From: Chloroflexota bacterium | GTDB taxonomy: Bacteria > Chloroflexota > Anaerolineae > B4-G1 > DUEL01 | NCBI GenBank assembly: GCA_014874475.1 | Contig: JADBJJ010000026.1 | Span: 62,001-126,000, forward strand | Direction of reading: 5' to 3' | DNA: 64,000 nt | Shown: positions 1 to 64,000 of the stretch, piece after piece | Position numbering within the stretch: the first letter of the stretch is position 1 | Layout: each line of letters starts with the position of its first letter | Made by a program: the position numbers and the translations under genes | The notes under the pieces: generated by a model | The model's input: the letters and a program-made list of their open reading frames with translations, nothing else | Databases searched by the model: none | Told to the model about the DNA's origin: nothing

Positions 1-381
1 GGCATAGAGGAGCACACGGCCGTGGTGCTGGATTTTGCCGCTGGGAATGCCCGGGTAATGGGCCGGAGTGGCGTCGTGGTCCGTCGGGGCGGGGAAGAGA
101 GCCGCTTTCGGCGAGGGGAGACTTTCCCGCTGCACCTTCTGGGGGAAGTACGTCTGCCCACTCTGGAGGAGGGACTCCCACCGGCGGTGGTGGAGGAGGT
201 GCTGGCAGCGGAGGCAGCGGAGGAATCGTTGCCCCCGGAAGTAGCAGCCCTGGTAGAGGAAAGGGAGGCAACCCGCCGCGCGCGGGATTGGGCCCGCGCC
301 GACGCCATCCGGGAGGAACTATCCCGGATGGGCTATGTAGTGGAGGACACCGCCCAGGGCCCCCGCTTGCGGCGAAAATAA
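1..381 (+). CDS. Partial protein (5' end outside window): C-terminal part of a peptidase-E/type-1 glutamine-amidotransferase-like domain followed by a CysS C-terminal-like helical segment
   Basis: Frame is open from base 1 ([12 protein letters not shown]...). The tail [42 protein letters not shown] resembles the cysteinyl-tRNA synthetase C-terminus. Confidence 0.45.
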
Positions 382-506
382 GTCATCCCTGCCTCACCCC
401 CTGGCCTCTTCTCCCGTTTCCTGCTTGGCAGTGTTGATGTTCTCGCTTGCGCTCGGGGGCTCGCTACAAACTCACGAACCCGGCGTTCAGTGAGCATCTG
501 TCCCCT

Positions 507-3077
507 CTATTCTCCGCCGCGCCCGCCGGGGTTTGCGCCGGCGGGGCCCGGTGCCGGGGGCTGCCCGGCGTCCGGTGACACCCGCTCGCCCTTGCGGGCC
601 CGCGACCGGCGGGGCCGGTGGGCTTTCGGTGAATGCTGCGCCGACTCCTCCGATGGCTGGGGCGGTAGCAGTGCCACCTCCAGCACCTCGCCCATCCGCT
701 CCACCATCCACACTTTCAGTTCCCGCGTCACCCTACGGGGAATCTCCACCAGGTCCGGCTGGTTCCGTTTGGGGATGACGACCTCTTTCATACCAGCCCG
801 ATGGGCCGCCAGCAGTTTCTCCTTGATGCCGCCGACGGGCAGGACCCGCCCCCGCAGGGTGATTTCGCCCGTCATCGCCACCTTTCGCCGCACGGGGCGG
901 TGGGTGAGGGCAGAGATGAGCGCCGTCGCCATCGTGATGCCTGCCGACGGCCCGTCTTTCGGTATCGCCCCCTCCGGCAGGTGGATGTGGATGTCCGTCT
1001 TCTCAAAGACATCCGGAGCCACGCCCAGGTCTTTGGAGCGGGACCGGGCATAGCTGAGCGCTGCCTGGGCGGATTCCTGCATCACCTCCCCCAGTTGGCC
1101 GGTGAGGGTCAAACTGCCCTTACCAGGCATCAGAGCGACTTCCACCGGCATCAGGTCGCCGCCCGCTTCTGTCCAGGCCAGCCCCATCGCCAGCCCGATT
1201 TCGTCCCTCTCCTCAGCCTCATCGCGCGGGTAGCGGGGCGGACCCAGATAGCGGGGCAGGTCGGCGGGAGCGACCCGGGTCAGCAGCCGCTTCCCTTCCG
1301 CCAGCCGCCGCGCCGCCTTGCGGCAGATGTTGGCAACCTCCCGCTCCAGGTTGCGCACGCCGCCCTCGTAGGTGTACTCCCGGACGATGCGCCGCAGCGT
1401 TGCATCGGTGAACGTGACCGGATGCCCGTTCAGCCCGTTCTCCTCTATCTGCCGGGGAATGAGAAACCGGCGGGCGATCTCCAGTTTCTCCTCTTCCACG
1501 TAGGACGGGAACTCAATCACTTCCATCCGGTCCCGCAGCGCCGGTGGAATGGGGTCCAGCGTGTTGGCCGTAGTGATGAAGAAGACTTTGGAAAGATTGT
1601 ACGGCACTTCCAGGTAATGGTCAGAGAAGGCGTGGTTCTGCTCCGGATCCAGCACCTCCAGCAGTGCCGCCGCTGGGTCGCCCCGGAAGTCCAGCCCCAG
1701 TTTGTCCACCTCGTCCAGCATAAAGACGGGGTTGATCGTTTTGGCCCGCCGCATAGTCTGGATGATGCGGCCGGGAAGGGCACCGATGTACGTCCGGCGA
1801 TGCCCCCGAATCTCCGCCTCGTCCCGAACCCCGCCCAGGCTTACCCGAACGAAGTTGCGGCCCAGCGCTTTGGCGATGGCCTGTCCCAGACTGGTCTTGC
1901 CCGTCCCCGGCGGGCCCACGAAGCAGAGAATGGGGCTCCGCATCTTCTCGGGGGCCAGTTTTTTGACCGCGATATATTCCAGGATGCGCTCTTTGGCCTT
2001 CGGCAGGCCATAGTGGGAGGACTCCAGGACTTCGGCGACGTGGCGGAGGTCCAGATTGTCCTCCGTCTCTTCGGTCCAGGGGAGTTCCAGCAGCCAATCC
2101 AGGTAGGTGCGGATGATGCCGACGTCGGGGGCCATTGGAGGCATAGCGGCCAGGCGGGCCAGTTCCCGCTCCGCTTGTGCCCGCACCTCCGGCGGGAACT
2201 GGGCCTGCTCTATCCGCCCCCGTAACTGGTTCAACTCCTGGGTGAAGGTATCCGTCTCCCCCAGTTCCGTCTGGATGGCTTTCATCTGCTCCCGCAGGAA
2301 GTACTCCCGCTGAGAGCGGTCCATCTCCTGCTGAACCTGGGTGTGGATTTTGCTCTCCAGTTCCAGAACGTCCAGTTCCTTGGCTAGCAGGACGTTGACC
2401 CGTTGCAGACGGGCGGTGGGGTCCAGTATCTCCAGGATTTCCTGTCGCTGCGCTGTATCCAGGTTGAGGCTCTGGGCGATGATGTCTGCCAGCCAGCCCG
2501 GCTCCCGGATGTTCAGCGCGAAGACGTAGAGGTCTTCGGGGAGATGATGGCTCAACTGGACGACGCGTTCAAAGAGGTTGAGGACAGCCCGCATCAGCGC
2601 TTCGGTCATCTGGGAGCGCTCTGTTGACTCCACGATGGGCATCGCCCGGACGCGGATATACGGCTCCAGATGGACGTATTCCAGAATCTGCACCCGCTGA
2701 TGGCCCTGGGCCAGGATGCTGAGAGTGCCATCGGGCATGCGGAGCATACGCCCGATGACGATGTCGGTGCCGAAGTTGTAAAGGTCTTCCGGCCCCGCCT
2801 CTTCTGTCTGAGCGTCCCGCTGGGCGACGGCAATGAGTGGCTCATCCAGTTCCAGCGCCACCTCCACCGCCTCAATGGACAAGGGTCGCGCCACTACCAG
2901 CGGGGCGACCATACGGGGGAAAAAGACCATATCCCGCAAGGGCAGGAGCGGCCCCTCAATAATCTCCTCCGCTTGCTCCTCGGTGAACTCTTCGTCTTCG
3001 TACTGGTCGAAATACGGGAAAAACCCAGGCTGCGACCAGCCCATTTGAGTCCACCATTCGCCCCAATCGCGGTTCAT
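507..3077 (-). CDS. lon: ATP-dependent Lon protease
   Basis: 856 aa. N-terminal LON domain, Walker [16 protein letters not shown], and Ser-Lys catalytic region [17 protein letters not shown]. Confidence 0.97.
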
Positions 3078-3103
3078 ATCGTGCTCCGTATTCCGTATTT
3101 CGG

Positions 3104-4456
3104 TTAGTCGGTTCGGTCGTTTTCGGGGACAGGTTGGCCGTTATGTTCGGCCCACTCCTCCCGGGCGTCGGCAACCAGGAAGATGGAGCCGGTGACCAGA
3201 ATGCCGGCATCCGGCCCCAGCAGCGTGAGGGCCCGCTGAAAAGCACGCCGGATGTTGACGGCGATCTCGGCGCCGCCGCCGACCGACACAGCCATGTCCG
3301 CCAGTTCTACCGGAGTGGCAGAGCGAGGGTGATCGGAGCGGGTGACGATGAGATGGCCGGCGATCGGCAGAAGTGCCCGCAGCATTCCGGGAATGTCCTT
3401 ATCCGTGGACGCGCCGAAGATGAGCACCCAGCGGCGGCCCGGGAACCACTCCTGGAGCGTCTCGCGCAGGACTTCGGTGGAGTACGGGTTATGGGCGCAA
3501 TCCACCACTACCAGCGGGTCGGCGCTGAGGATTTCCAGCCGCCCCGGCCACTTCACCGTCCGCAGCCCCTCCTGAGCCGCCGCGCGGGAGAGGCGGAAGC
3601 CCCTCTCCAGGAGAATCTGAAGCGCGGCCAGGGCGAGAGCCCCGTTCTGCAACTGATGACGGCCCAGCAGAGGAATCCAGTACTCGCCGGCCAGGTCGTC
3701 CCGCCCGTCGCCGATGCGGCGGACGGTGAAGGATTGTCCCTTCTGGTCAAAGGGGCCAGGCTCCCAGACCCAATCGCGCCCCATCACGGTTAGGGGGGCC
3801 TGGCGGGCGCGCGCCGTCTCCTCTATGACCGCCAGCGCCTCCGGGCGCTGCGGCGCAGTGACCACGGGGATACCGTTCTTGATAATTCCGGCCTTCTCCG
3901 CCGCGATTTCCGGCAGCGTGTTCCCCAAAAGGTAAGTGTGGTCCAGGCTCAGAGAGGTGATGATGGCCACCTCCGGACGGATGACGTTGGTGGCGTCCAG
4001 CCGTCCTCCCAGGCCGACCTCGGCCACCAGCACGTCTATTTTCTGGCGGGCGAAGTAGGTGAAGGCGATGGCGGTGATGGCCTCAAAGGTGGTGATGCCA
4101 GGGATACGGGCAATGAGTGGGCGGAATTCCTCCACCAACGCGACCACGTCCTGGCGGGAAATCAGGTCGGCGCCGATGCGGATGCGCTCGCGGAAAGTGT
4201 GGAGGTGGGGGGAGGTATAGAGGCCGGTGCGGTACCCCGCCGCGCGCAGGACCGATTCCATCATCGCCGAAGTGGAGCCTTTCCCCTTGGTCCCGGCGAT
4301 GTGAACGGATGGGTAGAGGCGGTGGGGGTTTCCCACCATCTCCAGCAGCCGCTCCACGCGGGAAAGGTCCAGAGTCTCCGGCGAATAACGCTCAATCCGC
4401 CGTTTCTCGTAGTCGGTCAGGCTGTGAAGGTATTCTATGGCTTCCCGGTAGGTCAT
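3104..4456 (-). CDS. folC: Bifunctional folylpolyglutamate synthase/dihydrofolate synthase
   Basis: Mur-ligase family motifs [35 protein letters not shown]. Confidence 0.95.
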
Positions 4457-4598
4457 TGTTCACCTCTAACAGATCATTTTACCGCGTTTGGCTGGAATTG
4501 CAAACATCGGCGGGGCGCGCCTGCTGGCAGAGGGAATCATTGCGGGCGCAAAGGTTTCGGTGGGAGTAAGATGACGGTCGCCTTGGAGGCGACCGTCA

Positions 4599-5729
4599 TT
4601 ACAAATATTGTCGCAGTTGTCGGCTGCGTCGGGGGTGACGCAAACGGCGGAGGGCCTTGCCTTCAATCTGGCGGATTCGCTCGCGAGTCAGGCCAAATTT
4701 TTGCCCCACTTCCTCCAGGGTGTGGCTGCGGCTTCCACCCAACCCGAAGCGGAGGCGCAGGATGCGGGCTTCCCGGGGGCTGAGCGTGGATAGCACCTCC
4801 TCTACCTTCTCCGCCAGCATCTTTTGATACGCGCTCTGGGGCGGGGTAGGGGTGGAATCGTCCTCAATGAACGCCCCCAGTTCGTTATCTTCCTCCTCCC
4901 CTACCGGGTGTTCCAGGCTGAGCGGCCTCCAGGAGACGCGCAACATCCACTGGACTTTGCGCGGTTCCATATCCAGTTCAGCAGCAATCTCCTCGGGTGA
5001 AGGGGGACGACCGTACTCCTGCTCCAGTTGCTGGGCCGTCTTGTAGAGCCGACGGATGCGGTCGGACATGTGGACGGGAACCCGGATCGTCCGGCTCTGG
5101 TCAGCCACAGCCCGGCTGATCGTCTGGCGGATCCACCAGGTCGCGTAGGTGCTGAATCGGTAACCTCGCCGGTAGTCAAATTTCTCCACGGCTTTCATAA
5201 GGCCGAGATTCCCTTCCTGAATCAGGTCCAGGAAGGGAACTCCGCGGCCGATGTACTTTTTGGCAATGCTGACGACCAGGCGGGTATTCGCTTTGATCAG
5301 GTGTTCCCGGGCGGCCCGGCCCTCTTCCACCAGCACTTCCAGTCGGGCCCGCTCCGCCGGGTCTGTCCCGTTGTTGGAAAGTTCCTGCTCCGCCTCGCGC
5401 CCGATTTCAATGACATGAGCCAGATGGGTTTCTTCTTCCAGAGAGAGTAAGGGCACCCGAGCCATTTCCCGAAGGTAAAGGCCCACTGCGTCATCTGCCG
5501 CAATCCCGCTCATATCATCCAGGTCCACCTCGGCCGATTCGGCCAGGTCTCCCATCTCCGACGCGGGTAACTCATCGTATATCTCAATGCCTGCTTCGCT
5601 CAACAGCGCGATGATTTCATCCAGTTGCTCCGGGGAGCCTTCGGCCTCGGGCAACAGGTCCAGAACATCGCTGGTCGTCAGGCACCCCTGGGCTTCCGCC
5701 TTCTCCAGCAGCTCTTCCAGTATATCCAT
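4599..5729 (-). CDS. rpoD: RNA polymerase primary sigma factor (RpoD/SigA family)
   Basis: Regions 1.1, 2 ([37 protein letters not shown]), 3 and 4 ([18 protein letters not shown]). Start placed at MDILEELL, with GAAGGAG RBS upstream. Confidence 0.96.
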
Positions 5730-5751
5730 ACTTCCACTCCTTCTTCTATCC

Positions 5752-6261
5752 TTACTCCCCACCTTGCAAGAATTGAGCCAGGGAAGCCAGTCGGGGGTCT
5801 ACTCTCTCCTCCGCGCAGAGGCAGGGTTCCAGGTTCAGATTGGCTCCGCACTCCGGGCAGATGCCCTTGCAATCCGGGCGGCACAGCGGCTTCATTGGTA
5901 AGTTGACCCAGATTTGCTCTCGCAGCAGGGGCAGGGGGTCAAACCATCCCTCGTCGGTCAGAGTGCACGAAATGCCGGGGCGTGGCCGTCCGCTCAGACC
6001 GATGGTCTCCTCTACTTCCAAGACGGTATCATACAGAAATGGTTCCAGACATCGGACACAATCTATCTCCACACGGGTCTCTACCTGGGCTTCCACCAGA
6101 ATACCGCCCTGGACGCGGGTGAAATGAATGGGGCCGCGGAGAAAGGCCACCGAGATGTCATCCAGTTGCTGAGGGCCTTCATCCAGGGTAAAGGAGAGGC
6201 GCTCGCCCGGACGCGCCCCGATGAGCGGGGACAGGTCTATCTGAACCATAGAAACACACAA
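5752..6261 (-). CDS. YceD/DUF177 family protein
   Basis: Conserved C-x2-C / C-x3-C-x2-C pattern ([26 protein letters not shown]). Confidence 0.85.
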
Positions 6262-6262
6262 A

Positions 6263-6343
6263 AGTACCAGGCACTTCCTCAGGCCCTGAAGGTCTCAGGA
6301 GAAAAAGAAATCCGCCAAATCAACCGGAAAAGTGCCTGGTACT
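6263..6343. repeat. Inverted repeat AGTACCAGGCACTT ... AAGTGCCTGGTACT (14-bp perfect arms), copy 1 of a palindrome family
   Basis: Arms at 6263-6276 and 6330-6343. Core AGTGCCTGGYAC is shared with 50488-50518. Confidence 0.85.
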
Positions 6344-6659
6344 GAATCGTTCAACCGCCTTTATGCCAGGTTTGTGCATATTATATCAGAAAAGAAGGCG
6401 TTCGTCAAGGGTTTCAGGAGTAATTCGGGCATTTTTTCAAAGTCTTCTTGAAATCCAGCGACCTGTGCCTCAATTTCCCTCGTTTCTCCCCACTCGCCTT
6501 CGGCGGTAGGGGGAGCGGAGGGATGAGGAGCGCGGGGCTCATAAGCCGCCTTTGCCCAACTCGTGCCCGAACCTCGGTCTGACCGGGTTGCCCGTTAGAC
6601 CATTTTCTGGTAATATACAGTCGCACCGGAACAGTCCTATCTGCGCAAGGAGAACAGCC

Positions 6660-7061
6660 ATGAAAGTCCTCTCCTATTATGCCGAACTCTGTGTTGGCTG
6701 CCATATCTGCGAGGAGGTCTGCGCGGAGACCTGGTTCAAGACCCCCGACGCGGCGAAATCCAGTATTGTGATCCGGGATGAGGGTGCGGGTCCCTTGCAG
6801 GCCACGTTCTGTATCCAGTGCGGCGAGTGCATTGCGGTCTGCCCGACCCAGGCTCTGTATCGGGACAAACAGGGCATTGTACGGTTGCGCAAGCAACTCT
6901 GTGTGGGGTGCCTCTCCTGCGTGGGCTTCTGTCCATATCTGGCGATGTTCTACCATCCCGATCTGCTGGAACCGTTCAAGTGCGTGGCCTGCGGGCAATG
7001 CGTGAAGGAGTGCCCTGCAGATGCGCTGGCCCTGGCGGAGATGCCTACCCCCACACCGTAA
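6660..7061 (+). CDS. 4Fe-4S dicluster ferredoxin-like electron-transfer protein (HycB/CooF-like)
   Basis: Multiple CxxCxxC(x)nC motifs (CVGCHICEEVC, CIQCGECIAVCP, CVGCLSCVGFCP, CVACGQCVKECP). RBS AAGGAG precedes ATG at 6660. Confidence 0.9.
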   Translation: MKVLSYYAELCVGCHICEEVCAETWFKTPDAAKSSIVIRDEGAGPLQATFCIQCGECIAVCPTQALYRDKQGIVRLRKQLCVGCLSCVGFCPYLAMFYHPDLLEPFKCVACGQCVKECPADALALAEMPTPTP

Positions 7062-7221
7062 GAGAGTCTGAAAACGGCGAAGGACACGAAGGGCACGAAA
7101 CACCCCTTGCTCCCCTTGGGGTATTTCGGGGAAATCAGCGTGAGGGGAAAAACCGAACAGGAGTTTGGAGCGAAGGTGAGACCTTCGCTCTAAACTCCCG
7201 TTTTTCTCCGCAGGGTATCTT

Positions 7222-9432
7222 TTACTGAACCCGAATCCGGTTCAGGAGCAGGAAATTCTGGCCGTCCTCCAACCGGAGACGTTCGCCGGTATCGGGCCGG
7301 TAGAGGCCGATTTCCACCTCATAGAAGCCTGGCGGCGTCTCCGGCTTCACTCGCAGAGTGTAAGTTTCCCGGTACACCTTCCCGGCCTGCCATTGAGAAG
7401 TGGGCGGAGTCGGTGGCCGGTCCTCCTGCCCCCAGAGAGTCTGCGGCGGCTCCAGGATGTGGGTAAAGACGGTGTAGTCGTGGTCGGTGGGGCCAAGAGC
7501 CCGCCAGTACAGGGTCAACACGACCGTGTCGCCAGGGCGCACCCGCCGGGGGGCCATCTCGTACCCCACCAGTTCTATCCGGTCACCGAAACGGTAGGAG
7601 ACGGGATTGGGATACAGGCCCGGGCGAGGCCGGAGGGTCAACTCTCCAAAGGAAACGTGGCGCTGAATGTCGGCTTGTCCCGCAACCGGCATCCGTTCCC
7701 CGGTCCGCAAGTCGTAGAACCCCATCATCAGCGAAAGGCGCGCCGGAGCCACCGCGGTCTCGGGCACCCGCAGCCGGAAGACCTCCGCCCAGCGCTCCCC
7801 TGCCCGCAGTTGGGTCGCCCGGACCAGCCCCTGTTGGGGATAACGGTCGTCCTGGGCCAGGATAATCTCCAGGTCGTCCACCAGGTGAACGAAGAGGCTC
7901 CAGTCCCGCGTCGGGGGCCGGAGGGTTTCCAGATAGAGCGTCAGGTCTACGGTCTCCCCCGGTTCCAGCGAGGAGGGGCGGAGGTCATATCCCAGCAGAC
8001 GGAACTCGTCGCCGAAGGTCGCTTCCAGAGGGTTGGGCATCTCCGTCGGGACCAGCAGGTCGGGGGGGCGATAGGCGGGGGCAATCCAGAGAGCCGGCGC
8101 CAGCAGGGCCAGGGCTCCCAGAAAGAGGGCAGGGAGGGCCTGAAGAACCGATCCCGCGCGATGGGAGCGGCCGATGGCTCGCGCAACCGCTTCCCAGCCG
8201 ACCCACAGTCCCAGGGAGATGGGCCCGATAGCGGGGAACAGCAGCCGCCCCTGTGAGGCGAAAGTCTGGGCAGTCCAGCGCAGGAAGGCGACAAAGAGGA
8301 TGGCCCCATAGCCCAGAAGCCCCAGCCCGATGGCCCACTCTTCCCTCCAAATGCGGGTACGGACGGCGCAGGCCAACTCCCGGCCTACCCAGGCCAGAAG
8401 CCCCAAGGTTGCCAGTCCGGCCCAGGCATCCAGCACCCAGTATATCCACACCGGCATCAGGACGTTCATCGCGCCAAAGACCCCCCAGAAGGACCACCGG
8501 AAACCCTGGAACTCCCGCAGAAGGTCGGCGGGGGTAGCAGCCCGCCGCCCGACAATGTCCAGCATCACCGAGAGGCCGAAGGGGTCGTGGTAGAGGGTCC
8601 AGTTGCGCCAGAACCACCAGCCGCAGAGGGCCAGGGCAATGGAAAATACGGCCAGAACGGCGATGCCCTTTTGGGAAAGGCGGGGGACTTTGACCAACAG
8701 AACCACCAGCGCCAGGGGCCAGAGGGTCAGGCCGCTCAGTTTCGCCAGCGCGGCGACTCCGAGCCCCACTCCCAGCAAGACGGCGCGGGGCCAGGAGAAT
8801 CCCTGCCGCCAGAGGATGGCCAGAACCCAGAGGCTGGCAGCGGTGGCAGCGTTGACCAGGGCGTCGTTGTTCACCGACGCGGTGATAAACAGGAACATCG
8901 GGTTAACGGCGACCAGCAGACCACTCCCCCATGCCCAGCCAGGACGGTCGGGGAAGAGCAGGCGCACCGTGTTCACCGTTGCCAGGACGGTCAGCAAACC
9001 CAGCGCCACCGAGACCAGCCGCCAGAGGTGAAGGGTGAGAACAGCGCCACGCCAGGGGAATCGTTCTGAGGGGCCATGAAGTACCTGATTACGATTGGCG
9101 ACTCTGTAAGCGTCTCCGGGGTGGGCATGCGGATTGCGATGAAAGATTTTCTCAAAGTCATTTAAAGGAAGGCGCACCCCGCGCGTAAGTGCGGCCAGAA
9201 AAACGTAATAAAGCGGTGGTTGACTTCCTTCCTGCCGCCAGAGGGTTTCCTCGCCCGGGCGTTGAACCGGAAGTCCTTCTCCTCTCGCCAGCCGAACCCC
9301 CATGCCGATATGCCACATCTCGTCGGAAGACTCAAAGAGGGGATTTATCGCATTATGGAAAAGGGCGAGAGTAAGGTAAAGGGCCAAGATAAGGAAGAGA
9401 CGCGATCCCAACAGATTATTTTTTGACATCAT
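7222..9432 (-). CDS. Multi-pass membrane glycosyltransferase-like protein (GT39/DUF2142-like)
   Basis: 736 aa with many TM helices and an N-terminal acidic loop (ESSDEMWHIGMG). Confidence 0.7.
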   Translation of the reverse strand: MMSKNNLLGSRLFLILALYLTLALFHNAINPLFESSDEMWHIGMGVRLARGEGLPVQRPGEETLWRQEGSQPPLYYVFLAALTRGVRLPLNDFEKIFHRNPHAHPGDAYRVANRNQVLHGPSERFPWRGAVLTLHLWRLVSVALGLLTVLATVNTVRLLFPDRPGWAWGSGLLVAVNPMFLFITASVNNDALVNAATAASLWVLAILWRQGFSWPRAVLLGVGLGVAALAKLSGLTLWPLALVVLLVKVPRLSQKGIAVLAVFSIALALCGWWFWRNWTLYHDPFGLSVMLDIVGRRAATPADLLREFQGFRWSFWGVFGAMNVLMPVWIYWVLDAWAGLATLGLLAWVGRELACAVRTRIWREEWAIGLGLLGYGAILFVAFLRWTAQTFASQGRLLFPAIGPISLGLWVGWEAVARAIGRSHRAGSVLQALPALFLGALALLAPALWIAPAYRPPDLLVPTEMPNPLEATFGDEFRLLGYDLRPSSLEPGETVDLTLYLETLRPPTRDWSLFVHLVDDLEIILAQDDRYPQQGLVRATQLRAGERWAEVFRLRVPETAVAPARLSLMMGFYDLRTGERMPVAGQADIQRHVSFGELTLRPRPGLYPNPVSYRFGDRIELVGYEMAPRRVRPGDTVVLTLYWRALGPTDHDYTVFTHILEPPQTLWGQEDRPPTPPTSQWQAGKVYRETYTLRVKPETPPGFYEVEIGLYRPDTGERLRLEDGQNFLLLNRIRVQ

Positions 9433-9538
9433 TGGCGTGGAATCCGTAGCACTATCGGTCTCCTTGACCTCTAATCCGAAGAAGGATCAGAGTGAAAGCG
9501 TCCTATTAGACCTTTCTGGACTCTGGCAAAAATGAATT

Positions 9539-9592
9539 GAGCATAAGGTTTCTCCTGATCTACCGGTTCCAACAGGAGATAGCCCTATGCTC
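9539..9592. repeat. Long imperfect hairpin in intergenic region
   Basis: GAGCATA...TCTCCTG / CAGGAGA...TATGCTC; two 7-bp perfect arms separated by a partly paired internal segment. Confidence 0.7.
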
Positions 9593-9654
9593 ACTCTTAT
9601 TATACCTATCCGAACAACTTTGCACATCTATCCATTCTTGATTTGCTCCACGTC

Positions 9655-10950
9655 TCAGGGGGCATCCAGGTCCTGGAGATAAAGAGGCCCGCCTGAAACA
9701 TTTCCTGCACCAGGAATAGGTTGCGGTTTATCCGTCCAGTGGCCGTCATTTATGTCTGACCCTTTATCCCTGTTGCCCAGCCTGCCCAGAAATGCCGCGG
9801 TCCGGCGGGCAATGCGGTCCCAAGCGAAGTCGGCGGAGAGAGCCCGCGCGCCGGCCTCCAGACAGGCCCGCAGCGCCGGGTCGCGCCAGAGCCGCCGGAC
9901 CGCCTCCGCCAGCGCGCTCGCATCCCGGGGCGGCACCAGCAGCATATTCTCCCCGTCCCGCACCTCCGGTAGCGGCACCGCCGGACGGGTGGTGACAATC
10001 GCCCGCCCGTGGGCCAGGCAGGCATGCAGCGTCCCCCGCCGGAAGGAGACGCCGTCCCGATAGGGGAGGACACAGACGTCGGTCGCCAGGAGGCCCGCCG
10101 AGACCGCCTGCGGGTCAGTGTAGCCGGTCCGATGGACCCGCTCCCTCAGCCCCAGTTCGGCGATGAGACCGTCCACGAAGGCGGCATAGGCCCGGTTGGT
10201 GGGGTCGGAGGTACCCACCTGCCCGCCGACCATCAGCAGGTGGGCCGGGACGCCCCACTCCACCAGCAGCGCCAGCGCCCGGATCAGATCCTCCCCGCCC
10301 TTGCTCTCGTTGAGAAAGCCAAAATAGCCCATGAGAAGGTCACCAGGGCCCACGCCCCAGCGGGCCCGCTCGGCGGTTCGATCGTAGTTGGGGGGCGGCG
10401 CGGGCGGAATGTTGCTCCCGATGGGGATGAGGGCCAGGCGGTCCTGGGGAATCTCCCCCTCCAGCCGGAGATAGTCCTCGTGGTTAGTGGCGATGACGCC
10501 GTCGGCGCGGCGGGCCAGCATGCGGACAACCTGCCAGCGCAAGGGGCCAGCCTTAGGAAAGAGATAGGGCACCCGCAGGTCGTGAAAGGTCACCACCAGC
10601 GGCGAGCGCGCGGAGGGCCGGGGAAGGAAATGGACTGCTGGGTGCATCCCGTAGGCGGCGGCCTGGTACTGGAGGTTCAGAGCGTCCAGCCGTTCCTCTC
10701 GGGCCACCCGCAGGACCTCCCGCCAGCAGCCCCAGCGCCAGGAAGGGACGGCGCGATGGACGGAGCACGTCGCAGGTCGCACGTCGCCCGGCGCAGGGTG
10801 CAGGTCGCATAGGGCAGGGGAGCGGAGGGGGCCAGTGATGATGTGAACATCGTGGCCCAAGGCGGCCAGCGCTTCCGCCAGCCGGAAGGTAAAATCCCCC
10901 ACGCCGCCTTCATCCGGGGGAAATTCGCCAGTCACCAATCCGATGCGCAT
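9655..10950 (-). CDS. Glycosyltransferase family 4 protein
   Basis: MRIGLVTGEFPPDEGGVGDF; C-terminal EX7E-type region (PLPEVRDGENMLLVPPRDASALAEAVRRL). Confidence 0.9.
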   Translation of the reverse strand: MRIGLVTGEFPPDEGGVGDFTFRLAEALAALGHDVHIITGPLRSPALCDLHPAPGDVRPATCSVHRAVPSWRWGCWREVLRVAREERLDALNLQYQAAAYGMHPAVHFLPRPSARSPLVVTFHDLRVPYLFPKAGPLRWQVVRMLARRADGVIATNHEDYLRLEGEIPQDRLALIPIGSNIPPAPPPNYDRTAERARWGVGPGDLLMGYFGFLNESKGGEDLIRALALLVEWGVPAHLLMVGGQVGTSDPTNRAYAAFVDGLIAELGLRERVHRTGYTDPQAVSAGLLATDVCVLPYRDGVSFRRGTLHACLAHGRAIVTTRPAVPLPEVRDGENMLLVPPRDASALAEAVRRLWRDPALRACLEAGARALSADFAWDRIARRTAAFLGRLGNRDKGSDINDGHWTDKPQPIPGAGNVSGGPLYLQDLDAP

Positions 10951-10963
10951 AGGAAGTTACAGA

Positions 10964-11908
10964 TTATTTTCTTTGTTGGTGTGAGAACGAACGGCTCATC
11001 GCCCGCACCACTTGCCGGTAGGCAGAGAGGCGCTCCGCCCGCAGGGCCCGCTTGTGACCCAGGAGCCACTTGGTCCCCTCCAGTCCGATTTGCCAGAGGT
11101 AGTTGCCCAGGAGGATCAGCCTCAGGATTTCTGCGGCGACCGGGCCGTGGTACTTGCGGAAATAGCGGACCTTGCTACTCTGGAAATGGATGTGACGGGC
11201 CGGGAGGACCTGTTCGCTGCTTTTGCCCTCGTGGTGAATCATCCGCGCGGTGGGGAGATAGACCACCCGCCAGCCGGCCTCCCGGAACCGCCGGCACCAG
11301 TCCAGTTCCTCCGAGTACATGAAAAACCCCTCATCCAACGGCCCTACCTGCTCTATCGCCTCTCGTCGGGCCATCAGCGCCGCACCGGTCACCCAGTCCA
11401 CATCCTGCACCTCGTCGTCAGGACGGTCCAGGACGTAGTAGCGCCCCAGCAGACGACGGGGGGCATAAGGTTGGAGCCAGGTGGACTCAAAGAGGGCCGT
11501 CGCCAGGGTGGGAAAGCGGCGGCGGGAGGATTGCACCGTCCCGTCGGGATTCAGCAACTGCGGGCCGACGACACCGACGTCGGGATGGGCGTCGGCGAAG
11601 GCGACCATCGCCGCCAGGGCATCGCCGACCACTTCGGTGTCCGGGTTCAGGAGAAGGACGTAGCGGCCCCGGGAGACCGCCAGCCCCTGATTATTGGCGG
11701 CGGTGAAGCCCCGGTTTTCAGCGTTGGCAATGAGGTGAACCCGGGGAAACTCCGCCCGGATCATCTCCCCGCTCCCGTCGGTGGAGCCATTATCCACGAC
11801 AATGATTTCCAGTTCGCCAGGGGGCAGGTTCACCAGTATGGAGTGAAGGCAGCGCCGGAGAAGGTCCCGGACATTCCAGTTGACGATGAGGATGGAGAGG
11901 TCCATCAT
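10964..11908 (-). CDS. Glycosyltransferase family 2 protein (rhamnosyltransferase-like)
   Basis: SILIVNWNVRDLLRRCLHSI, VDNGSTDGS, NRGFTAANNQGL, LLLNPDTEV. Confidence 0.92.
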   Translation of the reverse strand: MMDLSILIVNWNVRDLLRRCLHSILVNLPPGELEIIVVDNGSTDGSGEMIRAEFPRVHLIANAENRGFTAANNQGLAVSRGRYVLLLNPDTEVVGDALAAMVAFADAHPDVGVVGPQLLNPDGTVQSSRRRFPTLATALFESTWLQPYAPRRLLGRYYVLDRPDDEVQDVDWVTGAALMARREAIEQVGPLDEGFFMYSEELDWCRRFREAGWRVVYLPTARMIHHEGKSSEQVLPARHIHFQSSKVRYFRKYHGPVAAEILRLILLGNYLWQIGLEGTKWLLGHKRALRAERLSAYRQVVRAMSRSFSHQQRK

Positions 11909-11920
11909 GAACGACCGATG

Positions 11921-12955
11921 TCAGAATTGGCGCTGGACGATAAAGTCGGCGAGGTCCAGGAGGGCGGCCTTGTACTCGGAGGACGGAAAGAGTTGCAGGG
12001 CCTCTTTCGCTTCCTGGATATAGTTGCGGGCGACCTGGAGAGAGCGTTCAATAGCCGGAGAGGCCACAATGACCTGGACCGCTTCCTGTACCATCGGTTC
12101 GGAGGAGCCGTGGGTGAGGATGCGCTGAAGGACCGGATGATCGCCGTTCTGCTCCAGAAAGAGCATAACGGGCAGCGTGACCAGCCCCTGACGGAGGTCA
12201 CTGCCGACTGGTTTGCCCAGGGTCCACTCGTCGGCGACGAAGTCCAGAACGTCATCTACGATCTGGAAAGCCAGGCCCAACCGCGCACCGTAGGTCCGCA
12301 TAGCGGCGATGGCGGCTTCGTTGGTGTGGGCAAGGATGGCTCCCGACTCCGCGGAGAGAGCGATGAGAGAGGCGGTTTTGGCGTAGATGCGCCGCTCGTA
12401 CTCCTGGAAGGTGGGCACTTTTCCCCGCTCGTCAAACATCTGGCGGATTTCGCCGTTGCAGATGACCATCAGGGTCTCGGCGAACCGGCGCACCAAGCGG
12501 ACATTCTCCGTACAGGCAACCAGGTAGGCAGCGCGAGCGAAGAGGTAATCGCCCGTCAGGACGGTGGCCGCCGGGGACCAACGGGCGTTGAGCGTCTCGG
12601 CTCCCCGGCGCATCAGAGAGCCGTCAATGAGGTCATCGTGGACCAGGGTGGCAGTGTGGAGCATCTCCACGCCAGCGGCAGCGAAGAGCGCCACATCGGG
12701 GTCCGCCCCGCACAGATGGGCCGACAGGAAGACCAGAGCAGGGCGCAGCCGTTTGCCTCCGCTTCCCAGCAGAAGTTCCACAGCGCCCGTGATGGCCGGA
12801 TGCTGGTCCGGCACCGGTTCCTGCAACAGGTCCTCCACTCGCTGAAGGTCGTCCTGGATCGGGTGGAAAAACGGCAACGATGACACAAACGGTCTCCGGG
12901 ATGGGGGTTGCTGGGCAGCATCCGGCGGGAGGCCCCGACCGTCTGCTGGTTCCAT
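11921..12955 (-). CDS. Polyprenyl (trans-isoprenyl) diphosphate synthase
   Basis: HDDLIDGSLMRRG and second Asp-rich motif FQIVDDVLDF. Confidence 0.95.
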   Translation of the reverse strand: MEPADGRGLPPDAAQQPPSRRPFVSSLPFFHPIQDDLQRVEDLLQEPVPDQHPAITGAVELLLGSGGKRLRPALVFLSAHLCGADPDVALFAAAGVEMLHTATLVHDDLIDGSLMRRGAETLNARWSPAATVLTGDYLFARAAYLVACTENVRLVRRFAETLMVICNGEIRQMFDERGKVPTFQEYERRIYAKTASLIALSAESGAILAHTNEAAIAAMRTYGARLGLAFQIVDDVLDFVADEWTLGKPVGSDLRQGLVTLPVMLFLEQNGDHPVLQRILTHGSSEPMVQEAVQVIVASPAIERSLQVARNYIQEAKEALQLFPSSEYKAALLDLADFIVQRQF

Positions 12956-12970
12956 TATGCCATTTTCTGA

Positions 12971-13717
12971 TTACTCCGTCAAGTTCGCCGCCCGCCGGTC
13001 GTACAGCCCGGCCCGTCCGTTGCGGCGGATGCGGATGACCTCCCAGAACATATTCCAGGAATCCCGCAGGGGACTGACCCGGCTTCCTTCGCCGTAGTAC
13101 CAGTCAATGGGCACCTCTACAATGCGGTAGCCGCGCCGCCGGGCAATGTAGAGCACCTCCACGTCAAACGCCCAGCCATTCAGCATCTGTACCGAGAACA
13201 GGTCGCGCGCCACCTCCCGACGAAAGCATTTGAAGCCGCACTGGGTGTCCTGGATGCCCGGCACCGCCAGAACGCGCACAACGGTGTTGAAAACACGCCC
13301 CATCAGGTGACGGTACCAGGGTTCGTTGAACCGGCGCGCGCCCGGCGCTTCGCGGGAGGCAATGGCAACATCGTAATCGGAGAGGGCCGGGGGGAGGAAC
13401 CGGGAGACCTGCTCAATGGGCATCGCCAGGTCGGCGTCACAAATGAACAGATATTCTCCCCGCCCTTCCAGCATCCCCTTCCGTACCGCCGCCCCCTTTC
13501 CCCGGATGGGCTGGTAGAGCAGAGAGACTATCGGGTATTGGGCCGCGACCGTCCGGACGACCTCCCCCGTCCGGTCGGTGCTGGCGTTATCTACCACCAG
13601 CACTTCCACCGGATAGGCCTGCGCCTCGGCGAAAGCGACGACCTGGGGGAGGGTCGTCGGCAGGCGAAGCTCCTCATTATAGGCCGGGATGATGATAGTC
13701 AGCAGTGGTTCGGTCAT
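12971..13717 (-). CDS. Glycosyltransferase family 2 (dolichyl-phosphate mannosyltransferase/DPM1-like)
   Basis: IIIPAYNEELRLPTTL, VDNASTDRT, CDADLAMP. Confidence 0.92.
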   Translation of the reverse strand: MTEPLLTIIIPAYNEELRLPTTLPQVVAFAEAQAYPVEVLVVDNASTDRTGEVVRTVAAQYPIVSLLYQPIRGKGAAVRKGMLEGRGEYLFICDADLAMPIEQVSRFLPPALSDYDVAIASREAPGARRFNEPWYRHLMGRVFNTVVRVLAVPGIQDTQCGFKCFRREVARDLFSVQMLNGWAFDVEVLYIARRRGYRIVEVPIDWYYGEGSRVSPLRDSWNMFWEVIRIRRNGRAGLYDRRAANLTE

Positions 13718-14148
13718 TACGGCTCCCCGAGTCCAGCGACGGCGGCCCGGATGGACGCTCGGTCGGGCAGGCCGGCCTGGGCGTAGACCACCTGCCCCTT
13801 CCCGTCAAAGACGATGAAAGTGGGGACGGCGACCACGCCGTACTCTCGGGCCAGCGCCAGCCCGCTCTGGCTCATCACGTTGATCCGCAGCACCTTTGCG
13901 GTTCCACTCAGTTCCTTCTCTAACCTGTCCACGACAGGTTTGGCCAGCAGGCAGGCGCTTCAGGTGTTGGAGAAGAATTCCACCACGACGGGCTGCCCGC
14001 TGCGAATCTCCTGCTGGAAAGCCTCCACGGAGAGGTCGTCGGCGGGGGTGCGCAGGAAGAGCCAAGCGCCCGCCAGCAGACCAAGCACCAGCAGAAGAGC
14101 CCAGTTCTGCCGGAGCAGCTCAGAGAGCATATGTCCAATTGCGTTCAT
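13717..14148 (-). CDS. Candidate selenoprotein: membrane-anchored thioredoxin-like protein with in-frame UGA (UxxC), read through at 13960-13962
   Basis: MNAIGHMLSELLRQNWALLLVLGLLAGAWLFL(TM)...QPVVVEFFSNT-U-SACLLAKPVVDRLEKEL...VVAVPTFIVFDGKGQVVYAQAG. RBS AGAAGGAG upstream; start overlaps the upstream gene's stop (ATGA). Same reading frame continues on both sides of TGA with Trx-fold features, including cis-Pro VPTF. Confidence 0.75.
13922..13940 (-). promoter_or_regulatory. Candidate bacterial SECIS hairpin
   Basis: mRNA-sense AACCUGUC-GUG-GACAGGUU: perfect 8-bp stem, loop beginning G-U, 27 nt between UGA and loop. Confidence 0.6.
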
Positions 14149-14732
14149 TTCACTCCTTCTATCAGCCGAAAAATGGCCAGGATGCGGGATTCCTCCCGCT
14201 GGAGGCGAAATCCTGCCTGCTGAACGCTCCGGGTCGTCTCCCGGTTCAGGCGACAGACCCCGTTCCAGGCAAACCACAGAGGGTGGAGACGGTCCGTCAG
14301 CCAGGCACCTGCGCCCCGGCCCCGGGTGTGCTCCAGGAGGAGCAGACGGCCCCCGGGCCGGAGGACCCGGTACACCTCCCCCAGCGCCCGCTCCGGCTCA
14401 GCGACGGAGCAGAAGACCAGGGAGCCCGTCACAGTGTCAAAGGCGCCGTCCTGGAAGGGAAGGCGGTGGAGATCGGCCTGGACGGCCTGGATGCGGGCGC
14501 GGGCGGGGCGGTGTCGGGCCCGCCGAAGCATCGGCCTGCTGAAGTCCAGCGCCACCACCGTCGCCCCGGGCGGGTAGAGGGGGAGATTGACACCGGTGCC
14601 GATGCCCACCTCCAGCACCCGCCCCTCCGCCGTTGGGAACGCTCGCCGTCGCATCCGCTGCAGGACCGCCACCTCCAGCGGTAGTATCCCCAGATCGTAT
14701 CCCGAAACCAGCGCGTCAAAAACGAAGCCCAT
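14145..14732 (-). CDS. Class I SAM-dependent methyltransferase (UbiE-like)
   Basis: VLEVGIGTGVNLPLYP motif I, VVALDFSRPML. Likely start MGFVFDALV at 14732; ORF extends to 14759 into repeat sequence. Confidence 0.88.
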   Translation of the reverse strand: MGFVFDALVSGYDLGILPLEVAVLQRMRRRAFPTAEGRVLEVGIGTGVNLPLYPPGATVVALDFSRPMLRRARHRPARARIQAVQADLHRLPFQDGAFDTVTGSLVFCSVAEPERALGEVYRVLRPGGRLLLLEHTRGRGAGAWLTDRLHPLWFAWNGVCRLNRETTRSVQQAGFRLQREESRILAIFRLIEGVK

Positions 14733-14733
14733 T

Positions 14734-14797
14734 TTAACCGCTGAAAGCGCAGAGAACACAGAGAAAAATTGATCAAAACCTTTGCGTCCTCCGCGGT
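14734..14797. repeat. CGCAGAG-type imperfect palindromic repeat between methyltransferase and uvrA
   Basis: AACCGCTGAAAGCGCAGAGAACACAGAG ... CTTTGCGTCCTCCGCGGT. Confidence 0.6.
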
Positions 14798-17679
14798 GAG
14801 CAAGAAAATCCGCGTCTATCCTCGTGCATCGCGTCCGCCTCTAAAATCCGCCGCAGGAACTGGCCGGTGTAACTGGCCTCCACCCGCCCCACGTCCTCGG
14901 GTCGGCCCTCGGCCACCACCCAGCCCCCGGCGTCGCCCCCCTCCGGCCCCAGGTCTATAATCCAATCCGCCACCTTGATGATATCCGGGTGATGCTCTAT
15001 GATGACCACTGTGTTGCCCGCATCCACCAGCCGGTTCAGGACGGCCACCAGTTTGTCCACGTCCGCCGCATGGAGCCCTACGCTCGGCTCATCCAGGACG
15101 TAGAGGGTCCGTCCGGTGGCGATCTTGGAGAGTTCCCGCGCCAGTTTCACCCGCTGGGCCTCCCCGCCGGAGAGTGTCGGCGCGGGCTGTCCCAAGCGGA
15201 TATAGCCCAGCCCCACGTCCTGGAGCGTCTGCAACTTGCGCCGGATGGCGGGGAAGGGGGCAAAAAACTCCGCCGCCTCGTCTACCGTCATATCCAGCAC
15301 CTCGGCGATGTTTTTCCCCCTGTACCGGACCTGGAGCGTCTCCCGGTTGTACCGTTTGCCGTGGCAGACGTCGCAGGGGACGTAGACATCCGGCAGGAAC
15401 TGCATCTCAATCCGCAGGACGCCGTGCCCTTCGCACGCCTCGCAGCGGCCCCCTTTGACGTTGAAGGAGAACCGCCCAGCCCGATAGCCGCGAATTTTGG
15501 ATTCCGGCAACGAGGCAAAGAGGTCGCGGATGGGGCCAAAGAGGCCTGTATAGGTCGCCGGGTTGGAACGGGGCGTCCGTCCGATGGGCGACTGGTCTAT
15601 GTTGATGACTTTGTCAATGTGCTCTACGCCCTCAATGGCATCGTGTTCCCCAGCGGGCTCGCGGGAGCCGTGGAGTATCTGCGCCAGGCGCCGGTAGAGG
15701 ACGTCCACCAGGAGGGTGGACTTGCCGGAGCCGGAGACGCCAGTGATGCAGACGAACAGCCCCAGCGGGATGCGGACGTCTATGTTCTTCAGGTTGTGCT
15801 CCCGCGCCCCGCGGACCACCAGGAAATGACCGTTGCCGGGGCGGCGCTGGCGGGGGAGGGGAATCCGACGCCGTCCGGAGAGATATGCCCCCGTCAGGCT
15901 GATGGGGTGGTTCAGGATGTCCTCCAGAGTCCCGGCGACGACAACCTCTCCCCCCTTCTCTCCAGCCCCTGGCCCCAGGTCTATAATCCAATCGGCGGCG
16001 CGGATCATCGCCTCGTCGTGCTCCACCACCAGCAATGTGTTCCCCAGGTCCCGCATCGCCTGCAGAGTGCGGATAAGCCGGTCGTTATCCCGCTGGTGCA
16101 GGCCGACGGTGGGCTCATCCAGAACGTAGAGGACGCCGGTGAGTTGGGAGCCGATCTGCGTCGCCAGGCGGATGCGCTGGGCCTCGCCGCCGGAGAGGGT
16201 GTCGGCGGTCCGGTCCAGCGTCAGATAGTCCAGCCCGACGTTCACCATAAACTGGAGCCGGGAGCGGACTTCTTTCAGGATCCGGTCGGCGATGCGCCGC
16301 TCCTTCTCGGTGAGACGGCCTTCCAGGTCGTTCAGCCAGGCCAGGAGTTGGCTGGCAGGCCAGCGGGTCAGTTCATAGATGTTCTGACCGCCTACGGTGA
16401 CGGCCAGGGCTTCCGGCCTCAGACGCGCGCCACCGCAGGCCGGGCAGGGCCGGCGGGTCATAAATTCTTCTATCTTGGCGCGGATGTAATCGGAAGTCGT
16501 CTCCCGATAGCGGCGCTGGAGGTTGGGAATGACTCCCTCAAAGGGGGTGCGGTAGATGCGTCGTCCGCCGTCCCGCGCCGTGTAGGTGATAGGAATCTCC
16601 TCGCCGCCGCTCCCGTAGAGGATGAGGTTCCGCTGGGCGGCGGTCAGTTCCCGCCAGGGGACGTCGGTGGGAATGCGATAGTGGCGGGCGGTGGCCTCCA
16701 GGAGTTGCCAGTAGTAGCCGTCGTGGTCGTCGGTATTCCAGGCGACGATGGCCCCCTCCTCCAGCGAGAGGTCCGGGTTGGGGACGATGAGGTCGGGGTC
16801 CAGTTCGGTCCGGGTTCCCAACCCCTGGCAAGTCCGGCAGGCGCCGTGGGGGCTGTTGAAAGAGAAGGTGCGCGGCTCAATCTCCGGCAGACTGATCCCA
16901 CAGACCGGGCAGGCCAGGTGTTCGGAGTACAGGAGGTCGCGGGGTGGGTCCGCGGAGACGTTGTTGATGACGACGATGCCGTCGCCCAGGCGAAGCGCCG
17001 TCTCCACCGAGTCGGTCAGGCGGGTGCGGAAACCGTCGTCCACCTCTTCGGGGATGACAAGCCGGTCCACCACCGCCTCAATGGTGTGCAGTTTGTACCG
17101 GTCCAGTTCTATCTCCTCATCCACTTCCCGGACGACGCCGTCCACCCGGACGCGGACGAAGCCGGCCTTCCGGACGTCCTCAAAGACCGACTGATGATGG
17201 CCCTTGCGGTCCTTGACGAGAGGGGCCAGTACCTGAAAACGGGTGCCCGGCGAGAGGGTCAAGACCGCGTCCACAATCTGCTGGGCCGATTGCCGGGTCA
17301 CCTCACGGCCACACTGGGGGCAGTGGGGGATACCAATCCGCGCATAAAGGAGGCGGAGGTAGTCATAGATTTCGGTGACGGTGCCGACGGTGGAGCGAGG
17401 GTTATGGGAGACGCCCCGTTGGTCAATAGAGATAGCGGGAGAGAGACCCTCAATGGAATCCACGTCGGGCTTCTGCATCTCCCCCAGGAACTGGCGTGCG
17501 TAGGCGGAGAGGGACTCCACATAGCGGCGCTGTCCCTCGGCGAAGATGGTGTCAAAAGCCAGGGAGGACTTCCCCGAACCGGAGATGCCGGTGATGACGA
17601 CGAGGCGGTTGCGGGGAATCTCCACGGTGATGTTTTTGAGATTGTGTTGCCGGGCACCCCGGACGATGATCTGATCCAT
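14773..17679 (-). CDS. uvrA: Excinuclease ABC subunit A
   Basis: Two ABC signatures ([26 protein letters not shown]), Walker [15 protein letters not shown] and [10 protein letters not shown], zinc-finger CEACEGHG. Start at [16 protein letters not shown]. Confidence 0.98.
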
Positions 17680-17825
17680 TTTGCACCTGTTGCGAATGAA
17701 TATTTTAACACGGGATAGCGGAATCGGCAAAGGGACGCAGCGCTCACCGTTCACCCGTCGGACAGAACTTGCCTCTTATCCCCTCCAATGGTAGAATTTA
17801 CATATAACTGCATAGAGAGCAGCAT

Positions 17826-18353
17826 ATGCGCATCCGCAAAGCCCGACCCGCCGACGCAGAGGCTTGTCTGAAACTGGACCACTCTGTCCTTACCGACTAC
17901 GCCTGGCGGATGGAAGAGCACGAACAACAGGGAAGTATCACGCTCGCCTTCCAGCCGGTGCGCCTCCCGCGAGCAGTGCTCGTCCCATACCCCCGTCAAG
18001 AGAAGCAACTGATCGCCGGATGGGAGGAGTGCGACCTGTTCCTGGTTGCCGAAGCGAGGGGAATCGTCGGGTATGCTACGGCGCGCTCTCTGATGGGGCA
18101 CGGGCTGGCCTGGTTATACGACCTGGTGGTGGACCCGGCCCATCGGCGGCAAGGAGTGGGCCGCGCCCTGATGGCGGAGGTCATCTCCTGGGCTTCCGGT
18201 AAGGGGCTGGACGAATTGATGGTAGAGGTGCCCACTCGCAACCACCCGGCCGTTTGCTTCTGCCGGGCTCTGGGGTTTTCCTTCCGGGGATATCACGACC
18301 GCCACTGGCGAAATCAAGATATCGCGCTGTTATTTGGGACCCACTTGCGTTGA
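17826..18353 (+). CDS. GNAT family N-acetyltransferase
   Basis: MRIRKARPADAEACLKLD; acetyl-CoA loop DPAHRRQGVGRALMAEV. Confidence 0.9.
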   Translation: MRIRKARPADAEACLKLDHSVLTDYAWRMEEHEQQGSITLAFQPVRLPRAVLVPYPRQEKQLIAGWEECDLFLVAEARGIVGYATARSLMGHGLAWLYDLVVDPAHRRQGVGRALMAEVISWASGKGLDELMVEVPTRNHPAVCFCRALGFSFRGYHDRHWRNQDIALLFGTHLR

Positions 18354-20271
18354 GATTATCGGGATTGTGAACTGGATAGACGTTCTTCAATTTCTGAATG
18401 TTCTGCTGACGTCGGGCATCGTCATTTTCTCCTTTGCCCTGGCGATTTACCTCTTGCTCTACAACTTCCGCAACCGGGTGGCCCAGATTTTCAGCGCCCT
18501 CCTCTTCTGCGTCCTCATCGTCTACTTTGTGGAACTGGTCATCGTCGCGGCGCCGGTGGAGGTGTCTCTGGAGTGGCTCCGTTTTCAGTGGGTGGGGATT
18601 GCGCTCACCCCTGCCATCTACTTCCACTTTACTGGCGCCCTGTTAGAAACGACCAACAACCGCAGCCGCCGACGCATATGGGGGATCGGAGTCGCCTACG
18701 CCCTGGGTGGCATCATCCTCCTGAGCGCTCTCCTCACCGATTACATTGTCTGGGACGGCATCCTGCAGATTGGGACCATCCACCTGCGCGCCGGTCCTCA
18801 TTTCTGGTTTTTCTCCCTCTACTTTGCCGTCTTTATCCTCTGGGGCCTGGCGAACGTCCTGCGGGCCTGGGAACGATGCCTCACCTCCACTTCCCGCCGC
18901 CGGATGGCCTACCTGGCGTTGGCCTCCCTGGCCCCCGCTGTCGGCGTCTTCCCCTATCTGGTTCTGACCGGATGGCCACAACGGCTCCCTGCTGCCCTCC
19001 TCTGGCTCCTGCTGGTCCTGGGCAATCTCTTCGTGGGCAGCATGCTGATGGTGATGGCCTATACCGTCGCCTTTTTCGGCGCCCTCACCCCTGACCGGGT
19101 GGTCAAGCATCGCTTCGTCCGCTATCTCCTGCGCGGGCCCTTCCAGGCCACCGTGGTGGTGGCCATCATCATCGCCGCGTCCCAGTCGGAGGGATTGCTG
19201 GGTCTCTCCCCTCTCCAACTGGCCCTCTTCGGCGTAGTCATCGCGATTCTGCTGATCCAACTGGGTGTGGAGTGGAGCAAACCGCTGATTGACCGCATGC
19301 TCTACCGGCGGGACGAGCAGGAAATTGCCTGGATTCAGAGCCTGAGCAACCGGCTGCTGACCACTACCGACCTGCGGCAGTTTCTGGAAAATGTTCTGAC
19401 CGCCCTCTGCGATCTTCTCCGGACCCCTGCCGCGTTTGTGGCCGTGGTAGAGGGGGAGCGGGCGCGAATAGAGGTCATCTGCGGCACTGTGGGCTCCGAC
19501 CTCTCCCTTCCCGTTGGAGGGATCGGCGCGCTGGCGGGACGGGTTGAGCCTTCCGGCGACCTCTACGTCTGGGATGGGTACTGGCTCCTGCCGCTGCGCT
19601 CCCGCTCCAACGACGATTTGATCGGCATTCTGGGGCTCCAGGCCCGCTCCCCAGAGATGGACCTGAGCACCGAGGAGCAGTACTCTCTGCGCTCCCTGGC
19701 TGCCCAGATAGAGGCCGCTCTGGAAGACCGGATGGTTCAGCAGGCGCTGTTCAGCGTTCTGGAGCGGATTATCCCCCAGATTGAGGAAATCCAGCGACGG
19801 CGGGAGATGCTGCGCTATGAGGGAGCACCGGCGCTGGCCCGTCTTTCCGACCCCCTGGCCACGCCGGAGTTCCCGCGCTGGGTATGGGACGCACTGGACC
19901 ACTATTGGGGCGGCCCCAAATTGACCCGTAGCCCCCTGCTGAGCCTGCAAGTGGTGGAGCGCGCTTCGGATGACCACGGCGGGCCCGTCAATGCGCTGCG
20001 GGCGGTCCTCCTGCGGGCCATTGAGCAGTTGCGGCCCGAGGGCGAGCGCAGTCTGACAGCCACCGAGTGGTTGCTCTACAACATCCTGGAACTGAAATTC
20101 ATCCGGGACTACCGGGTGCGGGACGTGGCCATGCGGCTGGCTATGAGCGAATCCGACTTTTACCGCAAACAGCGCATCGCCATCCAGGAACTGGCCCGTG
20201 TTCTGGCGGAGATGGAGCGGGAAGCGCGAGCCCAAGAAGCCTCGCCTCGTTCCGAGCACCAACGGGTTTGA
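18334..20271 (+). CDS. Membrane sensor protein: multi-TM (7TM-like) N-terminus, GAF-like domain, C-terminal helical/HTH-like region; no kinase motifs seen
   Basis: About 8 hydrophobic N-terminal segments; GAF-like centre; C-terminal RSLTATEWLLYNILELKFIRDYRVRDVAMRLAMSESDFYRKQRIAIQELARVLAEME. True start may be a GTG near 18367. Confidence 0.7.
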   Translation: MGPTCVEIIGIVNWIDVLQFLNVLLTSGIVIFSFALAIYLLLYNFRNRVAQIFSALLFCVLIVYFVELVIVAAPVEVSLEWLRFQWVGIALTPAIYFHFTGALLETTNNRSRRRIWGIGVAYALGGIILLSALLTDYIVWDGILQIGTIHLRAGPHFWFFSLYFAVFILWGLANVLRAWERCLTSTSRRRMAYLALASLAPAVGVFPYLVLTGWPQRLPAALLWLLLVLGNLFVGSMLMVMAYTVAFFGALTPDRVVKHRFVRYLLRGPFQATVVVAIIIAASQSEGLLGLSPLQLALFGVVIAILLIQLGVEWSKPLIDRMLYRRDEQEIAWIQSLSNRLLTTTDLRQFLENVLTALCDLLRTPAAFVAVVEGERARIEVICGTVGSDLSLPVGGIGALAGRVEPSGDLYVWDGYWLLPLRSRSNDDLIGILGLQARSPEMDLSTEEQYSLRSLAAQIEAALEDRMVQQALFSVLERIIPQIEEIQRRREMLRYEGAPALARLSDPLATPEFPRWVWDALDHYWGGPKLTRSPLLSLQVVERASDDHGGPVNALRAVLLRAIEQLRPEGERSLTATEWLLYNILELKFIRDYRVRDVAMRLAMSESDFYRKQRIAIQELARVLAEMEREARAQEASPRSEHQRV

Positions 20272-20330
20272 CAGAAGTGGGGTAGTGTCTATAATGCATA
20301 TTTGACAACGGTAGTTGGGAGGATGGGAGG

Positions 20331-21317
20331 ATGGAATTTCTACCTGCTGATGCACCATATACCGAGGAGTACTGGCAAACTCTGGTGGAAGAGGGGGAGT
20401 ACAGTCACTGGACGGCTCCGCCGACCGACCCTGAGGACATCTGGCGTGGACTGGGTTTAGGATCGGCGGCGGAAGCCCTCGCTGAACCTCCGTCCTCATC
20501 CGACGATGGACCATGGGCGGCTGCGGCTCGCGCAATGGAGGAGGAGGCAATCCTGACCCTGCCGGTTATCGGCTACAACCGGGGCGGCCTGCTGGTGGAG
20601 TGGAACGGCAGCCAGGGCTTTGTCCCGGTTTCCCACCTGGCCGACCTTTCTCCTTACCTGGATGAGCGGGAGCGGGAAGCGGCCCTGCAGGCCCATGTCG
20701 GCCAAACCATCCGCCTCCGTGTCATTGAAGTGGACCCGGAGCGCCAGCGACTGGTACTCTCCGAACGGGCCACCCGTTCCGAAGAGCAACGCCGGAAAGC
20801 CCTGCTGGAGCGCCTGCAACCCGGGGATGTCCGTGCCGGGAGGGTGACGAACATCTGTTCCTTCGGCGCATTTGTGGACCTGGGCGGACTGGAGGGGTTG
20901 ATCCACATCTCCGAACTCTCCTGGAGCCGCGTGAGCCATCCCGCCCAGTTGCTCCGCCCAGGCCAGGAAATACAGGTCTCTGTGCTGAATGTGGACCGCG
21001 AGCGCGGACGAGTCGGCTTAAGCCTGAAGCGAGTCCAGCCGGACCCCTGGCGCACCGTTGAGGAGCGGTACCGGGTCGGGCAGATTGTCCAGGGAGTCAT
21101 CACCAACGTGGTGGAGTTCGGCGCCTTTGCCCAAATAGAAGAAGGGTTAGAGGGTCTGATCCATCTCTCCGAACTGGCCGAAGGTCAGTTCCTGCATCCT
21201 CGCAACGTGGTCCAGGAGGGGATGACCGTCCGGTTGCGGGTCATCTACGTGGACGCCGCCCGCCGCCGTCTGGGCCTCAGTCTCCGCCAGGCCGCCGAAT
21301 CGGCCCTGGTGTCCTGA
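20331..21317 (+). CDS. S1 RNA-binding domain protein (three S1-like repeats; ribosomal S1-like)
   Basis: G-F-V-x-L-S/GLIHISELSW, GLIHLSELAEGQF; repeated VLxVDxERxRxxLSL. Confidence 0.9.
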   Translation: MEFLPADAPYTEEYWQTLVEEGEYSHWTAPPTDPEDIWRGLGLGSAAEALAEPPSSSDDGPWAAAARAMEEEAILTLPVIGYNRGGLLVEWNGSQGFVPVSHLADLSPYLDEREREAALQAHVGQTIRLRVIEVDPERQRLVLSERATRSEEQRRKALLERLQPGDVRAGRVTNICSFGAFVDLGGLEGLIHISELSWSRVSHPAQLLRPGQEIQVSVLNVDRERGRVGLSLKRVQPDPWRTVEERYRVGQIVQGVITNVVEFGAFAQIEEGLEGLIHLSELAEGQFLHPRNVVQEGMTVRLRVIYVDAARRRLGLSLRQAAESALVS

Positions 21318-21324
21318 GGGATAC

Positions 21325-21377
21325 CCGCAGAGAACAGGGGGAACCGTTCGTCTCTGCACCCTTTGCGCTCTCTGCGG
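21325..21377. repeat. CGCAGAG-type palindromic repeat
   Basis: Arms CCGCAGAGA (21325-21333) / TCTCTGCGG (21369-21377) between two genes. Confidence 0.75.
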
Positions 21378-21391
21378 CGAATCTACCGAAA

Positions 21392-23605
21392 ATGAGCACA
21401 CGCCGAAAGAGCACATCAGGACAGAAGCCGGCTCCGAAACCACCGGGCCGGCCCTGGTGGACATGGCTGGCTAGCCCTATCACCCAGCAGACCCTGGCGG
21501 TAGGCCTGATCCTGCTATCTCTCCTGACGTTCCTCACTCTCCTGCGGGTTACCTCCGGGCGCTGGACCGATGCCTGGCTGCGCGCCCTTCAGTTCGTCTT
21601 CGGCTGGGGAACGGTGCCGGTCGCGTTCGCTATCGGATGGGGCGGCGTTCTCATTCTCCAGCACCATCTAGATCGCCCCATCGCCTGGCGGTGGCGACCG
21701 GTGGTTGGGCTGGAATTGCTCTTCTTTGGCCTGCTGGCCCTTACCCACTTGCTGATGGGCCGCCGGGACCCCTGGGCTCTCCTCCAGAGCGGATGGGGCG
21801 GGGGGGTCATCGGGTGGGCCCTCTCCCACATCCTCACCCTCTACCTGGGCCCTCTGGTGGCAGGCGTCCTTTTGGCCATCTTTACCCTGCTGGGGTTGGG
21901 GCTGGCCCTGGATTGGACCCTGGCCGACATCCGGGAACGACTGGGGCGACGCCGCACCATCCCCTCTCCGGCCCGCCCCCGCGCGGCCCGTCCTGCCCAG
22001 CCCGCCGCCCGACCTTCTCCCCGTCCTGCTCCTCCGACCCCGTCCGCTTCGGCTCCCGCTCCCGCCGAACGTCCATCTCCGGCCGCCCCACGGCCAGAGC
22101 CTGCGCCCACCGCGCCGCCCCGCCCAGCACCTGCTCCCTGGCCGGAGCCCGCCTTTCCCGCCGAACCATCCCTTCCGCCGCTGGACCTGCTGGATGAAGG
22201 GGAGGAGATTGGCCTCTCCGACGAGGAAGTGCGTCGCAAAAGCCGCATCATCGTGGAGACGCTGGCCCAGTTCGGCCTGCCGGTCCAGGTCGTGGAGGTC
22301 CGGCGCGGGCCAGCAGTCACCCAGTTCGGCATCGCTCCGGGCTTCATTGAACGACCTGGCCCCGATGGCCAGCGACGTCCCCACAAAGTCCGGGTCAGCC
22401 AGATCGCTGCTCTGGCCAATGACCTGGCGCTGGCCCTGGCAGCCCCCTCTCTGCGGGTGGAAGCCCCCGTTCCCGGCCGGTCCATCGTAGGTATTGAGGT
22501 CCCCAACGACCGGGTCAGCCGGGTCTCCCTGCGTTCGGTGATGGAAAGCGATGCCTTCGCTGCGATGGAATCCCCCCTGACCGTCGCTCTGGGGGAGGAC
22601 GTTGCGGGGACTCCGATAGTGGCTGACCTGGGCACTATGCCCCACCTGCTCATCGCGGGCACCACCGGCTCCGGCAAATCCGTTTGCATCAAGGCCCTGG
22701 CGACCTGCCTGGCGATGATCAACCGTCCCGACCAACTGCGGTTTGTGATGATTGACCCCAAGATGGTGGAACTGGTCCATTTCAACGGCCTTCCCCACCT
22801 TCTGGGGCACACCGAAGTGGAACTGGAGCGCATCACTCGGGTGTTGCGGTGGGTGGCCCACGAGATGGACGACCGGTACCGTCGTTTTGCTGCCGTCGGG
22901 GCCCGTCACATAGACGACTACAACGAAAAAGTGGGGCAGAGCAACCCTTCGTTGTGGATTCCACGGATTGTCGTCCTGATAGACGAATTGGCGGACCTAA
23001 TGATGCTAGCTCCGGAGGAGACGGAGCGGACTATCTGCCGCATCGCCCAGATGGCCCGCGCAACCGGCATCCATTTGGTGGTCGCAACCCAGCGGCCCAG
23101 CGTGGATGTGGTGACCGGTCTCATCAAGGCCAATTTCCCGGCCCGCATCTCCTTCGCCACGGCCAGCCAGGTGGACTCGCGGGTCATCCTGGATATGCCC
23201 GGCGCGGAGACGCTTCTGGGCAAGGGGGATATGCTCTACCTGGCCGCAGATGCCGGCCATCCGGTGCGGCTGCAGGGATGCTATGTGAGTGAGGCGGAGA
23301 TCCAGCGGGTGGTAGAATTCTGGCGGCAGCAACTGCCGAGATGGACAAGCGAAGCACCATGGGAGTCCATGATGCCAGCAGGGGGATCTCTCCCTGTATC
23401 CACTTCGCAGGAAGAGGATGACCTGCTCCAGCAGGCCATCGCCCTTCTGCGAACCCGCGAGACCGTCTCTGCGTCCTACCTGCAGCGCCGGTTGCGCATC
23501 GCCTATCCCACAGCGGCCCGGCTGATGGAACGGCTGGAGGAGATGGGTCTGGTCGGCCCGCCGGAGGCTGCCGGTCGCCCCCGCCGGGTCATCGGCGGGG
23601 AATAG
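21392..23605 (+). CDS. ftsK: FtsK/SpoIIIE-family DNA translocase
   Basis: N-terminal TM helices, Pro-rich linker, Walker A GTTGSGKSVCIK, VLIDELADLMM, C-terminal winged-helix gamma-like domain. Confidence 0.95.
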   Translation: MSTRRKSTSGQKPAPKPPGRPWWTWLASPITQQTLAVGLILLSLLTFLTLLRVTSGRWTDAWLRALQFVFGWGTVPVAFAIGWGGVLILQHHLDRPIAWRWRPVVGLELLFFGLLALTHLLMGRRDPWALLQSGWGGGVIGWALSHILTLYLGPLVAGVLLAIFTLLGLGLALDWTLADIRERLGRRRTIPSPARPRAARPAQPAARPSPRPAPPTPSASAPAPAERPSPAAPRPEPAPTAPPRPAPAPWPEPAFPAEPSLPPLDLLDEGEEIGLSDEEVRRKSRIIVETLAQFGLPVQVVEVRRGPAVTQFGIAPGFIERPGPDGQRRPHKVRVSQIAALANDLALALAAPSLRVEAPVPGRSIVGIEVPNDRVSRVSLRSVMESDAFAAMESPLTVALGEDVAGTPIVADLGTMPHLLIAGTTGSGKSVCIKALATCLAMINRPDQLRFVMIDPKMVELVHFNGLPHLLGHTEVELERITRVLRWVAHEMDDRYRRFAAVGARHIDDYNEKVGQSNPSLWIPRIVVLIDELADLMMLAPEETERTICRIAQMARATGIHLVVATQRPSVDVVTGLIKANFPARISFATASQVDSRVILDMPGAETLLGKGDMLYLAADAGHPVRLQGCYVSEAEIQRVVEFWRQQLPRWTSEAPWESMMPAGGSLPVSTSQEEDDLLQQAIALLRTRETVSASYLQRRLRIAYPTAARLMERLEEMGLVGPPEAAGRPRRVIGGE

Positions 23606-23788
23606 GCCATAGACCACAGGCCACTGGCCACTGTCGTCTATCGTTCGCAGCCGACCGTCTGGTCCGTAGTCTGATTTGCCAAAATCTGCTCTCTGTGTTA
23701 TGATTGTGCCCGTTTACATGCCCGGACGGGCTTTCCGCCTCCGGCGCGGATCGGAGGCAATCCCGTGGAAAGGAGGTTTCAACCGTCC

Positions 23789-24079
23789 ATGCGACAATAT
23801 GAACTGACCTATATTGTACACCCCCAGGTAGACTCGGAGGGGCTGGCCGCAGTGATGGACGAGGTCAAGGGCCTCGTGGAATCCAGAGGCGGCACCGTCC
23901 ACAAAATAGAGCCCTGGGGACTCCGAAGACTGGCCTATCCCATTCGCAAAGTCCGGGAAGGCCAGTACGTGTTTATGGAGTTTGACCTGGACGCCAGAGG
24001 CGTGGCCGAGATGGATCGAGCGCTTAAACTGAAAGAACCGATCCTCCGATACCTGATCGTTCGTACCGACGAAGATTAA
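23789..24079 (+). CDS. rpsF: 30S ribosomal protein S6
   Basis: MRQYELTYIVHPQVD...WGLRRLAYPIRKVREGQYVFMEF; AAAGGAGG RBS. Confidence 0.96.
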   Translation: MRQYELTYIVHPQVDSEGLAAVMDEVKGLVESRGGTVHKIEPWGLRRLAYPIRKVREGQYVFMEFDLDARGVAEMDRALKLKEPILRYLIVRTDED

Positions 24080-24095
24080 CGAGGAGTACGGAGAG

Positions 24096-24512
24096 ATGAG
24101 AGGGCTGAACAAGGTGATGATCATCGGTTACCTGGGTCGGGATCCCGAGATGAGGTACACACCGGCCGGGCGGCCGGTGACCTCCTTCAGCGTTGCGACC
24201 ACGCGCGGGTGGACCAATTCCAATGGCGAACGGCGTGAGGAGACGGAGTGGTTTAACGTGGTCGCCTGGGGCAATCTGGCCGAAATCTGCAAGCAGCGCC
24301 TGCGCAAGGGGCATCAGGTGTACATTGAGGGTCGTCTGCAGACCCGGGGATGGGAAGATGCGGAGGGCAAGAAACACTTCCGCACCGAACTGGTGGCCCA
24401 GGAGATGATCATTCTCGGTGGTCGCCCACAGAATCTGGAGATGGAACAACCGGAGACGCCAGAAGAGATGCCTGTGGGCGAAGAGACTATCAGCGAGGAG
24501 TTCCCGTTTTGA
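24096..24512 (+). CDS. ssb: Single-stranded DNA-binding protein
   Basis: MRGLNKVMIIGYLGRDPEMRYTPAGRPVTSFSVATTR; acidic tail EEFPF. Confidence 0.96.
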   Translation: MRGLNKVMIIGYLGRDPEMRYTPAGRPVTSFSVATTRGWTNSNGERREETEWFNVVAWGNLAEICKQRLRKGHQVYIEGRLQTRGWEDAEGKKHFRTELVAQEMIILGGRPQNLEMEQPETPEEMPVGEETISEEFPF

Positions 24513-24574
24513 TGGGGAGTTGTGCGGTGGCGGTTGAAGGTCGCTGTCGCCAAACCCCTTTTTGGAGGTGAAGA

Positions 24575-24895
24575 TTGGCAGAAGAAAGACGGTCATCATC
24601 AGGAGGACGACAGACGGGGCGGACTGTCGCAGCAGCGCGCGGGGAGGCCCGAATCCAGCAGTCCCAGTGGCGGCGGCCTGTGCGCCGGTGCGTGTTTTGC
24701 GCTGAAAAGGTGGAACGGGTTGACTATAAAGACGCCGACAGGCTGGGCCGCTTCCTGAGTGAACGGGGCAAGATCCGGCCCCGACGGCAGACAGGCCTCT
24801 GCGCCCGCCATCAACGACAACTGGCCCGGGCCATCAAGCGGGCCCGCCACCTGGCCCTCCTGCCGTTCGTCGTGGATTACACTCACCCAGCCTGA
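24575..24895 (+). CDS. rpsR: 30S ribosomal protein S18 (zinc-ribbon type)
   Basis: [63 protein letters not shown] start. Confidence 0.93.
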
Positions 24896-24900
24896 AACCT

Positions 24901-26106
24901 ATGTCCAGAAAACGCAAAGAGGCCCCTCCGGCGCGCCCGCTGACCAAAAAACAACGCACCCGAGCCGAACGGGAAGCCCGGTTGAATCGCTGGATTATCG
25001 CCGGGACGGTCGCCGTTGGCATCCTGGTCATCGGCATCCTGCTTTACGGGTACCTGGCGGAGAATGTGTTTAAGGGCCGAACCCCCGTCGCCACGGTCAA
25101 CGGCGCCCCCATCACCACGGCCGACTTCCAGGCCCGCGTCCGGCATTACCGGATCATACTGGAGCAGCAATGGGACTACTATACGTCCCTGCGGATGGAA
25201 CTGGACCCGACCGACCCCAATACCTCCTTTATGCTGGAGTACCTGAACGGCCAGATCCGCCAGATAGAATCTATGCTTGCCGAAACCTACGCGACGATGC
25301 TGGGGAAGGAGGTACTGGACCGGATGGTCCAGGAGGAAATTCTCCGGCAGGAGGCAGTCCGGCGTGGGATTACTGTCTCTTCAGAAGAGATAGACCGGGC
25401 GATTGAGGAACAGTTCGGCTACGACCGCGACGCCGCTATGGCGGCCCTCCTGACGCCCACGGTTGTCCCCACCGCTCCGGTGACGGCGGAAACAGCCCTG
25501 ACGGCCACGGCAACCCCGGAACCGACACCTGTATCAGAGGAAGAGTTTGACCGCCGCTATCAGGATTACGTGAAGACCTACCTGAAGCCCAGCGGCCTCA
25601 GCGAGGCCGAGTTCCGCGCGATGGTGGAGGCCGGTCTGCTCTACGATAAAATCCAGCAGGCTATGGCAGCGGAACTTCCCCAGACGATGGAGCAGGTTCA
25701 AATCCGCTACTTCTCATTCTCCACCCAGGAAGAAGCGGGACAGGTGGCGGATCGGCTGGGCAAAGGGGAGAAATGGGAAGACATCGTGGCGGAGATAGAG
25801 GCGGACGAGGAAAGCGCCGCGTATGCCAGCGAGCCCGAGTGGGTCACCCAGGGATTCCTTGCGGAGCAGTTCGGCGAAGAGGCTGCCAGCACAATATGGG
25901 AGACCCCGGTACAGCAGTACACCGCACCTCTGGCGGGAACAGATGGCCGCTGGTACATCATCCAGGTGATGGGCCGCGAGGTGCGGGAACTGGAGTCCTG
26001 GCAGCGTTCCTATGAGGAGCAGCGGGCTTTCCAGGAGTGGCTCCAGGCCCAGATGGCGGCCGTTCAATACAGCGAAGACTGGGCGTCCAAAGTTCCGACG
26101 CCGTAA
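24901..26106 (+). CDS. Membrane-anchored peptidylprolyl isomerase / SurA-PrsA-like foldase
   Basis: N-terminal TM, SurA-N-like VATVNGAPITTADFQARV, C-terminal rotamase-like EQVQIRYFSFSTQEEAGQVADRLGKGEKWEDI. Confidence 0.88.
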   Translation: MSRKRKEAPPARPLTKKQRTRAEREARLNRWIIAGTVAVGILVIGILLYGYLAENVFKGRTPVATVNGAPITTADFQARVRHYRIILEQQWDYYTSLRMELDPTDPNTSFMLEYLNGQIRQIESMLAETYATMLGKEVLDRMVQEEILRQEAVRRGITVSSEEIDRAIEEQFGYDRDAAMAALLTPTVVPTAPVTAETALTATATPEPTPVSEEEFDRRYQDYVKTYLKPSGLSEAEFRAMVEAGLLYDKIQQAMAAELPQTMEQVQIRYFSFSTQEEAGQVADRLGKGEKWEDIVAEIEADEESAAYASEPEWVTQGFLAEQFGEEAASTIWETPVQQYTAPLAGTDGRWYIIQVMGREVRELESWQRSYEEQRAFQEWLQAQMAAVQYSEDWASKVPTP

Positions 26107-26117
26107 AAATCCACAAG

Positions 26118-26157
26118 AAGCAAGATGCGGGCGCGTTCTCGCTCCTGCATCTTGCTT
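26118..26157 (+). terminator. Putative rho-independent terminator
   Basis: AAGCAAGATGC / GCATCTTGCTT stem followed by TTTT. Confidence 0.7.
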
Positions 26158-26172
26158 TTTGCTATCCACGTT

Positions 26173-26820
26173 TTACACCAGCCCCTGCCGCACGGCATAG
26201 ACAGCCGCCTGAACCCGGTTTCTGAGCCCCAGTTTCTCCAGAACGCTGCGCACGTGGTTGCGCACTGTGTTCTTGGCAATTCCCAGTTCCTCGGCAATCT
26301 CCTCATTGGAAAGCCCCTCCGCCAGCAGGATCAGCACCTGACGCTCCCGCTCTGAGAGGGAATCCGGCTGGGCCATGGGCATAGGGGCCGGGGTGGCGCG
26401 GGCCAACTGGCGAAGCAGTTTCCCCGTCATCGTCCGGGAAAGAGGGACCTCTCCCTGAGCCAGTCCCCGCAGTTCCTGGAACAGCGCCTCTGGCCGCATG
26501 CTCTTCACCAGATAGCCATCGACGCCGCAACGGATGGCGGCCAGAAAGTCCTGGTCGTCCTCTGAGACGGTAAGGACCACCACCTGAACGCCGGGCAGTT
26601 CCCGCTTGATCTGCCGGGTCGCCTCCAGACCGTCGCAAACTGGCATCCGCAGGTCCATCAGGACCACATCGGGGCGCAGAGCGCGGGCCTTCTCCACCCC
26701 CTCCGCTCCGTCCGACGCTTCGCCAACTACCTGAAAATCCGGCTGGGCATCCAGCAGGCGGGCCAGCCCCTTGCGGAACAGAATATGGTCATCCACCAGC
26801 AGGATACGCAACGGGTTCAT
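26173..26820 (-). CDS. NarL/LuxR-family response regulator
   Basis: Receiver domain (LLVDDHILFRKGLARLL, DVVLMDLRMPVCDG) and LuxR HTH (LSERERQVLILLAEGLSNEEIAEELGIAKNTVRNHV). Confidence 0.96.
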   Translation of the reverse strand: MNPLRILLVDDHILFRKGLARLLDAQPDFQVVGEASDGAEGVEKARALRPDVVLMDLRMPVCDGLEATRQIKRELPGVQVVVLTVSEDDQDFLAAIRCGVDGYLVKSMRPEALFQELRGLAQGEVPLSRTMTGKLLRQLARATPAPMPMAQPDSLSERERQVLILLAEGLSNEEIAEELGIAKNTVRNHVRSVLEKLGLRNRVQAAVYAVRQGLV

Positions 26821-28562
26821 TTTTCCATCCTCAAACGGTACGCCAGCACCGGCTCATATCGCCCCCGCACCTGGACAACCCCCAGGGGCTCAAAAGTCCA
26901 CTCCTTTCCCGCTGAGGCGACTACGGCCTCGGTGACGTAGATTTCGCCCGCCGGGGCATACGTGCTGAGACGGGCCGCGATGTTGACCGCGTCGCCGATG
27001 GCGTCGTACTCCGGGTACTGGGATGACCCCAGCAATCCCACCACGGCGGCTCCCGCATGGATGCCCACCCCCATTGGCATGCGCATCATCCTGGGATTCT
27101 CCTTCCAGAGTTTCTCCAGACGTCTCAGCCCATCCTGTGCCGCCCGCAAGGCCTGGTCCACTGGTTGGTCCATCGGCAGGGGAGCGTTGAAAATGGCGGC
27201 TACCATATCCCCCACGTACTTGGTCACAATCCCCCCGGCCTCCACCACAGCCTCCGTAAAACAGGAAAAATGGTGGCCGGCCGCCTCCCGCACCATCCGG
27301 GGGTCCTGTCCCTCTGTCAACCGGACAAATCCCCGGACATCGGCGAAGAGGGCGACGACAAACCGCACATCGGTATGGAGCAACTTTTCTCCATCCGGGA
27401 TCTCTGCCAGGCGGTTGATGAGCCGGGGAGAGGCCCGACCATGAAACAGAAGGGACAATTGGAAGCGCCGCCGCCGTTCATCCCGGGAGCGCCACAGACC
27501 CGTCACCCCAGTGGTGATCAGGATCCCCATCAGCGGTGAAACAGGGTCCACTCCCTGCCCCTGGCTGATACCGATGGCGGTCAGCCCCAGAGTGCCGCCA
27601 ATGATGGTCAACAGGGCGAGAACCACGAGAAACAGCGGGCGAATTCGGGCAACCGCCCAGCCAGAGAAGAGGGATGCAGTCAGAATCATCAGGACCGTCA
27701 GGCGGAAAGGAACCGGTGTGATGACATCGCCCATCAAGAGAGCGATCGCCACCTGAGCGTGGACTTCTACCCCGGTCATTTCCCCCACCGGGGTCCGGTA
27801 AACCTCTGCTCCGTCTCCGGCCGTCACACCGACAAAGAGAATCCGTCCTGCCAGGACCTCCGGTCGCAAATCCCCTTCCAGAAAGGCCCGCAGGGGATAT
27901 GTGGGTATGGAGCCCGGACGCGCCGGATAGCGAATCTGAATCTGGCCCGCTTCGTCTGGGGTCAGGGTGAAACCAGCCCATTGGAAAGGGGAACTGATTG
28001 GTGGTGGGATGGCCGCCTGCAAAAAGAAAGCGGCGGCCCGCCAGGCCAGTGCGGGCACTGTCTCCGTACCTAACTGCACCCAGAGCGGCACCCGACGTAG
28101 GACCCCATCGGAATCGGGGAGCAGGTTGATGTGTCCGAGGATCCCGGATTGAGATACAGGACGAAGCAGGTAAGGGAAAGTGACCCGGCCATCCTGAACG
28201 GACGGCGCCCCCACGCCAACGGCTGGCCAGATCATCAACCCGTTCGGCAAATCCTCGGGCAACGTCTCTTCAACCGATGGCGGGAGGGGGAAATCCAGCG
28301 CCAGCACCCGCACTCTGGCCTCATAGGCCCGCTGAAAGAGGATTGCATACTGCTCAGGAGACCATTGGTCGGGCCGTCCGTACTGCTGGAGGGCTTCCGC
28401 ATCCACAGCGATGATGGCCACTGGCCCTTGTGTCCCGCTGGGGATATGAAATAGGTCGCCCACCCGTCTTGCCCAGCCGGGGAGGAAGTCATAACAGGCT
28501 GCAAAGCAGACCAGCAGGCTCGTGAGAGTTCCGATGAGAAAGCCAACAAGCGTTCTGCGCAT
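26817..28562 (-). CDS. CHASE2 domain-containing adenylate/guanylate cyclase
   Basis: Extracellular CHASE2-like N-terminus, TM helices, class III cyclase (VVALFADVRGFVRLTEG, YVGDMVAAIFNAP, YDAIGDAVNIAARL). Confidence 0.92.
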   Translation of the reverse strand: MRRTLVGFLIGTLTSLLVCFAACYDFLPGWARRVGDLFHIPSGTQGPVAIIAVDAEALQQYGRPDQWSPEQYAILFQRAYEARVRVLALDFPLPPSVEETLPEDLPNGLMIWPAVGVGAPSVQDGRVTFPYLLRPVSQSGILGHINLLPDSDGVLRRVPLWVQLGTETVPALAWRAAAFFLQAAIPPPISSPFQWAGFTLTPDEAGQIQIRYPARPGSIPTYPLRAFLEGDLRPEVLAGRILFVGVTAGDGAEVYRTPVGEMTGVEVHAQVAIALLMGDVITPVPFRLTVLMILTASLFSGWAVARIRPLFLVVLALLTIIGGTLGLTAIGISQGQGVDPVSPLMGILITTGVTGLWRSRDERRRRFQLSLLFHGRASPRLINRLAEIPDGEKLLHTDVRFVVALFADVRGFVRLTEGQDPRMVREAAGHHFSCFTEAVVEAGGIVTKYVGDMVAAIFNAPLPMDQPVDQALRAAQDGLRRLEKLWKENPRMMRMPMGVGIHAGAAVVGLLGSSQYPEYDAIGDAVNIAARLSTYAPAGEIYVTEAVVASAGKEWTFEPLGVVQVRGRYEPVLAYRLRMEK

Positions 28563-28574
28563 TACGCAGGATGA

Positions 28575-29756
28575 CTATCGCACGGGTACCGCCATCAGTG
28601 GGACAGGCACAAACGTTATCACCCATATGATGATCAACAGGATTCCCAGGACGGTCCGTCCCGGCCCCAGCCGGGAGGCGTCGTTCAATGGCGGGGGATG
28701 GCGGGGCCCAAAGAAAAGGCCCAGCAGGGCCCAGACCACCCAAGTCGGCCAGGCCGGATTTCCCATCACCCAGAGGTACATCCCCAGAGCGACCAGCATG
28801 CCGATGACCATGTAGGCCAGTTTCCAGGCCCGACGGCCCAGCAGGGCATAGGCCACATGCCCGCCGTCCAGTTGGCCGATGGGGAGCAGGTTGAGGGCCG
28901 TCACCAGCAATCCGGCCCAGGCAGCAAAAACGACGGGGCCGCCCGGGCTGACCGGCAGGGAAAGCCAGACATCCTCGCCGGTTACCCGGTCCGGCAGGAT
29001 GCGCCCAAAGACCAGATATTTTGCTGCCAGGTACAGCAGCGAGTTTCCTTCCTGATAGACGACGGCGACCTGCTCCTGGGGCGAAAGGAAGTCCGATGGC
29101 CGCCCCACACGGGTGAAGAGCAGTCCCAGAAAAAGCAGGGGGACGGCGACGATGAACCCGGCCAAGGGCCCGGCAATACCGATATCAAAGAGAGCCTTGC
29201 GGTCGCGTATGGGGGCTCGCTGAAAGATGACCGCGCCCATTGTGCCCAGGATGCTGAAGGGCATAGGAATGAAAAAGGGAAGACTCACTGGCGAACCATA
29301 CCGGCGGGCAACGAAGTAATGAGCCAGTTCGTGGGCCAGGAGAATGGCTATCAGGGCACCGGCGAAGGGCAGCCCAGAAAGAAGCACGCTCAGAAGCGTT
29401 CCGCCGGGTTGAGGAGCCGCCCCGGCCACCATCACCGTCAGCAGGGTCGCCAGAAACAGCATCAGATTGACCCAGGGGCGCGGGGTTGGGATCCGTATCA
29501 TTCGCCGGACGGCGATGACCCGATAAAGGCCCTTTTCTTGGGAGAGGAGGGCTATGTAGCCCAGAGCGGCGAACCGTTCCGAAATGCGCTCAAAGGCCCG
29601 GTCTGGATCATCGTAGAGGCGGCCATAGAAGGCAAAAGCCGGGTCGGTTCCTGGTTGGACCTCCACCCGCTCCACCGCCATCAGGTCTCCCAGTTGGCTC
29701 CGCAGTCGGTCCAGGATAGGAGAATCAACAAGAAAAGTCGTGTCCATTCTGTCCAT
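28575..29756 (-). CDS. Site-2 protease family zinc metalloprotease
   Basis: LLAHELAHYFVARRYGSPVSLPFFIP (HExxH) and NLLPIGQLDGGHVAYAL. Confidence 0.93.
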   Translation of the reverse strand: MDRMDTTFLVDSPILDRLRSQLGDLMAVERVEVQPGTDPAFAFYGRLYDDPDRAFERISERFAALGYIALLSQEKGLYRVIAVRRMIRIPTPRPWVNLMLFLATLLTVMVAGAAPQPGGTLLSVLLSGLPFAGALIAILLAHELAHYFVARRYGSPVSLPFFIPMPFSILGTMGAVIFQRAPIRDRKALFDIGIAGPLAGFIVAVPLLFLGLLFTRVGRPSDFLSPQEQVAVVYQEGNSLLYLAAKYLVFGRILPDRVTGEDVWLSLPVSPGGPVVFAAWAGLLVTALNLLPIGQLDGGHVAYALLGRRAWKLAYMVIGMLVALGMYLWVMGNPAWPTWVVWALLGLFFGPRHPPPLNDASRLGPGRTVLGILLIIIWVITFVPVPLMAVPVR

Positions 29757-29911
29757 TGCCTTTTCAGAGATGGAGAGTAATCAATTCATAGTAGTCCGAA
29801 AGGACTCCCCGGTTATTGTACCATGAAATGGTCCAGAAGGGAAAAAACGGGCTATGGATTCGGATATGTCCCCCATCTTCCTCGCACAACAGTTCCGCCG
29901 ACCCCTCCCTA

Positions 29912-30757
29912 TTACCTCTCCGCGACAATGACCGCCGGCACCGCCACCCCCGAATCAATCTCCACCGCCGTCCCGTCCGCAAGGAAGTACATACCGGTGG
30001 ATTGCCCCCCGTCCAGGTTGAGCGCCACATAGAGATCCAGGTCCGACTCCAACAGCCAGCGGGCCAGTGCGTGGAGCGAAAAGAAGCCATCCCGCGCCAC
30101 GATGAACAGGACCCGTCCGCTGTGGTCCTGTGCCACGACAGTCCGGCGGGCCGTACGGCCATCGTCGGCATCGGGGGGAAACCCCAGGACTCCCCCCGGT
30201 CGGACCAGTACTGGGAAGGACTGTACGGCCTCTACCAGAATCTCCGTGGGGTCGTAGGGGCGGGCCACCAGCCAGCGAACTTCCACCCGCCGGCCAGGGA
30301 GGACGGCAAACATCCCGCCGAAGCCCGAATAAGTAGTCCCATAGACCCGCCCGTTGCTGACCAACAGGCCGGTAGCAAGGTATTCCGGCGTGAAATATCC
30401 CCCGTTGACCACCAGCAGCGGTGACATGCCGGCTGCCCTCAACGAGGAGACCCACTCCAGCACCCGCCGCCCCTCACCAGGGGTGTACAGGACGCGAAAG
30501 CGAACTCTCTGCGGGTCCAGCCGTACCAGTGTCACCCGTTCCACCATTCCCCCCTCCAGCGTCACCCGCATCCGGCGGATTTCTGCCCCATCCTCCACCT
30601 CAAGCCAGCCTGTATCAGGCGGCTCAGGAGTGGGGGTAGGCAGTAATGTCGGAGTTGCTGTCAGGGTAGGTGTGGGGGTCGGAGCGGAGAGAAGCCCGCA
30701 GGCCAGAGAGAGCAACAGGAACAATGGGGCTGTCCATATTGTCAGGCGATATGGCAT
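29912..30757 (-). CDS. Phosphodiester glycosidase (NAGPA) family lipoprotein
   Basis: Lipobox-like LLSLACGLL; VVNGGYFTPEYLATGLLVSNGRVYG; ALNLDGGQSTGMYF. Confidence 0.88.
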   Translation of the reverse strand: MPYRLTIWTAPLFLLLSLACGLLSAPTPTPTLTATPTLLPTPTPEPPDTGWLEVEDGAEIRRMRVTLEGGMVERVTLVRLDPQRVRFRVLYTPGEGRRVLEWVSSLRAAGMSPLLVVNGGYFTPEYLATGLLVSNGRVYGTTYSGFGGMFAVLPGRRVEVRWLVARPYDPTEILVEAVQSFPVLVRPGGVLGFPPDADDGRTARRTVVAQDHSGRVLFIVARDGFFSLHALARWLLESDLDLYVALNLDGGQSTGMYFLADGTAVEIDSGVAVPAVIVAER

Positions 30758-30884
30758 TTCATTGCATCCTTTCACTGTCCCAACGAGGGGCTGCCAGAAT
30801 AGCAGTATGCCGCAAAAACGGGTTTCGGTCAAGTAAGATTGCCGATTGGCGATTCTGGGTTATAATTCCCGGGGAGGAGTAAAT

Positions 30885-31520
30885 ATGGAGATCGTCTGGT
30901 ATGGACTGAATTGCTTCCGGCTGACGGAGCGGGGGATGGCTACCGTTATCACCGACCCCTATGGGCCGGAGGCGGGCCTGACCCTGCCCCGCCCCAAAGC
31001 CGATATTGTCACCGTCAGCCGGGACGTTCCCGAGTGCAATCACACCCGCGCGGTGCGGGGGCCATTTCGGGTGCTGGATACCCCCGGCGAGTACGAAATC
31101 GGCGGCGTCTTCATCACCGCCATTCCCGCCTACGCCGATAAGAAGAAGAGCGCGCTGAGCACCATTTTCCATTTTGATTATGACGGTTTGACCGTCTGCC
31201 ACCTGGGACACCTGGGACAGGCACCGACCCAGCCGCAAGTAGAGGCGCTGGGAACGGTGGACGTCCTGCTCATCCCCGTCGGCGGGGATGGCGGACTCAC
31301 CCCTGCCGAAGCGTCGGAGGTCATCAGCCTGCTGGAGCCGGCCATTGTGGTACCGATGTGGTACAAAATCCCTGGCCTGACCCTCTCCCTGGGGACGCTG
31401 AACCGGTTTCTCAAGCAGATGGGGGTGGAAAAGGCGGATGCCCGGGAGTCCCTCAAGGTCACCAAAGGGAACCTTCCCCAGGAGACGGAGGTCATCGTCC
31501 TGGCGCCGAAGCAGGAGTAG
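30885..31520 (+). CDS. MBL-fold metallohydrolase (UlaG-like)
   Basis: MEIVWYGLNCFRLTERG...CHLGHLGQAPTQPQVEALGTVDVLLIPVGG. Confidence 0.88.
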   Translation: MEIVWYGLNCFRLTERGMATVITDPYGPEAGLTLPRPKADIVTVSRDVPECNHTRAVRGPFRVLDTPGEYEIGGVFITAIPAYADKKKSALSTIFHFDYDGLTVCHLGHLGQAPTQPQVEALGTVDVLLIPVGGDGGLTPAEASEVISLLEPAIVVPMWYKIPGLTLSLGTLNRFLKQMGVEKADARESLKVTKGNLPQETEVIVLAPKQE

Positions 31521-31621
31521 CAGGGGTTGACATCCCGGCGCCCGGACGGCGCGGCGACAAAATTGAATTCCCTCGGGCTTTCGGCCCGCATCCCCAAACG
31601 CTGTTCTGTATAGGAGGACTG

Positions 31622-31963
31622 ATGGCAAAGAGACGGATCATATCTGGCGGACTTGGCGCCCCCGGCGATATGCTGCGTCGGTTGCAGAGCCTGCAGGACG
31701 ACCTGATGAAAGCGCAAGAGGAGATTGCGGCGATGACCATCACCGCTACGGCCGGTGGTGGAGCGGTGACCGCCGTCATCTCCGGCGACCGTCGCCTGAA
31801 ATCGCTGCAGATTCAGCCCGACGTCGTGGACCCCAACGACGTGGAGATGCTCCAGGACCTGATCGTGGCTGCCGTCAACCAGGGTCTGGAGCAAGCGGAG
31901 AAGGCCGCCGCCGAGCGAATGAGTGCAGTGACCGGCGGCCTGGGGCTGGATTTAGGACTGTAG
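31622..31963 (+). CDS. YbaB/EbfC family nucleoid-associated protein
   Basis: Small protein immediately upstream of recR; TATAGGGAVTAVISGDRRLKSLQIQPDVVDPNDVEMLQDLIVAAVNQ. Confidence 0.92.
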   Translation: MAKRRIISGGLGAPGDMLRRLQSLQDDLMKAQEEIAAMTITATAGGGAVTAVISGDRRLKSLQIQPDVVDPNDVEMLQDLIVAAVNQGLEQAEKAAAERMSAVTGGLGLDLGL

Positions 31964-31979
31964 GAGAGCACCCGTCCCG

Positions 31980-32579
31980 ATGTCCGCTCTTCCGCCCTCC
32001 GTGCTGCGGTTGATAGAAACCTTCTCCGAACTCCCCGGCATCGGGCCCAAAACCGCCTCGCGCCTCACCTTTTTCCTACTGCGGGGAGAGTCGGACCTGG
32101 CATCGCGGCTGGCCCAGGCTCTGCAGGACCTGCGGGAACAAACGCGCCTCTGCTCCGTCTGCTACAACATCACCGAACAGGACCCCTGCCCCATCTGTAG
32201 CGACCCGACGCGCGATCGGGCAACCATCTGCGTGGTGGAGGAGCCGCTGGATGTGGTGGCCATTGAGCGGACGGAGCACTATCGGGGGCTATATCACGTC
32301 CTCCACGGGGCACTGGCCCCGATGGAGGGGGTGTTTGCCGAAAACCTGCGGGTCGCCGAACTGCTGCAGCGGGTGGAGAGCGGGGGAGTACGGGAGGTCA
32401 TTCTGGCAACGAATCCCACCAGTGAGGGGGATTACACAGCCGCCTACCTGGTCGCCAAACTCCGTCCCCTGGGAGTCCGGGTGACCCGCCTGGGGCGGGG
32501 GCTTCCCGTGGGAGGCGACCTGGAGTACGCCGACCAGGTGACGCTGACCAATGCCCTGGAGGGGAGACGGGAACTGTAG
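31980..32579 (+). CDS. recR: Recombination protein RecR
   Basis: LPGIGPKTASRL HhH, C4 zinc finger CSVCYNITEQDPCPIC, Toprim CVVEEPLDV. Confidence 0.97.
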   Translation: MSALPPSVLRLIETFSELPGIGPKTASRLTFFLLRGESDLASRLAQALQDLREQTRLCSVCYNITEQDPCPICSDPTRDRATICVVEEPLDVVAIERTEHYRGLYHVLHGALAPMEGVFAENLRVAELLQRVESGGVREVILATNPTSEGDYTAAYLVAKLRPLGVRVTRLGRGLPVGGDLEYADQVTLTNALEGRREL

Positions 32580-32580
32580 C

Positions 32581-33303
32581 ATGCCTGAAACTCGCTGGCG
32601 TATCACCTACACCGTTGAAGGTCCCCTGCGCTACATTTCCCACCTGGAGCAGGTGCGGGTATGGGAGCGAGCCATCCGGCGAGCCGGCTTGCCCCTGGCC
32701 TACAGCGGTGGCTTTACCCCCCGTCCCCGCCTTCAGGTCGCCGCCCCGCTGCCCCTGGGCTTCGCATCGGAGGCGGAGTGGCTGGACCTCTGGCTGGAAC
32801 AACCGGTAGAGCCGGAGACCATCATCCAGGCGCTGACCAGCACCCTCCCTAAAGGACTGACGATACAGAGCATAGAAGCGATTTCTCTGAGCGCTCCGTC
32901 CCTCCCCTCGCAGGTGGTGGCTGCTGGCTACACCGTGACGGTGGAGACGACCGTTCCGGCGGATGAAATCCGGCAGCGAATAGCGGACCTGCTGGCGGCG
33001 GAGACGCTCCTCCGGGAGCGGCGGGGTCGCCCCTACGACCTGCGCCCCCTGATCCTGGACCTCCACCTGGAGGAAGTCCGCGCCGATGAGTGCGTGCTGA
33101 CGATGCTCCTTTCGGCCCGCGAGGGGGCCACAGGCCGCCCGGAGGAGGTGCTGGACGCGCTGGGCCTGGCCGATAGATTCTTCCAGGTCACCCGACGGAG
33201 AATTCTATTCGCAAACGGCAAAGAGCAAGCACGTACGATGCCCTTCACAGCCCCTGCCACACAAACAGCAGAATCATCATTATCCCTATGGTCACCTGAA
33301 TGA
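32581..33303 (+). CDS. TIGR03936/DUF2344 family (radical-SAM-associated) protein
   Basis: ETRWRITYTVEGPLRYISHLEQVRVWERAIRRAGLPLAYSGGFTPRPRLQVAAPLPLG. Confidence 0.88.
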   Translation: MPETRWRITYTVEGPLRYISHLEQVRVWERAIRRAGLPLAYSGGFTPRPRLQVAAPLPLGFASEAEWLDLWLEQPVEPETIIQALTSTLPKGLTIQSIEAISLSAPSLPSQVVAAGYTVTVETTVPADEIRQRIADLLAAETLLRERRGRPYDLRPLILDLHLEEVRADECVLTMLLSAREGATGRPEEVLDALGLADRFFQVTRRRILFANGKEQARTMPFTAPATQTAESSLSLWSPE

Positions 33304-33751
33304 GTCCAGAAAGAAGGCATCCTGCCAGCCATCCGGTGCCTGCGCGAGCAACCGCTCTCCAATCCTTCCGCCGGTGGTACTCTACCCACAAAACCCCGAC
33401 CAGGGCTCCGATCAATCCCCCTGGCACAGCGCCGATGCCCCCTGCCAACAGGCCGATGATGAATCCCACCGCCCCGAGTCCCAATCCAGCCAGCAGCGCC
33501 TGCCAGGATGCCCCGCCCAAGCGGCTACCCAGATGGCTGGCCCAGATGTTGGCTGTGATGCCGATGGCGGCTAGCGCGGTGAGCGCGGCGAAGGTGATAG
33601 GATCAATCGTGGCGAATCGTTCAGCAATGGCATAGACCAACACAGCCAGCCAGATCAGTTCCACGCCAGGTAGAAAGGGGATCAGCGTCCCGATCAGCCC
33701 TATCACCATCACGCCTAACGTCAGCCAGAAGGCCCACTCCGGCAGGGACAT
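33245..33751 (-). CDS. DUF456 family membrane protein
   Basis: Glycine-rich membrane protein, MSLPEWAFWLTLGVMVIGLIGTLIPFLPGVELIWLAVLVYA; RBS AAAGGAG before ATG 33751. Confidence 0.85.
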   Translation of the reverse strand: MSLPEWAFWLTLGVMVIGLIGTLIPFLPGVELIWLAVLVYAIAERFATIDPITFAALTALAAIGITANIWASHLGSRLGGASWQALLAGLGLGAVGFIIGLLAGGIGAVPGGLIGALVGVLWVEYHRRKDWRAVARAGTGWLAGCLLSGLIQVTIGIMMILLFVWQGL

Positions 33752-33773
33752 CTCACTCCTTTCTGAACTGAAA

Positions 33774-33807
33774 ACCCTCCTGCAAGCCCCGAAGCCTGCA
33801 GGAGGGT
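33774..33807 (-). terminator. Putative terminator of tRNA-Lys
   Basis: Perfect 11-bp ACCCTCCTGCA/TGCAGGAGGGT; minus-strand TTTT follows. Confidence 0.7.
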
Positions 33808-33816
33808 GAGGCAACA

Positions 33817-33893
33817 TGGTGAGCCGTGCAGGATTTGAACCTGCGGCCAAGGGCTTAAAAGGCCCCTGCTCTACCTGACTGAGCTAACGGCCC
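33817..33893 (-). tRNA. tRNA-Lys (anticodon TTT), CCA encoded
   Basis: Cloverleaf: GGGCCGT-TA-GCTC...GAGC-A-GGGGC-CTTTTAA-GCCCT...GCAGG-TTCAAAT-CCTGC-ACGGCTC-A-CCA. Confidence 0.95.
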
Positions 33894-34099
33894 CTTTCAT
33901 CGGGGAGTATAACACGGGAGCAGGAGATTGTCAAATAGAAATCGGTTTTTGCGGCAGGCGGCTCTGCCGTCCACCGCAAAATCCCGTTCTTCATTGACAC
34001 AATCGGAACCGCCACATATAATCGGTAATGACCATTGGCCCTGTTGTCTGTGGTCCATCGCCTGTGATCCGTCGTCTGTGATCCACCCAGGAGATCCCT

Positions 34100-36817
34100 A
34101 TGCCTCCTCTGCAGATGACTGTCAACGGTCAGGCGGTAAGCCTGGATGTGCCCGAAGGCCGCTCCCTGGCGGACATCCTCCGATATGACCTGGGGCTGAC
34201 CGGCACCAAGATCGGATGCGGTGAGGGCGCCTGCGGTGCCTGTACCGTCCTGGTGAATGGCAAGCCCGTCCGCTCCTGCCGCTTCCCGGCCCACCGGGCG
34301 CAGGGTGCTCAGGTGCTCACCATTGAGGGCGTCGCCCAGGGCGGCATCCTCCACCCCCTGCAGGAAGCCTTCATCCGATACGGCGCGCTCCAGTGCGGCT
34401 TCTGCACGCCGGGAATGGTCATGGCCGCGCTGGGACTCCTCCTGCGCACCCCCCACCCGACCGACGAGGAGATTCGGGACGCGCTGCGCCATAACCTCTG
34501 CCGCTGCACTGGCTACCGGAGCATTGTGGACGCCGTCCGCGCGGCGGCTGGGCGGGATACCGGGCCTTTCATCCCCGCCACCCGGCCGCCGGGGCGCGTG
34601 GTCGGCCGTCCCCTCCTCCGCCCCGACGCCATCGCCAAAGTGACCGGCGCCGCCCGCTACGCGGATGACCTGACCTTCCCCGGCATTCTCCACGGCGCCG
34701 TCCTGCGGGCCGGCATCCCCCACGCCCGCATCCGGCAAATAGACGTCTCCGAAGCCCGTGCTCTCCCCGGCATATGGGCCGTCCTGACCGGGAAGGACGT
34801 CCCCGGCGAGAACCGCCATGGGCTGATCCACCGGGACTGGCCCGTCCTCTGCACCGACAAAGTCCGCTACGTGGGGGACGCCCTCGCGCTGGTAGCGGCG
34901 GAGAGCCCCGAGATTGCCCAGCAGGCGCTGGAGCGCATCCGGGTGGAGTACGAGCCGCTGCCAGTGGTGGCGGACGTCTTTCAAGCCCGTCGCCCGGACG
35001 CCCCGCGCGTCCACGAAGACCACCCCGCCGGCAACATGCTGGCGGAACTCCACGTCCGACGAGGGGATGTGGAGCGCGGCTTCGCCGAAGCGGAAGTAGT
35101 CATAGAGCAGACGTACCAGACTCCAATGATAGACCACGCCTTTCTGGAGCCGGAGTGCGCGGTCGCCCGACGCGGGGAGGACGGACGGCTGGAAGTATAC
35201 GTCGGCTCCCAGATTCCCCACGCCGACCGGGATCAAATTGCCGCCGCACTGGGGGAGAACGTCCGGGTGATTGCCACAACGATGGGCGGCGGATTCGGCG
35301 GGAAGGAGGACATCGCCGCGCAGATTCACGCCGCGCTGCTGGCCCGCGCCACCGGCCGGCCGGTCAAAATCCGCTTCAGCCGCGCCGAATCCCTGCTGGT
35401 GCATCCCAAACGACACGCAACCGTCATCCGGGTCCGGCTGGGCGCCCGGCGGGATGGGCGCCTGATCGCCCTGGAAAGTGAAATCTGGGCCGATACGGGC
35501 GCCTACGCCAGTCTGGGGACGAAGGTGCTGGCCCGCGCCGTCAGCCATGCTGGGGGGCCGTATGAAGTGCCGAATGTCCGTGTTGACGGCTATCTCTACT
35601 ACACCAACAATCCGCCCGCCGGGGCGTTTCGCGGCTTCGGCGTCCCCCAGGTCGCCTTCGCCGTGGAGAGCGCGCTGGACGAACTGGCCCACGAACTGGG
35701 GATGGACCCGATCGCCCTTCGGCGGCGGAACCTCCTGCGGGTGGGCTCCGTCACCTGCACCGGGCAGCGGCTGCGGGAGAGCGTGGGGCTGGAGGAGTGC
35801 CTGGACCGGGTGGAGGAGGAGATTCGGCGGGAGCAGGGACTGGGGCCAGAAGAGCCGATCCGCTGGGGCTGGGGGGAGGGCGGGCGCGCCTTCGGCTGGG
35901 GGGTCGCGCTGGCCTACAAGAACACTGGCCTGGGCGGCGGCGCCACCGACTTCGCGATCGCCGAGGTGGAATTGACCGAGGAGGGCGGGGCTGAGGTGCG
36001 CGTCGGTTCAGCGGAGATGGGGCAGGGATTGCCAACGGTCCTGATGGCCATCGTCGCCGAGGAACTGGGCATACCCACCGAGCGGGTCCAGGTCGTCCCG
36101 CCGGATACGGACCGGACCCCTGACGGCGGCCCCACCACCGCCTCCCGCCAGACCTTTGTCTCCGGCAACGCGGTGCGACTGGCCGCCCTCCGTCTGCGGG
36201 AAGAGATAGCCGCCGTGGTGAGCGAGCGGCTGGACGTTCCGCCGGAATTGCTGGAGTTCCGGGAGGGTGCGGTCGCCACACCACGCGGGGAGATTCCGCT
36301 GGCGGAGGCCATCCGCTGGGCGCGGGCAGAGGGACGCCCCCTGATCACCCGGCACCGGTACGATATGCCGCCCACCCAACCGGTGGACCAGGAGGGAGAT
36401 ACTTATGCGGCCTACAGTTTCGCTGCCCACGCCGCGCTGGTGGAGGTAGACGAAGAGAAGGGAACAATCCGGGTGCCGAAGATGATCGTCGCCCACGACG
36501 TGGGACGGGCGATCAATCCGCTGGCGCTGGAGGGGCAGATTGAGGGCGGGGTCGTGATGGGACTGGGGATGGCGCTGAAGGAAGTGTTCGTCCTAGAGAA
36601 TGGCGTCCCCCGGACGCGCAAACTGGCCGATTGCCGCCTGCCCACGCTGACGGACGTACCAGAAATCGTCTCGTTTATTGTTGAGCACCCCGTTTCGGAA
36701 GGGCCCTACGGGGCCAAGGGCATCGGCGAACTGCCGACCATTCCGGTGGCCCCGGCGGTCGCCAATGGGGTCTATCATGCGGTGGGAAGGCGTATCCGTC
36801 GGTTGCCGCTAAAATAA
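34100..36817 (+). CDS. Molybdenum hydroxylase (xanthine dehydrogenase / aldehyde oxidoreductase family): fused [2Fe-2S] and Mo-cofactor-binding domains, no FAD domain
   Basis: GCGEGACGACTVLVNG, CGFCTPGMVMAA, HNLCRCTGY, MGGGFGGKED, NNPPAGAFRGFGVPQ, GEL(P)TIPVAPAVANG. Confidence 0.93.
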   Translation: MPPLQMTVNGQAVSLDVPEGRSLADILRYDLGLTGTKIGCGEGACGACTVLVNGKPVRSCRFPAHRAQGAQVLTIEGVAQGGILHPLQEAFIRYGALQCGFCTPGMVMAALGLLLRTPHPTDEEIRDALRHNLCRCTGYRSIVDAVRAAAGRDTGPFIPATRPPGRVVGRPLLRPDAIAKVTGAARYADDLTFPGILHGAVLRAGIPHARIRQIDVSEARALPGIWAVLTGKDVPGENRHGLIHRDWPVLCTDKVRYVGDALALVAAESPEIAQQALERIRVEYEPLPVVADVFQARRPDAPRVHEDHPAGNMLAELHVRRGDVERGFAEAEVVIEQTYQTPMIDHAFLEPECAVARRGEDGRLEVYVGSQIPHADRDQIAAALGENVRVIATTMGGGFGGKEDIAAQIHAALLARATGRPVKIRFSRAESLLVHPKRHATVIRVRLGARRDGRLIALESEIWADTGAYASLGTKVLARAVSHAGGPYEVPNVRVDGYLYYTNNPPAGAFRGFGVPQVAFAVESALDELAHELGMDPIALRRRNLLRVGSVTCTGQRLRESVGLEECLDRVEEEIRREQGLGPEEPIRWGWGEGGRAFGWGVALAYKNTGLGGGATDFAIAEVELTEEGGAEVRVGSAEMGQGLPTVLMAIVAEELGIPTERVQVVPPDTDRTPDGGPTTASRQTFVSGNAVRLAALRLREEIAAVVSERLDVPPELLEFREGAVATPRGEIPLAEAIRWARAEGRPLITRHRYDMPPTQPVDQEGDTYAAYSFAAHAALVEVDEEKGTIRVPKMIVAHDVGRAINPLALEGQIEGGVVMGLGMALKEVFVLENGVPRTRKLADCRLPTLTDVPEIVSFIVEHPVSEGPYGAKGIGELPTIPVAPAVANGVYHAVGRRIRRLPLK

Positions 36818-36822
36818 AGGTA

Positions 36823-36849
36823 CGGCGGCGGCCCTTTGGGTCGCCGCCG
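36823..36849. terminator. Bidirectional terminator-like hairpin between convergent genes
   Basis: CGGCGGCGGCCC-TTT-GGGTCGCCGCCG followed by CAAAAATT. Confidence 0.8.
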
Positions 36850-36889
36850 CAAAAATTCGGGGGCCAATCTCCACAGCAGGGCCAGAAGG

Positions 36890-37510
36890 TCACTCCCCCT
36901 TCCGAGCCTGCTTCTGCGCATAGTCGGTTGGGTGAATCTGGGCGTCGTAAGAAGCAGGACGCCGCAACTTTTCCAAATCCAGCAATAGGTCGGCCCGGTC
37001 AAAGGCCATCACCTCAATCTCGTGCCCCATCTTGATGGCGTCAAAGGGGCAGAACTCGGCGCAGAAGCCGCAGTTCATGCAGATGCTGATATCCACATAG
37101 AACTCCGCCGGCTCCCGCAAGGGTTTTCCCGTCTGCGGGTCAGTGGCGCGGACGATCCAGATGCACTGGGGCGGGCAGACTCGCGCGCAGGTCCCGCAGG
37201 CTGTACAAAGAAGTTTCCCCGTCTCGTCATCGTAGACCAGAAAGGGGAAGCCCCGGAACCGCTCCGGTAGCGGCAACCGCTCCGCCGGATACTGCACCGT
37301 GAAGATGCCCCGCTTGGTCAGAGGGTGCTGACGGACAGGGAGCGTCTCCGGCGTATATCGCTTGCCGAAGCCCTTCTTGAAGAGCCACCTCAGGTCGTCT
37401 ATATACGACTCTACGAACCGGCGGAAGGTGATCCAGAGAGACTTGAGGATATTCCATCCGATGTACATGGGCGTTCTCCTATCGGTCCACCTCTCCCAGG
37501 GTGATGTCAA
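36890..37510 (-). CDS. nuoI: NADH-quinone oxidoreductase subunit I-like (2x 4Fe-4S)
   Basis: CTACGTCARVCPPQCIW and CMNCGFCAEFCPFDAIKMGHEIE. Confidence 0.92.
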   Translation of the reverse strand: MTSPWERWTDRRTPMYIGWNILKSLWITFRRFVESYIDDLRWLFKKGFGKRYTPETLPVRQHPLTKRGIFTVQYPAERLPLPERFRGFPFLVYDDETGKLLCTACGTCARVCPPQCIWIVRATDPQTGKPLREPAEFYVDISICMNCGFCAEFCPFDAIKMGHEIEVMAFDRADLLLDLEKLRRPASYDAQIHPTDYAQKQARKGE

Positions 37511-39236
37511 TACTGGCCAGGATGATGACCACGTCGGCGATGAGATGCCCCCAGCAGATTTCTCCCATCACACCCAGGTTGACAAACGAAGGGGCGCGGA
37601 TGTGGTAACGATACGGGTTGGGGCCACCGTCAGAGACGATGTAGAAGCCCAGTTCGCCCTTGGGAGCCTCAATGCGGCCGTATGACTCCCCCGCCGGAAC
37701 CTTGAGGGTCGCCGACTTCCTCCCGGCCATAATCGGCCCGTCGGGTAGGCGGTTGAGGGCCTGCTGAAGGATGCGCAGGCTCTGGCGCATCTCCCCCACC
37801 CGCACCAGGTAGCGGTCGTAGACGTCGCCGTTCTGGCCCACAACGATGTCAAAGTTAAAGTCATCGTAGGCAAAATAGGGCTCGGCCCGACGGACGTCAT
37901 AGGGGACACCGGAAGCACGCAGGAGCGGCCCCGTGCAGCCGTAGGCGACAGCCATCTCCGGCGGCAGGACTCCCACGCCAACAGCCCGGGCCTTGAAGAG
38001 TTCGTTGTCGGTGAAATAGGATTCCAGTTGGTCCAGGTAGCGGGGCAATCGTTCAAAGGCCAGGGCGCGGGCCAGAGCAATTGCCTCCTCGCTCATATCG
38101 TGGGCTACGCCACCGAAGCGCATATAGTTGCACATCAGCCGGGAGCCGGAGACCATCTCAAAGAGGTCCAGGATATGCTCGCGCTCCTCCAGCGCGTAGA
38201 GCATCGCCGTGAAGTAGATGCCCAGGTCGTTGCCGGTGAAGCCGATGGAGACGGCGTGGTTGAGGAAGCGGGTGAACTCGGCCATAATGACCCGGATGTA
38301 CTGGGCGCGCGGCGGTGGCTCCACCCCTAACAGTTTCTCCACCGCCAGGACGTAGGGGAGTTCGTTGGACATTGCGCAGACATAGTCCAGCCGGTCAGTA
38401 TAGGGGATATTGCCCAGCCAGACATTGCGCTCGCCGATTTTCTCGTGACATCGGTGAAGGAAGCCCATCATCGGCTCCAGTTTGACGATGCGCTCCCCTT
38501 CCAGCGTGACCAGAAGGCGGAGGACGCCGTGAGTGGAGGGGTGGTGGGGGCCCATGTTGAGCACCACCCGGTCGGCGGGGTGGTTCGGGTCTTCCTGCCG
38601 GGCCAATTCGTCATGGGGCGCGTATCCCCAGACGTCTACCAGGGGGCGCCAATCGCGCGGCGACCAGCCGGGCGGGTAGCGGAGGTTATCCCCGAAGGGG
38701 CTGCGGCTTTCCGCGGGTACCGGTCGTCCATCCGGAAAACGGCTGCCAAAGGGCTTGTGCTCCTCCTCGTAGTAGACCTCTTTCCAGTCCTTCCGCAGAG
38801 GATGACCATCAAACCCTTCCCAGAGGAGAATGCGCCGCAGGTCGGGGTGGCCGTCAAAGCGGACGCCCATCAGGTCCCAGGCCTCCCGCTCCTGGAACAG
38901 GGCGGAGGGGAAGAGAGGGACCAAAGAGGGGACGACGGGGTTCTCCCGGTCGGCCTGGACATGGAGGGTAAGCGGCCCGCCCCGGCCCTGGAAGAAGTGA
39001 TAGACCACGTCATAGCAGGCAGGCATCCCGTTCAGCGGCTGGGGATAATCCACCACCGTGACACTGGAAAGATAAGCAAAGTCCAATTCGTCCCGCAGAT
39101 AGGTTGCGACCTCCACCAGGCGGTCCTGCGCAACGAGAATTCCCTGATACGGCGCCGGAGCGGGCTGGACTGCGTCGGGGAATCGTTCCTGAAGATGGGT
39201 GACAATGTCCGTCGTGGAGCCGATGGATTCGTTCAT
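37479..39236 (-). CDS. nuoCD: NADH-quinone oxidoreductase fused subunits C/D
   Basis: NuoC: FPSALFQEREAWDLMGVRFDGHPDLRRILLWEGFDGHPLRKDW. NuoD: VVLNMGPHHPSTHGVLRLLVTLEGE. Confidence 0.95.
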   Translation of the reverse strand: MNESIGSTTDIVTHLQERFPDAVQPAPAPYQGILVAQDRLVEVATYLRDELDFAYLSSVTVVDYPQPLNGMPACYDVVYHFFQGRGGPLTLHVQADRENPVVPSLVPLFPSALFQEREAWDLMGVRFDGHPDLRRILLWEGFDGHPLRKDWKEVYYEEEHKPFGSRFPDGRPVPAESRSPFGDNLRYPPGWSPRDWRPLVDVWGYAPHDELARQEDPNHPADRVVLNMGPHHPSTHGVLRLLVTLEGERIVKLEPMMGFLHRCHEKIGERNVWLGNIPYTDRLDYVCAMSNELPYVLAVEKLLGVEPPPRAQYIRVIMAEFTRFLNHAVSIGFTGNDLGIYFTAMLYALEEREHILDLFEMVSGSRLMCNYMRFGGVAHDMSEEAIALARALAFERLPRYLDQLESYFTDNELFKARAVGVGVLPPEMAVAYGCTGPLLRASGVPYDVRRAEPYFAYDDFNFDIVVGQNGDVYDRYLVRVGEMRQSLRILQQALNRLPDGPIMAGRKSATLKVPAGESYGRIEAPKGELGFYIVSDGGPNPYRYHIRAPSFVNLGVMGEICWGHLIADVVIILASIDITLGEVDR

Positions 39237-39273
39237 CCTCTGAACTCCTTGATAGGGATGGGGGTGAAGGGGA

Positions 39274-39906
39274 TCATTCCACCTGCGATGGGACAACTTC
39301 TTCCTGCATCGCCTCTATCTTCTCCGTCAGCCGCCAGTCCACCAGATCGGGGCCCAGTTCGGGGACGGGGATGGGCTCTGGAACCTCCCCCTTCTTGTAC
39401 CACCGCAGGTTGCGGAGGGACTCTCGCTCCATCTTGGCATGGATAGTCAGGATGCCATGAATGAGCCCCTCCGGACGGGGCGGACAGCCGGGGACGTAGA
39501 CATCCACCGGGAGGTACTTATCTATGCCGGAGACGACGTTGTACCCTTCTTGGAAGGGGCCGCCGGAGATGGCGCACGCTCCCATCACCAGGACGTACTT
39601 GGGCTCCGGCATCTGGTTATAGAGGCGGACCACCTGGGGGAGCATCTTCTTCGTCACAGTGCCATTGATAATCATCAGGTCAGCCTGGCGGGGGCTGGCC
39701 CGCATGATTTCCATTCCGAAGCGGGATGGGTCAAAGCGGGCAGCAAAAGTACCGATCATCTCAAAGGCACAGCAGGCCAGGCCGAAGAAGATGGGCCAGA
39801 GGGAGCGCTTGCGCGCCCAGTTGTAGATGGCATCTATGGGGGTAATGTGAACAGTACCGACCAGTTCAGGGGGAATTTCCGGCAACTGTCTCTTCCGGGG
39901 TGACAT
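39274..39906 (-). CDS. nuoB: NADH-quinone oxidoreductase subunit B
   Basis: SLWPIFFGLACCAFEMIGTFAARFDPSRFGMEIMRASPRQADLMIINGTVTKKM; GGAGG RBS before ATG 39906. Confidence 0.95.
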   Translation of the reverse strand: MSPRKRQLPEIPPELVGTVHITPIDAIYNWARKRSLWPIFFGLACCAFEMIGTFAARFDPSRFGMEIMRASPRQADLMIINGTVTKKMLPQVVRLYNQMPEPKYVLVMGACAISGGPFQEGYNVVSGIDKYLPVDVYVPGCPPRPEGLIHGILTIHAKMERESLRNLRWYKKGEVPEPIPVPELGPDLVDWRLTEKIEAMQEEVVPSQVE

Positions 39907-40128
39907 CGGGACGTTTCCTCCGTTTGAGATAAGTCGGGTCGGCATAAGCGGGTTATATTTTACATCGGAGTTCTCAAACGCGCAACTGTCGCTGTAAGAG
40001 TCGCCCAAAGCATATGCACGATCGGTCCGGCGACGGGCGCCGAATGATGCAGGATGGCCTTTCTGGAAACATGCGATTCCATTTGCCTTCGCCGAGGCTA
40101 AATGGTATAATAGACTTCCAGTGCCCGG

Positions 40129-40866
40129 ATGGCGGGTCTAAGGTTGACAAACATACCGCCCTCCGGAAAAAGTGATAGACCCCTTCGTCAAAGTCAAAGG
40201 AGTCCTTTGGAAGCGATAGAGACTGCCGTTGTAGAATTTCTCTATTCCGTGTTGAATACCATCGGTTGGCCTGGAGTGATGCTGATTATGGCCCTGGAGA
40301 GCGCCAATATCCCCATCCCCAGCGAGGTGCCGATGCCACTGGCTGGGTGGATGCTGGTCCAGGCAAAAGGCTTGCCTCTCTGGCGAGCCATCCTGGACGG
40401 CGGCCTGTACGGCGGCCTGGGATGCACCATTGGCTCCATCGCCTCCTACCTGCTGGGGATGTGGGGAGGACGGCCATTTCTTCAGCGCTGGGGCCGGTAC
40501 ATCCTTGTCTCCCAGCACGACCTGGAGCAGGCCGACCGCTGGTTTGCCCGATGGGGCGACTGGGCTGTCTTTATCTCCCGACTCCTGCCCATCGTGCGTA
40601 CGTTCATCTCTTTTCCGGCCGGTGTTGCCCGGGTCCCCCTGTTCCGATTCACTGTCCTCACTTTCATCGGCTCATTCATCTGGTGCGCCGCGCTGGCGGC
40701 TGCCGGCTATGCCTTCGGAAGCGAATGGGAACGCATCCGGGATGTCATGCGCCCCTTTGACATTCCCATCGCCATTGCCATCCTAGCCGGTCTGGGTTAC
40801 TACATCTATCGGCATATCCGCCGGGCTCGGATTCCCGTTGCGGCTGAAGAGGGCGAACCGGTATAA
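40129..40866 (+). CDS. DedA family membrane protein
   Basis: ESANIPIPSEVPMPLAGWML, GGRPFLQRWGRYILV, FISRLLPIVRTFISFPAGVARV. True start may be a TTG near 40208 behind AAAGGAG. Confidence 0.92.
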   Translation: MAGLRLTNIPPSGKSDRPLRQSQRSPLEAIETAVVEFLYSVLNTIGWPGVMLIMALESANIPIPSEVPMPLAGWMLVQAKGLPLWRAILDGGLYGGLGCTIGSIASYLLGMWGGRPFLQRWGRYILVSQHDLEQADRWFARWGDWAVFISRLLPIVRTFISFPAGVARVPLFRFTVLTFIGSFIWCAALAAAGYAFGSEWERIRDVMRPFDIPIAIAILAGLGYYIYRHIRRARIPVAAEEGEPV

Positions 40867-40934
40867 CCACCTCCGCGAAAGCGCCTACGGCACTTTATTA
40901 TGTTCCGCGCTCTGTTACGAACAGCCGCACAGTA

Positions 40935-41777
40935 GTGCCCCAGCGGTTTCGGGCAACCCTGATGGACCTTCTTCAACACCTACGAGAAATTTGGCAGTAC
41001 CGGGATCTGGTCTACAACCTGGTCATCCGGGACCTGAAGGCCCGCTATAAAAATTCTATCCTGGGCATAGCCTGGTCCTGGGTCAACCCTCTGATGATGA
41101 TGATCGTCTACACCGTCGTCTTTAACATTCTGGCGGGCCGATCCCATCTTCACAACTACCCAGTCTTCATTCTTTGCGCCCTGTTGCCCTGGAACTTCTT
41201 CGCCAGCGCCGTCTCACAGGCGACAAACAGCATCGTGGACGCCGCCTCTCTGGTCAAAAAGGTCTATTTTCCTCGCGAGGCGCTGCCCCTCTCGGCTGTC
41301 CTGAGCAATATGGTCCATTTCCTCATCTCCCTCCCCGTCTTCTTCCTGTTGGCTCTGGCGATGGGAAACCCGTTGACCGGCTGGGCTCTGCTATTCCCTA
41401 TCACTCTGGTGATTCAGGTGATGTTCACCGTCGGTGTCAGCCTCATCACGGCCACGCTGAACGTCTTCTACCGGGACACCCGGTTGATTATGGACGTGCT
41501 CCTGTTGGCCTGGTTCTTCCTTACCCCCATCTTCTACCCTCTCACCACCGTCCCGGAGCAGTATGTCCTCTGGGGTGTCTCCATCAACGTGCGGGCCTGG
41601 CTGTTGCGGCTCAACCCTATGGCCTCCATCATCTCTTCCTACCGGGACATCCTGTACTGGGGAACTTCCACCGCCTGGGACTTCCTCCTGCGAACGGCAG
41701 TGACATCGCTGATCGTCTTGATTATTGGCTACCTGGTCTTCTTGCGGTACAGTCCCCGCTTTGGAGAAGAGGTGTAA
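40935..41777 (+). CDS. ABC-2 type polysaccharide export permease (TagG/RfbA/Wzm-like)
   Basis: YKNSILGIAWSWVNPLMMMIVYTVVF; KKVYFPREALPLSAVLSNMVHFLISLP. Confidence 0.93.
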   Translation: MPQRFRATLMDLLQHLREIWQYRDLVYNLVIRDLKARYKNSILGIAWSWVNPLMMMIVYTVVFNILAGRSHLHNYPVFILCALLPWNFFASAVSQATNSIVDAASLVKKVYFPREALPLSAVLSNMVHFLISLPVFFLLALAMGNPLTGWALLFPITLVIQVMFTVGVSLITATLNVFYRDTRLIMDVLLLAWFFLTPIFYPLTTVPEQYVLWGVSINVRAWLLRLNPMASIISSYRDILYWGTSTAWDFLLRTAVTSLIVLIIGYLVFLRYSPRFGEEV

Positions 41778-41794
41778 AAAAAGCAGAAAGCAAG

Positions 41795-43498
41795 ATGCAA
41801 GTGCGGTTTGCAGCATTCGTCTCCTCAATGATGGCCGTCGGCCTCCTCCTGACGGCTGCCCTGGCCTGTGCCATCCCGGGCTCCCCGACCGGACCGATGC
41901 CCACCGTACCGCTCCCATCTCCGTCCCCCGACCTTTCTCTCGCCCCTGAAGACGTGGTCATCTACCCACTATCCGTCCCCAAACCGGGGGGCCGCTGGCT
42001 TTTTTACCGGGGCGACATCCTTTCATTTGACATCACCCCGCGCCATTTGGGGGCGATCCCGCCAGAGGACCTCATTGTCCGTGTTTACCGACTGAAGGAG
42101 ACAGAGCGGGAAATCCTGACCGAAGGGGCTATTGGCTATCCCGCCTTTGATGGGGTGCCGCGCGCCCGCCTGACCTGGGTCTGGGACACGCAGGACGCCG
42201 AAGGACGGGAGACTCTGGTAGTCCATCTGGACCCCGATGACCGCGTGCGGGCAGGAGACAAGGACCCGACCAACAACGTAGTCACGCTGACTATCCGCTT
42301 TGTCACCGACGCTGCCCGCCCAGCCCCGGAGACTCTTGCCGCATGGGCGACAACGACCACGAACTGCTGCATCATCCACTATCTGACCTGCACCCGCGCC
42401 GAACGGGACCTGCCCATGTTGATTCGGGCTACCGACCGCGCGGTTGCCTTTGCCCAGGAGCAGATGGACACCCGGCTGGCATCGCCGCTGGAGGTGTACT
42501 TTATTGAGCGGGTGGTCGGACAGGGTGGATATGCCCAGGAGAGTATTGTCCTCTCCTACTCGGACCGCCTCTACACCGGGGAGGGTTTGGAGACCGTCCT
42601 CCGTCACGAGGCCGTCCACTTGTTGGATGCTCCCCTGGTGGGGCCGGCGACGCCAGCCCTGCTACGGGAAGGATTGGCCGTATGGGTTGCTGGAGGTCAT
42701 TACCGGCCCGAACCGATTCCTCTGCGGGGCGGCGCATTGGTCCGGGGAGACTGGTATATCCCGCTGGCAGAACTGGCGAGCGATTTCTATAAGCACCAGC
42801 ACGAAATCGGTTACTTGGAGGCTGCCGCCCTGGTCGCTTATCTGGTGGAGACCTATGGCTGGGACGAATTCCTGTCTTTCTACCGCCGAGCCGGAGAGAA
42901 GCCCGATATATCCCCCGCCGAGGCGCTGGACAGTGCGCTGCGTTCTTCCTTTGGTGCGGGGTTGGAGGTGGTGGAACAATCGTTCCGGGCCTGGCTATCC
43001 GCTCAACCCACCCAACCGAAAGATGTACGGGATTTGGAGTTGACCATCCATCTCTTTGAGGCCATTCGCCGTTACCAGAAAACAAGTGACCCGATGGCAT
43101 ACTTCCTGAGCGGATGGTTCCCCAACGCGACGGAAGGGCGGCAACGCGGAATCACCGCTGATTTTATCCGGCGCCCGCAAGCGGTTAGGGCCATTGCGGT
43201 AGAACTGATGCTCGCCTCTGCCCAGGAAGCCCTTCGCCGGGGCACTCTGGACGAAGCGGCCTTCCTGATCCGCGGCGCGGAGCGGGCCCTGGAAGGGGAT
43301 TTTTCCACCCCACCGGCATCAGAATATCTGGCCATCGCGCGGGCCGTCGCTGACCAGGGCGGCGAGGTTCAGCGAGTGGAGATCAGGGGAGAAACGGCTC
43401 AAGTCTGGGTCACCCCTATCGGGGACAAGAACGCCTGCCGTCCGCTCCAGATATGGACCCTGCATCGCGCCAATGCGACCTGGATAGCGGGAGAATAG
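41795..43498 (+). CDS. Secreted lipoprotein-like peptidase MA-type (HEAVH) metallopeptidase
   Basis: Signal/lipobox-like TAALACAIPG; VLRHEAVHLLDAPL zinc motif. Upstream part of the 41174 ORF overlaps the permease and is not used. Confidence 0.7.
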   Translation: MQVRFAAFVSSMMAVGLLLTAALACAIPGSPTGPMPTVPLPSPSPDLSLAPEDVVIYPLSVPKPGGRWLFYRGDILSFDITPRHLGAIPPEDLIVRVYRLKETEREILTEGAIGYPAFDGVPRARLTWVWDTQDAEGRETLVVHLDPDDRVRAGDKDPTNNVVTLTIRFVTDAARPAPETLAAWATTTTNCCIIHYLTCTRAERDLPMLIRATDRAVAFAQEQMDTRLASPLEVYFIERVVGQGGYAQESIVLSYSDRLYTGEGLETVLRHEAVHLLDAPLVGPATPALLREGLAVWVAGGHYRPEPIPLRGGALVRGDWYIPLAELASDFYKHQHEIGYLEAAALVAYLVETYGWDEFLSFYRRAGEKPDISPAEALDSALRSSFGAGLEVVEQSFRAWLSAQPTQPKDVRDLELTIHLFEAIRRYQKTSDPMAYFLSGWFPNATEGRQRGITADFIRRPQAVRAIAVELMLASAQEALRRGTLDEAAFLIRGAERALEGDFSTPPASEYLAIARAVADQGGEVQRVEIRGETAQVWVTPIGDKNACRPLQIWTLHRANATWIAGE

Positions 43499-43617
43499 CG
43501 GGCTTGACACCCCCTCCAGTTTATGCTATCATCTTTTCACTTCCCCAGGGCGGGGATTGGGGACAGCGGCACCGCCTCACCTCCCTTACCGACAGGCAAC
43601 AGGCAAGGAAGTGAAAC

Positions 43618-44499
43618 ATGCTCCAGGAACGGGTCTCCACCGACATCTACCTCTTTACCAGCGACCTTTACACCCAGGTCACCGCCGGTGTCATCGTGAC
43701 TCCAGCAGGAGCCATCCTGGTGGACACGCTCCCATTTCCAGTAGAGACACAGGCCATCCTCCAATTCCTTTCCCGACGGGTACCCGCTGGCCTCCGTTAC
43801 ATCATCTACACTCACTACCATGCCGACCACATCTACGGGGCCCATTTGTTCCCCGATGTTCCCATCATCGCCCACGCGCGTTGTCGGGAACATCTGCTCA
43901 CTTCGGGAGCAGAAGGGCTGGAGGCCGCGCGCGCGGAGGCGCCGGACCTCCTGGAAGATGTCATCCTGCGCCTGCCCGATATCGTGCTGGACCGAGGAGA
44001 GTTGATCCTTTCCCTGGGCGGCAAGACCCTGCGCATCTTTGAGACCCCCGGTCACTCCGACGACGGCATCTCCATCTACGTAGAAGAAGACCTGGTACTC
44101 TTCGCCGGCGACGCAATGATGCCCATACCCACCGTTGTGGATGGCGACCCGGAAGTATTGAAACAGTCGCTCCGAAAAATCCAGGCTATAGAACCCGAAA
44201 GCATTGTCCAGGGACACGGGGAGGTAATTCTGCGGGGAGAGGTCAAGGACGCGCTGCGGACCAACATCGCATATCTGGAGACCATTCAACGGATCGTTAG
44301 CGAGGCAGTGACCAACGAACGGCGTCGGGCCACCCTTCTCAAAACCGACGTGGAGAAGTGTGGAATTCCTCGCGTGGCTCTGAATGGAGAAGCCTCCCGT
44401 CTCCACGCGGCCAACCTGTGGACGCTCTATAACCGAGCAGCCCGGTCTGCAGGCCAGGACGGGATAGCCCCCCCTCAGAAATCAGGGAAAAAAGGATGA
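43618..44499 (+). CDS. MBL-fold metallohydrolase
   Basis: IIYTHYHADHIYGAHLFPD (HxHxDH), TPGHSDDGISIY, VQGHGEVI. Confidence 0.93.
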   Translation: MLQERVSTDIYLFTSDLYTQVTAGVIVTPAGAILVDTLPFPVETQAILQFLSRRVPAGLRYIIYTHYHADHIYGAHLFPDVPIIAHARCREHLLTSGAEGLEAARAEAPDLLEDVILRLPDIVLDRGELILSLGGKTLRIFETPGHSDDGISIYVEEDLVLFAGDAMMPIPTVVDGDPEVLKQSLRKIQAIEPESIVQGHGEVILRGEVKDALRTNIAYLETIQRIVSEAVTNERRRATLLKTDVEKCGIPRVALNGEASRLHAANLWTLYNRAARSAGQDGIAPPQKSGKKG

Positions 44500-44746
44500 A
44501 CGTCGCAATTACCGGGGCGGCAGGATACCTGGGACAGCAATTGATGGCCCGATTGGAGGCCAATCCCGAGATAGAACGAAGCAGGAGAAGCAATGAACCG
44601 TTGCCCTCATCATCGTCACGACCTGTCTGCTCCTGACTTGGCTGGAGAAACGAGAACATCCGGCATGGTGGGCATTGGGGGGAATACTAAACGGCATTGG
44701 AATATTCGTATATTCGGCTATCGCAGTGGTATTATTGCGATAGTTG
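44496..44746 (+). pseudogene. Deletion scar: N-terminal stub of an NAD(P)-dependent epimerase/dehydratase joined to a C-terminal fragment of a membrane protein
   Basis: MNVAITGAAGYLGQQLMARLEANPEIER (GxxGxxG Rossmann start) ends abruptly. In another frame (ending about 44741) it is followed by TVALIIVTTCLLLTWLEKREHPAWWALGGILNGIGIFVYSAIAVVLLR*. Confidence 0.6.
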
Positions 44747-44760
44747 CACCTGTCTTCCTT

Positions 44761-44827
44761 CTGAGTATTGCTGAAAAATACAACGCTGTTGGCTCATAGC
44801 CAAGTTTACACTGGCACAGGATTGAGC
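44761..44827. repeat. Dispersed 67-bp intergenic repeat, copy 1
   Basis: CTGAGTATTGCTGAAAAATACAACGCTGTTGGCTC...CTGGCACAGGATTGAGCC; homologous to 58768-58834. Confidence 0.75.
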
Positions 44828-44937
44828 CTTCATTCTTGAGTGATAAATTTTGCCGGTAACGCTCTTATGGGGAGATTATCAGAATCATCTGGTATGTTAC
44901 CTTACTTTGTTCATAGTCATCGTAGAGGCTGGGGATT

Positions 44938-45272
44938 TGTGGATAACGGGGTAAAAGGGGCCAACAGCCCCCAATTCTTGGGAAGCGGATACAGGCGAGG
45001 GGAATTAGTGGGGGTGGACAAGGCAGATGTTGCCTTCGGAAGTTGGGGATAGATGTGGAAGAACAGGGAAAAATCTATCCGGCGCTGGTATCTGGAGCGG
45101 GTAAACTGTCGGCAAGACGCGCCGTGTCGGGGTGGAATTATCCACAGGCGCCCCGGGTTATCCACAGAAATTGGCAATTTGTCCACAGCCGGAACGAGAC
45201 ACGGGATGGGGAAGAGGACAGATATGGGAGAGAGCGACAATGTCCCCGCCAGAAATGGGGGGATGTGGATAA
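44938..45272. other. DnaA-box cluster; candidate chromosomal replication origin (oriC)
   Basis: Perfect TTATCCACA at 45138-45146(+), 45158-45166(+), 44938-44946(-), 45264-45272(-); TTGTCCACA at 45179-45187(+); AT-richer flank about 44840-44930. Confidence 0.7.
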
Positions 45273-45342
45273 GTGGAAGAGTTGTGATTTCCGGTAAGCA
45301 GAGAGAATAGCATTCGCCCATAGAATTCCCAGGAGGTATCCT

Positions 45343-47070
45343 ATGGAACTGGTCCGATTTCTTACCATAGCCCGAGGGGACAAACCAGCAGAACTGGTGC
45401 TCCGAAATGGACGAGTCATCAATGTATATACGGCCGAAATTATAGAGGCCGACATCGCAATTGCCGATGGTCACATCGTCGGTGTGGGAGGTGGGTACGA
45501 CGGATACCAGGAGATAGACCTGGGGGGCCGATATGTCTGCCCTGGCCTGATAGATGCCCATGTCCACATAGAATCTTCTATGGTGACTCCCTACCAGTTC
45601 GCCCGGGCCGTTGTCCCTCGGGGAACGACGACCGTCGTCTGCGACCCGCACGAAATTGCTAATGTGGTGGGGGTATCGGGAATCCGCTATATGCTGGACG
45701 CCTCAGAAGGGTTGCCGCTGACCGTCTATGTTAACCTGCCCTCCTGCGTGCCCGCCACAACTATGGGGACGGCTGGCGCCGAATTGGGAGCCGCGGACCT
45801 TCTCCCACTGGCGGACCTCCCCCGTGTCCTGGGCCTGGCCGAATTGATGAACGTCCCGGGCCTGGTCCTGGGATTCCCGGACGTGCTGGCAAAGGTAGAG
45901 GCGTTTCGGGGACGGGTGATAGATGGCCACGCCCCGGGCATCAGCGGTAAATGGCTTCAGGCATACGTGGGCGCCGGGCCGGCCTCGGACCACGAATGCA
46001 CCACCGCCGCCGAGATGCTGGAGAAACTTCGCCTGGGGATGCGCGTTTTCATCCGGGAATCCACGGCGGCGAAAAATCTGCGCGCGCTGATACCGGCTAT
46101 CACCCCCCAGAACAGCCGTCGGTGTGCCTTCTGCACCGATGATCGCCACCCGGCGGACTTGCTGGACGAGGGGCATCTGGACCATCTCATCCGGCTGGCA
46201 GTAGCGGAAGGGCTGGACCCGGTTACAGCGATCCAGATGGCCACTCTGAACACAGCAGAATGGTTTCGCCTGCGCGACCGGGGAGCCATTGCCCCTGGCC
46301 TGCGGGCGGACCTGGTCGTCTTCTCGGACCTGAAGCATTTCCGCCCGGAGATGGTCTTTTCCGCCGGCCATCTGGTGGCTCAGGCCGGAGAGCCGGTGGG
46401 CCACTGGGAGGAGCCTTCGGCGGATGATTCCTCGGTGCGGGAGACAGTGCGGATAGAATGGGGACGGGTCTCTTTGCGGATTGCGGCCCCCGATACGGGT
46501 GCCCAGAGCATTCGGGTGCGGGTTATCGGCGCCATCCCTGACCAGGTCCTGACGGAGCATCGGGTGGAGGAACTCCCCGTGCGGGACGGGGAGGTGGTGG
46601 CCGACCCGGAGCGGGACATCCTGAAACTGGCGGTCATAGAGCGGCATCGGGGCACTGGCAACGTCGGACTTGGGTTTGTACAGGGGCTGGGGATTCGCCA
46701 GGGGGCCTTGGCGGGAAGTGTGGGGCACGATGCCCATAATCTCATCGTCGCCGGTTGCGACGATGTTTCTATGATGACGGCCGCGCGCTCGGTGGCCCAG
46801 ATGGGCGGCGGCCTGGCTGTCGCGGTGGGGGAGAAGGTGCTGGCGACCGTGCCGTTACCCGTCGCTGGTCTGATGTCGGACCAGCCGGTGGAGACGGTCC
46901 GCTTCCAGATGGACCACCTGACCCAAGCCGCCCGATCGCTGGGGACTTCCCTGCCGGACCCATTGATGACGCTGAGCTTCCTGCCCCTGGAGGTGATCCC
47001 GGCCCTGAAGTTGACGGATCGGGGGCTGGTGGATGTAGAACAGTTTGCCTTCGTGTCCCTTTTCGTTTGA
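45343..47070 (+). CDS. ade: Adenine deaminase
   Basis: PGLIDAHVHIESSMVTPYQFARAVVPRGTTTVVCDPHEIANVVG; C-terminal VIVAGCDDVSMMTAA-type region. Confidence 0.95.
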   Translation: MELVRFLTIARGDKPAELVLRNGRVINVYTAEIIEADIAIADGHIVGVGGGYDGYQEIDLGGRYVCPGLIDAHVHIESSMVTPYQFARAVVPRGTTTVVCDPHEIANVVGVSGIRYMLDASEGLPLTVYVNLPSCVPATTMGTAGAELGAADLLPLADLPRVLGLAELMNVPGLVLGFPDVLAKVEAFRGRVIDGHAPGISGKWLQAYVGAGPASDHECTTAAEMLEKLRLGMRVFIRESTAAKNLRALIPAITPQNSRRCAFCTDDRHPADLLDEGHLDHLIRLAVAEGLDPVTAIQMATLNTAEWFRLRDRGAIAPGLRADLVVFSDLKHFRPEMVFSAGHLVAQAGEPVGHWEEPSADDSSVRETVRIEWGRVSLRIAAPDTGAQSIRVRVIGAIPDQVLTEHRVEELPVRDGEVVADPERDILKLAVIERHRGTGNVGLGFVQGLGIRQGALAGSVGHDAHNLIVAGCDDVSMMTAARSVAQMGGGLAVAVGEKVLATVPLPVAGLMSDQPVETVRFQMDHLTQAARSLGTSLPDPLMTLSFLPLEVIPALKLTDRGLVDVEQFAFVSLFV

Positions 47071-47125
47071 ACTGCAGGGGTGAGGGCGATCCCTGCACCT
47101 GCGGCGGTGCCAGAGGAGGCGGGAT

Positions 47126-49075
47126 ATGAGTTTCGCCAAAGCAGGAGTGACGCTTGGGGAGGGCCCCCTTCGTCCAGCGGACCTGGCGGCCCTTCAGCAG
47201 GCCGCTATAGAAGCGGTACGGCTGCGGGCCGGAGTCAACCCGGTAACCGATTTGGACGCTCTTCGGGGGGTGGGCATCCAGCGCTTCCTGGTCCAACTGC
47301 TGAGCCCTCGGCCCGGCGCGGAGCCAACTCCGCCGGAGGCGTTTGTGGAGGAGTTCGCCCCTCTGGTGGCCGCGTTTCTTCATAAAGGCGCCACCGACTT
47401 TGAAATCCACGGAGAGCCCAACACCGCCGCGCGCGGCTACGGCGTCTCCTGGGATTCGCCCGCTGCCTTCTCCAACTGGTTCATCGCTGTGGCCGATGGC
47501 CTGCGTCGCCGCTTCGGGCCGCCGCTGCGGGTGGGCTTTCCGGGCCTGACTCCCATTGGCTCCTCCCTGCCCGGACTGGCCCCTCTTGTCCCGGATGAGG
47601 CGTTCCTGAGCGAGTGCCGGGAAGCACTGACTGCTGCCGACTTCGTCTGCTGCCACGTTTACTGGACGAAGCGGGCGGAAATGGAGAACTACAACGGCGC
47701 CTTGCGCTTCCTACGCCTCTACATGGAACGGCCGGAGGTCCGCCCTAAGCCGATCGTCATCTCTCAGTTTGCCAACGTCAACCCAGCCCAATCGGACGCC
47801 GAGAAGGGCGCCCAGTACGCTGATTTCTACTTTTTCTGCGCTCAGTACGACCGCATAGAGGCCGCCTGCGGCTTCCTCCTCCGCTCCTCCGATCCCTCCT
47901 GGGGCGGGCTGCCCTGGCTCCGCCCCGACGGCACTCCGACGGCAATTCCGGGCGCGGTGGGCGGTCGGAAACGGATGCCCCATCCGGCCGCGCTGCGGCT
48001 GGTCTGGCCGACGGTCACCCGAGCCTATACTCAGGCCTATGGCGACCGTCAACAGATATACTACGAGGCCTCCTGGGACCCCGTCAACCAGACTTATTGG
48101 CTGCACGGGGGACACGAGGGGGTGGATTTGCAGGCGGCGGAGGGCTCTCCCGTTCTGGCCTGCTTGCGGGGACAGGCCTCTTATGGGCCGCCTGGCACCG
48201 CCTATGGGAAGTACATCCGGATTATCAGCCACGTGCCCGGAGTGGGCCAGGTCACCCTGCTCTACGGCCACCTGCGGGAGATTCTGGTGCCGGATGGCAG
48301 CACCGTCTCAGCGGGGGAAGTGATTGGCCTGGCGGGACGGACCGGTCAGGCAACGGGGCCGCACCTGCATCTGGGGATGAGGATTGCCGGGCTGGAACTG
48401 CGGCCTAACAGCCACTACCTGAACGCCCGGCGGTATCTGGAGCCGCTGCGGGGAGCGCCTCGGGTGCCCTACGAGCGCACTTATGTCCTCCTGCCCCCAC
48501 AGGCCGACCAGACCTGGGCCGAGGCGGTGGTGATGGCCACATGGGACACCCGCCGTTTCACCGTTGGCGGCAGCGCCGACGATGCCGGTATCGGCGATCT
48601 GCCGGTCCGGCGGGTGATTGCCGTCAATCCGGAGGGCTGGCCCGGTGACCTGGCGGCTTTCTTTGCGGAGTACTATCCGGGCGTGGCGCTGGTGCCGGTC
48701 AGCGCAGATACCCCTGAGGAACTGGTGGAGATTCTGCAAGCCCTGCCGCCTTCTCCCGGCGCGCCGGGAGGGCCGCCTCCATCCGGCGGTTTGCCCCGGG
48801 TCCAGTACGGTCGGACCTATGTCCTCCTGCCACCCAGCGCCAACCGGGCCTGGGCCCGGGCGGTGGTGGCGGCAACATGGGACCGTCATCGGTACACCCT
48901 GGGTGGCAGCGCCGACGACGCCGGCATCGGCGACCTGGATTTCCGACGGGTGATTGCGGTCAATCCAGCAGGTTGGGGCGGAGACCTTCGGGCGTTCTTT
49001 GAGCGGTACTATCCGGGGATCATTTATGTCCCTGTGAACGCAAAGACGCCCGAGGAATTGACGGAGTTACTGTAG
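47126..49075 (+). CDS. M23-family peptidase with N-terminal glycoside-hydrolase-like domain and two tandem C-terminal repeats
   Basis: M23: HGGHEGVDLQAAEGSPVLA...YGHLREILV...GQATGPHLHLGM. C-terminal duplication of RTYVLLPP...WDxxRxTxGGSADDAGIGDLxxRRVIAVNPxGWxGDLxAFFxxYYPG. Confidence 0.8.
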   Translation: MSFAKAGVTLGEGPLRPADLAALQQAAIEAVRLRAGVNPVTDLDALRGVGIQRFLVQLLSPRPGAEPTPPEAFVEEFAPLVAAFLHKGATDFEIHGEPNTAARGYGVSWDSPAAFSNWFIAVADGLRRRFGPPLRVGFPGLTPIGSSLPGLAPLVPDEAFLSECREALTAADFVCCHVYWTKRAEMENYNGALRFLRLYMERPEVRPKPIVISQFANVNPAQSDAEKGAQYADFYFFCAQYDRIEAACGFLLRSSDPSWGGLPWLRPDGTPTAIPGAVGGRKRMPHPAALRLVWPTVTRAYTQAYGDRQQIYYEASWDPVNQTYWLHGGHEGVDLQAAEGSPVLACLRGQASYGPPGTAYGKYIRIISHVPGVGQVTLLYGHLREILVPDGSTVSAGEVIGLAGRTGQATGPHLHLGMRIAGLELRPNSHYLNARRYLEPLRGAPRVPYERTYVLLPPQADQTWAEAVVMATWDTRRFTVGGSADDAGIGDLPVRRVIAVNPEGWPGDLAAFFAEYYPGVALVPVSADTPEELVEILQALPPSPGAPGGPPPSGGLPRVQYGRTYVLLPPSANRAWARAVVAATWDRHRYTLGGSADDAGIGDLDFRRVIAVNPAGWGGDLRAFFERYYPGIIYVPVNAKTPEELTELL

Positions 49076-49132
49076 AAGAATAGGCCGAGATCGGTCGGAT
49101 AAGCGCGCCGCCCCGCTTCTTATGCGAAATTG

Positions 49133-49160
49133 AAAGGCCGCCCCCTTTGGGGCGGCCTTT
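49133..49160. terminator. Bidirectional terminator between convergent genes
   Basis: Perfect 12-bp AAAGGCCGCCCC-CTTT-GGGGCGGCCTTT. Confidence 0.85.
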
Positions 49161-49174
49161 GGGTTGAGGGAGAG

Positions 49175-49441
49175 TTACACCTGGTCCTTTCCCGGACCAA
49201 TCTGGTAATAATCGGCGTTCTTCTGGATGTCGGCCTTATAGGCGTCGGGCACCTCATCCTCGTAGAAGATCGCCTCGTTGGGGCACTCCGCCGCGCAGGC
49301 TCCGCAATCAATACAGGTGTCGGGGTTGATGTAGTAGGTGGGCCAGTTGGGATCACCGTCCACAAAGTGGATGGAATCGGTGGGGCAGACATCCACGCAG
49401 GCTCCGGCCCGTTTGCACAGACTGGTGATGACGTATGCCAT
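49175..49441 (-). CDS. 4Fe-4S/7Fe ferredoxin
   Basis: MAYVITSLCKRAGACVDVCPTDSIHF...CIDCGACAAECPNEAI. Confidence 0.95.
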   Translation of the reverse strand: MAYVITSLCKRAGACVDVCPTDSIHFVDGDPNWPTYYINPDTCIDCGACAAECPNEAIFYEDEVPDAYKADIQKNADYYQIGPGKDQV

Positions 49442-49540
49442 TTTGAACCTCCGTAATATATGTTTGGGGTAATGGGGGGCTCTTTCGTAGCAAGGTTGCT
49501 GGACAGCGTCCATTATACCATTATGCCGGAGATTTGCAAT

Positions 49541-50302
49541 TCAGTTCTGGCGGGAGCCGAGGGGACGACGGTGAGCCCAGCGTTCGCCCCCGTCCACGAA
49601 GAGGGCCTCTCCAGTGATATAATCGGAGCGGAGGAGGAAGAGGACGGCCTCTACCACATCCTGCGGGTCTCCCCAGCGTCCCAACAGAGTCCCCTGGGCG
49701 ATCCGGGCCTGGTCTTCCTCCGGATAATCCGGTGGCGGGAGGACGGGGCCGGGGACTATTCCGTTCACCCGCACGTGGGGCGCCAGTTCCACCGCCAGGT
49801 TCCGGACCAGTGCCCAGAGCGCGCTTTTCCCCACACTATGGGCCAGAAAGTCCGGCCACGGGTCAAAAGTCCCCCGGTCCAGGATGACCACGATGCCTCC
49901 CTCCCCGCGCGCGACCATCCCCGGCGTCAGTTCGCGGGCCAGAATGAAGAACCCATCCACCAGTACGCCCAGAACCTGGCACCAGATTTCGGGGGTCGTC
50001 TCGGAGAGAGAGGCCCGTACGAAGGGAGAAGCGCTGTGGACGATGATATCCACGCGGCCGAAGTAATCTTCGGCGGCGCGGGCCAGGGCAAGAGCCTCCT
50101 TTGAATTTGCCAGGTTGGCCGGGAGAGCAACGGCCTCCACGCCTCGCTGACGGGCCTCGGAGACCGTCTCTTGGGCGGCATCGGCGGAGCGGTGATAGTG
50201 GATGACCAAATGGGCGCCGGCTGATGCCAATCCCAGGGCAATGGCACGTCCTACCCGTACGGCTCCCCCGGTGACCAGGGCAACTTGGCCAGAAAGGTTC
50301 AT
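49541..50302 (-). CDS. SDR family oxidoreductase (pteridine reductase/FabG-like)
   Basis: VALVTGGAVRVGRAIALGLASAGAHLVIHYH; catalytic-region HSVGKSALWALVRNLAVELAPHVRVNGIVPGPV. Confidence 0.92.
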   Translation of the reverse strand: MNLSGQVALVTGGAVRVGRAIALGLASAGAHLVIHYHRSADAAQETVSEARQRGVEAVALPANLANSKEALALARAAEDYFGRVDIIVHSASPFVRASLSETTPEIWCQVLGVLVDGFFILARELTPGMVARGEGGIVVILDRGTFDPWPDFLAHSVGKSALWALVRNLAVELAPHVRVNGIVPGPVLPPPDYPEEDQARIAQGTLLGRWGDPQDVVEAVLFLLRSDYITGEALFVDGGERWAHRRPLGSRQN

Positions 50303-50405
50303 TGGCGGTGGCCTCCCATCGCAGATAGCGGATTCTCGTTCCCGCCTTCTGAAGAGGGCATATGGTACTTGCCAAAATCGGCAGACCTGCTATAATACGA
50401 ATAAA

Positions 50406-50480
50406 CGGGGCGTGGCGCAGTTTGGCTAGCGCGCTACAATGGGGTTGTAGAGGCCGACGGTTCAAATCCGTCCGCCCCGA
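50406..50480 (+). tRNA. tRNA-Pro (anticodon GGG)
   Basis: CGGGGCG acceptor / CGCCCCG-A; anticodon arm CTACA-ATGGGGT-TGTAG; T-arm GACGG-TTCAAAT-CCGTC; CCA not encoded. Confidence 0.95.
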
Positions 50481-50487
50481 CAAGAGG

Positions 50488-50518
50488 CGTGCCAGGCACT
50501 TCCCGAGTGCCTGGCACG
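50488..50518. repeat. Inverted repeat CGTGCCAGGCACT-TCCCG-AGTGCCTGGCACG, copy 2 of palindrome family
   Basis: Perfect 13-bp arms, immediately 3' of tRNA-Pro; may also act as a transcription stop. Confidence 0.85.
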
Positions 50519-50524
50519 TCTGGT

Positions 50525-51157
50525 TTATACCGAAACGCCCAGCAGTTGCTGGAGGCGCCTCTCGGAGACCGCCTGTACCTCCTCGTGGATGGAGCGCCCG
50601 TGGCTATCCATCGTCACCACCAGGGGGAGATTTTCCACCCGGATGACCCAGAAAGCCTCTGGCACCCCGAATTCGTCTTTTTTGTAGACGGTTAGGACCT
50701 CCTTGACGGCATCGGCGATAAGGGTGGCGGCACCACCTACCGCATGGAGGTAAACCGCGCCGTGTTTCTGGCAGGCCTGAAGGGTCCGGGGCCCCATTCC
50801 TCCCTTGCCGATGACTCCTCGCAGGCCGAAATGGGCGATGACGTCGGCCTGGTAGGGCTCCTCCCGGATAGAGGTGGTGGGACCGGCGGCGACAAACTCC
50901 CAACGCCCGTCTTCCCGCTGGCGGACCACCGGCCCACAGTGGTAGATAGCGCTGCCCGCCAGCAACCGGCGCAGTTCTTCGTAGAGGGCCTGCTCGCTCC
51001 CCGGTACATTGGCGGAGCGGATAAATGTCTCCACCATATACTTGTGGGCCGCATCCCGCCCGGTGACGATGATCCCAGAGAGGTAAACAGTATCCCCTAC
51101 CTGGAGGGAACAGACGGCTTCTTCGGAAATGGGAACGGTCAGATGGACGGTTGCCAT
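50525..51157 (-). CDS. Fumarate hydratase, C-terminal/beta subunit (class I Fe-S type)
   Basis: LSGIIVTGRDAAHKYMVE, YHCGPVVRQ, AGPTTSIREEPY, GVIGKGGMG, AVYLHAVGGAATLIAD. Confidence 0.94.
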   Translation of the reverse strand: MATVHLTVPISEEAVCSLQVGDTVYLSGIIVTGRDAAHKYMVETFIRSANVPGSEQALYEELRRLLAGSAIYHCGPVVRQREDGRWEFVAAGPTTSIREEPYQADVIAHFGLRGVIGKGGMGPRTLQACQKHGAVYLHAVGGAATLIADAVKEVLTVYKKDEFGVPEAFWVIRVENLPLVVTMDSHGRSIHEEVQAVSERRLQQLLGVSV

Positions 51158-51180
51158 GTCCTTTTTCTCCCTGGTCCGGA

Positions 51181-52047
51181 TCAGGGGTACACCACAGTCC
51201 CGTTCTTGACTTCCATCCGCGCCCGGCGACATGCCCAGCACATATAGGCGACGGTGACAAAGAAGGAAGCGGGTAGCCGGTGGGCCGCGCCGATTTTGAC
51301 GCCGAGAATGGTCGTCTTCCCACCGAAGCCCATGGGACCCACCCCCAGTTCGTTGCACTCCCGCAGCAATCGCTCCTCCAGTGCGGCCAGTTCCGGCACC
51401 GGATTGACGTCGTCCAGCGGGCGGAGGAGTTGCATTTTGGCATAGGTGTAGGCTGTACTCCGGTCGCCCCCGATGCAGATGCCCAGAATGCCTGGGGCGC
51501 AGCCTTCGCCCTGAGCCCGATGGACCGCGTCCAGCACGACTCGTCGGACTCCCTCCAGGTCCCGGCCCGCCTTCAAGGGCTCATAGGGGAGGCTATACTG
51601 GATGCTGACGTTTTCACTGCCTCCTCCCTTGAGCAGCAGGGCAATTTCCAGGAGGTCACTCTCCCACTCCTCCATGTGGAAAACCGGAAAGCCGATGCCC
51701 AGGTTGTTGCCGCTGTTGCGCCCAGTGATGGAGTCCACTGCGTTAGGGCGCAGGTAGGCGCGGCGGGTGGCTTCCACTACGGCCGCTTCGGCCTGGGCGC
51801 GCAGTTTCCCGGCGCTCGTTCCGGCGGGGTAATGGATGTGGAAAATGGGGGTACCTGTGTCCTGGCAGATGGGCTGGGAGCGGGCCCGGGCCAGGGCGAC
51901 GTTATCCAGGATGGCCGTCAGCGTGCTGGCAGCGGCCGAACCGGCTTCCTCCCGGTCGCGGGCGGCTCGCAGGGCGGCCTCCACATCGGCGGGGAGGTCG
52001 GTAGAGGCCCTTCGGATCAGTTCTACTATAGGTTCGGTCAGGTCCAT
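51181..52047 (-). CDS. Fumarate hydratase, N-terminal/alpha subunit (class I Fe-S type)
   Basis: PICQDTGTPIFHIHYP, RPNAVDSITGRNSGNNLG, GICIGGDRSTAYTYAK. Confidence 0.95.
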   Translation of the reverse strand: MDLTEPIVELIRRASTDLPADVEAALRAARDREEAGSAAASTLTAILDNVALARARSQPICQDTGTPIFHIHYPAGTSAGKLRAQAEAAVVEATRRAYLRPNAVDSITGRNSGNNLGIGFPVFHMEEWESDLLEIALLLKGGGSENVSIQYSLPYEPLKAGRDLEGVRRVVLDAVHRAQGEGCAPGILGICIGGDRSTAYTYAKMQLLRPLDDVNPVPELAALEERLLRECNELGVGPMGFGGKTTILGVKIGAAHRLPASFFVTVAYMCWACRRARMEVKNGTVVYP

Positions 52048-52072
52048 CGCGTTTTCTCCTGGGATAAGGGCG

Positions 52073-52330
52073 CTAATGGAGAATTTGCAACCAGCGATTG
52101 TACCCGGAGAGGTCTGGCTGCATCAGTCCCTTCTCTACCAGGATTCTCTCCAATATCGCCATTCGCTGTCGGTACCGGCGCAATTCAGCGTTTAGCGCCT
52201 GTACCCGGTCCTCCAGTTCCCGCATCCGGGCTTCTATCTCCCGCAGACGATGTTCCTGCTCCCGAAGTGTCCGTTCAACCGCATGAAGCCAATCCTCTAT
52301 GGTCAGAGAGTCCATCTTCTCTTCCCCCAT
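52073..52330 (-). CDS. Small coiled-coil protein of unknown function
   Basis: Heptad-rich VERTLREQEHRLREIEARMRELEDRVQALNAELRRYRQRMAILERIL; in a minus-strand gene run. Confidence 0.6.
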   Translation of the reverse strand: MGEEKMDSLTIEDWLHAVERTLREQEHRLREIEARMRELEDRVQALNAELRRYRQRMAILERILVEKGLMQPDLSGYNRWLQILH

Positions 52331-52337
52331 CAGATAT

Positions 52338-53294
52338 TTACCGTGGCTTCGGGATGGCCAGATCGGCTGATCCCAGATCGGAGAGTTTGAGGTGGGGGTG
52401 GGTGGCCTGGATGAGTTCGTGGATAATCTGGGCGTATTTCACCTTTTCGCGGGCTTGCCAGGCCAGGAAATCCGGGCTGGTCCAGGGGCGGTACATCGCG
52501 CCAGCGCCCGCGGCCAGCGCCGGCCCGGGCTCAATCTTGAAGTAGCATGGCGCGCAGACCCGCGCCATCTCTGCCCCTTCGTAGAAGCGGTTGAAACCGC
52601 CGAAGGAGTCGGAGAGGTAGATGTGCAGGTCCATCGGGATGTCTATGGCCTGACGGATGGAGGCCAGTTGGGGCAGGGAAAGGTCGCCCAGGGGGTTGAA
52701 GGTGGAGGCACCCAGCATCTGGAGCACCTTCCCGCCGGCCGCTGAAGCGTGTCCGGCGAAGATGCTGACCTTGAAGACCACATCCTCGGGAATATCGCCC
52801 GTCTTCTTCAACTGGTTGACCACCCAGAGAAGCCCCTCGTCAATGCACAGAAAGCCGCGAAAGCCGATGTCAATGCATCGCAGCATCTCGGCGATGACGT
52901 AGGAGAGTTGGTCGGAGCCCCGGTAGCGGAGGCCGGAGAGGGCACCCTCGGGCGTCGCCAGTTGCCGCCCCACGTCCCAGCCGGAGCGGGGGCCAGGAGT
53001 AATGATAACCTCCAGTTTCGCCTCTGCCGCCATCTGGGCAAAGTCCCGCAGTTCGGCATCGTCCAGCAGTGTGGAGCCCATCACCGTGGAGATGAGCCGA
53101 TGGATGGGGATATGGCGCTTGTGCATCTCGTCAATGAGCGCTTCCAGGACTTGCGGTCGCTCCACGCCGGAGATTTCCATCCGGTAGTGGGCGCCGTCGG
53201 GGAACCGCTTGGGGCTATCGGGCAGGTCGTAGGCATCCCGTCCAGGAATGCCAATTTTCTCCAGCATCCTTTGAACTTCATTCAGGCTTCGCAT
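52338..53294 (-). CDS. Conserved hypothetical protein, TIM-barrel-like
   Basis: Long ORF with good coding character (VIITPGPRSGWDVGRQLATPEGALSGLRYRGSDQLSYVIAEMLRCIDIGFRGFLCIDEGLL). Confidence 0.75.
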   Translation of the reverse strand: MRSLNEVQRMLEKIGIPGRDAYDLPDSPKRFPDGAHYRMEISGVERPQVLEALIDEMHKRHIPIHRLISTVMGSTLLDDAELRDFAQMAAEAKLEVIITPGPRSGWDVGRQLATPEGALSGLRYRGSDQLSYVIAEMLRCIDIGFRGFLCIDEGLLWVVNQLKKTGDIPEDVVFKVSIFAGHASAAGGKVLQMLGASTFNPLGDLSLPQLASIRQAIDIPMDLHIYLSDSFGGFNRFYEGAEMARVCAPCYFKIEPGPALAAGAGAMYRPWTSPDFLAWQAREKVKYAQIIHELIQATHPHLKLSDLGSADLAIPKPR

Positions 53295-53321
53295 GGTTCC
53301 TCCTTTGAGGTTGGATTCGGG

Positions 53322-54047
53322 TCACCACATCTGAGCAAAGGCAGGCCAGGGGTACCCTTCCTTGGCCTGGATTTCCATCCAGGGATACGGAGCGCCGGTC
53401 AGAGTGCCGCTCACCGTCACCGCCATTTCGTTCAGTTGCATCCAGGCCGGCAGGAACCGACTGAATGGGTAGTAGTGGGTTCGTCCGTCGTAGGCGTCTA
53501 TCAGGTGGAGGCCGTCGGCGTCGTAGCCGACGGCGATGAAAGTATGCTCCCATTGGACGACAATAGAGACCGTGCCATCGGCGGCGGTCCAGGAGGCGAT
53601 TTCCGGCTGGAGCATCCGGTAGGTGGCCCAGATGATGACGGGGCGTCCGGCGGCCAGTTCTTCCTTCAAGGACTCCAACCCAAACCAGCGGTGGGCGCGG
53701 GCATCCAGGCCGTACCGGCGCAGGGCGGTGGCGACGGGGCCGGCGTAGACGCCGTAGCCGCCCGGGGGAAGGCTCCCCGGTGGGTCATTTACGTCACCGA
53801 CGAAGCCGGAGTGGGGGTTATCGGAGCGGGGCAAAGTGGCAAAGAAGGCCTCCTCGCTGACGGCGACGCCCCAGAACGCGGCCAGGTCCGCCGCCGATCG
53901 GGCCTCGCAACTGAGCGGACGTTCCTGCCGGTGCCCCACCACTCCGAGGACGTAGGCAGATTCGGGGGGGCCTGGGGCCGCCTGGACGGCCACCGGGAGG
54001 ACCAGGGAGAAAATCAGGACCTGGCTTAAAAGTCGCCCTCTCGCCAC
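53322..54047 (-). CDS. C39-like cysteine peptidase family protein (secreted)
   Basis: Signal peptide; QERPLSCEARSAADLAAFWG, WEHTFIAVGYDADGLHLIDAYDG. Confidence 0.8.
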   Translation of the reverse strand: MARGRLLSQVLIFSLVLPVAVQAAPGPPESAYVLGVVGHRQERPLSCEARSAADLAAFWGVAVSEEAFFATLPRSDNPHSGFVGDVNDPPGSLPPGGYGVYAGPVATALRRYGLDARAHRWFGLESLKEELAAGRPVIIWATYRMLQPEIASWTAADGTVSIVVQWEHTFIAVGYDADGLHLIDAYDGRTHYYPFSRFLPAWMQLNEMAVTVSGTLTGAPYPWMEIQAKEGYPWPAFAQMW

Positions 54048-54071
54048 ACCTCAATCCTCAACCCCATACTT

Positions 54072-54878
54072 CTATCCCTCATGCCCGGCTTCCCCGGCGA
54101 CCCTCTCCTTCAGTTGCCGCACGATGGCTCGCGCCTCCTCCACCGCTTCCGGTGCCGCCTCATACACTGCCATCCCTCGCAGGTCGGCCTCAATGATGGC
54201 CGGATTGGCGGAGAGGTACCCCAACACCGGCAGAGGGCTCCGCCCGACGATGAAGGCACGGTCGGCGTCGGTGCGGACTTTGTTGCCCACGACATACAGC
54301 CGCTTCAGGCTGATGTCACCGGCCAGTTCCCGAATCCGTTCGGCGACCTCTATGCTTCGCCTTCCCGGCTCCACCACCACCAGCATCGCATCCACGGCCT
54401 GGGCGGTGGCCCGCCCCAGGTGCTCCACCCCTGCCTCCATATCCATAATCAGCATCTCGCCCCGGTAGAGCAGCAGGTGGGTGACCAGCGCTTTCAACAG
54501 AGCGTTCTCCGGGCAGAGACAACCGGACCCGCCCTTCTCCAGCGTGCCCAGTTTCAGTAACCGCACGCCGTTATGGAGGATGCTGAAGCGGTCGGGGATA
54601 TCGTCCACGCGGGGATTCAGGCTGAAGAAGCCGCCGAAGGAGCCGGGCTTGGCCCCGGTCCGTTCGTAGATGAGGTCTTCCATCTCGGAGATGGGGGTGA
54701 GGTTCTCCGCCAGTTCAGGCGGGAAGCCCAGGGCCCCGGCCAGCCCGCCCGCCGGGTCAGCATCAATGGCGATGACGTCGCGCCCTTCGCGGGCGTAGAT
54801 GTGGGCCAGCAGGGCGGCCAGCGTCGTTTTTCCCACTCCACCCTTGCCGGTGATGGCGATTTTCTGTAGCGTGTTCAT
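54072..54878 (-). CDS. CooC-like (MinD/SIMIBI) ATPase, putative CODH maturation factor
   Basis: ITGKGGVGKTTLAALLAH, GSGCLCPENALLKAL (CxC), DMEAGVEHLGRATAQAVDAMLVVVEPGRRSIEVA. Confidence 0.88.
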   Translation of the reverse strand: MNTLQKIAITGKGGVGKTTLAALLAHIYAREGRDVIAIDADPAGGLAGALGFPPELAENLTPISEMEDLIYERTGAKPGSFGGFFSLNPRVDDIPDRFSILHNGVRLLKLGTLEKGGSGCLCPENALLKALVTHLLLYRGEMLIMDMEAGVEHLGRATAQAVDAMLVVVEPGRRSIEVAERIRELAGDISLKRLYVVGNKVRTDADRAFIVGRSPLPVLGYLSANPAIIEADLRGMAVYEAAPEAVEEARAIVRQLKERVAGEAGHEG

Positions 54879-55111
54879 GGGTCTGCTCCCCTATCTTCCC
54901 ACTATCGGGTCAGGTATCTGGCGGCCACGTGGTATGCGGTCAAAATCGGTGTCAAACTGAACAGCGCAAATTCTTCTTCTTCTCCGGAGACTGGACCTGG
55001 GGATCCGTATTCCCTCCCGATGCCTTCGCGCGGCTCGTATTTTAACACACTCTGGGTGAGTTGCCAATAGCGAGGGTTTTGATATACTTGCCTCTGTACA
55101 GGAGGAGGAAC

Positions 55112-55849
55112 GTGAAACTTTCCGTCATCATGCCCGTCTACAACGAAATTGGCACTATCCGGGAGATCATCCGCCGGGTGCGCGCGGTCCCGCTGATCGT
55201 CCCTATCGGCTACGGGCCCCAGAACGGGGAGGTGGTTCAATTGGAGCGGGAAATCGTCATCGTGGACGACGGCTCCACTGACGGGACCCGCGAGGTCTTG
55301 CGGGAGTATGAAGGGGAGCCCGACATCCGGGTTATCTACCACGAGCGGAATCAGGGGAAGGGCGCGGCGGTATGCACCGGATTGAACCACGCCACCGGCG
55401 ACATCTTCATTGTCCAGGACGCCGACCTGGAGTACGACCCCCGGGACTACCCGGCCCTGCTCCAGCCCATTCTGGAAGGGCGCGCCCAGGTGGTATACGG
55501 CTCCCGTTTTCGGGGCGGCCCTACAAAGGCGATGTTTTTCTGGCACATGGTCGGCAACCGCTTTCTCACTCTGGTCACCAACATCCTCTACGATTCCATC
55601 CTCACCGATATGGAGACGGGGTACAAAATGTTCACCCGCGAGGTGGCCAGCAAGTTGCGCCTGACCGAACGGGGCTGGGGGTTTGATCCCGAAATCACGG
55701 CCCAGATTCTCCGCCGGGACTACCGCATCTACGAAGTCCCCATCTCCTACACGGGCCGAGAGTTCGCCGAGGGGAAGAAAATCTCCTGGAAGGATGCCTT
55801 CACCGTCTTGAGGACCCTGTTCCGCTGCCGGTTCCAGCGGCTGGAATGA
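55112..55849 (+). CDS. Glycosyltransferase family 2 protein (DPM1-like)
   Basis: KLSVIMPVYNEIGTIREII, VDDGSTDGTREVL, QDADLEYDPRDYP; GTG start behind GGAGGAGG. Confidence 0.94.
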   Translation: MKLSVIMPVYNEIGTIREIIRRVRAVPLIVPIGYGPQNGEVVQLEREIVIVDDGSTDGTREVLREYEGEPDIRVIYHERNQGKGAAVCTGLNHATGDIFIVQDADLEYDPRDYPALLQPILEGRAQVVYGSRFRGGPTKAMFFWHMVGNRFLTLVTNILYDSILTDMETGYKMFTREVASKLRLTERGWGFDPEITAQILRRDYRIYEVPISYTGREFAEGKKISWKDAFTVLRTLFRCRFQRLE

Positions 55850-55912
55850 AAGAGGCGCGGGTTTTCTCGCCCCCAGTTTTTTGTCCGCGAAATACGTGCA
55901 CTTTACGGAATA

Positions 55913-58771
55913 ATGAACGCAGAAGAGAGAGACGGCGAATATCTGCGCCTATCTGCGTTCACGCGCGTCTCTTTGAGCGGCTCGCTGGCCGACGGTGCGG
56001 CCGTCCTGGCCCTGGGACTCCTGGTCTTGCTGGCCTTCTGGCATATCGGCCCGGCAGGTCGGGTGATTGCCGGGGGTGACCTTTTCACCTACTTTTACCC
56101 GTACTGGGCCGAGGCGGGGCGGGCTCTGCAGGCCGGACGGCTGCCCCTCTGGAACCCGTATCTTTTTATGGGCGTCCCTCTCCTGGCCAACAGCCAGGCC
56201 GGGGTGCTCTACCCCCTCAACTGGCCCTTCTGGCTCCTTCTTCTGCCTCATGCTGCCCTCCACTGGAGCGCGCTCCTCCACCTCTGGCTGGCGGGAAGCG
56301 GAACCTATTTCTATGCCCGCGCGTCGCTGCGTCTGGGACGGCTGGGGGCATGGACGGCCGGAGCCACCTTTGCTCTGGGCGGATACCTGGGCGCGCAGGT
56401 GGAACATATCAACCAGTTACAAGCGCTTTCCTGGTTTCCGTGGGCTTTGCTTCTCTACGAGAGGGCAATAGGCTGGGGGGACGGTCGCCATCGGCGGGGC
56501 GCGTTAGGCGGATTGGCCATCGTCATCGGGCTGATGCTGCTGGCTGGGCATACCCAGTCCGCCTTCATCGGACTGGTGGGGCTGGGAATCGGTGCGCTGG
56601 TCCCGCGCGCCGATGTACCCCTGGGCCGCCGCCTGGCCGTCCTGGCCGGGGCGGCTGTCCTGGGAGCCCTGCTGGTGGCAGTCCAACTGGTGCCCACGGC
56701 TGAACTGGCCCGCCACTCCGTTCGCAGCGGCGGTCTTCCCTTCAACGAACGGGTCTCCTTTTCCCTCTCACCCCTCTACCTGGCCCGCGCACTCCTCCCC
56801 ACCTGCGGTCAACCCGTTGCGCCGGAGCATCTGGAGTATGTGGCCTTCATCGGCGTCACCGGCATCTTGCTGATGCTTCATTTCCAGAACACGAAGACCC
56901 AGGGAAATTTCAAACTCTTTATATCTTCGTGCCTTCGCGGTTTCCCGGTTCCCCTCTGGCTCTCTCTCTCCGGCCTCTTTCTGGCCCTGGGCCTTTACAA
57001 TCCTCTTTACCTCGTGCTGGCTCGCTTCGTGCCGGGGTTTGCCCACTTCCGCGCGCCGGCCCGCTGGCTGGCCCTCTGGGCCTTCGGCGCCGCCGTTTTG
57101 GTCGGGACGGGGCTGGACCAGGTCGCCCGCTCTTCCCAGGGTCCATCGTGGCGCAGGATTTATCTGGCACTGGCCCTCCTTTTCCTCTGGGGCGCGCTGG
57201 GCGGCTGGGTTGGGGCGCGGGATTTATCCGACGTCCCCTTCTGGCTGGCCGTCGCTGCGCTGGGCGGGGCGCTTCTGGCTCTGAGTCGTCGCTTCCCCCG
57301 TCCTGCTGCCCTGGGCCTGGTCGCGCTCCTCCTGGTGGAACTCCTCCTCTCCGCCCGCGCCCTTCCCCACGCCCGCGCCACCGCGCCGGAGGCCTATACC
57401 TCCCTCCGGCCTGCTACTGCCCACCTCCTGGCAGCGGGGAAGGAGAAATGCCCGCCCGACCGTTTTCTCAGCCTCTCCGCTCTGGTCTTTGACCCCGGCG
57501 ACAAGCCGGAACTGGAAGTCATATACGGCCCGCAGTTAAGCCGGGACGCCGTCTACAGCCTCCTGATTGCGGCCAAACACCGGGAAGTCCTCTCTCCGAA
57601 CCTGCCCCTGGCCTTCCGGGTCCCGGCGGTGGACGGATATGACGGTGGCCTCCTGCCGCTGGCCCGCTACATCGCCCTGGAGCGGGCCTTCCTGCCCGGG
57701 GAGGCCGTCGCCATAGATGGACGGCTGCGAGAGAACCTGCGCACTGTTCCTGACGGCCGCTGGCTGAGCCTCCTCAACGTCCGCTACCTCATCACCGACA
57801 AAGTCTTTGACGCCTGGCTGGATGGCGTCTTCTACGACCTCCAGTTCGGGGCCGATCTGACGGCGGGGGAGTTGGCGGCGGTAGCGGATGTTCCTCCCTT
57901 TGAAGCGACGGCCCTGGGGCTGGTCAGTTACCTGGACGGGGCCGCTCATCTGCCCGACGGGGCTGTGGTGGGCCAGGTGACGGTCGCCTTCGCCGACGGT
58001 TCCGCCCGGACCTTCCCGCTGCGGGCCGGAGTGGAGACGGCAGAGGGGATATACGGGCCGGGAGTGGCCCATGCGCCGGCTCCTATCGGCGGCCACTTCT
58101 GGCCGGGCCAGCCCGAGGGGAATGACTACGCCGTCCGCCTGCACTGGGGCCGGGCTGCTCGCCCGACCGCCATCTCCATCCAGGCCGATCTCCCCCAAGG
58201 GCGGCTGGTGGTCCGGGGCCTCAGCCTGATAGACGAACGCACCGGCGCCTTCCAGGCGCTGGTCATCTCCGACCGGGGCCGCTTTCGCCTGGTCCACTCC
58301 GGTGATGTGAAGGTCTACGAGAACCTGGACGTTCTTCCGCGCGCGTTCATCGTCCATCGGGCGCGGGCGCTGGACGCCTTTCCGGCCGATTTTGACCCGA
58401 AAGCCGAAATCATCGTAGAGGGCGGGCCGGAACTGGATGTGCATGCGGGGGGGCCCGAATCGGTGCGAATCACGGCCTGCGAGCCGGAGCGGGTGGAGAT
58501 AGAGGTGAAGATGACCGCGCCGGGGTATCTGGTGCTGACCGATGCTCACTACCCGGGCTGGCGGGCCTGGGTGGACGGGAGAGAAGTGTCCATTGCAACA
58601 GCCAACCTCCTGTTTCGGGCGGTCTATTTGGAGGTCGGGGAGCATCGGGTGGAGTTCCGGTTTCAGCCCCGGTCGCTCTGGCTGGGCGCGGTGATCAGTC
58701 TGGGGGCGCTGGTGGGGATTGCGGCCAGATGGATTTTCCGCCTTGCGGCTTCTCGGCGGCCTCTTTCCTGA
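55913..58771 (+). CDS. YfhO-like multi-pass membrane protein
   Basis: DLFTYFYPYWAEAGRALQAGRLPLWNPYLFMGVPLLANSQAGVLYPLNW; C-terminal LVLTDAHYPGWRAWVDG. Confidence 0.9.
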   Translation: MNAEERDGEYLRLSAFTRVSLSGSLADGAAVLALGLLVLLAFWHIGPAGRVIAGGDLFTYFYPYWAEAGRALQAGRLPLWNPYLFMGVPLLANSQAGVLYPLNWPFWLLLLPHAALHWSALLHLWLAGSGTYFYARASLRLGRLGAWTAGATFALGGYLGAQVEHINQLQALSWFPWALLLYERAIGWGDGRHRRGALGGLAIVIGLMLLAGHTQSAFIGLVGLGIGALVPRADVPLGRRLAVLAGAAVLGALLVAVQLVPTAELARHSVRSGGLPFNERVSFSLSPLYLARALLPTCGQPVAPEHLEYVAFIGVTGILLMLHFQNTKTQGNFKLFISSCLRGFPVPLWLSLSGLFLALGLYNPLYLVLARFVPGFAHFRAPARWLALWAFGAAVLVGTGLDQVARSSQGPSWRRIYLALALLFLWGALGGWVGARDLSDVPFWLAVAALGGALLALSRRFPRPAALGLVALLLVELLLSARALPHARATAPEAYTSLRPATAHLLAAGKEKCPPDRFLSLSALVFDPGDKPELEVIYGPQLSRDAVYSLLIAAKHREVLSPNLPLAFRVPAVDGYDGGLLPLARYIALERAFLPGEAVAIDGRLRENLRTVPDGRWLSLLNVRYLITDKVFDAWLDGVFYDLQFGADLTAGELAAVADVPPFEATALGLVSYLDGAAHLPDGAVVGQVTVAFADGSARTFPLRAGVETAEGIYGPGVAHAPAPIGGHFWPGQPEGNDYAVRLHWGRAARPTAISIQADLPQGRLVVRGLSLIDERTGAFQALVISDRGRFRLVHSGDVKVYENLDVLPRAFIVHRARALDAFPADFDPKAEIIVEGGPELDVHAGGPESVRITACEPERVEIEVKMTAPGYLVLTDAHYPGWRAWVDGREVSIATANLLFRAVYLEVGEHRVEFRFQPRSLWLGAVISLGALVGIAARWIFRLAASRRPLS
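55916..55959. repeat. CGCAGA-type palindromic repeat overlapping YfhO-like N-terminus
   Basis: AACGCAGA (55916-55923) / TCTGCGTT (55952-55959). Confidence 0.65.
56883..56946. repeat. CACGAAG-type palindromic repeat inside YfhO-like CDS
   Basis: CACGAAGA (56890-56897) / TCTTCGTG (56924-56931) followed by CCTTCGCGGTTTC. Confidence 0.65.
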
Positions 58772-58834
58772 GTGTTGCCGAAAATATAACGCTGTTGGCT
58801 CGGGGGCAGAGTTGTGCTGGCACAGGATGGGGCC
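58768..58834. repeat. Dispersed 67-bp intergenic repeat, copy 2
   Basis: CTGAGTGTTGCCGAAAATATAACGCTGTTGGCTC...GCTGGCACAGGATGGGGCC; matches 44761-44827. Confidence 0.75.
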
Positions 58835-58876
58835 CCTAACGCCCCCTCATCCCCTGGGGAAGGGTCCAAAATCCCC

Positions 58877-58906
58877 CCTCCCCGCACGGCGCAGCCGTGG
58901 GGGAGG
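58877..58906. repeat. GC-rich hairpin
   Basis: CCTCCCCG-CACGGC-GCA-GCCGTG-GGGGAGG with one bulged G. Confidence 0.6.
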
Positions 58907-59004
58907 AGGGCATGGGGGTGGGGCCGATATGCCGGAGGGTACGCCCGCTTTTATCCAGGAAACGGAACTCGGCATTCTCGCGCGGCGGTGAAGATAAAAC
59001 ATCA

Positions 59005-59235
59005 TCACTTCAGCAGCCGCACTATGATATTCAGGATGATGGTCAGCAAGAGGCTCAGGATGATGGACCCCAGAATGGGGATAACGCAGGTGAACCCTGG
59101 TCGCTCAATGCGGAGCGTTCCGGGGAGATCCCCTATCCCGGCAAATCGGCCCATCAGCCAGATCAGGCCGCCGATGCCGGCCAGGACCAATCCAAAGAAC
59201 ACCATCCATTTCCCCAACCATTCCATACCGTTCAT
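59005..59235 (-). CDS. DUF2905 family small membrane protein
   Basis: MEWLGKWMVFFGLVLAGIGGLIWLMGRFAGIGDLPGTLRIERPGFTCVIPILGSIILSLLLTIILNII. Confidence 0.9.
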   Translation of the reverse strand: MNGMEWLGKWMVFFGLVLAGIGGLIWLMGRFAGIGDLPGTLRIERPGFTCVIPILGSIILSLLLTIILNIIVRLLK

Positions 59236-59253
59236 CTCTGCCTCCCCCATTCG

Positions 59254-60294
59254 CTATTCGGTTCGGGTGACTTTTTGCAGACCGCGTGGCTGATCCGGGT
59301 TCAGCCCCCGGGCCCGGGTCAGCCCCAGGGCAAAGAGTTGCCCGGGGACGATGGCGACCATCGGGGAGAGCCATTCGGGAATCCCCTCGGGCAGCGGCAG
59401 CGGGGTTTGTGCCAGGGAGAGCACCTCCTCCTGCGCCGAAATGACCACCAGTTCCGCCTCCCGTTCCCGCAACCGATGCAGAAAGTCCGTCATTTCGGCC
59501 ATCACTGCGCCCTCTGGCACGATGGCGATGACCGGGAATCCCTTCTCCACCAGCGCCACCGGACCGTGCCGGAAGTCGGCCGAAGAGTACGGCTCAGCCA
59601 GGACATAGGTCAGTTCCTTCAGTTTCAGGGCGATCTCGTAGGCAGTGGCGTAGTTATAACCCCGGCTGACTACCACGCAGGCCTCCATATACCGGTAGCG
59701 CTCACTGGCCCGGCAGATCTCTGGCGCCGAAGATACTACCTGGCGAATGGCCCCCGGTACCGTCTGTAGAGCAGCGAACATCTCCGTGTCCCCGGCCAGC
59801 GCGGCGCTGAGCATCCCCAGGGCAAAAAGGGAGGCCGTGTAGGTCTTCGTCGCCGCGACGCTCCGTTCGGCACCGGCGTGGAGGGGGATGAGGAGTTCGG
59901 CCGCCTGTGCCAGCGGGGATGCTGGGTCGTTGGTCACCGCCAGAGTGAGGGCTCCCTGCCGCCGTCCTTCCTCCATCACAGCCACGATGTCGGGCGATTG
60001 GCCGGACTGGGAGACCGCGATGACCAGCGCATCGGCCAGGCGAGGCGGATGGCGGTACAGGGTGAAAAGCGAGGGAGTTGCCAGAGCCACCGGCAGGCCG
60101 TTCACAGCACCCAGAAGGTACTGCCCGTACCGGGCGGCGTTATCGGAACTGCCGCGAGCGACCAAGACGGCGAAGCGCGGTTCGCGCTCCCGGATCGCCC
60201 TGGCGACGGTTTCCACGGTGCTCTTCTCCTGTTTCATCAGCCGGTCCAGCACCTCCGGCTGCTCCAGAATTTCCTGCTCCAGATAGGACATCAT
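59254..60294 (-). CDS. SIS domain sugar-phosphate isomerase (GlmS-like C-terminal half)
   Basis: [48 protein letters not shown]-type motif, [20 protein letters not shown]. Confidence 0.93.
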
Positions 60295-60306
60295 CTCTCC
60301 TTGAGA

Positions 60307-61161
60307 TTACCAGAATTTGTTCCCGCCCAGCATCCGTCGGAGAAAGTGGTACATCGCATAGCACTCCATAGCGAACGGCGGGAAGCCCAGCATACCCAGA
60401 AGGGGCATCCGGAAGTAATAGACCCCGAAATCCAGAGGCCAGGGGATGGTATAGCGCCAGCCAGCCATAGCCCAGTAGTTCCAGAACTCCCAGAGCAGCC
60501 CACAGACACCGCCCGCTGTTAGCAGGATCAGCGCGGGGCGGGGATTCCCTTCCTCCCATGCCCGGTAGCAGGACGGTGCTCCCAATTCCCGATTGACCGG
60601 CTCCAGGAACAGGATGAACCCGATCCAGACGAACGCGAAGGTGAAGGGGCGGGCCGGGGCTGGCAGAATGGGGGGAATGGTCAGAAAGGCGACCCCGAGG
60701 AGAAAAGACAGAGCGGTTCCAAAGGGAGTCATCGGTCGGGGCGCAACCCGGACCCGTCGGAAAAGGCCCAGTCCGTCCAGCACATCCGCCGTCTCAAAGA
60801 TGGCGGGGAAAATGGTAGCGAAGGACCACAGGTAGGCCAGGTTCCGCACCCATGGGTTCTCCGGCACCCCCACATAGTACCAGTTGCCCAGACGCAGATT
60901 ATACAGTTCAAAGGGCATCCAGCAGCCAACGGAGAGCCAGGGCAGCATGAGCGCCTGGCGGGGCTCATTCCGGATCAGCGAACGTCCCCGCAGGCGAAAA
61001 GAGAGGGCGTCGGCGAAGAGAATGTAACCTGTCCAGACGATGGGGGTAAACCACTGGGAGATAAAGGGCTGACGGAAAATCAGGCCTGCTTCTGCTCCAA
61101 TGATGATGAGAGCACCGAGCCAGCCATAGAAAGGGAACCGAGCAGGAGATCGCTCTTCCAT
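60307..61161 (-). CDS. Multi-pass membrane protein of unknown function
   Basis: 284 aa, several hydrophobic segments; coding context between SIS gene and tRNA-Gly. Confidence 0.7.
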   Translation of the reverse strand: MEERSPARFPFYGWLGALIIIGAEAGLIFRQPFISQWFTPIVWTGYILFADALSFRLRGRSLIRNEPRQALMLPWLSVGCWMPFELYNLRLGNWYYVGVPENPWVRNLAYLWSFATIFPAIFETADVLDGLGLFRRVRVAPRPMTPFGTALSFLLGVAFLTIPPILPAPARPFTFAFVWIGFILFLEPVNRELGAPSCYRAWEEGNPRPALILLTAGGVCGLLWEFWNYWAMAGWRYTIPWPLDFGVYYFRMPLLGMLGFPPFAMECYAMYHFLRRMLGGNKFW

Positions 61162-61188
61162 AGACCCTCACCTCCGGCATATAGCAAA

Positions 61189-61214
61189 ATAGCCCGGCGG
61201 AGCGCCCGGGCTAT
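61189..61214 (-). terminator. Putative terminator of tRNA-Gly
   Basis: ATAGCCCGG / CCGGGCTAT 9-bp stem followed on minus strand by TTTT. Confidence 0.65.
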
Positions 61215-61219
61215 AGAGG

Positions 61220-61291
61220 AGCGGGTGACGGGATTCGAACCCGTGGCATTCAGCTTGGGAAGCTGACGTTCTACCGCTGAACTACACCCGC
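61220..61291 (-). tRNA. tRNA-Gly (anticodon CCC)
   Basis: GCGGGTG/CACCCGC acceptor; TCAGC-TTCCCAA-GCTGA anticodon arm; ACGGG-TTCGAAT-CCCGT T-arm; CCA not encoded. Confidence 0.95.
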
Positions 61292-61393
61292 CTTGTTGAT
61301 AATTATAGCCGGGAGTTCGGAAAAGTCAAGCCGCCTGCGAACAGGTCTTGACAAACCCTGGATCCGGACATACAATAAAGTGGGGGGTGATGG

Positions 61394-61999
61394 ATGTTCC
61401 TGGAAGAGTTGCTTCAGTCGCCGGACTTCAGGCCTGCCATTGAGAATCTGGCCCGTCCTTTCCGGGAACGATGGGGATTGCCGGAGGTCCATCAGTTGGG
61501 CCTGGTGGTGCCGGACGTGGAGAACGCGGCCGATGCGCTGACAAAGCGGAACATCGGCCCGTTTTTCATTGCCGTCGGCGCTCCCCGGCTCTGGCGGGAG
61601 CGCGGTCAAGAGCGACGAGTGCGCGGGAAAATGGCCCTGGCCCGTTACCAGGGCGTGGAACTGGAGTTGCTGGAGCCGCTGGATGGCTCCGATTTCTATA
61701 CCGGGAGCGTGGACCCCGACGGACGCCCGGTTCTTCACCATCTGGGCTTCCATGTTGCTGACGTGGACGGTTGGGCGGACCGGCTGGCTCGGGCAGGTTA
61801 CCCCGTCTGGGTGCGGGGGCGGCTGGGCCTGGGCCCCTTGCGGACCGACTTCGCCTATATGGACACCCGCGGGGACACCGGTGTCATTGTGGAATTCATC
61901 CGCTGGCGGATTTTCGGTATCCGCTTTGTCCCTCCGGGCCCCGTCCTGAAAGCCATCGGCGGTTTGGAGAGACGGTTGGGATTCCGGCTGAAGGCGTAG
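61394..61999 (+). CDS. VOC/glyoxalase-like superfamily protein
   Basis: [43 protein letters not shown]. Confidence 0.85.
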
Positions 62000-62018
62000 G
62001 GGACATACGCATACGGAT

Positions 62019-62963
62019 ATGGAATACAAAGACTACTACAAAATCCTCGGCGTTGATCGCAACGCCAGTCAGGACGAGATTAAGCAGGCCTACCGCCGAC
62101 TGGCCCGGCAGTACCACCCGGATGTGAATCCGGGCGATAAGGCTGCCGAAGAGCGGTTCAAGGAGATCAACGAGGCCTACGAGGTCCTCTCCGACCCGGA
62201 GAAGCGCCGCCGTTATGACCAGTTCGGCGCCGACTGGAGCCGCTGGCAAGCGCGCGGCGGCCCCGGTGGGTTTGAGGACTTCGCCCGCCAGTGGTTCGGG
62301 CAGGCCGGTCCGTATGTCCAGTACGTGGACCTGGACGAACTCTTCGGGCAAGCGGGCGGCCTGGGGGATCTCTTTGAGTTTCTCTTCGGCACCCCGCGCA
62401 CCCGGCCGCGCGCGGGCACCCGCCGGACCGCCACCACGAAGGGCCAGGATGTGGAAATGCCAGTGGAGATTACCTTGGAAGAGGCCTTCCATGGCACGAC
62501 TCGCCAGGTGGAGCGGGCCGACGGGCGCGTCGTTACGATCAAAATCCCCCCCGGGGCCCGCACTGGCTCCCGTATCCGCTTTGCCGGTCTGGGCCAGCCG
62601 GGCCTCTCCGGCGGCTCTCCGGGCGACCTCTACCTGAAGGTGACCGTCCAACCCCATCCCGTCTTCCGCGTGGAAGGGAGCGACCTCTGGCGGGACCTGC
62701 CGGTGGACCTTTACACCGCCGTCCTGGGTGGCGAAGTGCCGGTGGAGACGATGGATGGGACGGTAACGCTGAAAATCCCGCCCGGTACTAGCAGCGGGAC
62801 CAAATTCCGCCTGCGCGGGAAGGGGATGCCTCGCCCGGGCAACGCTGAGCGCCGGGGCGACCTCTACGTCGTCGTCCAGGTCCAGGTCCCCCAGCGGCTG
62901 AGCGCGCGGGAGCGGGAACTCTTTGAAGAACTGGCCCGCCTGCACCGGGCTGCGCAGTCGTGA
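62019..62963 (+). CDS. DnaJ/CbpA-like J-domain co-chaperone (no zinc finger)
   Basis: [59 protein letters not shown]; DnaJ C-terminal domain. Confidence 0.95.
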
Positions 62964-62976
62964 CTCACTCCAGAGC

Positions 62977-63029
62977 ACGCAGAGATTAGACTTTATTGGG
63001 AATATTAGAACATCTGTGTTCGTCTGCGT
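62977..63029. repeat. CGCAGA-type palindromic repeat
   Basis: ACGCAGA (62977-62983) / TCTGCGT (63023-63029). Confidence 0.55.
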
Positions 63030-63161
63030 CCGATTTCCGAGGCTATTCACCCAACCTTCACAATGTCTTCGCCCTATCTTCACAATCTCGTGATAGTGTT
63101 CCTGGCGGCTTCACTGCGGAAATGGTCTCTTTACCGTTAATTCAGGCCGATAGGTGGGAAT

Positions 63162-64000
63162 ATGCGCTTCGCTGATATGCGCCCTGCGACATACAACTTA
63201 CGACGTGCGCCCCGCTCCCTGCGCATCGGGCTGGGAGTGCTCCTTCTGCTGCTGACGACCCTGGCCTGTGCTTTGCCCCTCCCCACGCTGCCCCCTCAAT
63301 CGGAGACGGGGGCCCCGGCCAGCGCGCCGGTACCGGTACAGGTCGTCGTCACCACACCGACCCCGCTGCCGGACTCCCTGGTCGCCGAAGCAACAGCCGA
63401 AGACTTCCTGCTCATCAATCTCTACGCGCGGGTCAACCCCGGCGTCGTCAACATTGACGTGGCAGCCGGGACAGGAGACGAGGCCAGCATCTTCGGCAGC
63501 GGCTCCGGATTCCTCATTGACGCCGAAGGGCACATCGTCACCAATAATCACGTTGTGGAGGGGGCCGACGTCATCTGGGTCACTTTCAGCGACGGCAGTC
63601 TGCGAGAGGCGAGGGTGCTGGGCACCGACCCCTTCTCCGACCTGGCCGTCCTGCGGGTGGAGGACCTCCCGCCCGGCGCGGTCCCGCTGGAACTGGGGGA
63701 TTCGGATACCCTTCGGGTCGGCCAGCGGGTGATTGCCATTGGCAATCCCTTTGGCCTCCAGGGGACGATGACGGTGGGAGTCATCAGCGCGCTGGGGCGG
63801 GTGTTGCCCACCGTCACCACCGCGACCGGTGGCTCCTTCTCCAACCCCGAAGTCATCCAGACCGACGCGGCGATTAACCCCGGCAACTCTGGAGGCCCCC
63901 TCCTGGATTCGGAGGGGCGGGTGGTGGGGGTGAACACTGCCATCCGTACTACCACCGGGGGGAACATGGGCGTCGGCTTCGCCGTGCCGGTGAACACCGT
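63162..64000 (+). CDS. HtrA/DegP-like trypsin-type serine protease (partial; runs off window)
   Basis: TM/lipobox LLLLLTTLACALP; catalytic GSGSGFLIDAEGHIVTNNHVVEGA, DLAVLRV, QTDAAINPGNSGGPLLD. Confidence 0.95.
   Translation, partial: MRFADMRPATYNLRRAPRSLRIGLGVLLLLLTTLACALPLPTLPPQSETGAPASAPVPVQVVVTTPTPLPDSLVAEATAEDFLLINLYARVNPGVVNIDVAAGTGDEASIFGSGSGFLIDAEGHIVTNNHVVEGADVIWVTFSDGSLREARVLGTDPFSDLAVLRVEDLPPGAVPLELGDSDTLRVGQRVIAIGNPFGLQGTMTVGVISALGRVLPTVTTATGGSFSNPEVIQTDAAINPGNSGGPLLDSEGRVVGVNTAIRTTTGGNMGVGFAVPVNT

Follow-up and report, generated by a model that had tools for sequence, protein, structure and literature searches.

A bacterial thioredoxin with a UxxC motif (Pfam family PF00085) is an experimentally verified selenoprotein (PMC13188914, Table 1), and the GOS marine survey recovered several thioredoxin-like UxxC groups, one of which, Trx-like 3, is annotated weakly to cd02950 (PMC2398784). 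We analyzed a stretch of 64,000 nucleotides of a Chloroflexota genome (hereafter the window), in which a minus-strand gene appears to encode a protein of this kind. What it has in common with the verified UxxC thioredoxin (PMC13188914) is the thioredoxin fold, selenocysteine (Sec) as the first residue of UxxC and the in-frame UGA; as far as the descriptions allow the comparison, the window protein is set apart by an N-terminal membrane helix and by U-S-A-C as its active-site sequence. The likeness to the GOS groups (PMC2398784), again by description, is that both are UxxC thioredoxin-like selenoproteins, those of the survey coming from ocean samples. The GOS Trx-like selenoproteins, for example Trx-like 3, may include SAR202 members of the present family. 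Classical cytoplasmic TrxA (PDB 3tco and 4knd) has the same fold, the same position of the CxxC motif and the cis-proline (Foldseek E of about 2e-9 to 3e-9, 27-32% identity), but it is not membrane-bound, it has Cys in place of Sec and its motif is CGPC. Since UxxC thioredoxin selenoproteins are already known, the locus would represent a widespread, unmodelled membrane-anchored subfamily and not a new principle. Our literature search on seleno-thioredoxins in Chloroflexota and SAR202, which covered mostly journals outside subscription, returned formate dehydrogenases and no report of this family.

The features of the locus are collected in Table 1. The open reading frame at 13960-14277 on the minus strand closes at the TGA at 13960-13962, and the frame then stays open as far as the TAA at 13717-13719. 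The earlier note had described a thioredoxin frame broken by this TGA and continuing beyond it, and the sequence bears this out. Translation with the TGA as Sec gives a product of 143 residues, MNAIGHML...VVVEFFSNT-U-SAC-LLAKPVVDRLEKEL...AVPTFIVFDG...GLGEP, which has UxxC at the CxxC site and retains VPTF, as the note had proposed. Its further claim of an intact ribosome-binding site, start and overlaps with both neighbors is equally correct: the ATG at 14146-14148, for which the TGA is codon 63, follows the AAGGAG element and overlaps the stop of the methyltransferase gene as ATGA, and TAATG joins the gene to the glycosyltransferase gene. The GTG in the loop of the predicted hairpin serves as a false start for an open reading frame of 71 amino acids (13717-13932), and mechanical ORF callers therefore split the gene in two.

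Table 1. Features of the seleno-thioredoxin locus, in coordinates of the window.
Feature	Position	Strand	Basis
Selenoprotein gene (predicted), membrane-anchored thioredoxin, 143 residues with predicted Sec63	13717..14148	-	sequence, PF00085, relatives, AlphaFold
In-frame TGA, predicted Sec63, first residue of U-S-A-C	13960..13962	-	sequence; TGA in 68 distinct sequences, TGC/TGT in 37
TGC, Cys66, resolving cysteine of UxxC	13951..13953	-	invariant in alignment A1
cis-Pro109 codon, VPTF motif	13822..13824	-	P-T invariant in alignment A1
Predicted transmembrane helix, residues 16-32	14053..14103	-	AlphaFold helix H16-32; hydrophobic sequence ALLLVLGLLAGAWLFL
Shine-Dalgarno-like AAGGAG, 4 nt 5' of ATG	14153..14158	-	sequence
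Predicted bacterial SECIS hairpin AACCUGUC-GUG-GACAGGUU, starting 20 nt past UGA	13922..13940	-	covariation, folding, covariance model
Core pairs of the hairpin	13935-13938 with 13924-13927	-	same hairpin at 13922..13940
GUG apical loop of the hairpin, false GTG start of 71-aa ORF	13930..13932	-	sequence and hairpin
Upstream gene, class I methyltransferase (Methyltransf_11), ATGA overlap	14145..14759	-	kept as neighbor only in genus
Downstream gene, family 2 glycosyltransferase, TAATG overlap	12971..13717	-	kept as neighbor only in genus

The PF00085 match spans the TGA and covers residues 39-136 (E = 1.4e-13, 51.2 bits against a curated cut-off of 23.5). The AlphaFold model (mean pLDDT 91.8) consists of one long N-terminal helix (residues 16-32) and a thioredoxin domain, and the predicted helix supports the membrane anchor that the earlier note had assigned. 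The helix H64-79 comes right after U63. Thus, the predicted model places UxxC at the start of a helix, as in the thioredoxin fold, and the conserved P109-T110 provides the proline at the cis-Pro position. Nearly all of the PDB matches listed for the model are thioredoxins or thioredoxin fusions, and the best ones are thioredoxins (Foldseek). The positions invariant in alignment A1 are C/U63, C66, P71, P109 and T110. No NCBIfam model reached its cut-off with the window protein; TIGR01068, the TrxA equivalog, scored 57.9 bits, under its cut-off of 96.8. The SAR202 homologues have a positively charged loop between two hydrophobic helices (RRWRDR in L052, for example), which by the positive-inside rule would leave the domain outside. 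The thioredoxin domain probably faces outward, to judge from these sequences.

The host genome (3,015,132 bases, 97.7% complete), of which the window is G000:C27:62001-126000, contains the full set of Sec genes for which the earlier note had recommended a search. A tRNA-Sec with anticodon UCA scored 72.1 bits, SelA 581 bits and SelD 328 bits, and SelB was matched in two stretches that together reached 343.9 bits against a cut-off of 242. The SelD gene (L040, G000:C1:121458-122381) is another selenoprotein candidate: its frame contains a TGA close to the N-terminus, and a 7-bp hairpin with the 3-nt loop GUC comes after it.

The gene has its nearest named relatives in Thermoflexales, Thermoflexus and Anaerolineae metagenome-assembled genomes (MAGs), and on this gene, as distinct from a species tree, the host genome would belong to the Thermoflexales group. 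MAGs make up most of the genomes compared. All seven genomes of the genus carry the gene, six of them with TGA at the codon in question and one (G006) without a stop; G006, a close relative (83% identical), has TGC there. At the level of the family, 12 of the 13 genomes have the gene, with TGA in 11 copies and TGC in the remaining one, which answers the question raised in the earlier note of whether homologues have Cys or TGA at this position. Matches at E of 1e-20 or less were present in 126 of 396 sampled genomes of the class (best match with TGA in 98, Cys form without a stop in 28), and the gene was found in 47 of 400 genomes of the phylum sample. The codon was read in 105 members, 68 distinct sequences with TGA and 37 with TGC or TGT, Cys being the sole replacement. 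Both forms are present among the SAR202/Dehalococcoidia genomes. Three genomes (G427, G466 and G667) contain a tandem pair of TGA copies separated by a few hundred bases, and two others (G135 and G318) each possess a TGA copy along with a stop-free copy. On the tree of the 105 members the Sec/Cys label requires 12 changes, five of which the supported branches make unavoidable; as the tree has no root, it does not distinguish gain of Sec from loss. With only five independent Sec/Cys contrasts on the supported branches, a sign test could not reach significance, and the independent-pairs test of hairpin loss with Sec/Cys change likewise had too few supported pairs.

The TGA form follows the Sec pathway across genomes. 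SelB was above its cut-off in 84 of 98 genomes with the TGA gene, compared to 12 of 28 with the Cys gene (Fisher p about 1e-5, uncorrected for relatedness). Seven of the 14 TGA genomes without SelB have a tRNA-Sec, and the other seven are only 64-88% complete. Among the genomes with the Cys form, tRNA-Sec was found in all 12 that have SelB and in none of the 16 that do not. In a related family of the same order (f2), SelB matches are listed for none of the genomes, and the 10 gene copies are all of the Cys form.

In bacteria, the SECIS element is a hairpin that lies shortly 3' of the UGA and whose small apical loop contains G (PMC1088965). With the U of UGA numbered 1, positions 23-30 of the window gene pair with 34-41 and enclose a loop at 31-33 (GUG), with an energy of -10.3 kcal/mol; the hairpin thus stands just 3' of the UGA and has a small, G-containing apical loop, as in that description. 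Across the 68 TGA genes 91.7% of cells were paired, and pairing decreased to 22-44% when the partner strand was slid. Cells with double-sided compensatory changes numbered 70 in these genes, compared to 29.5 in shuffles, and none of 500 shuffles reached 70. RNAalifold, given no structure, predicted the central four pairs. In pair 27-37, a Pro codon contributes its silent third base and a Gly or Arg codon its first base (CCC-GGG, CCT-AGG); protein constraint does not explain this coupling, which therefore points to covariation at the level of the RNA. All four core pairs were found in 64 of 68 TGA genes and in 2 of 37 Cys genes (Fisher p about 6e-21, uncorrected for relatedness). A conserved hairpin past the TGA, whose absence alongside intact CxxC in all close relatives would have counted against the reading of the earlier note, is therefore present: it covaries in the TGA genes and is mostly degraded in the Cys genes. 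None of the outcomes that the note had named as refuting was observed. Of the 68 TGA genes, 13 do not form the pair at columns 29-35 and 20 do not form that at 24-40, so that the stem is secure in its middle part only. When trained on TGA genes, a covariance model gave 54 and 35 bits on two held-out TGA genes, and in the window its only confident site was 13922..13940, the next matches having E of 0.16 or more. The Rfam model SECIS_1 (RF00031) had no match here and likewise none in 14 control genomes, and its silence is for that reason uninformative.

Two Cys genes retain the core pairs. A recognizable hairpin is seen in the Cys genes L011/L049 (G006) and L147 (G176), at 50 and 39 bits, in genomes that have SelB and tRNA-Sec. 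L011 and L147 belong to lineages close to TGA genes, and their partial hairpin is as would be expected after a recent change from Sec to Cys.

On the strength of these comparisons, the gene almost certainly encodes a selenoprotein in which the UGA at codon 63 is read as Sec. At the level of sequence this is strongly supported by the Sec machinery, the conserved UGA, the covariation of the hairpin, the exchange of Sec and Cys and the predicted thioredoxin fold, whereas we infer Sec insertion itself, the topology, the direction of the reaction, the reductant and the substrate. One could regard the TGA as an accident (a nonsense mutation, a sequencing error or the mark of a decaying gene) at a codon that was ancestrally TGC or TGG, and the TGC in the close relative G006 would fit such an account. 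We give it next to no credence, since the same TGA recurs across many families, in genomes assembled independently of one another, and in SAR202/Dehalococcoidia, always as TGA at this codon and accompanied by a covarying hairpin, and since a conserved frame follows it. Among the genus members, third codon positions are the most variable both before and after the TGA. The earlier note had argued against a decayed gene, and the 68 distinct sequences with the same TGA and the conserved downstream frame, a pattern well outside what chance would give, sustain that view.

A selenium-free reading of the UGA, in which a near-cognate or reassigned tRNA would insert an ordinary amino acid such as Trp or Cys, is very unlikely. 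Some bacteria decode UGA as a sense codon, and as the alternative in the relatives is Cys, UGA read as Cys would also preserve function. Yet the other genes examined are ordinary table-11 reading frames, SelD has its expected Sec TGA, and tRNA-Sec (UCA) is present with SelA, SelB and SelD; moreover, the intact hairpin is almost wholly limited to TGA genes, and the TGA forms track SelB. We hold it to be just as improbable that the UGA serves chiefly as a regulatory stop, with a membrane peptide of 62 amino acids as the usual product and Sec insertion as a minor, selenium-dependent switch. Termination competes with Sec insertion in any selenoprotein gene, and the upstream part does contain the whole transmembrane helix, but conservation is about equal in the thioredoxin half past the UGA and in the half before it, and the Cys versions lack the stop altogether, which argues that selection maintains the full-length protein.

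For the favored reading, a Sec-containing thioredoxin, the following mechanism can be proposed. The UGA at codon 63 would be decoded by SelB and tRNA-Sec(UCA), steered by the hairpin inside the coding sequence, and the single N-terminal helix would tether the product in the membrane. Sec63 would stand in for the attacking cysteine of the thioredoxin CxxC site, such that the protein would act as a thiol-disulfide oxidoreductase: Sec63 would attack the disulfide of the substrate and Cys66 would resolve the mixed selenosulfide. The Sec63/Cys66 pair would then be re-reduced, possibly by a CcdA/DsbD-like transmembrane protein or by thioredoxin with thioredoxin reductase. The host genome has one DsbD_TM/CcdA-like protein, encoded on the same contig as the Sec gene, and we consider it a candidate reductant. 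At 10 TGA loci of other families (L100, L102, L104 and L106 among them) the gene immediately upstream, on the same strand, encodes a classical CGPC thioredoxin and ends about 180 nt before the Sec codon, and thioredoxin reductase-like or CsoR-like genes are near the loci of other relatives. The methyltransferase and glycosyltransferase genes were considered as functional partners and rejected, their adjacency being conserved within the genus only; with these as the neighbors in the genus, the context suggests no substrate.

The splitting of the gene by ORF calling and the lack of an NCBIfam model at cut-off imply that the annotation of a common redox protein of Chloroflexota is probably wrong in many genomes, and the hairpin alignment offers a SECIS model for Chloroflexota that can be used to find relatives of the gene. 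It is conceivable, at slightly less than even chances in our judgment, that this membrane-tethered seleno-thioredoxin constitutes a phylum-wide, extracytoplasmic, selenium-dependent redox system in Chloroflexota, descended from a Sec-containing ancestor with many conversions to Cys, including in lineages that have Sec machinery. Since a single tree of the family contains no fewer than 5 and as many as 12 Sec/Cys exchanges, some of them in the presence of the SelB pathway, the cost and benefit of Sec become comparable in natural pairs; if the proposal is true, the family would amount to a replicated experiment of nature on why some lineages retain Sec and others lose it.
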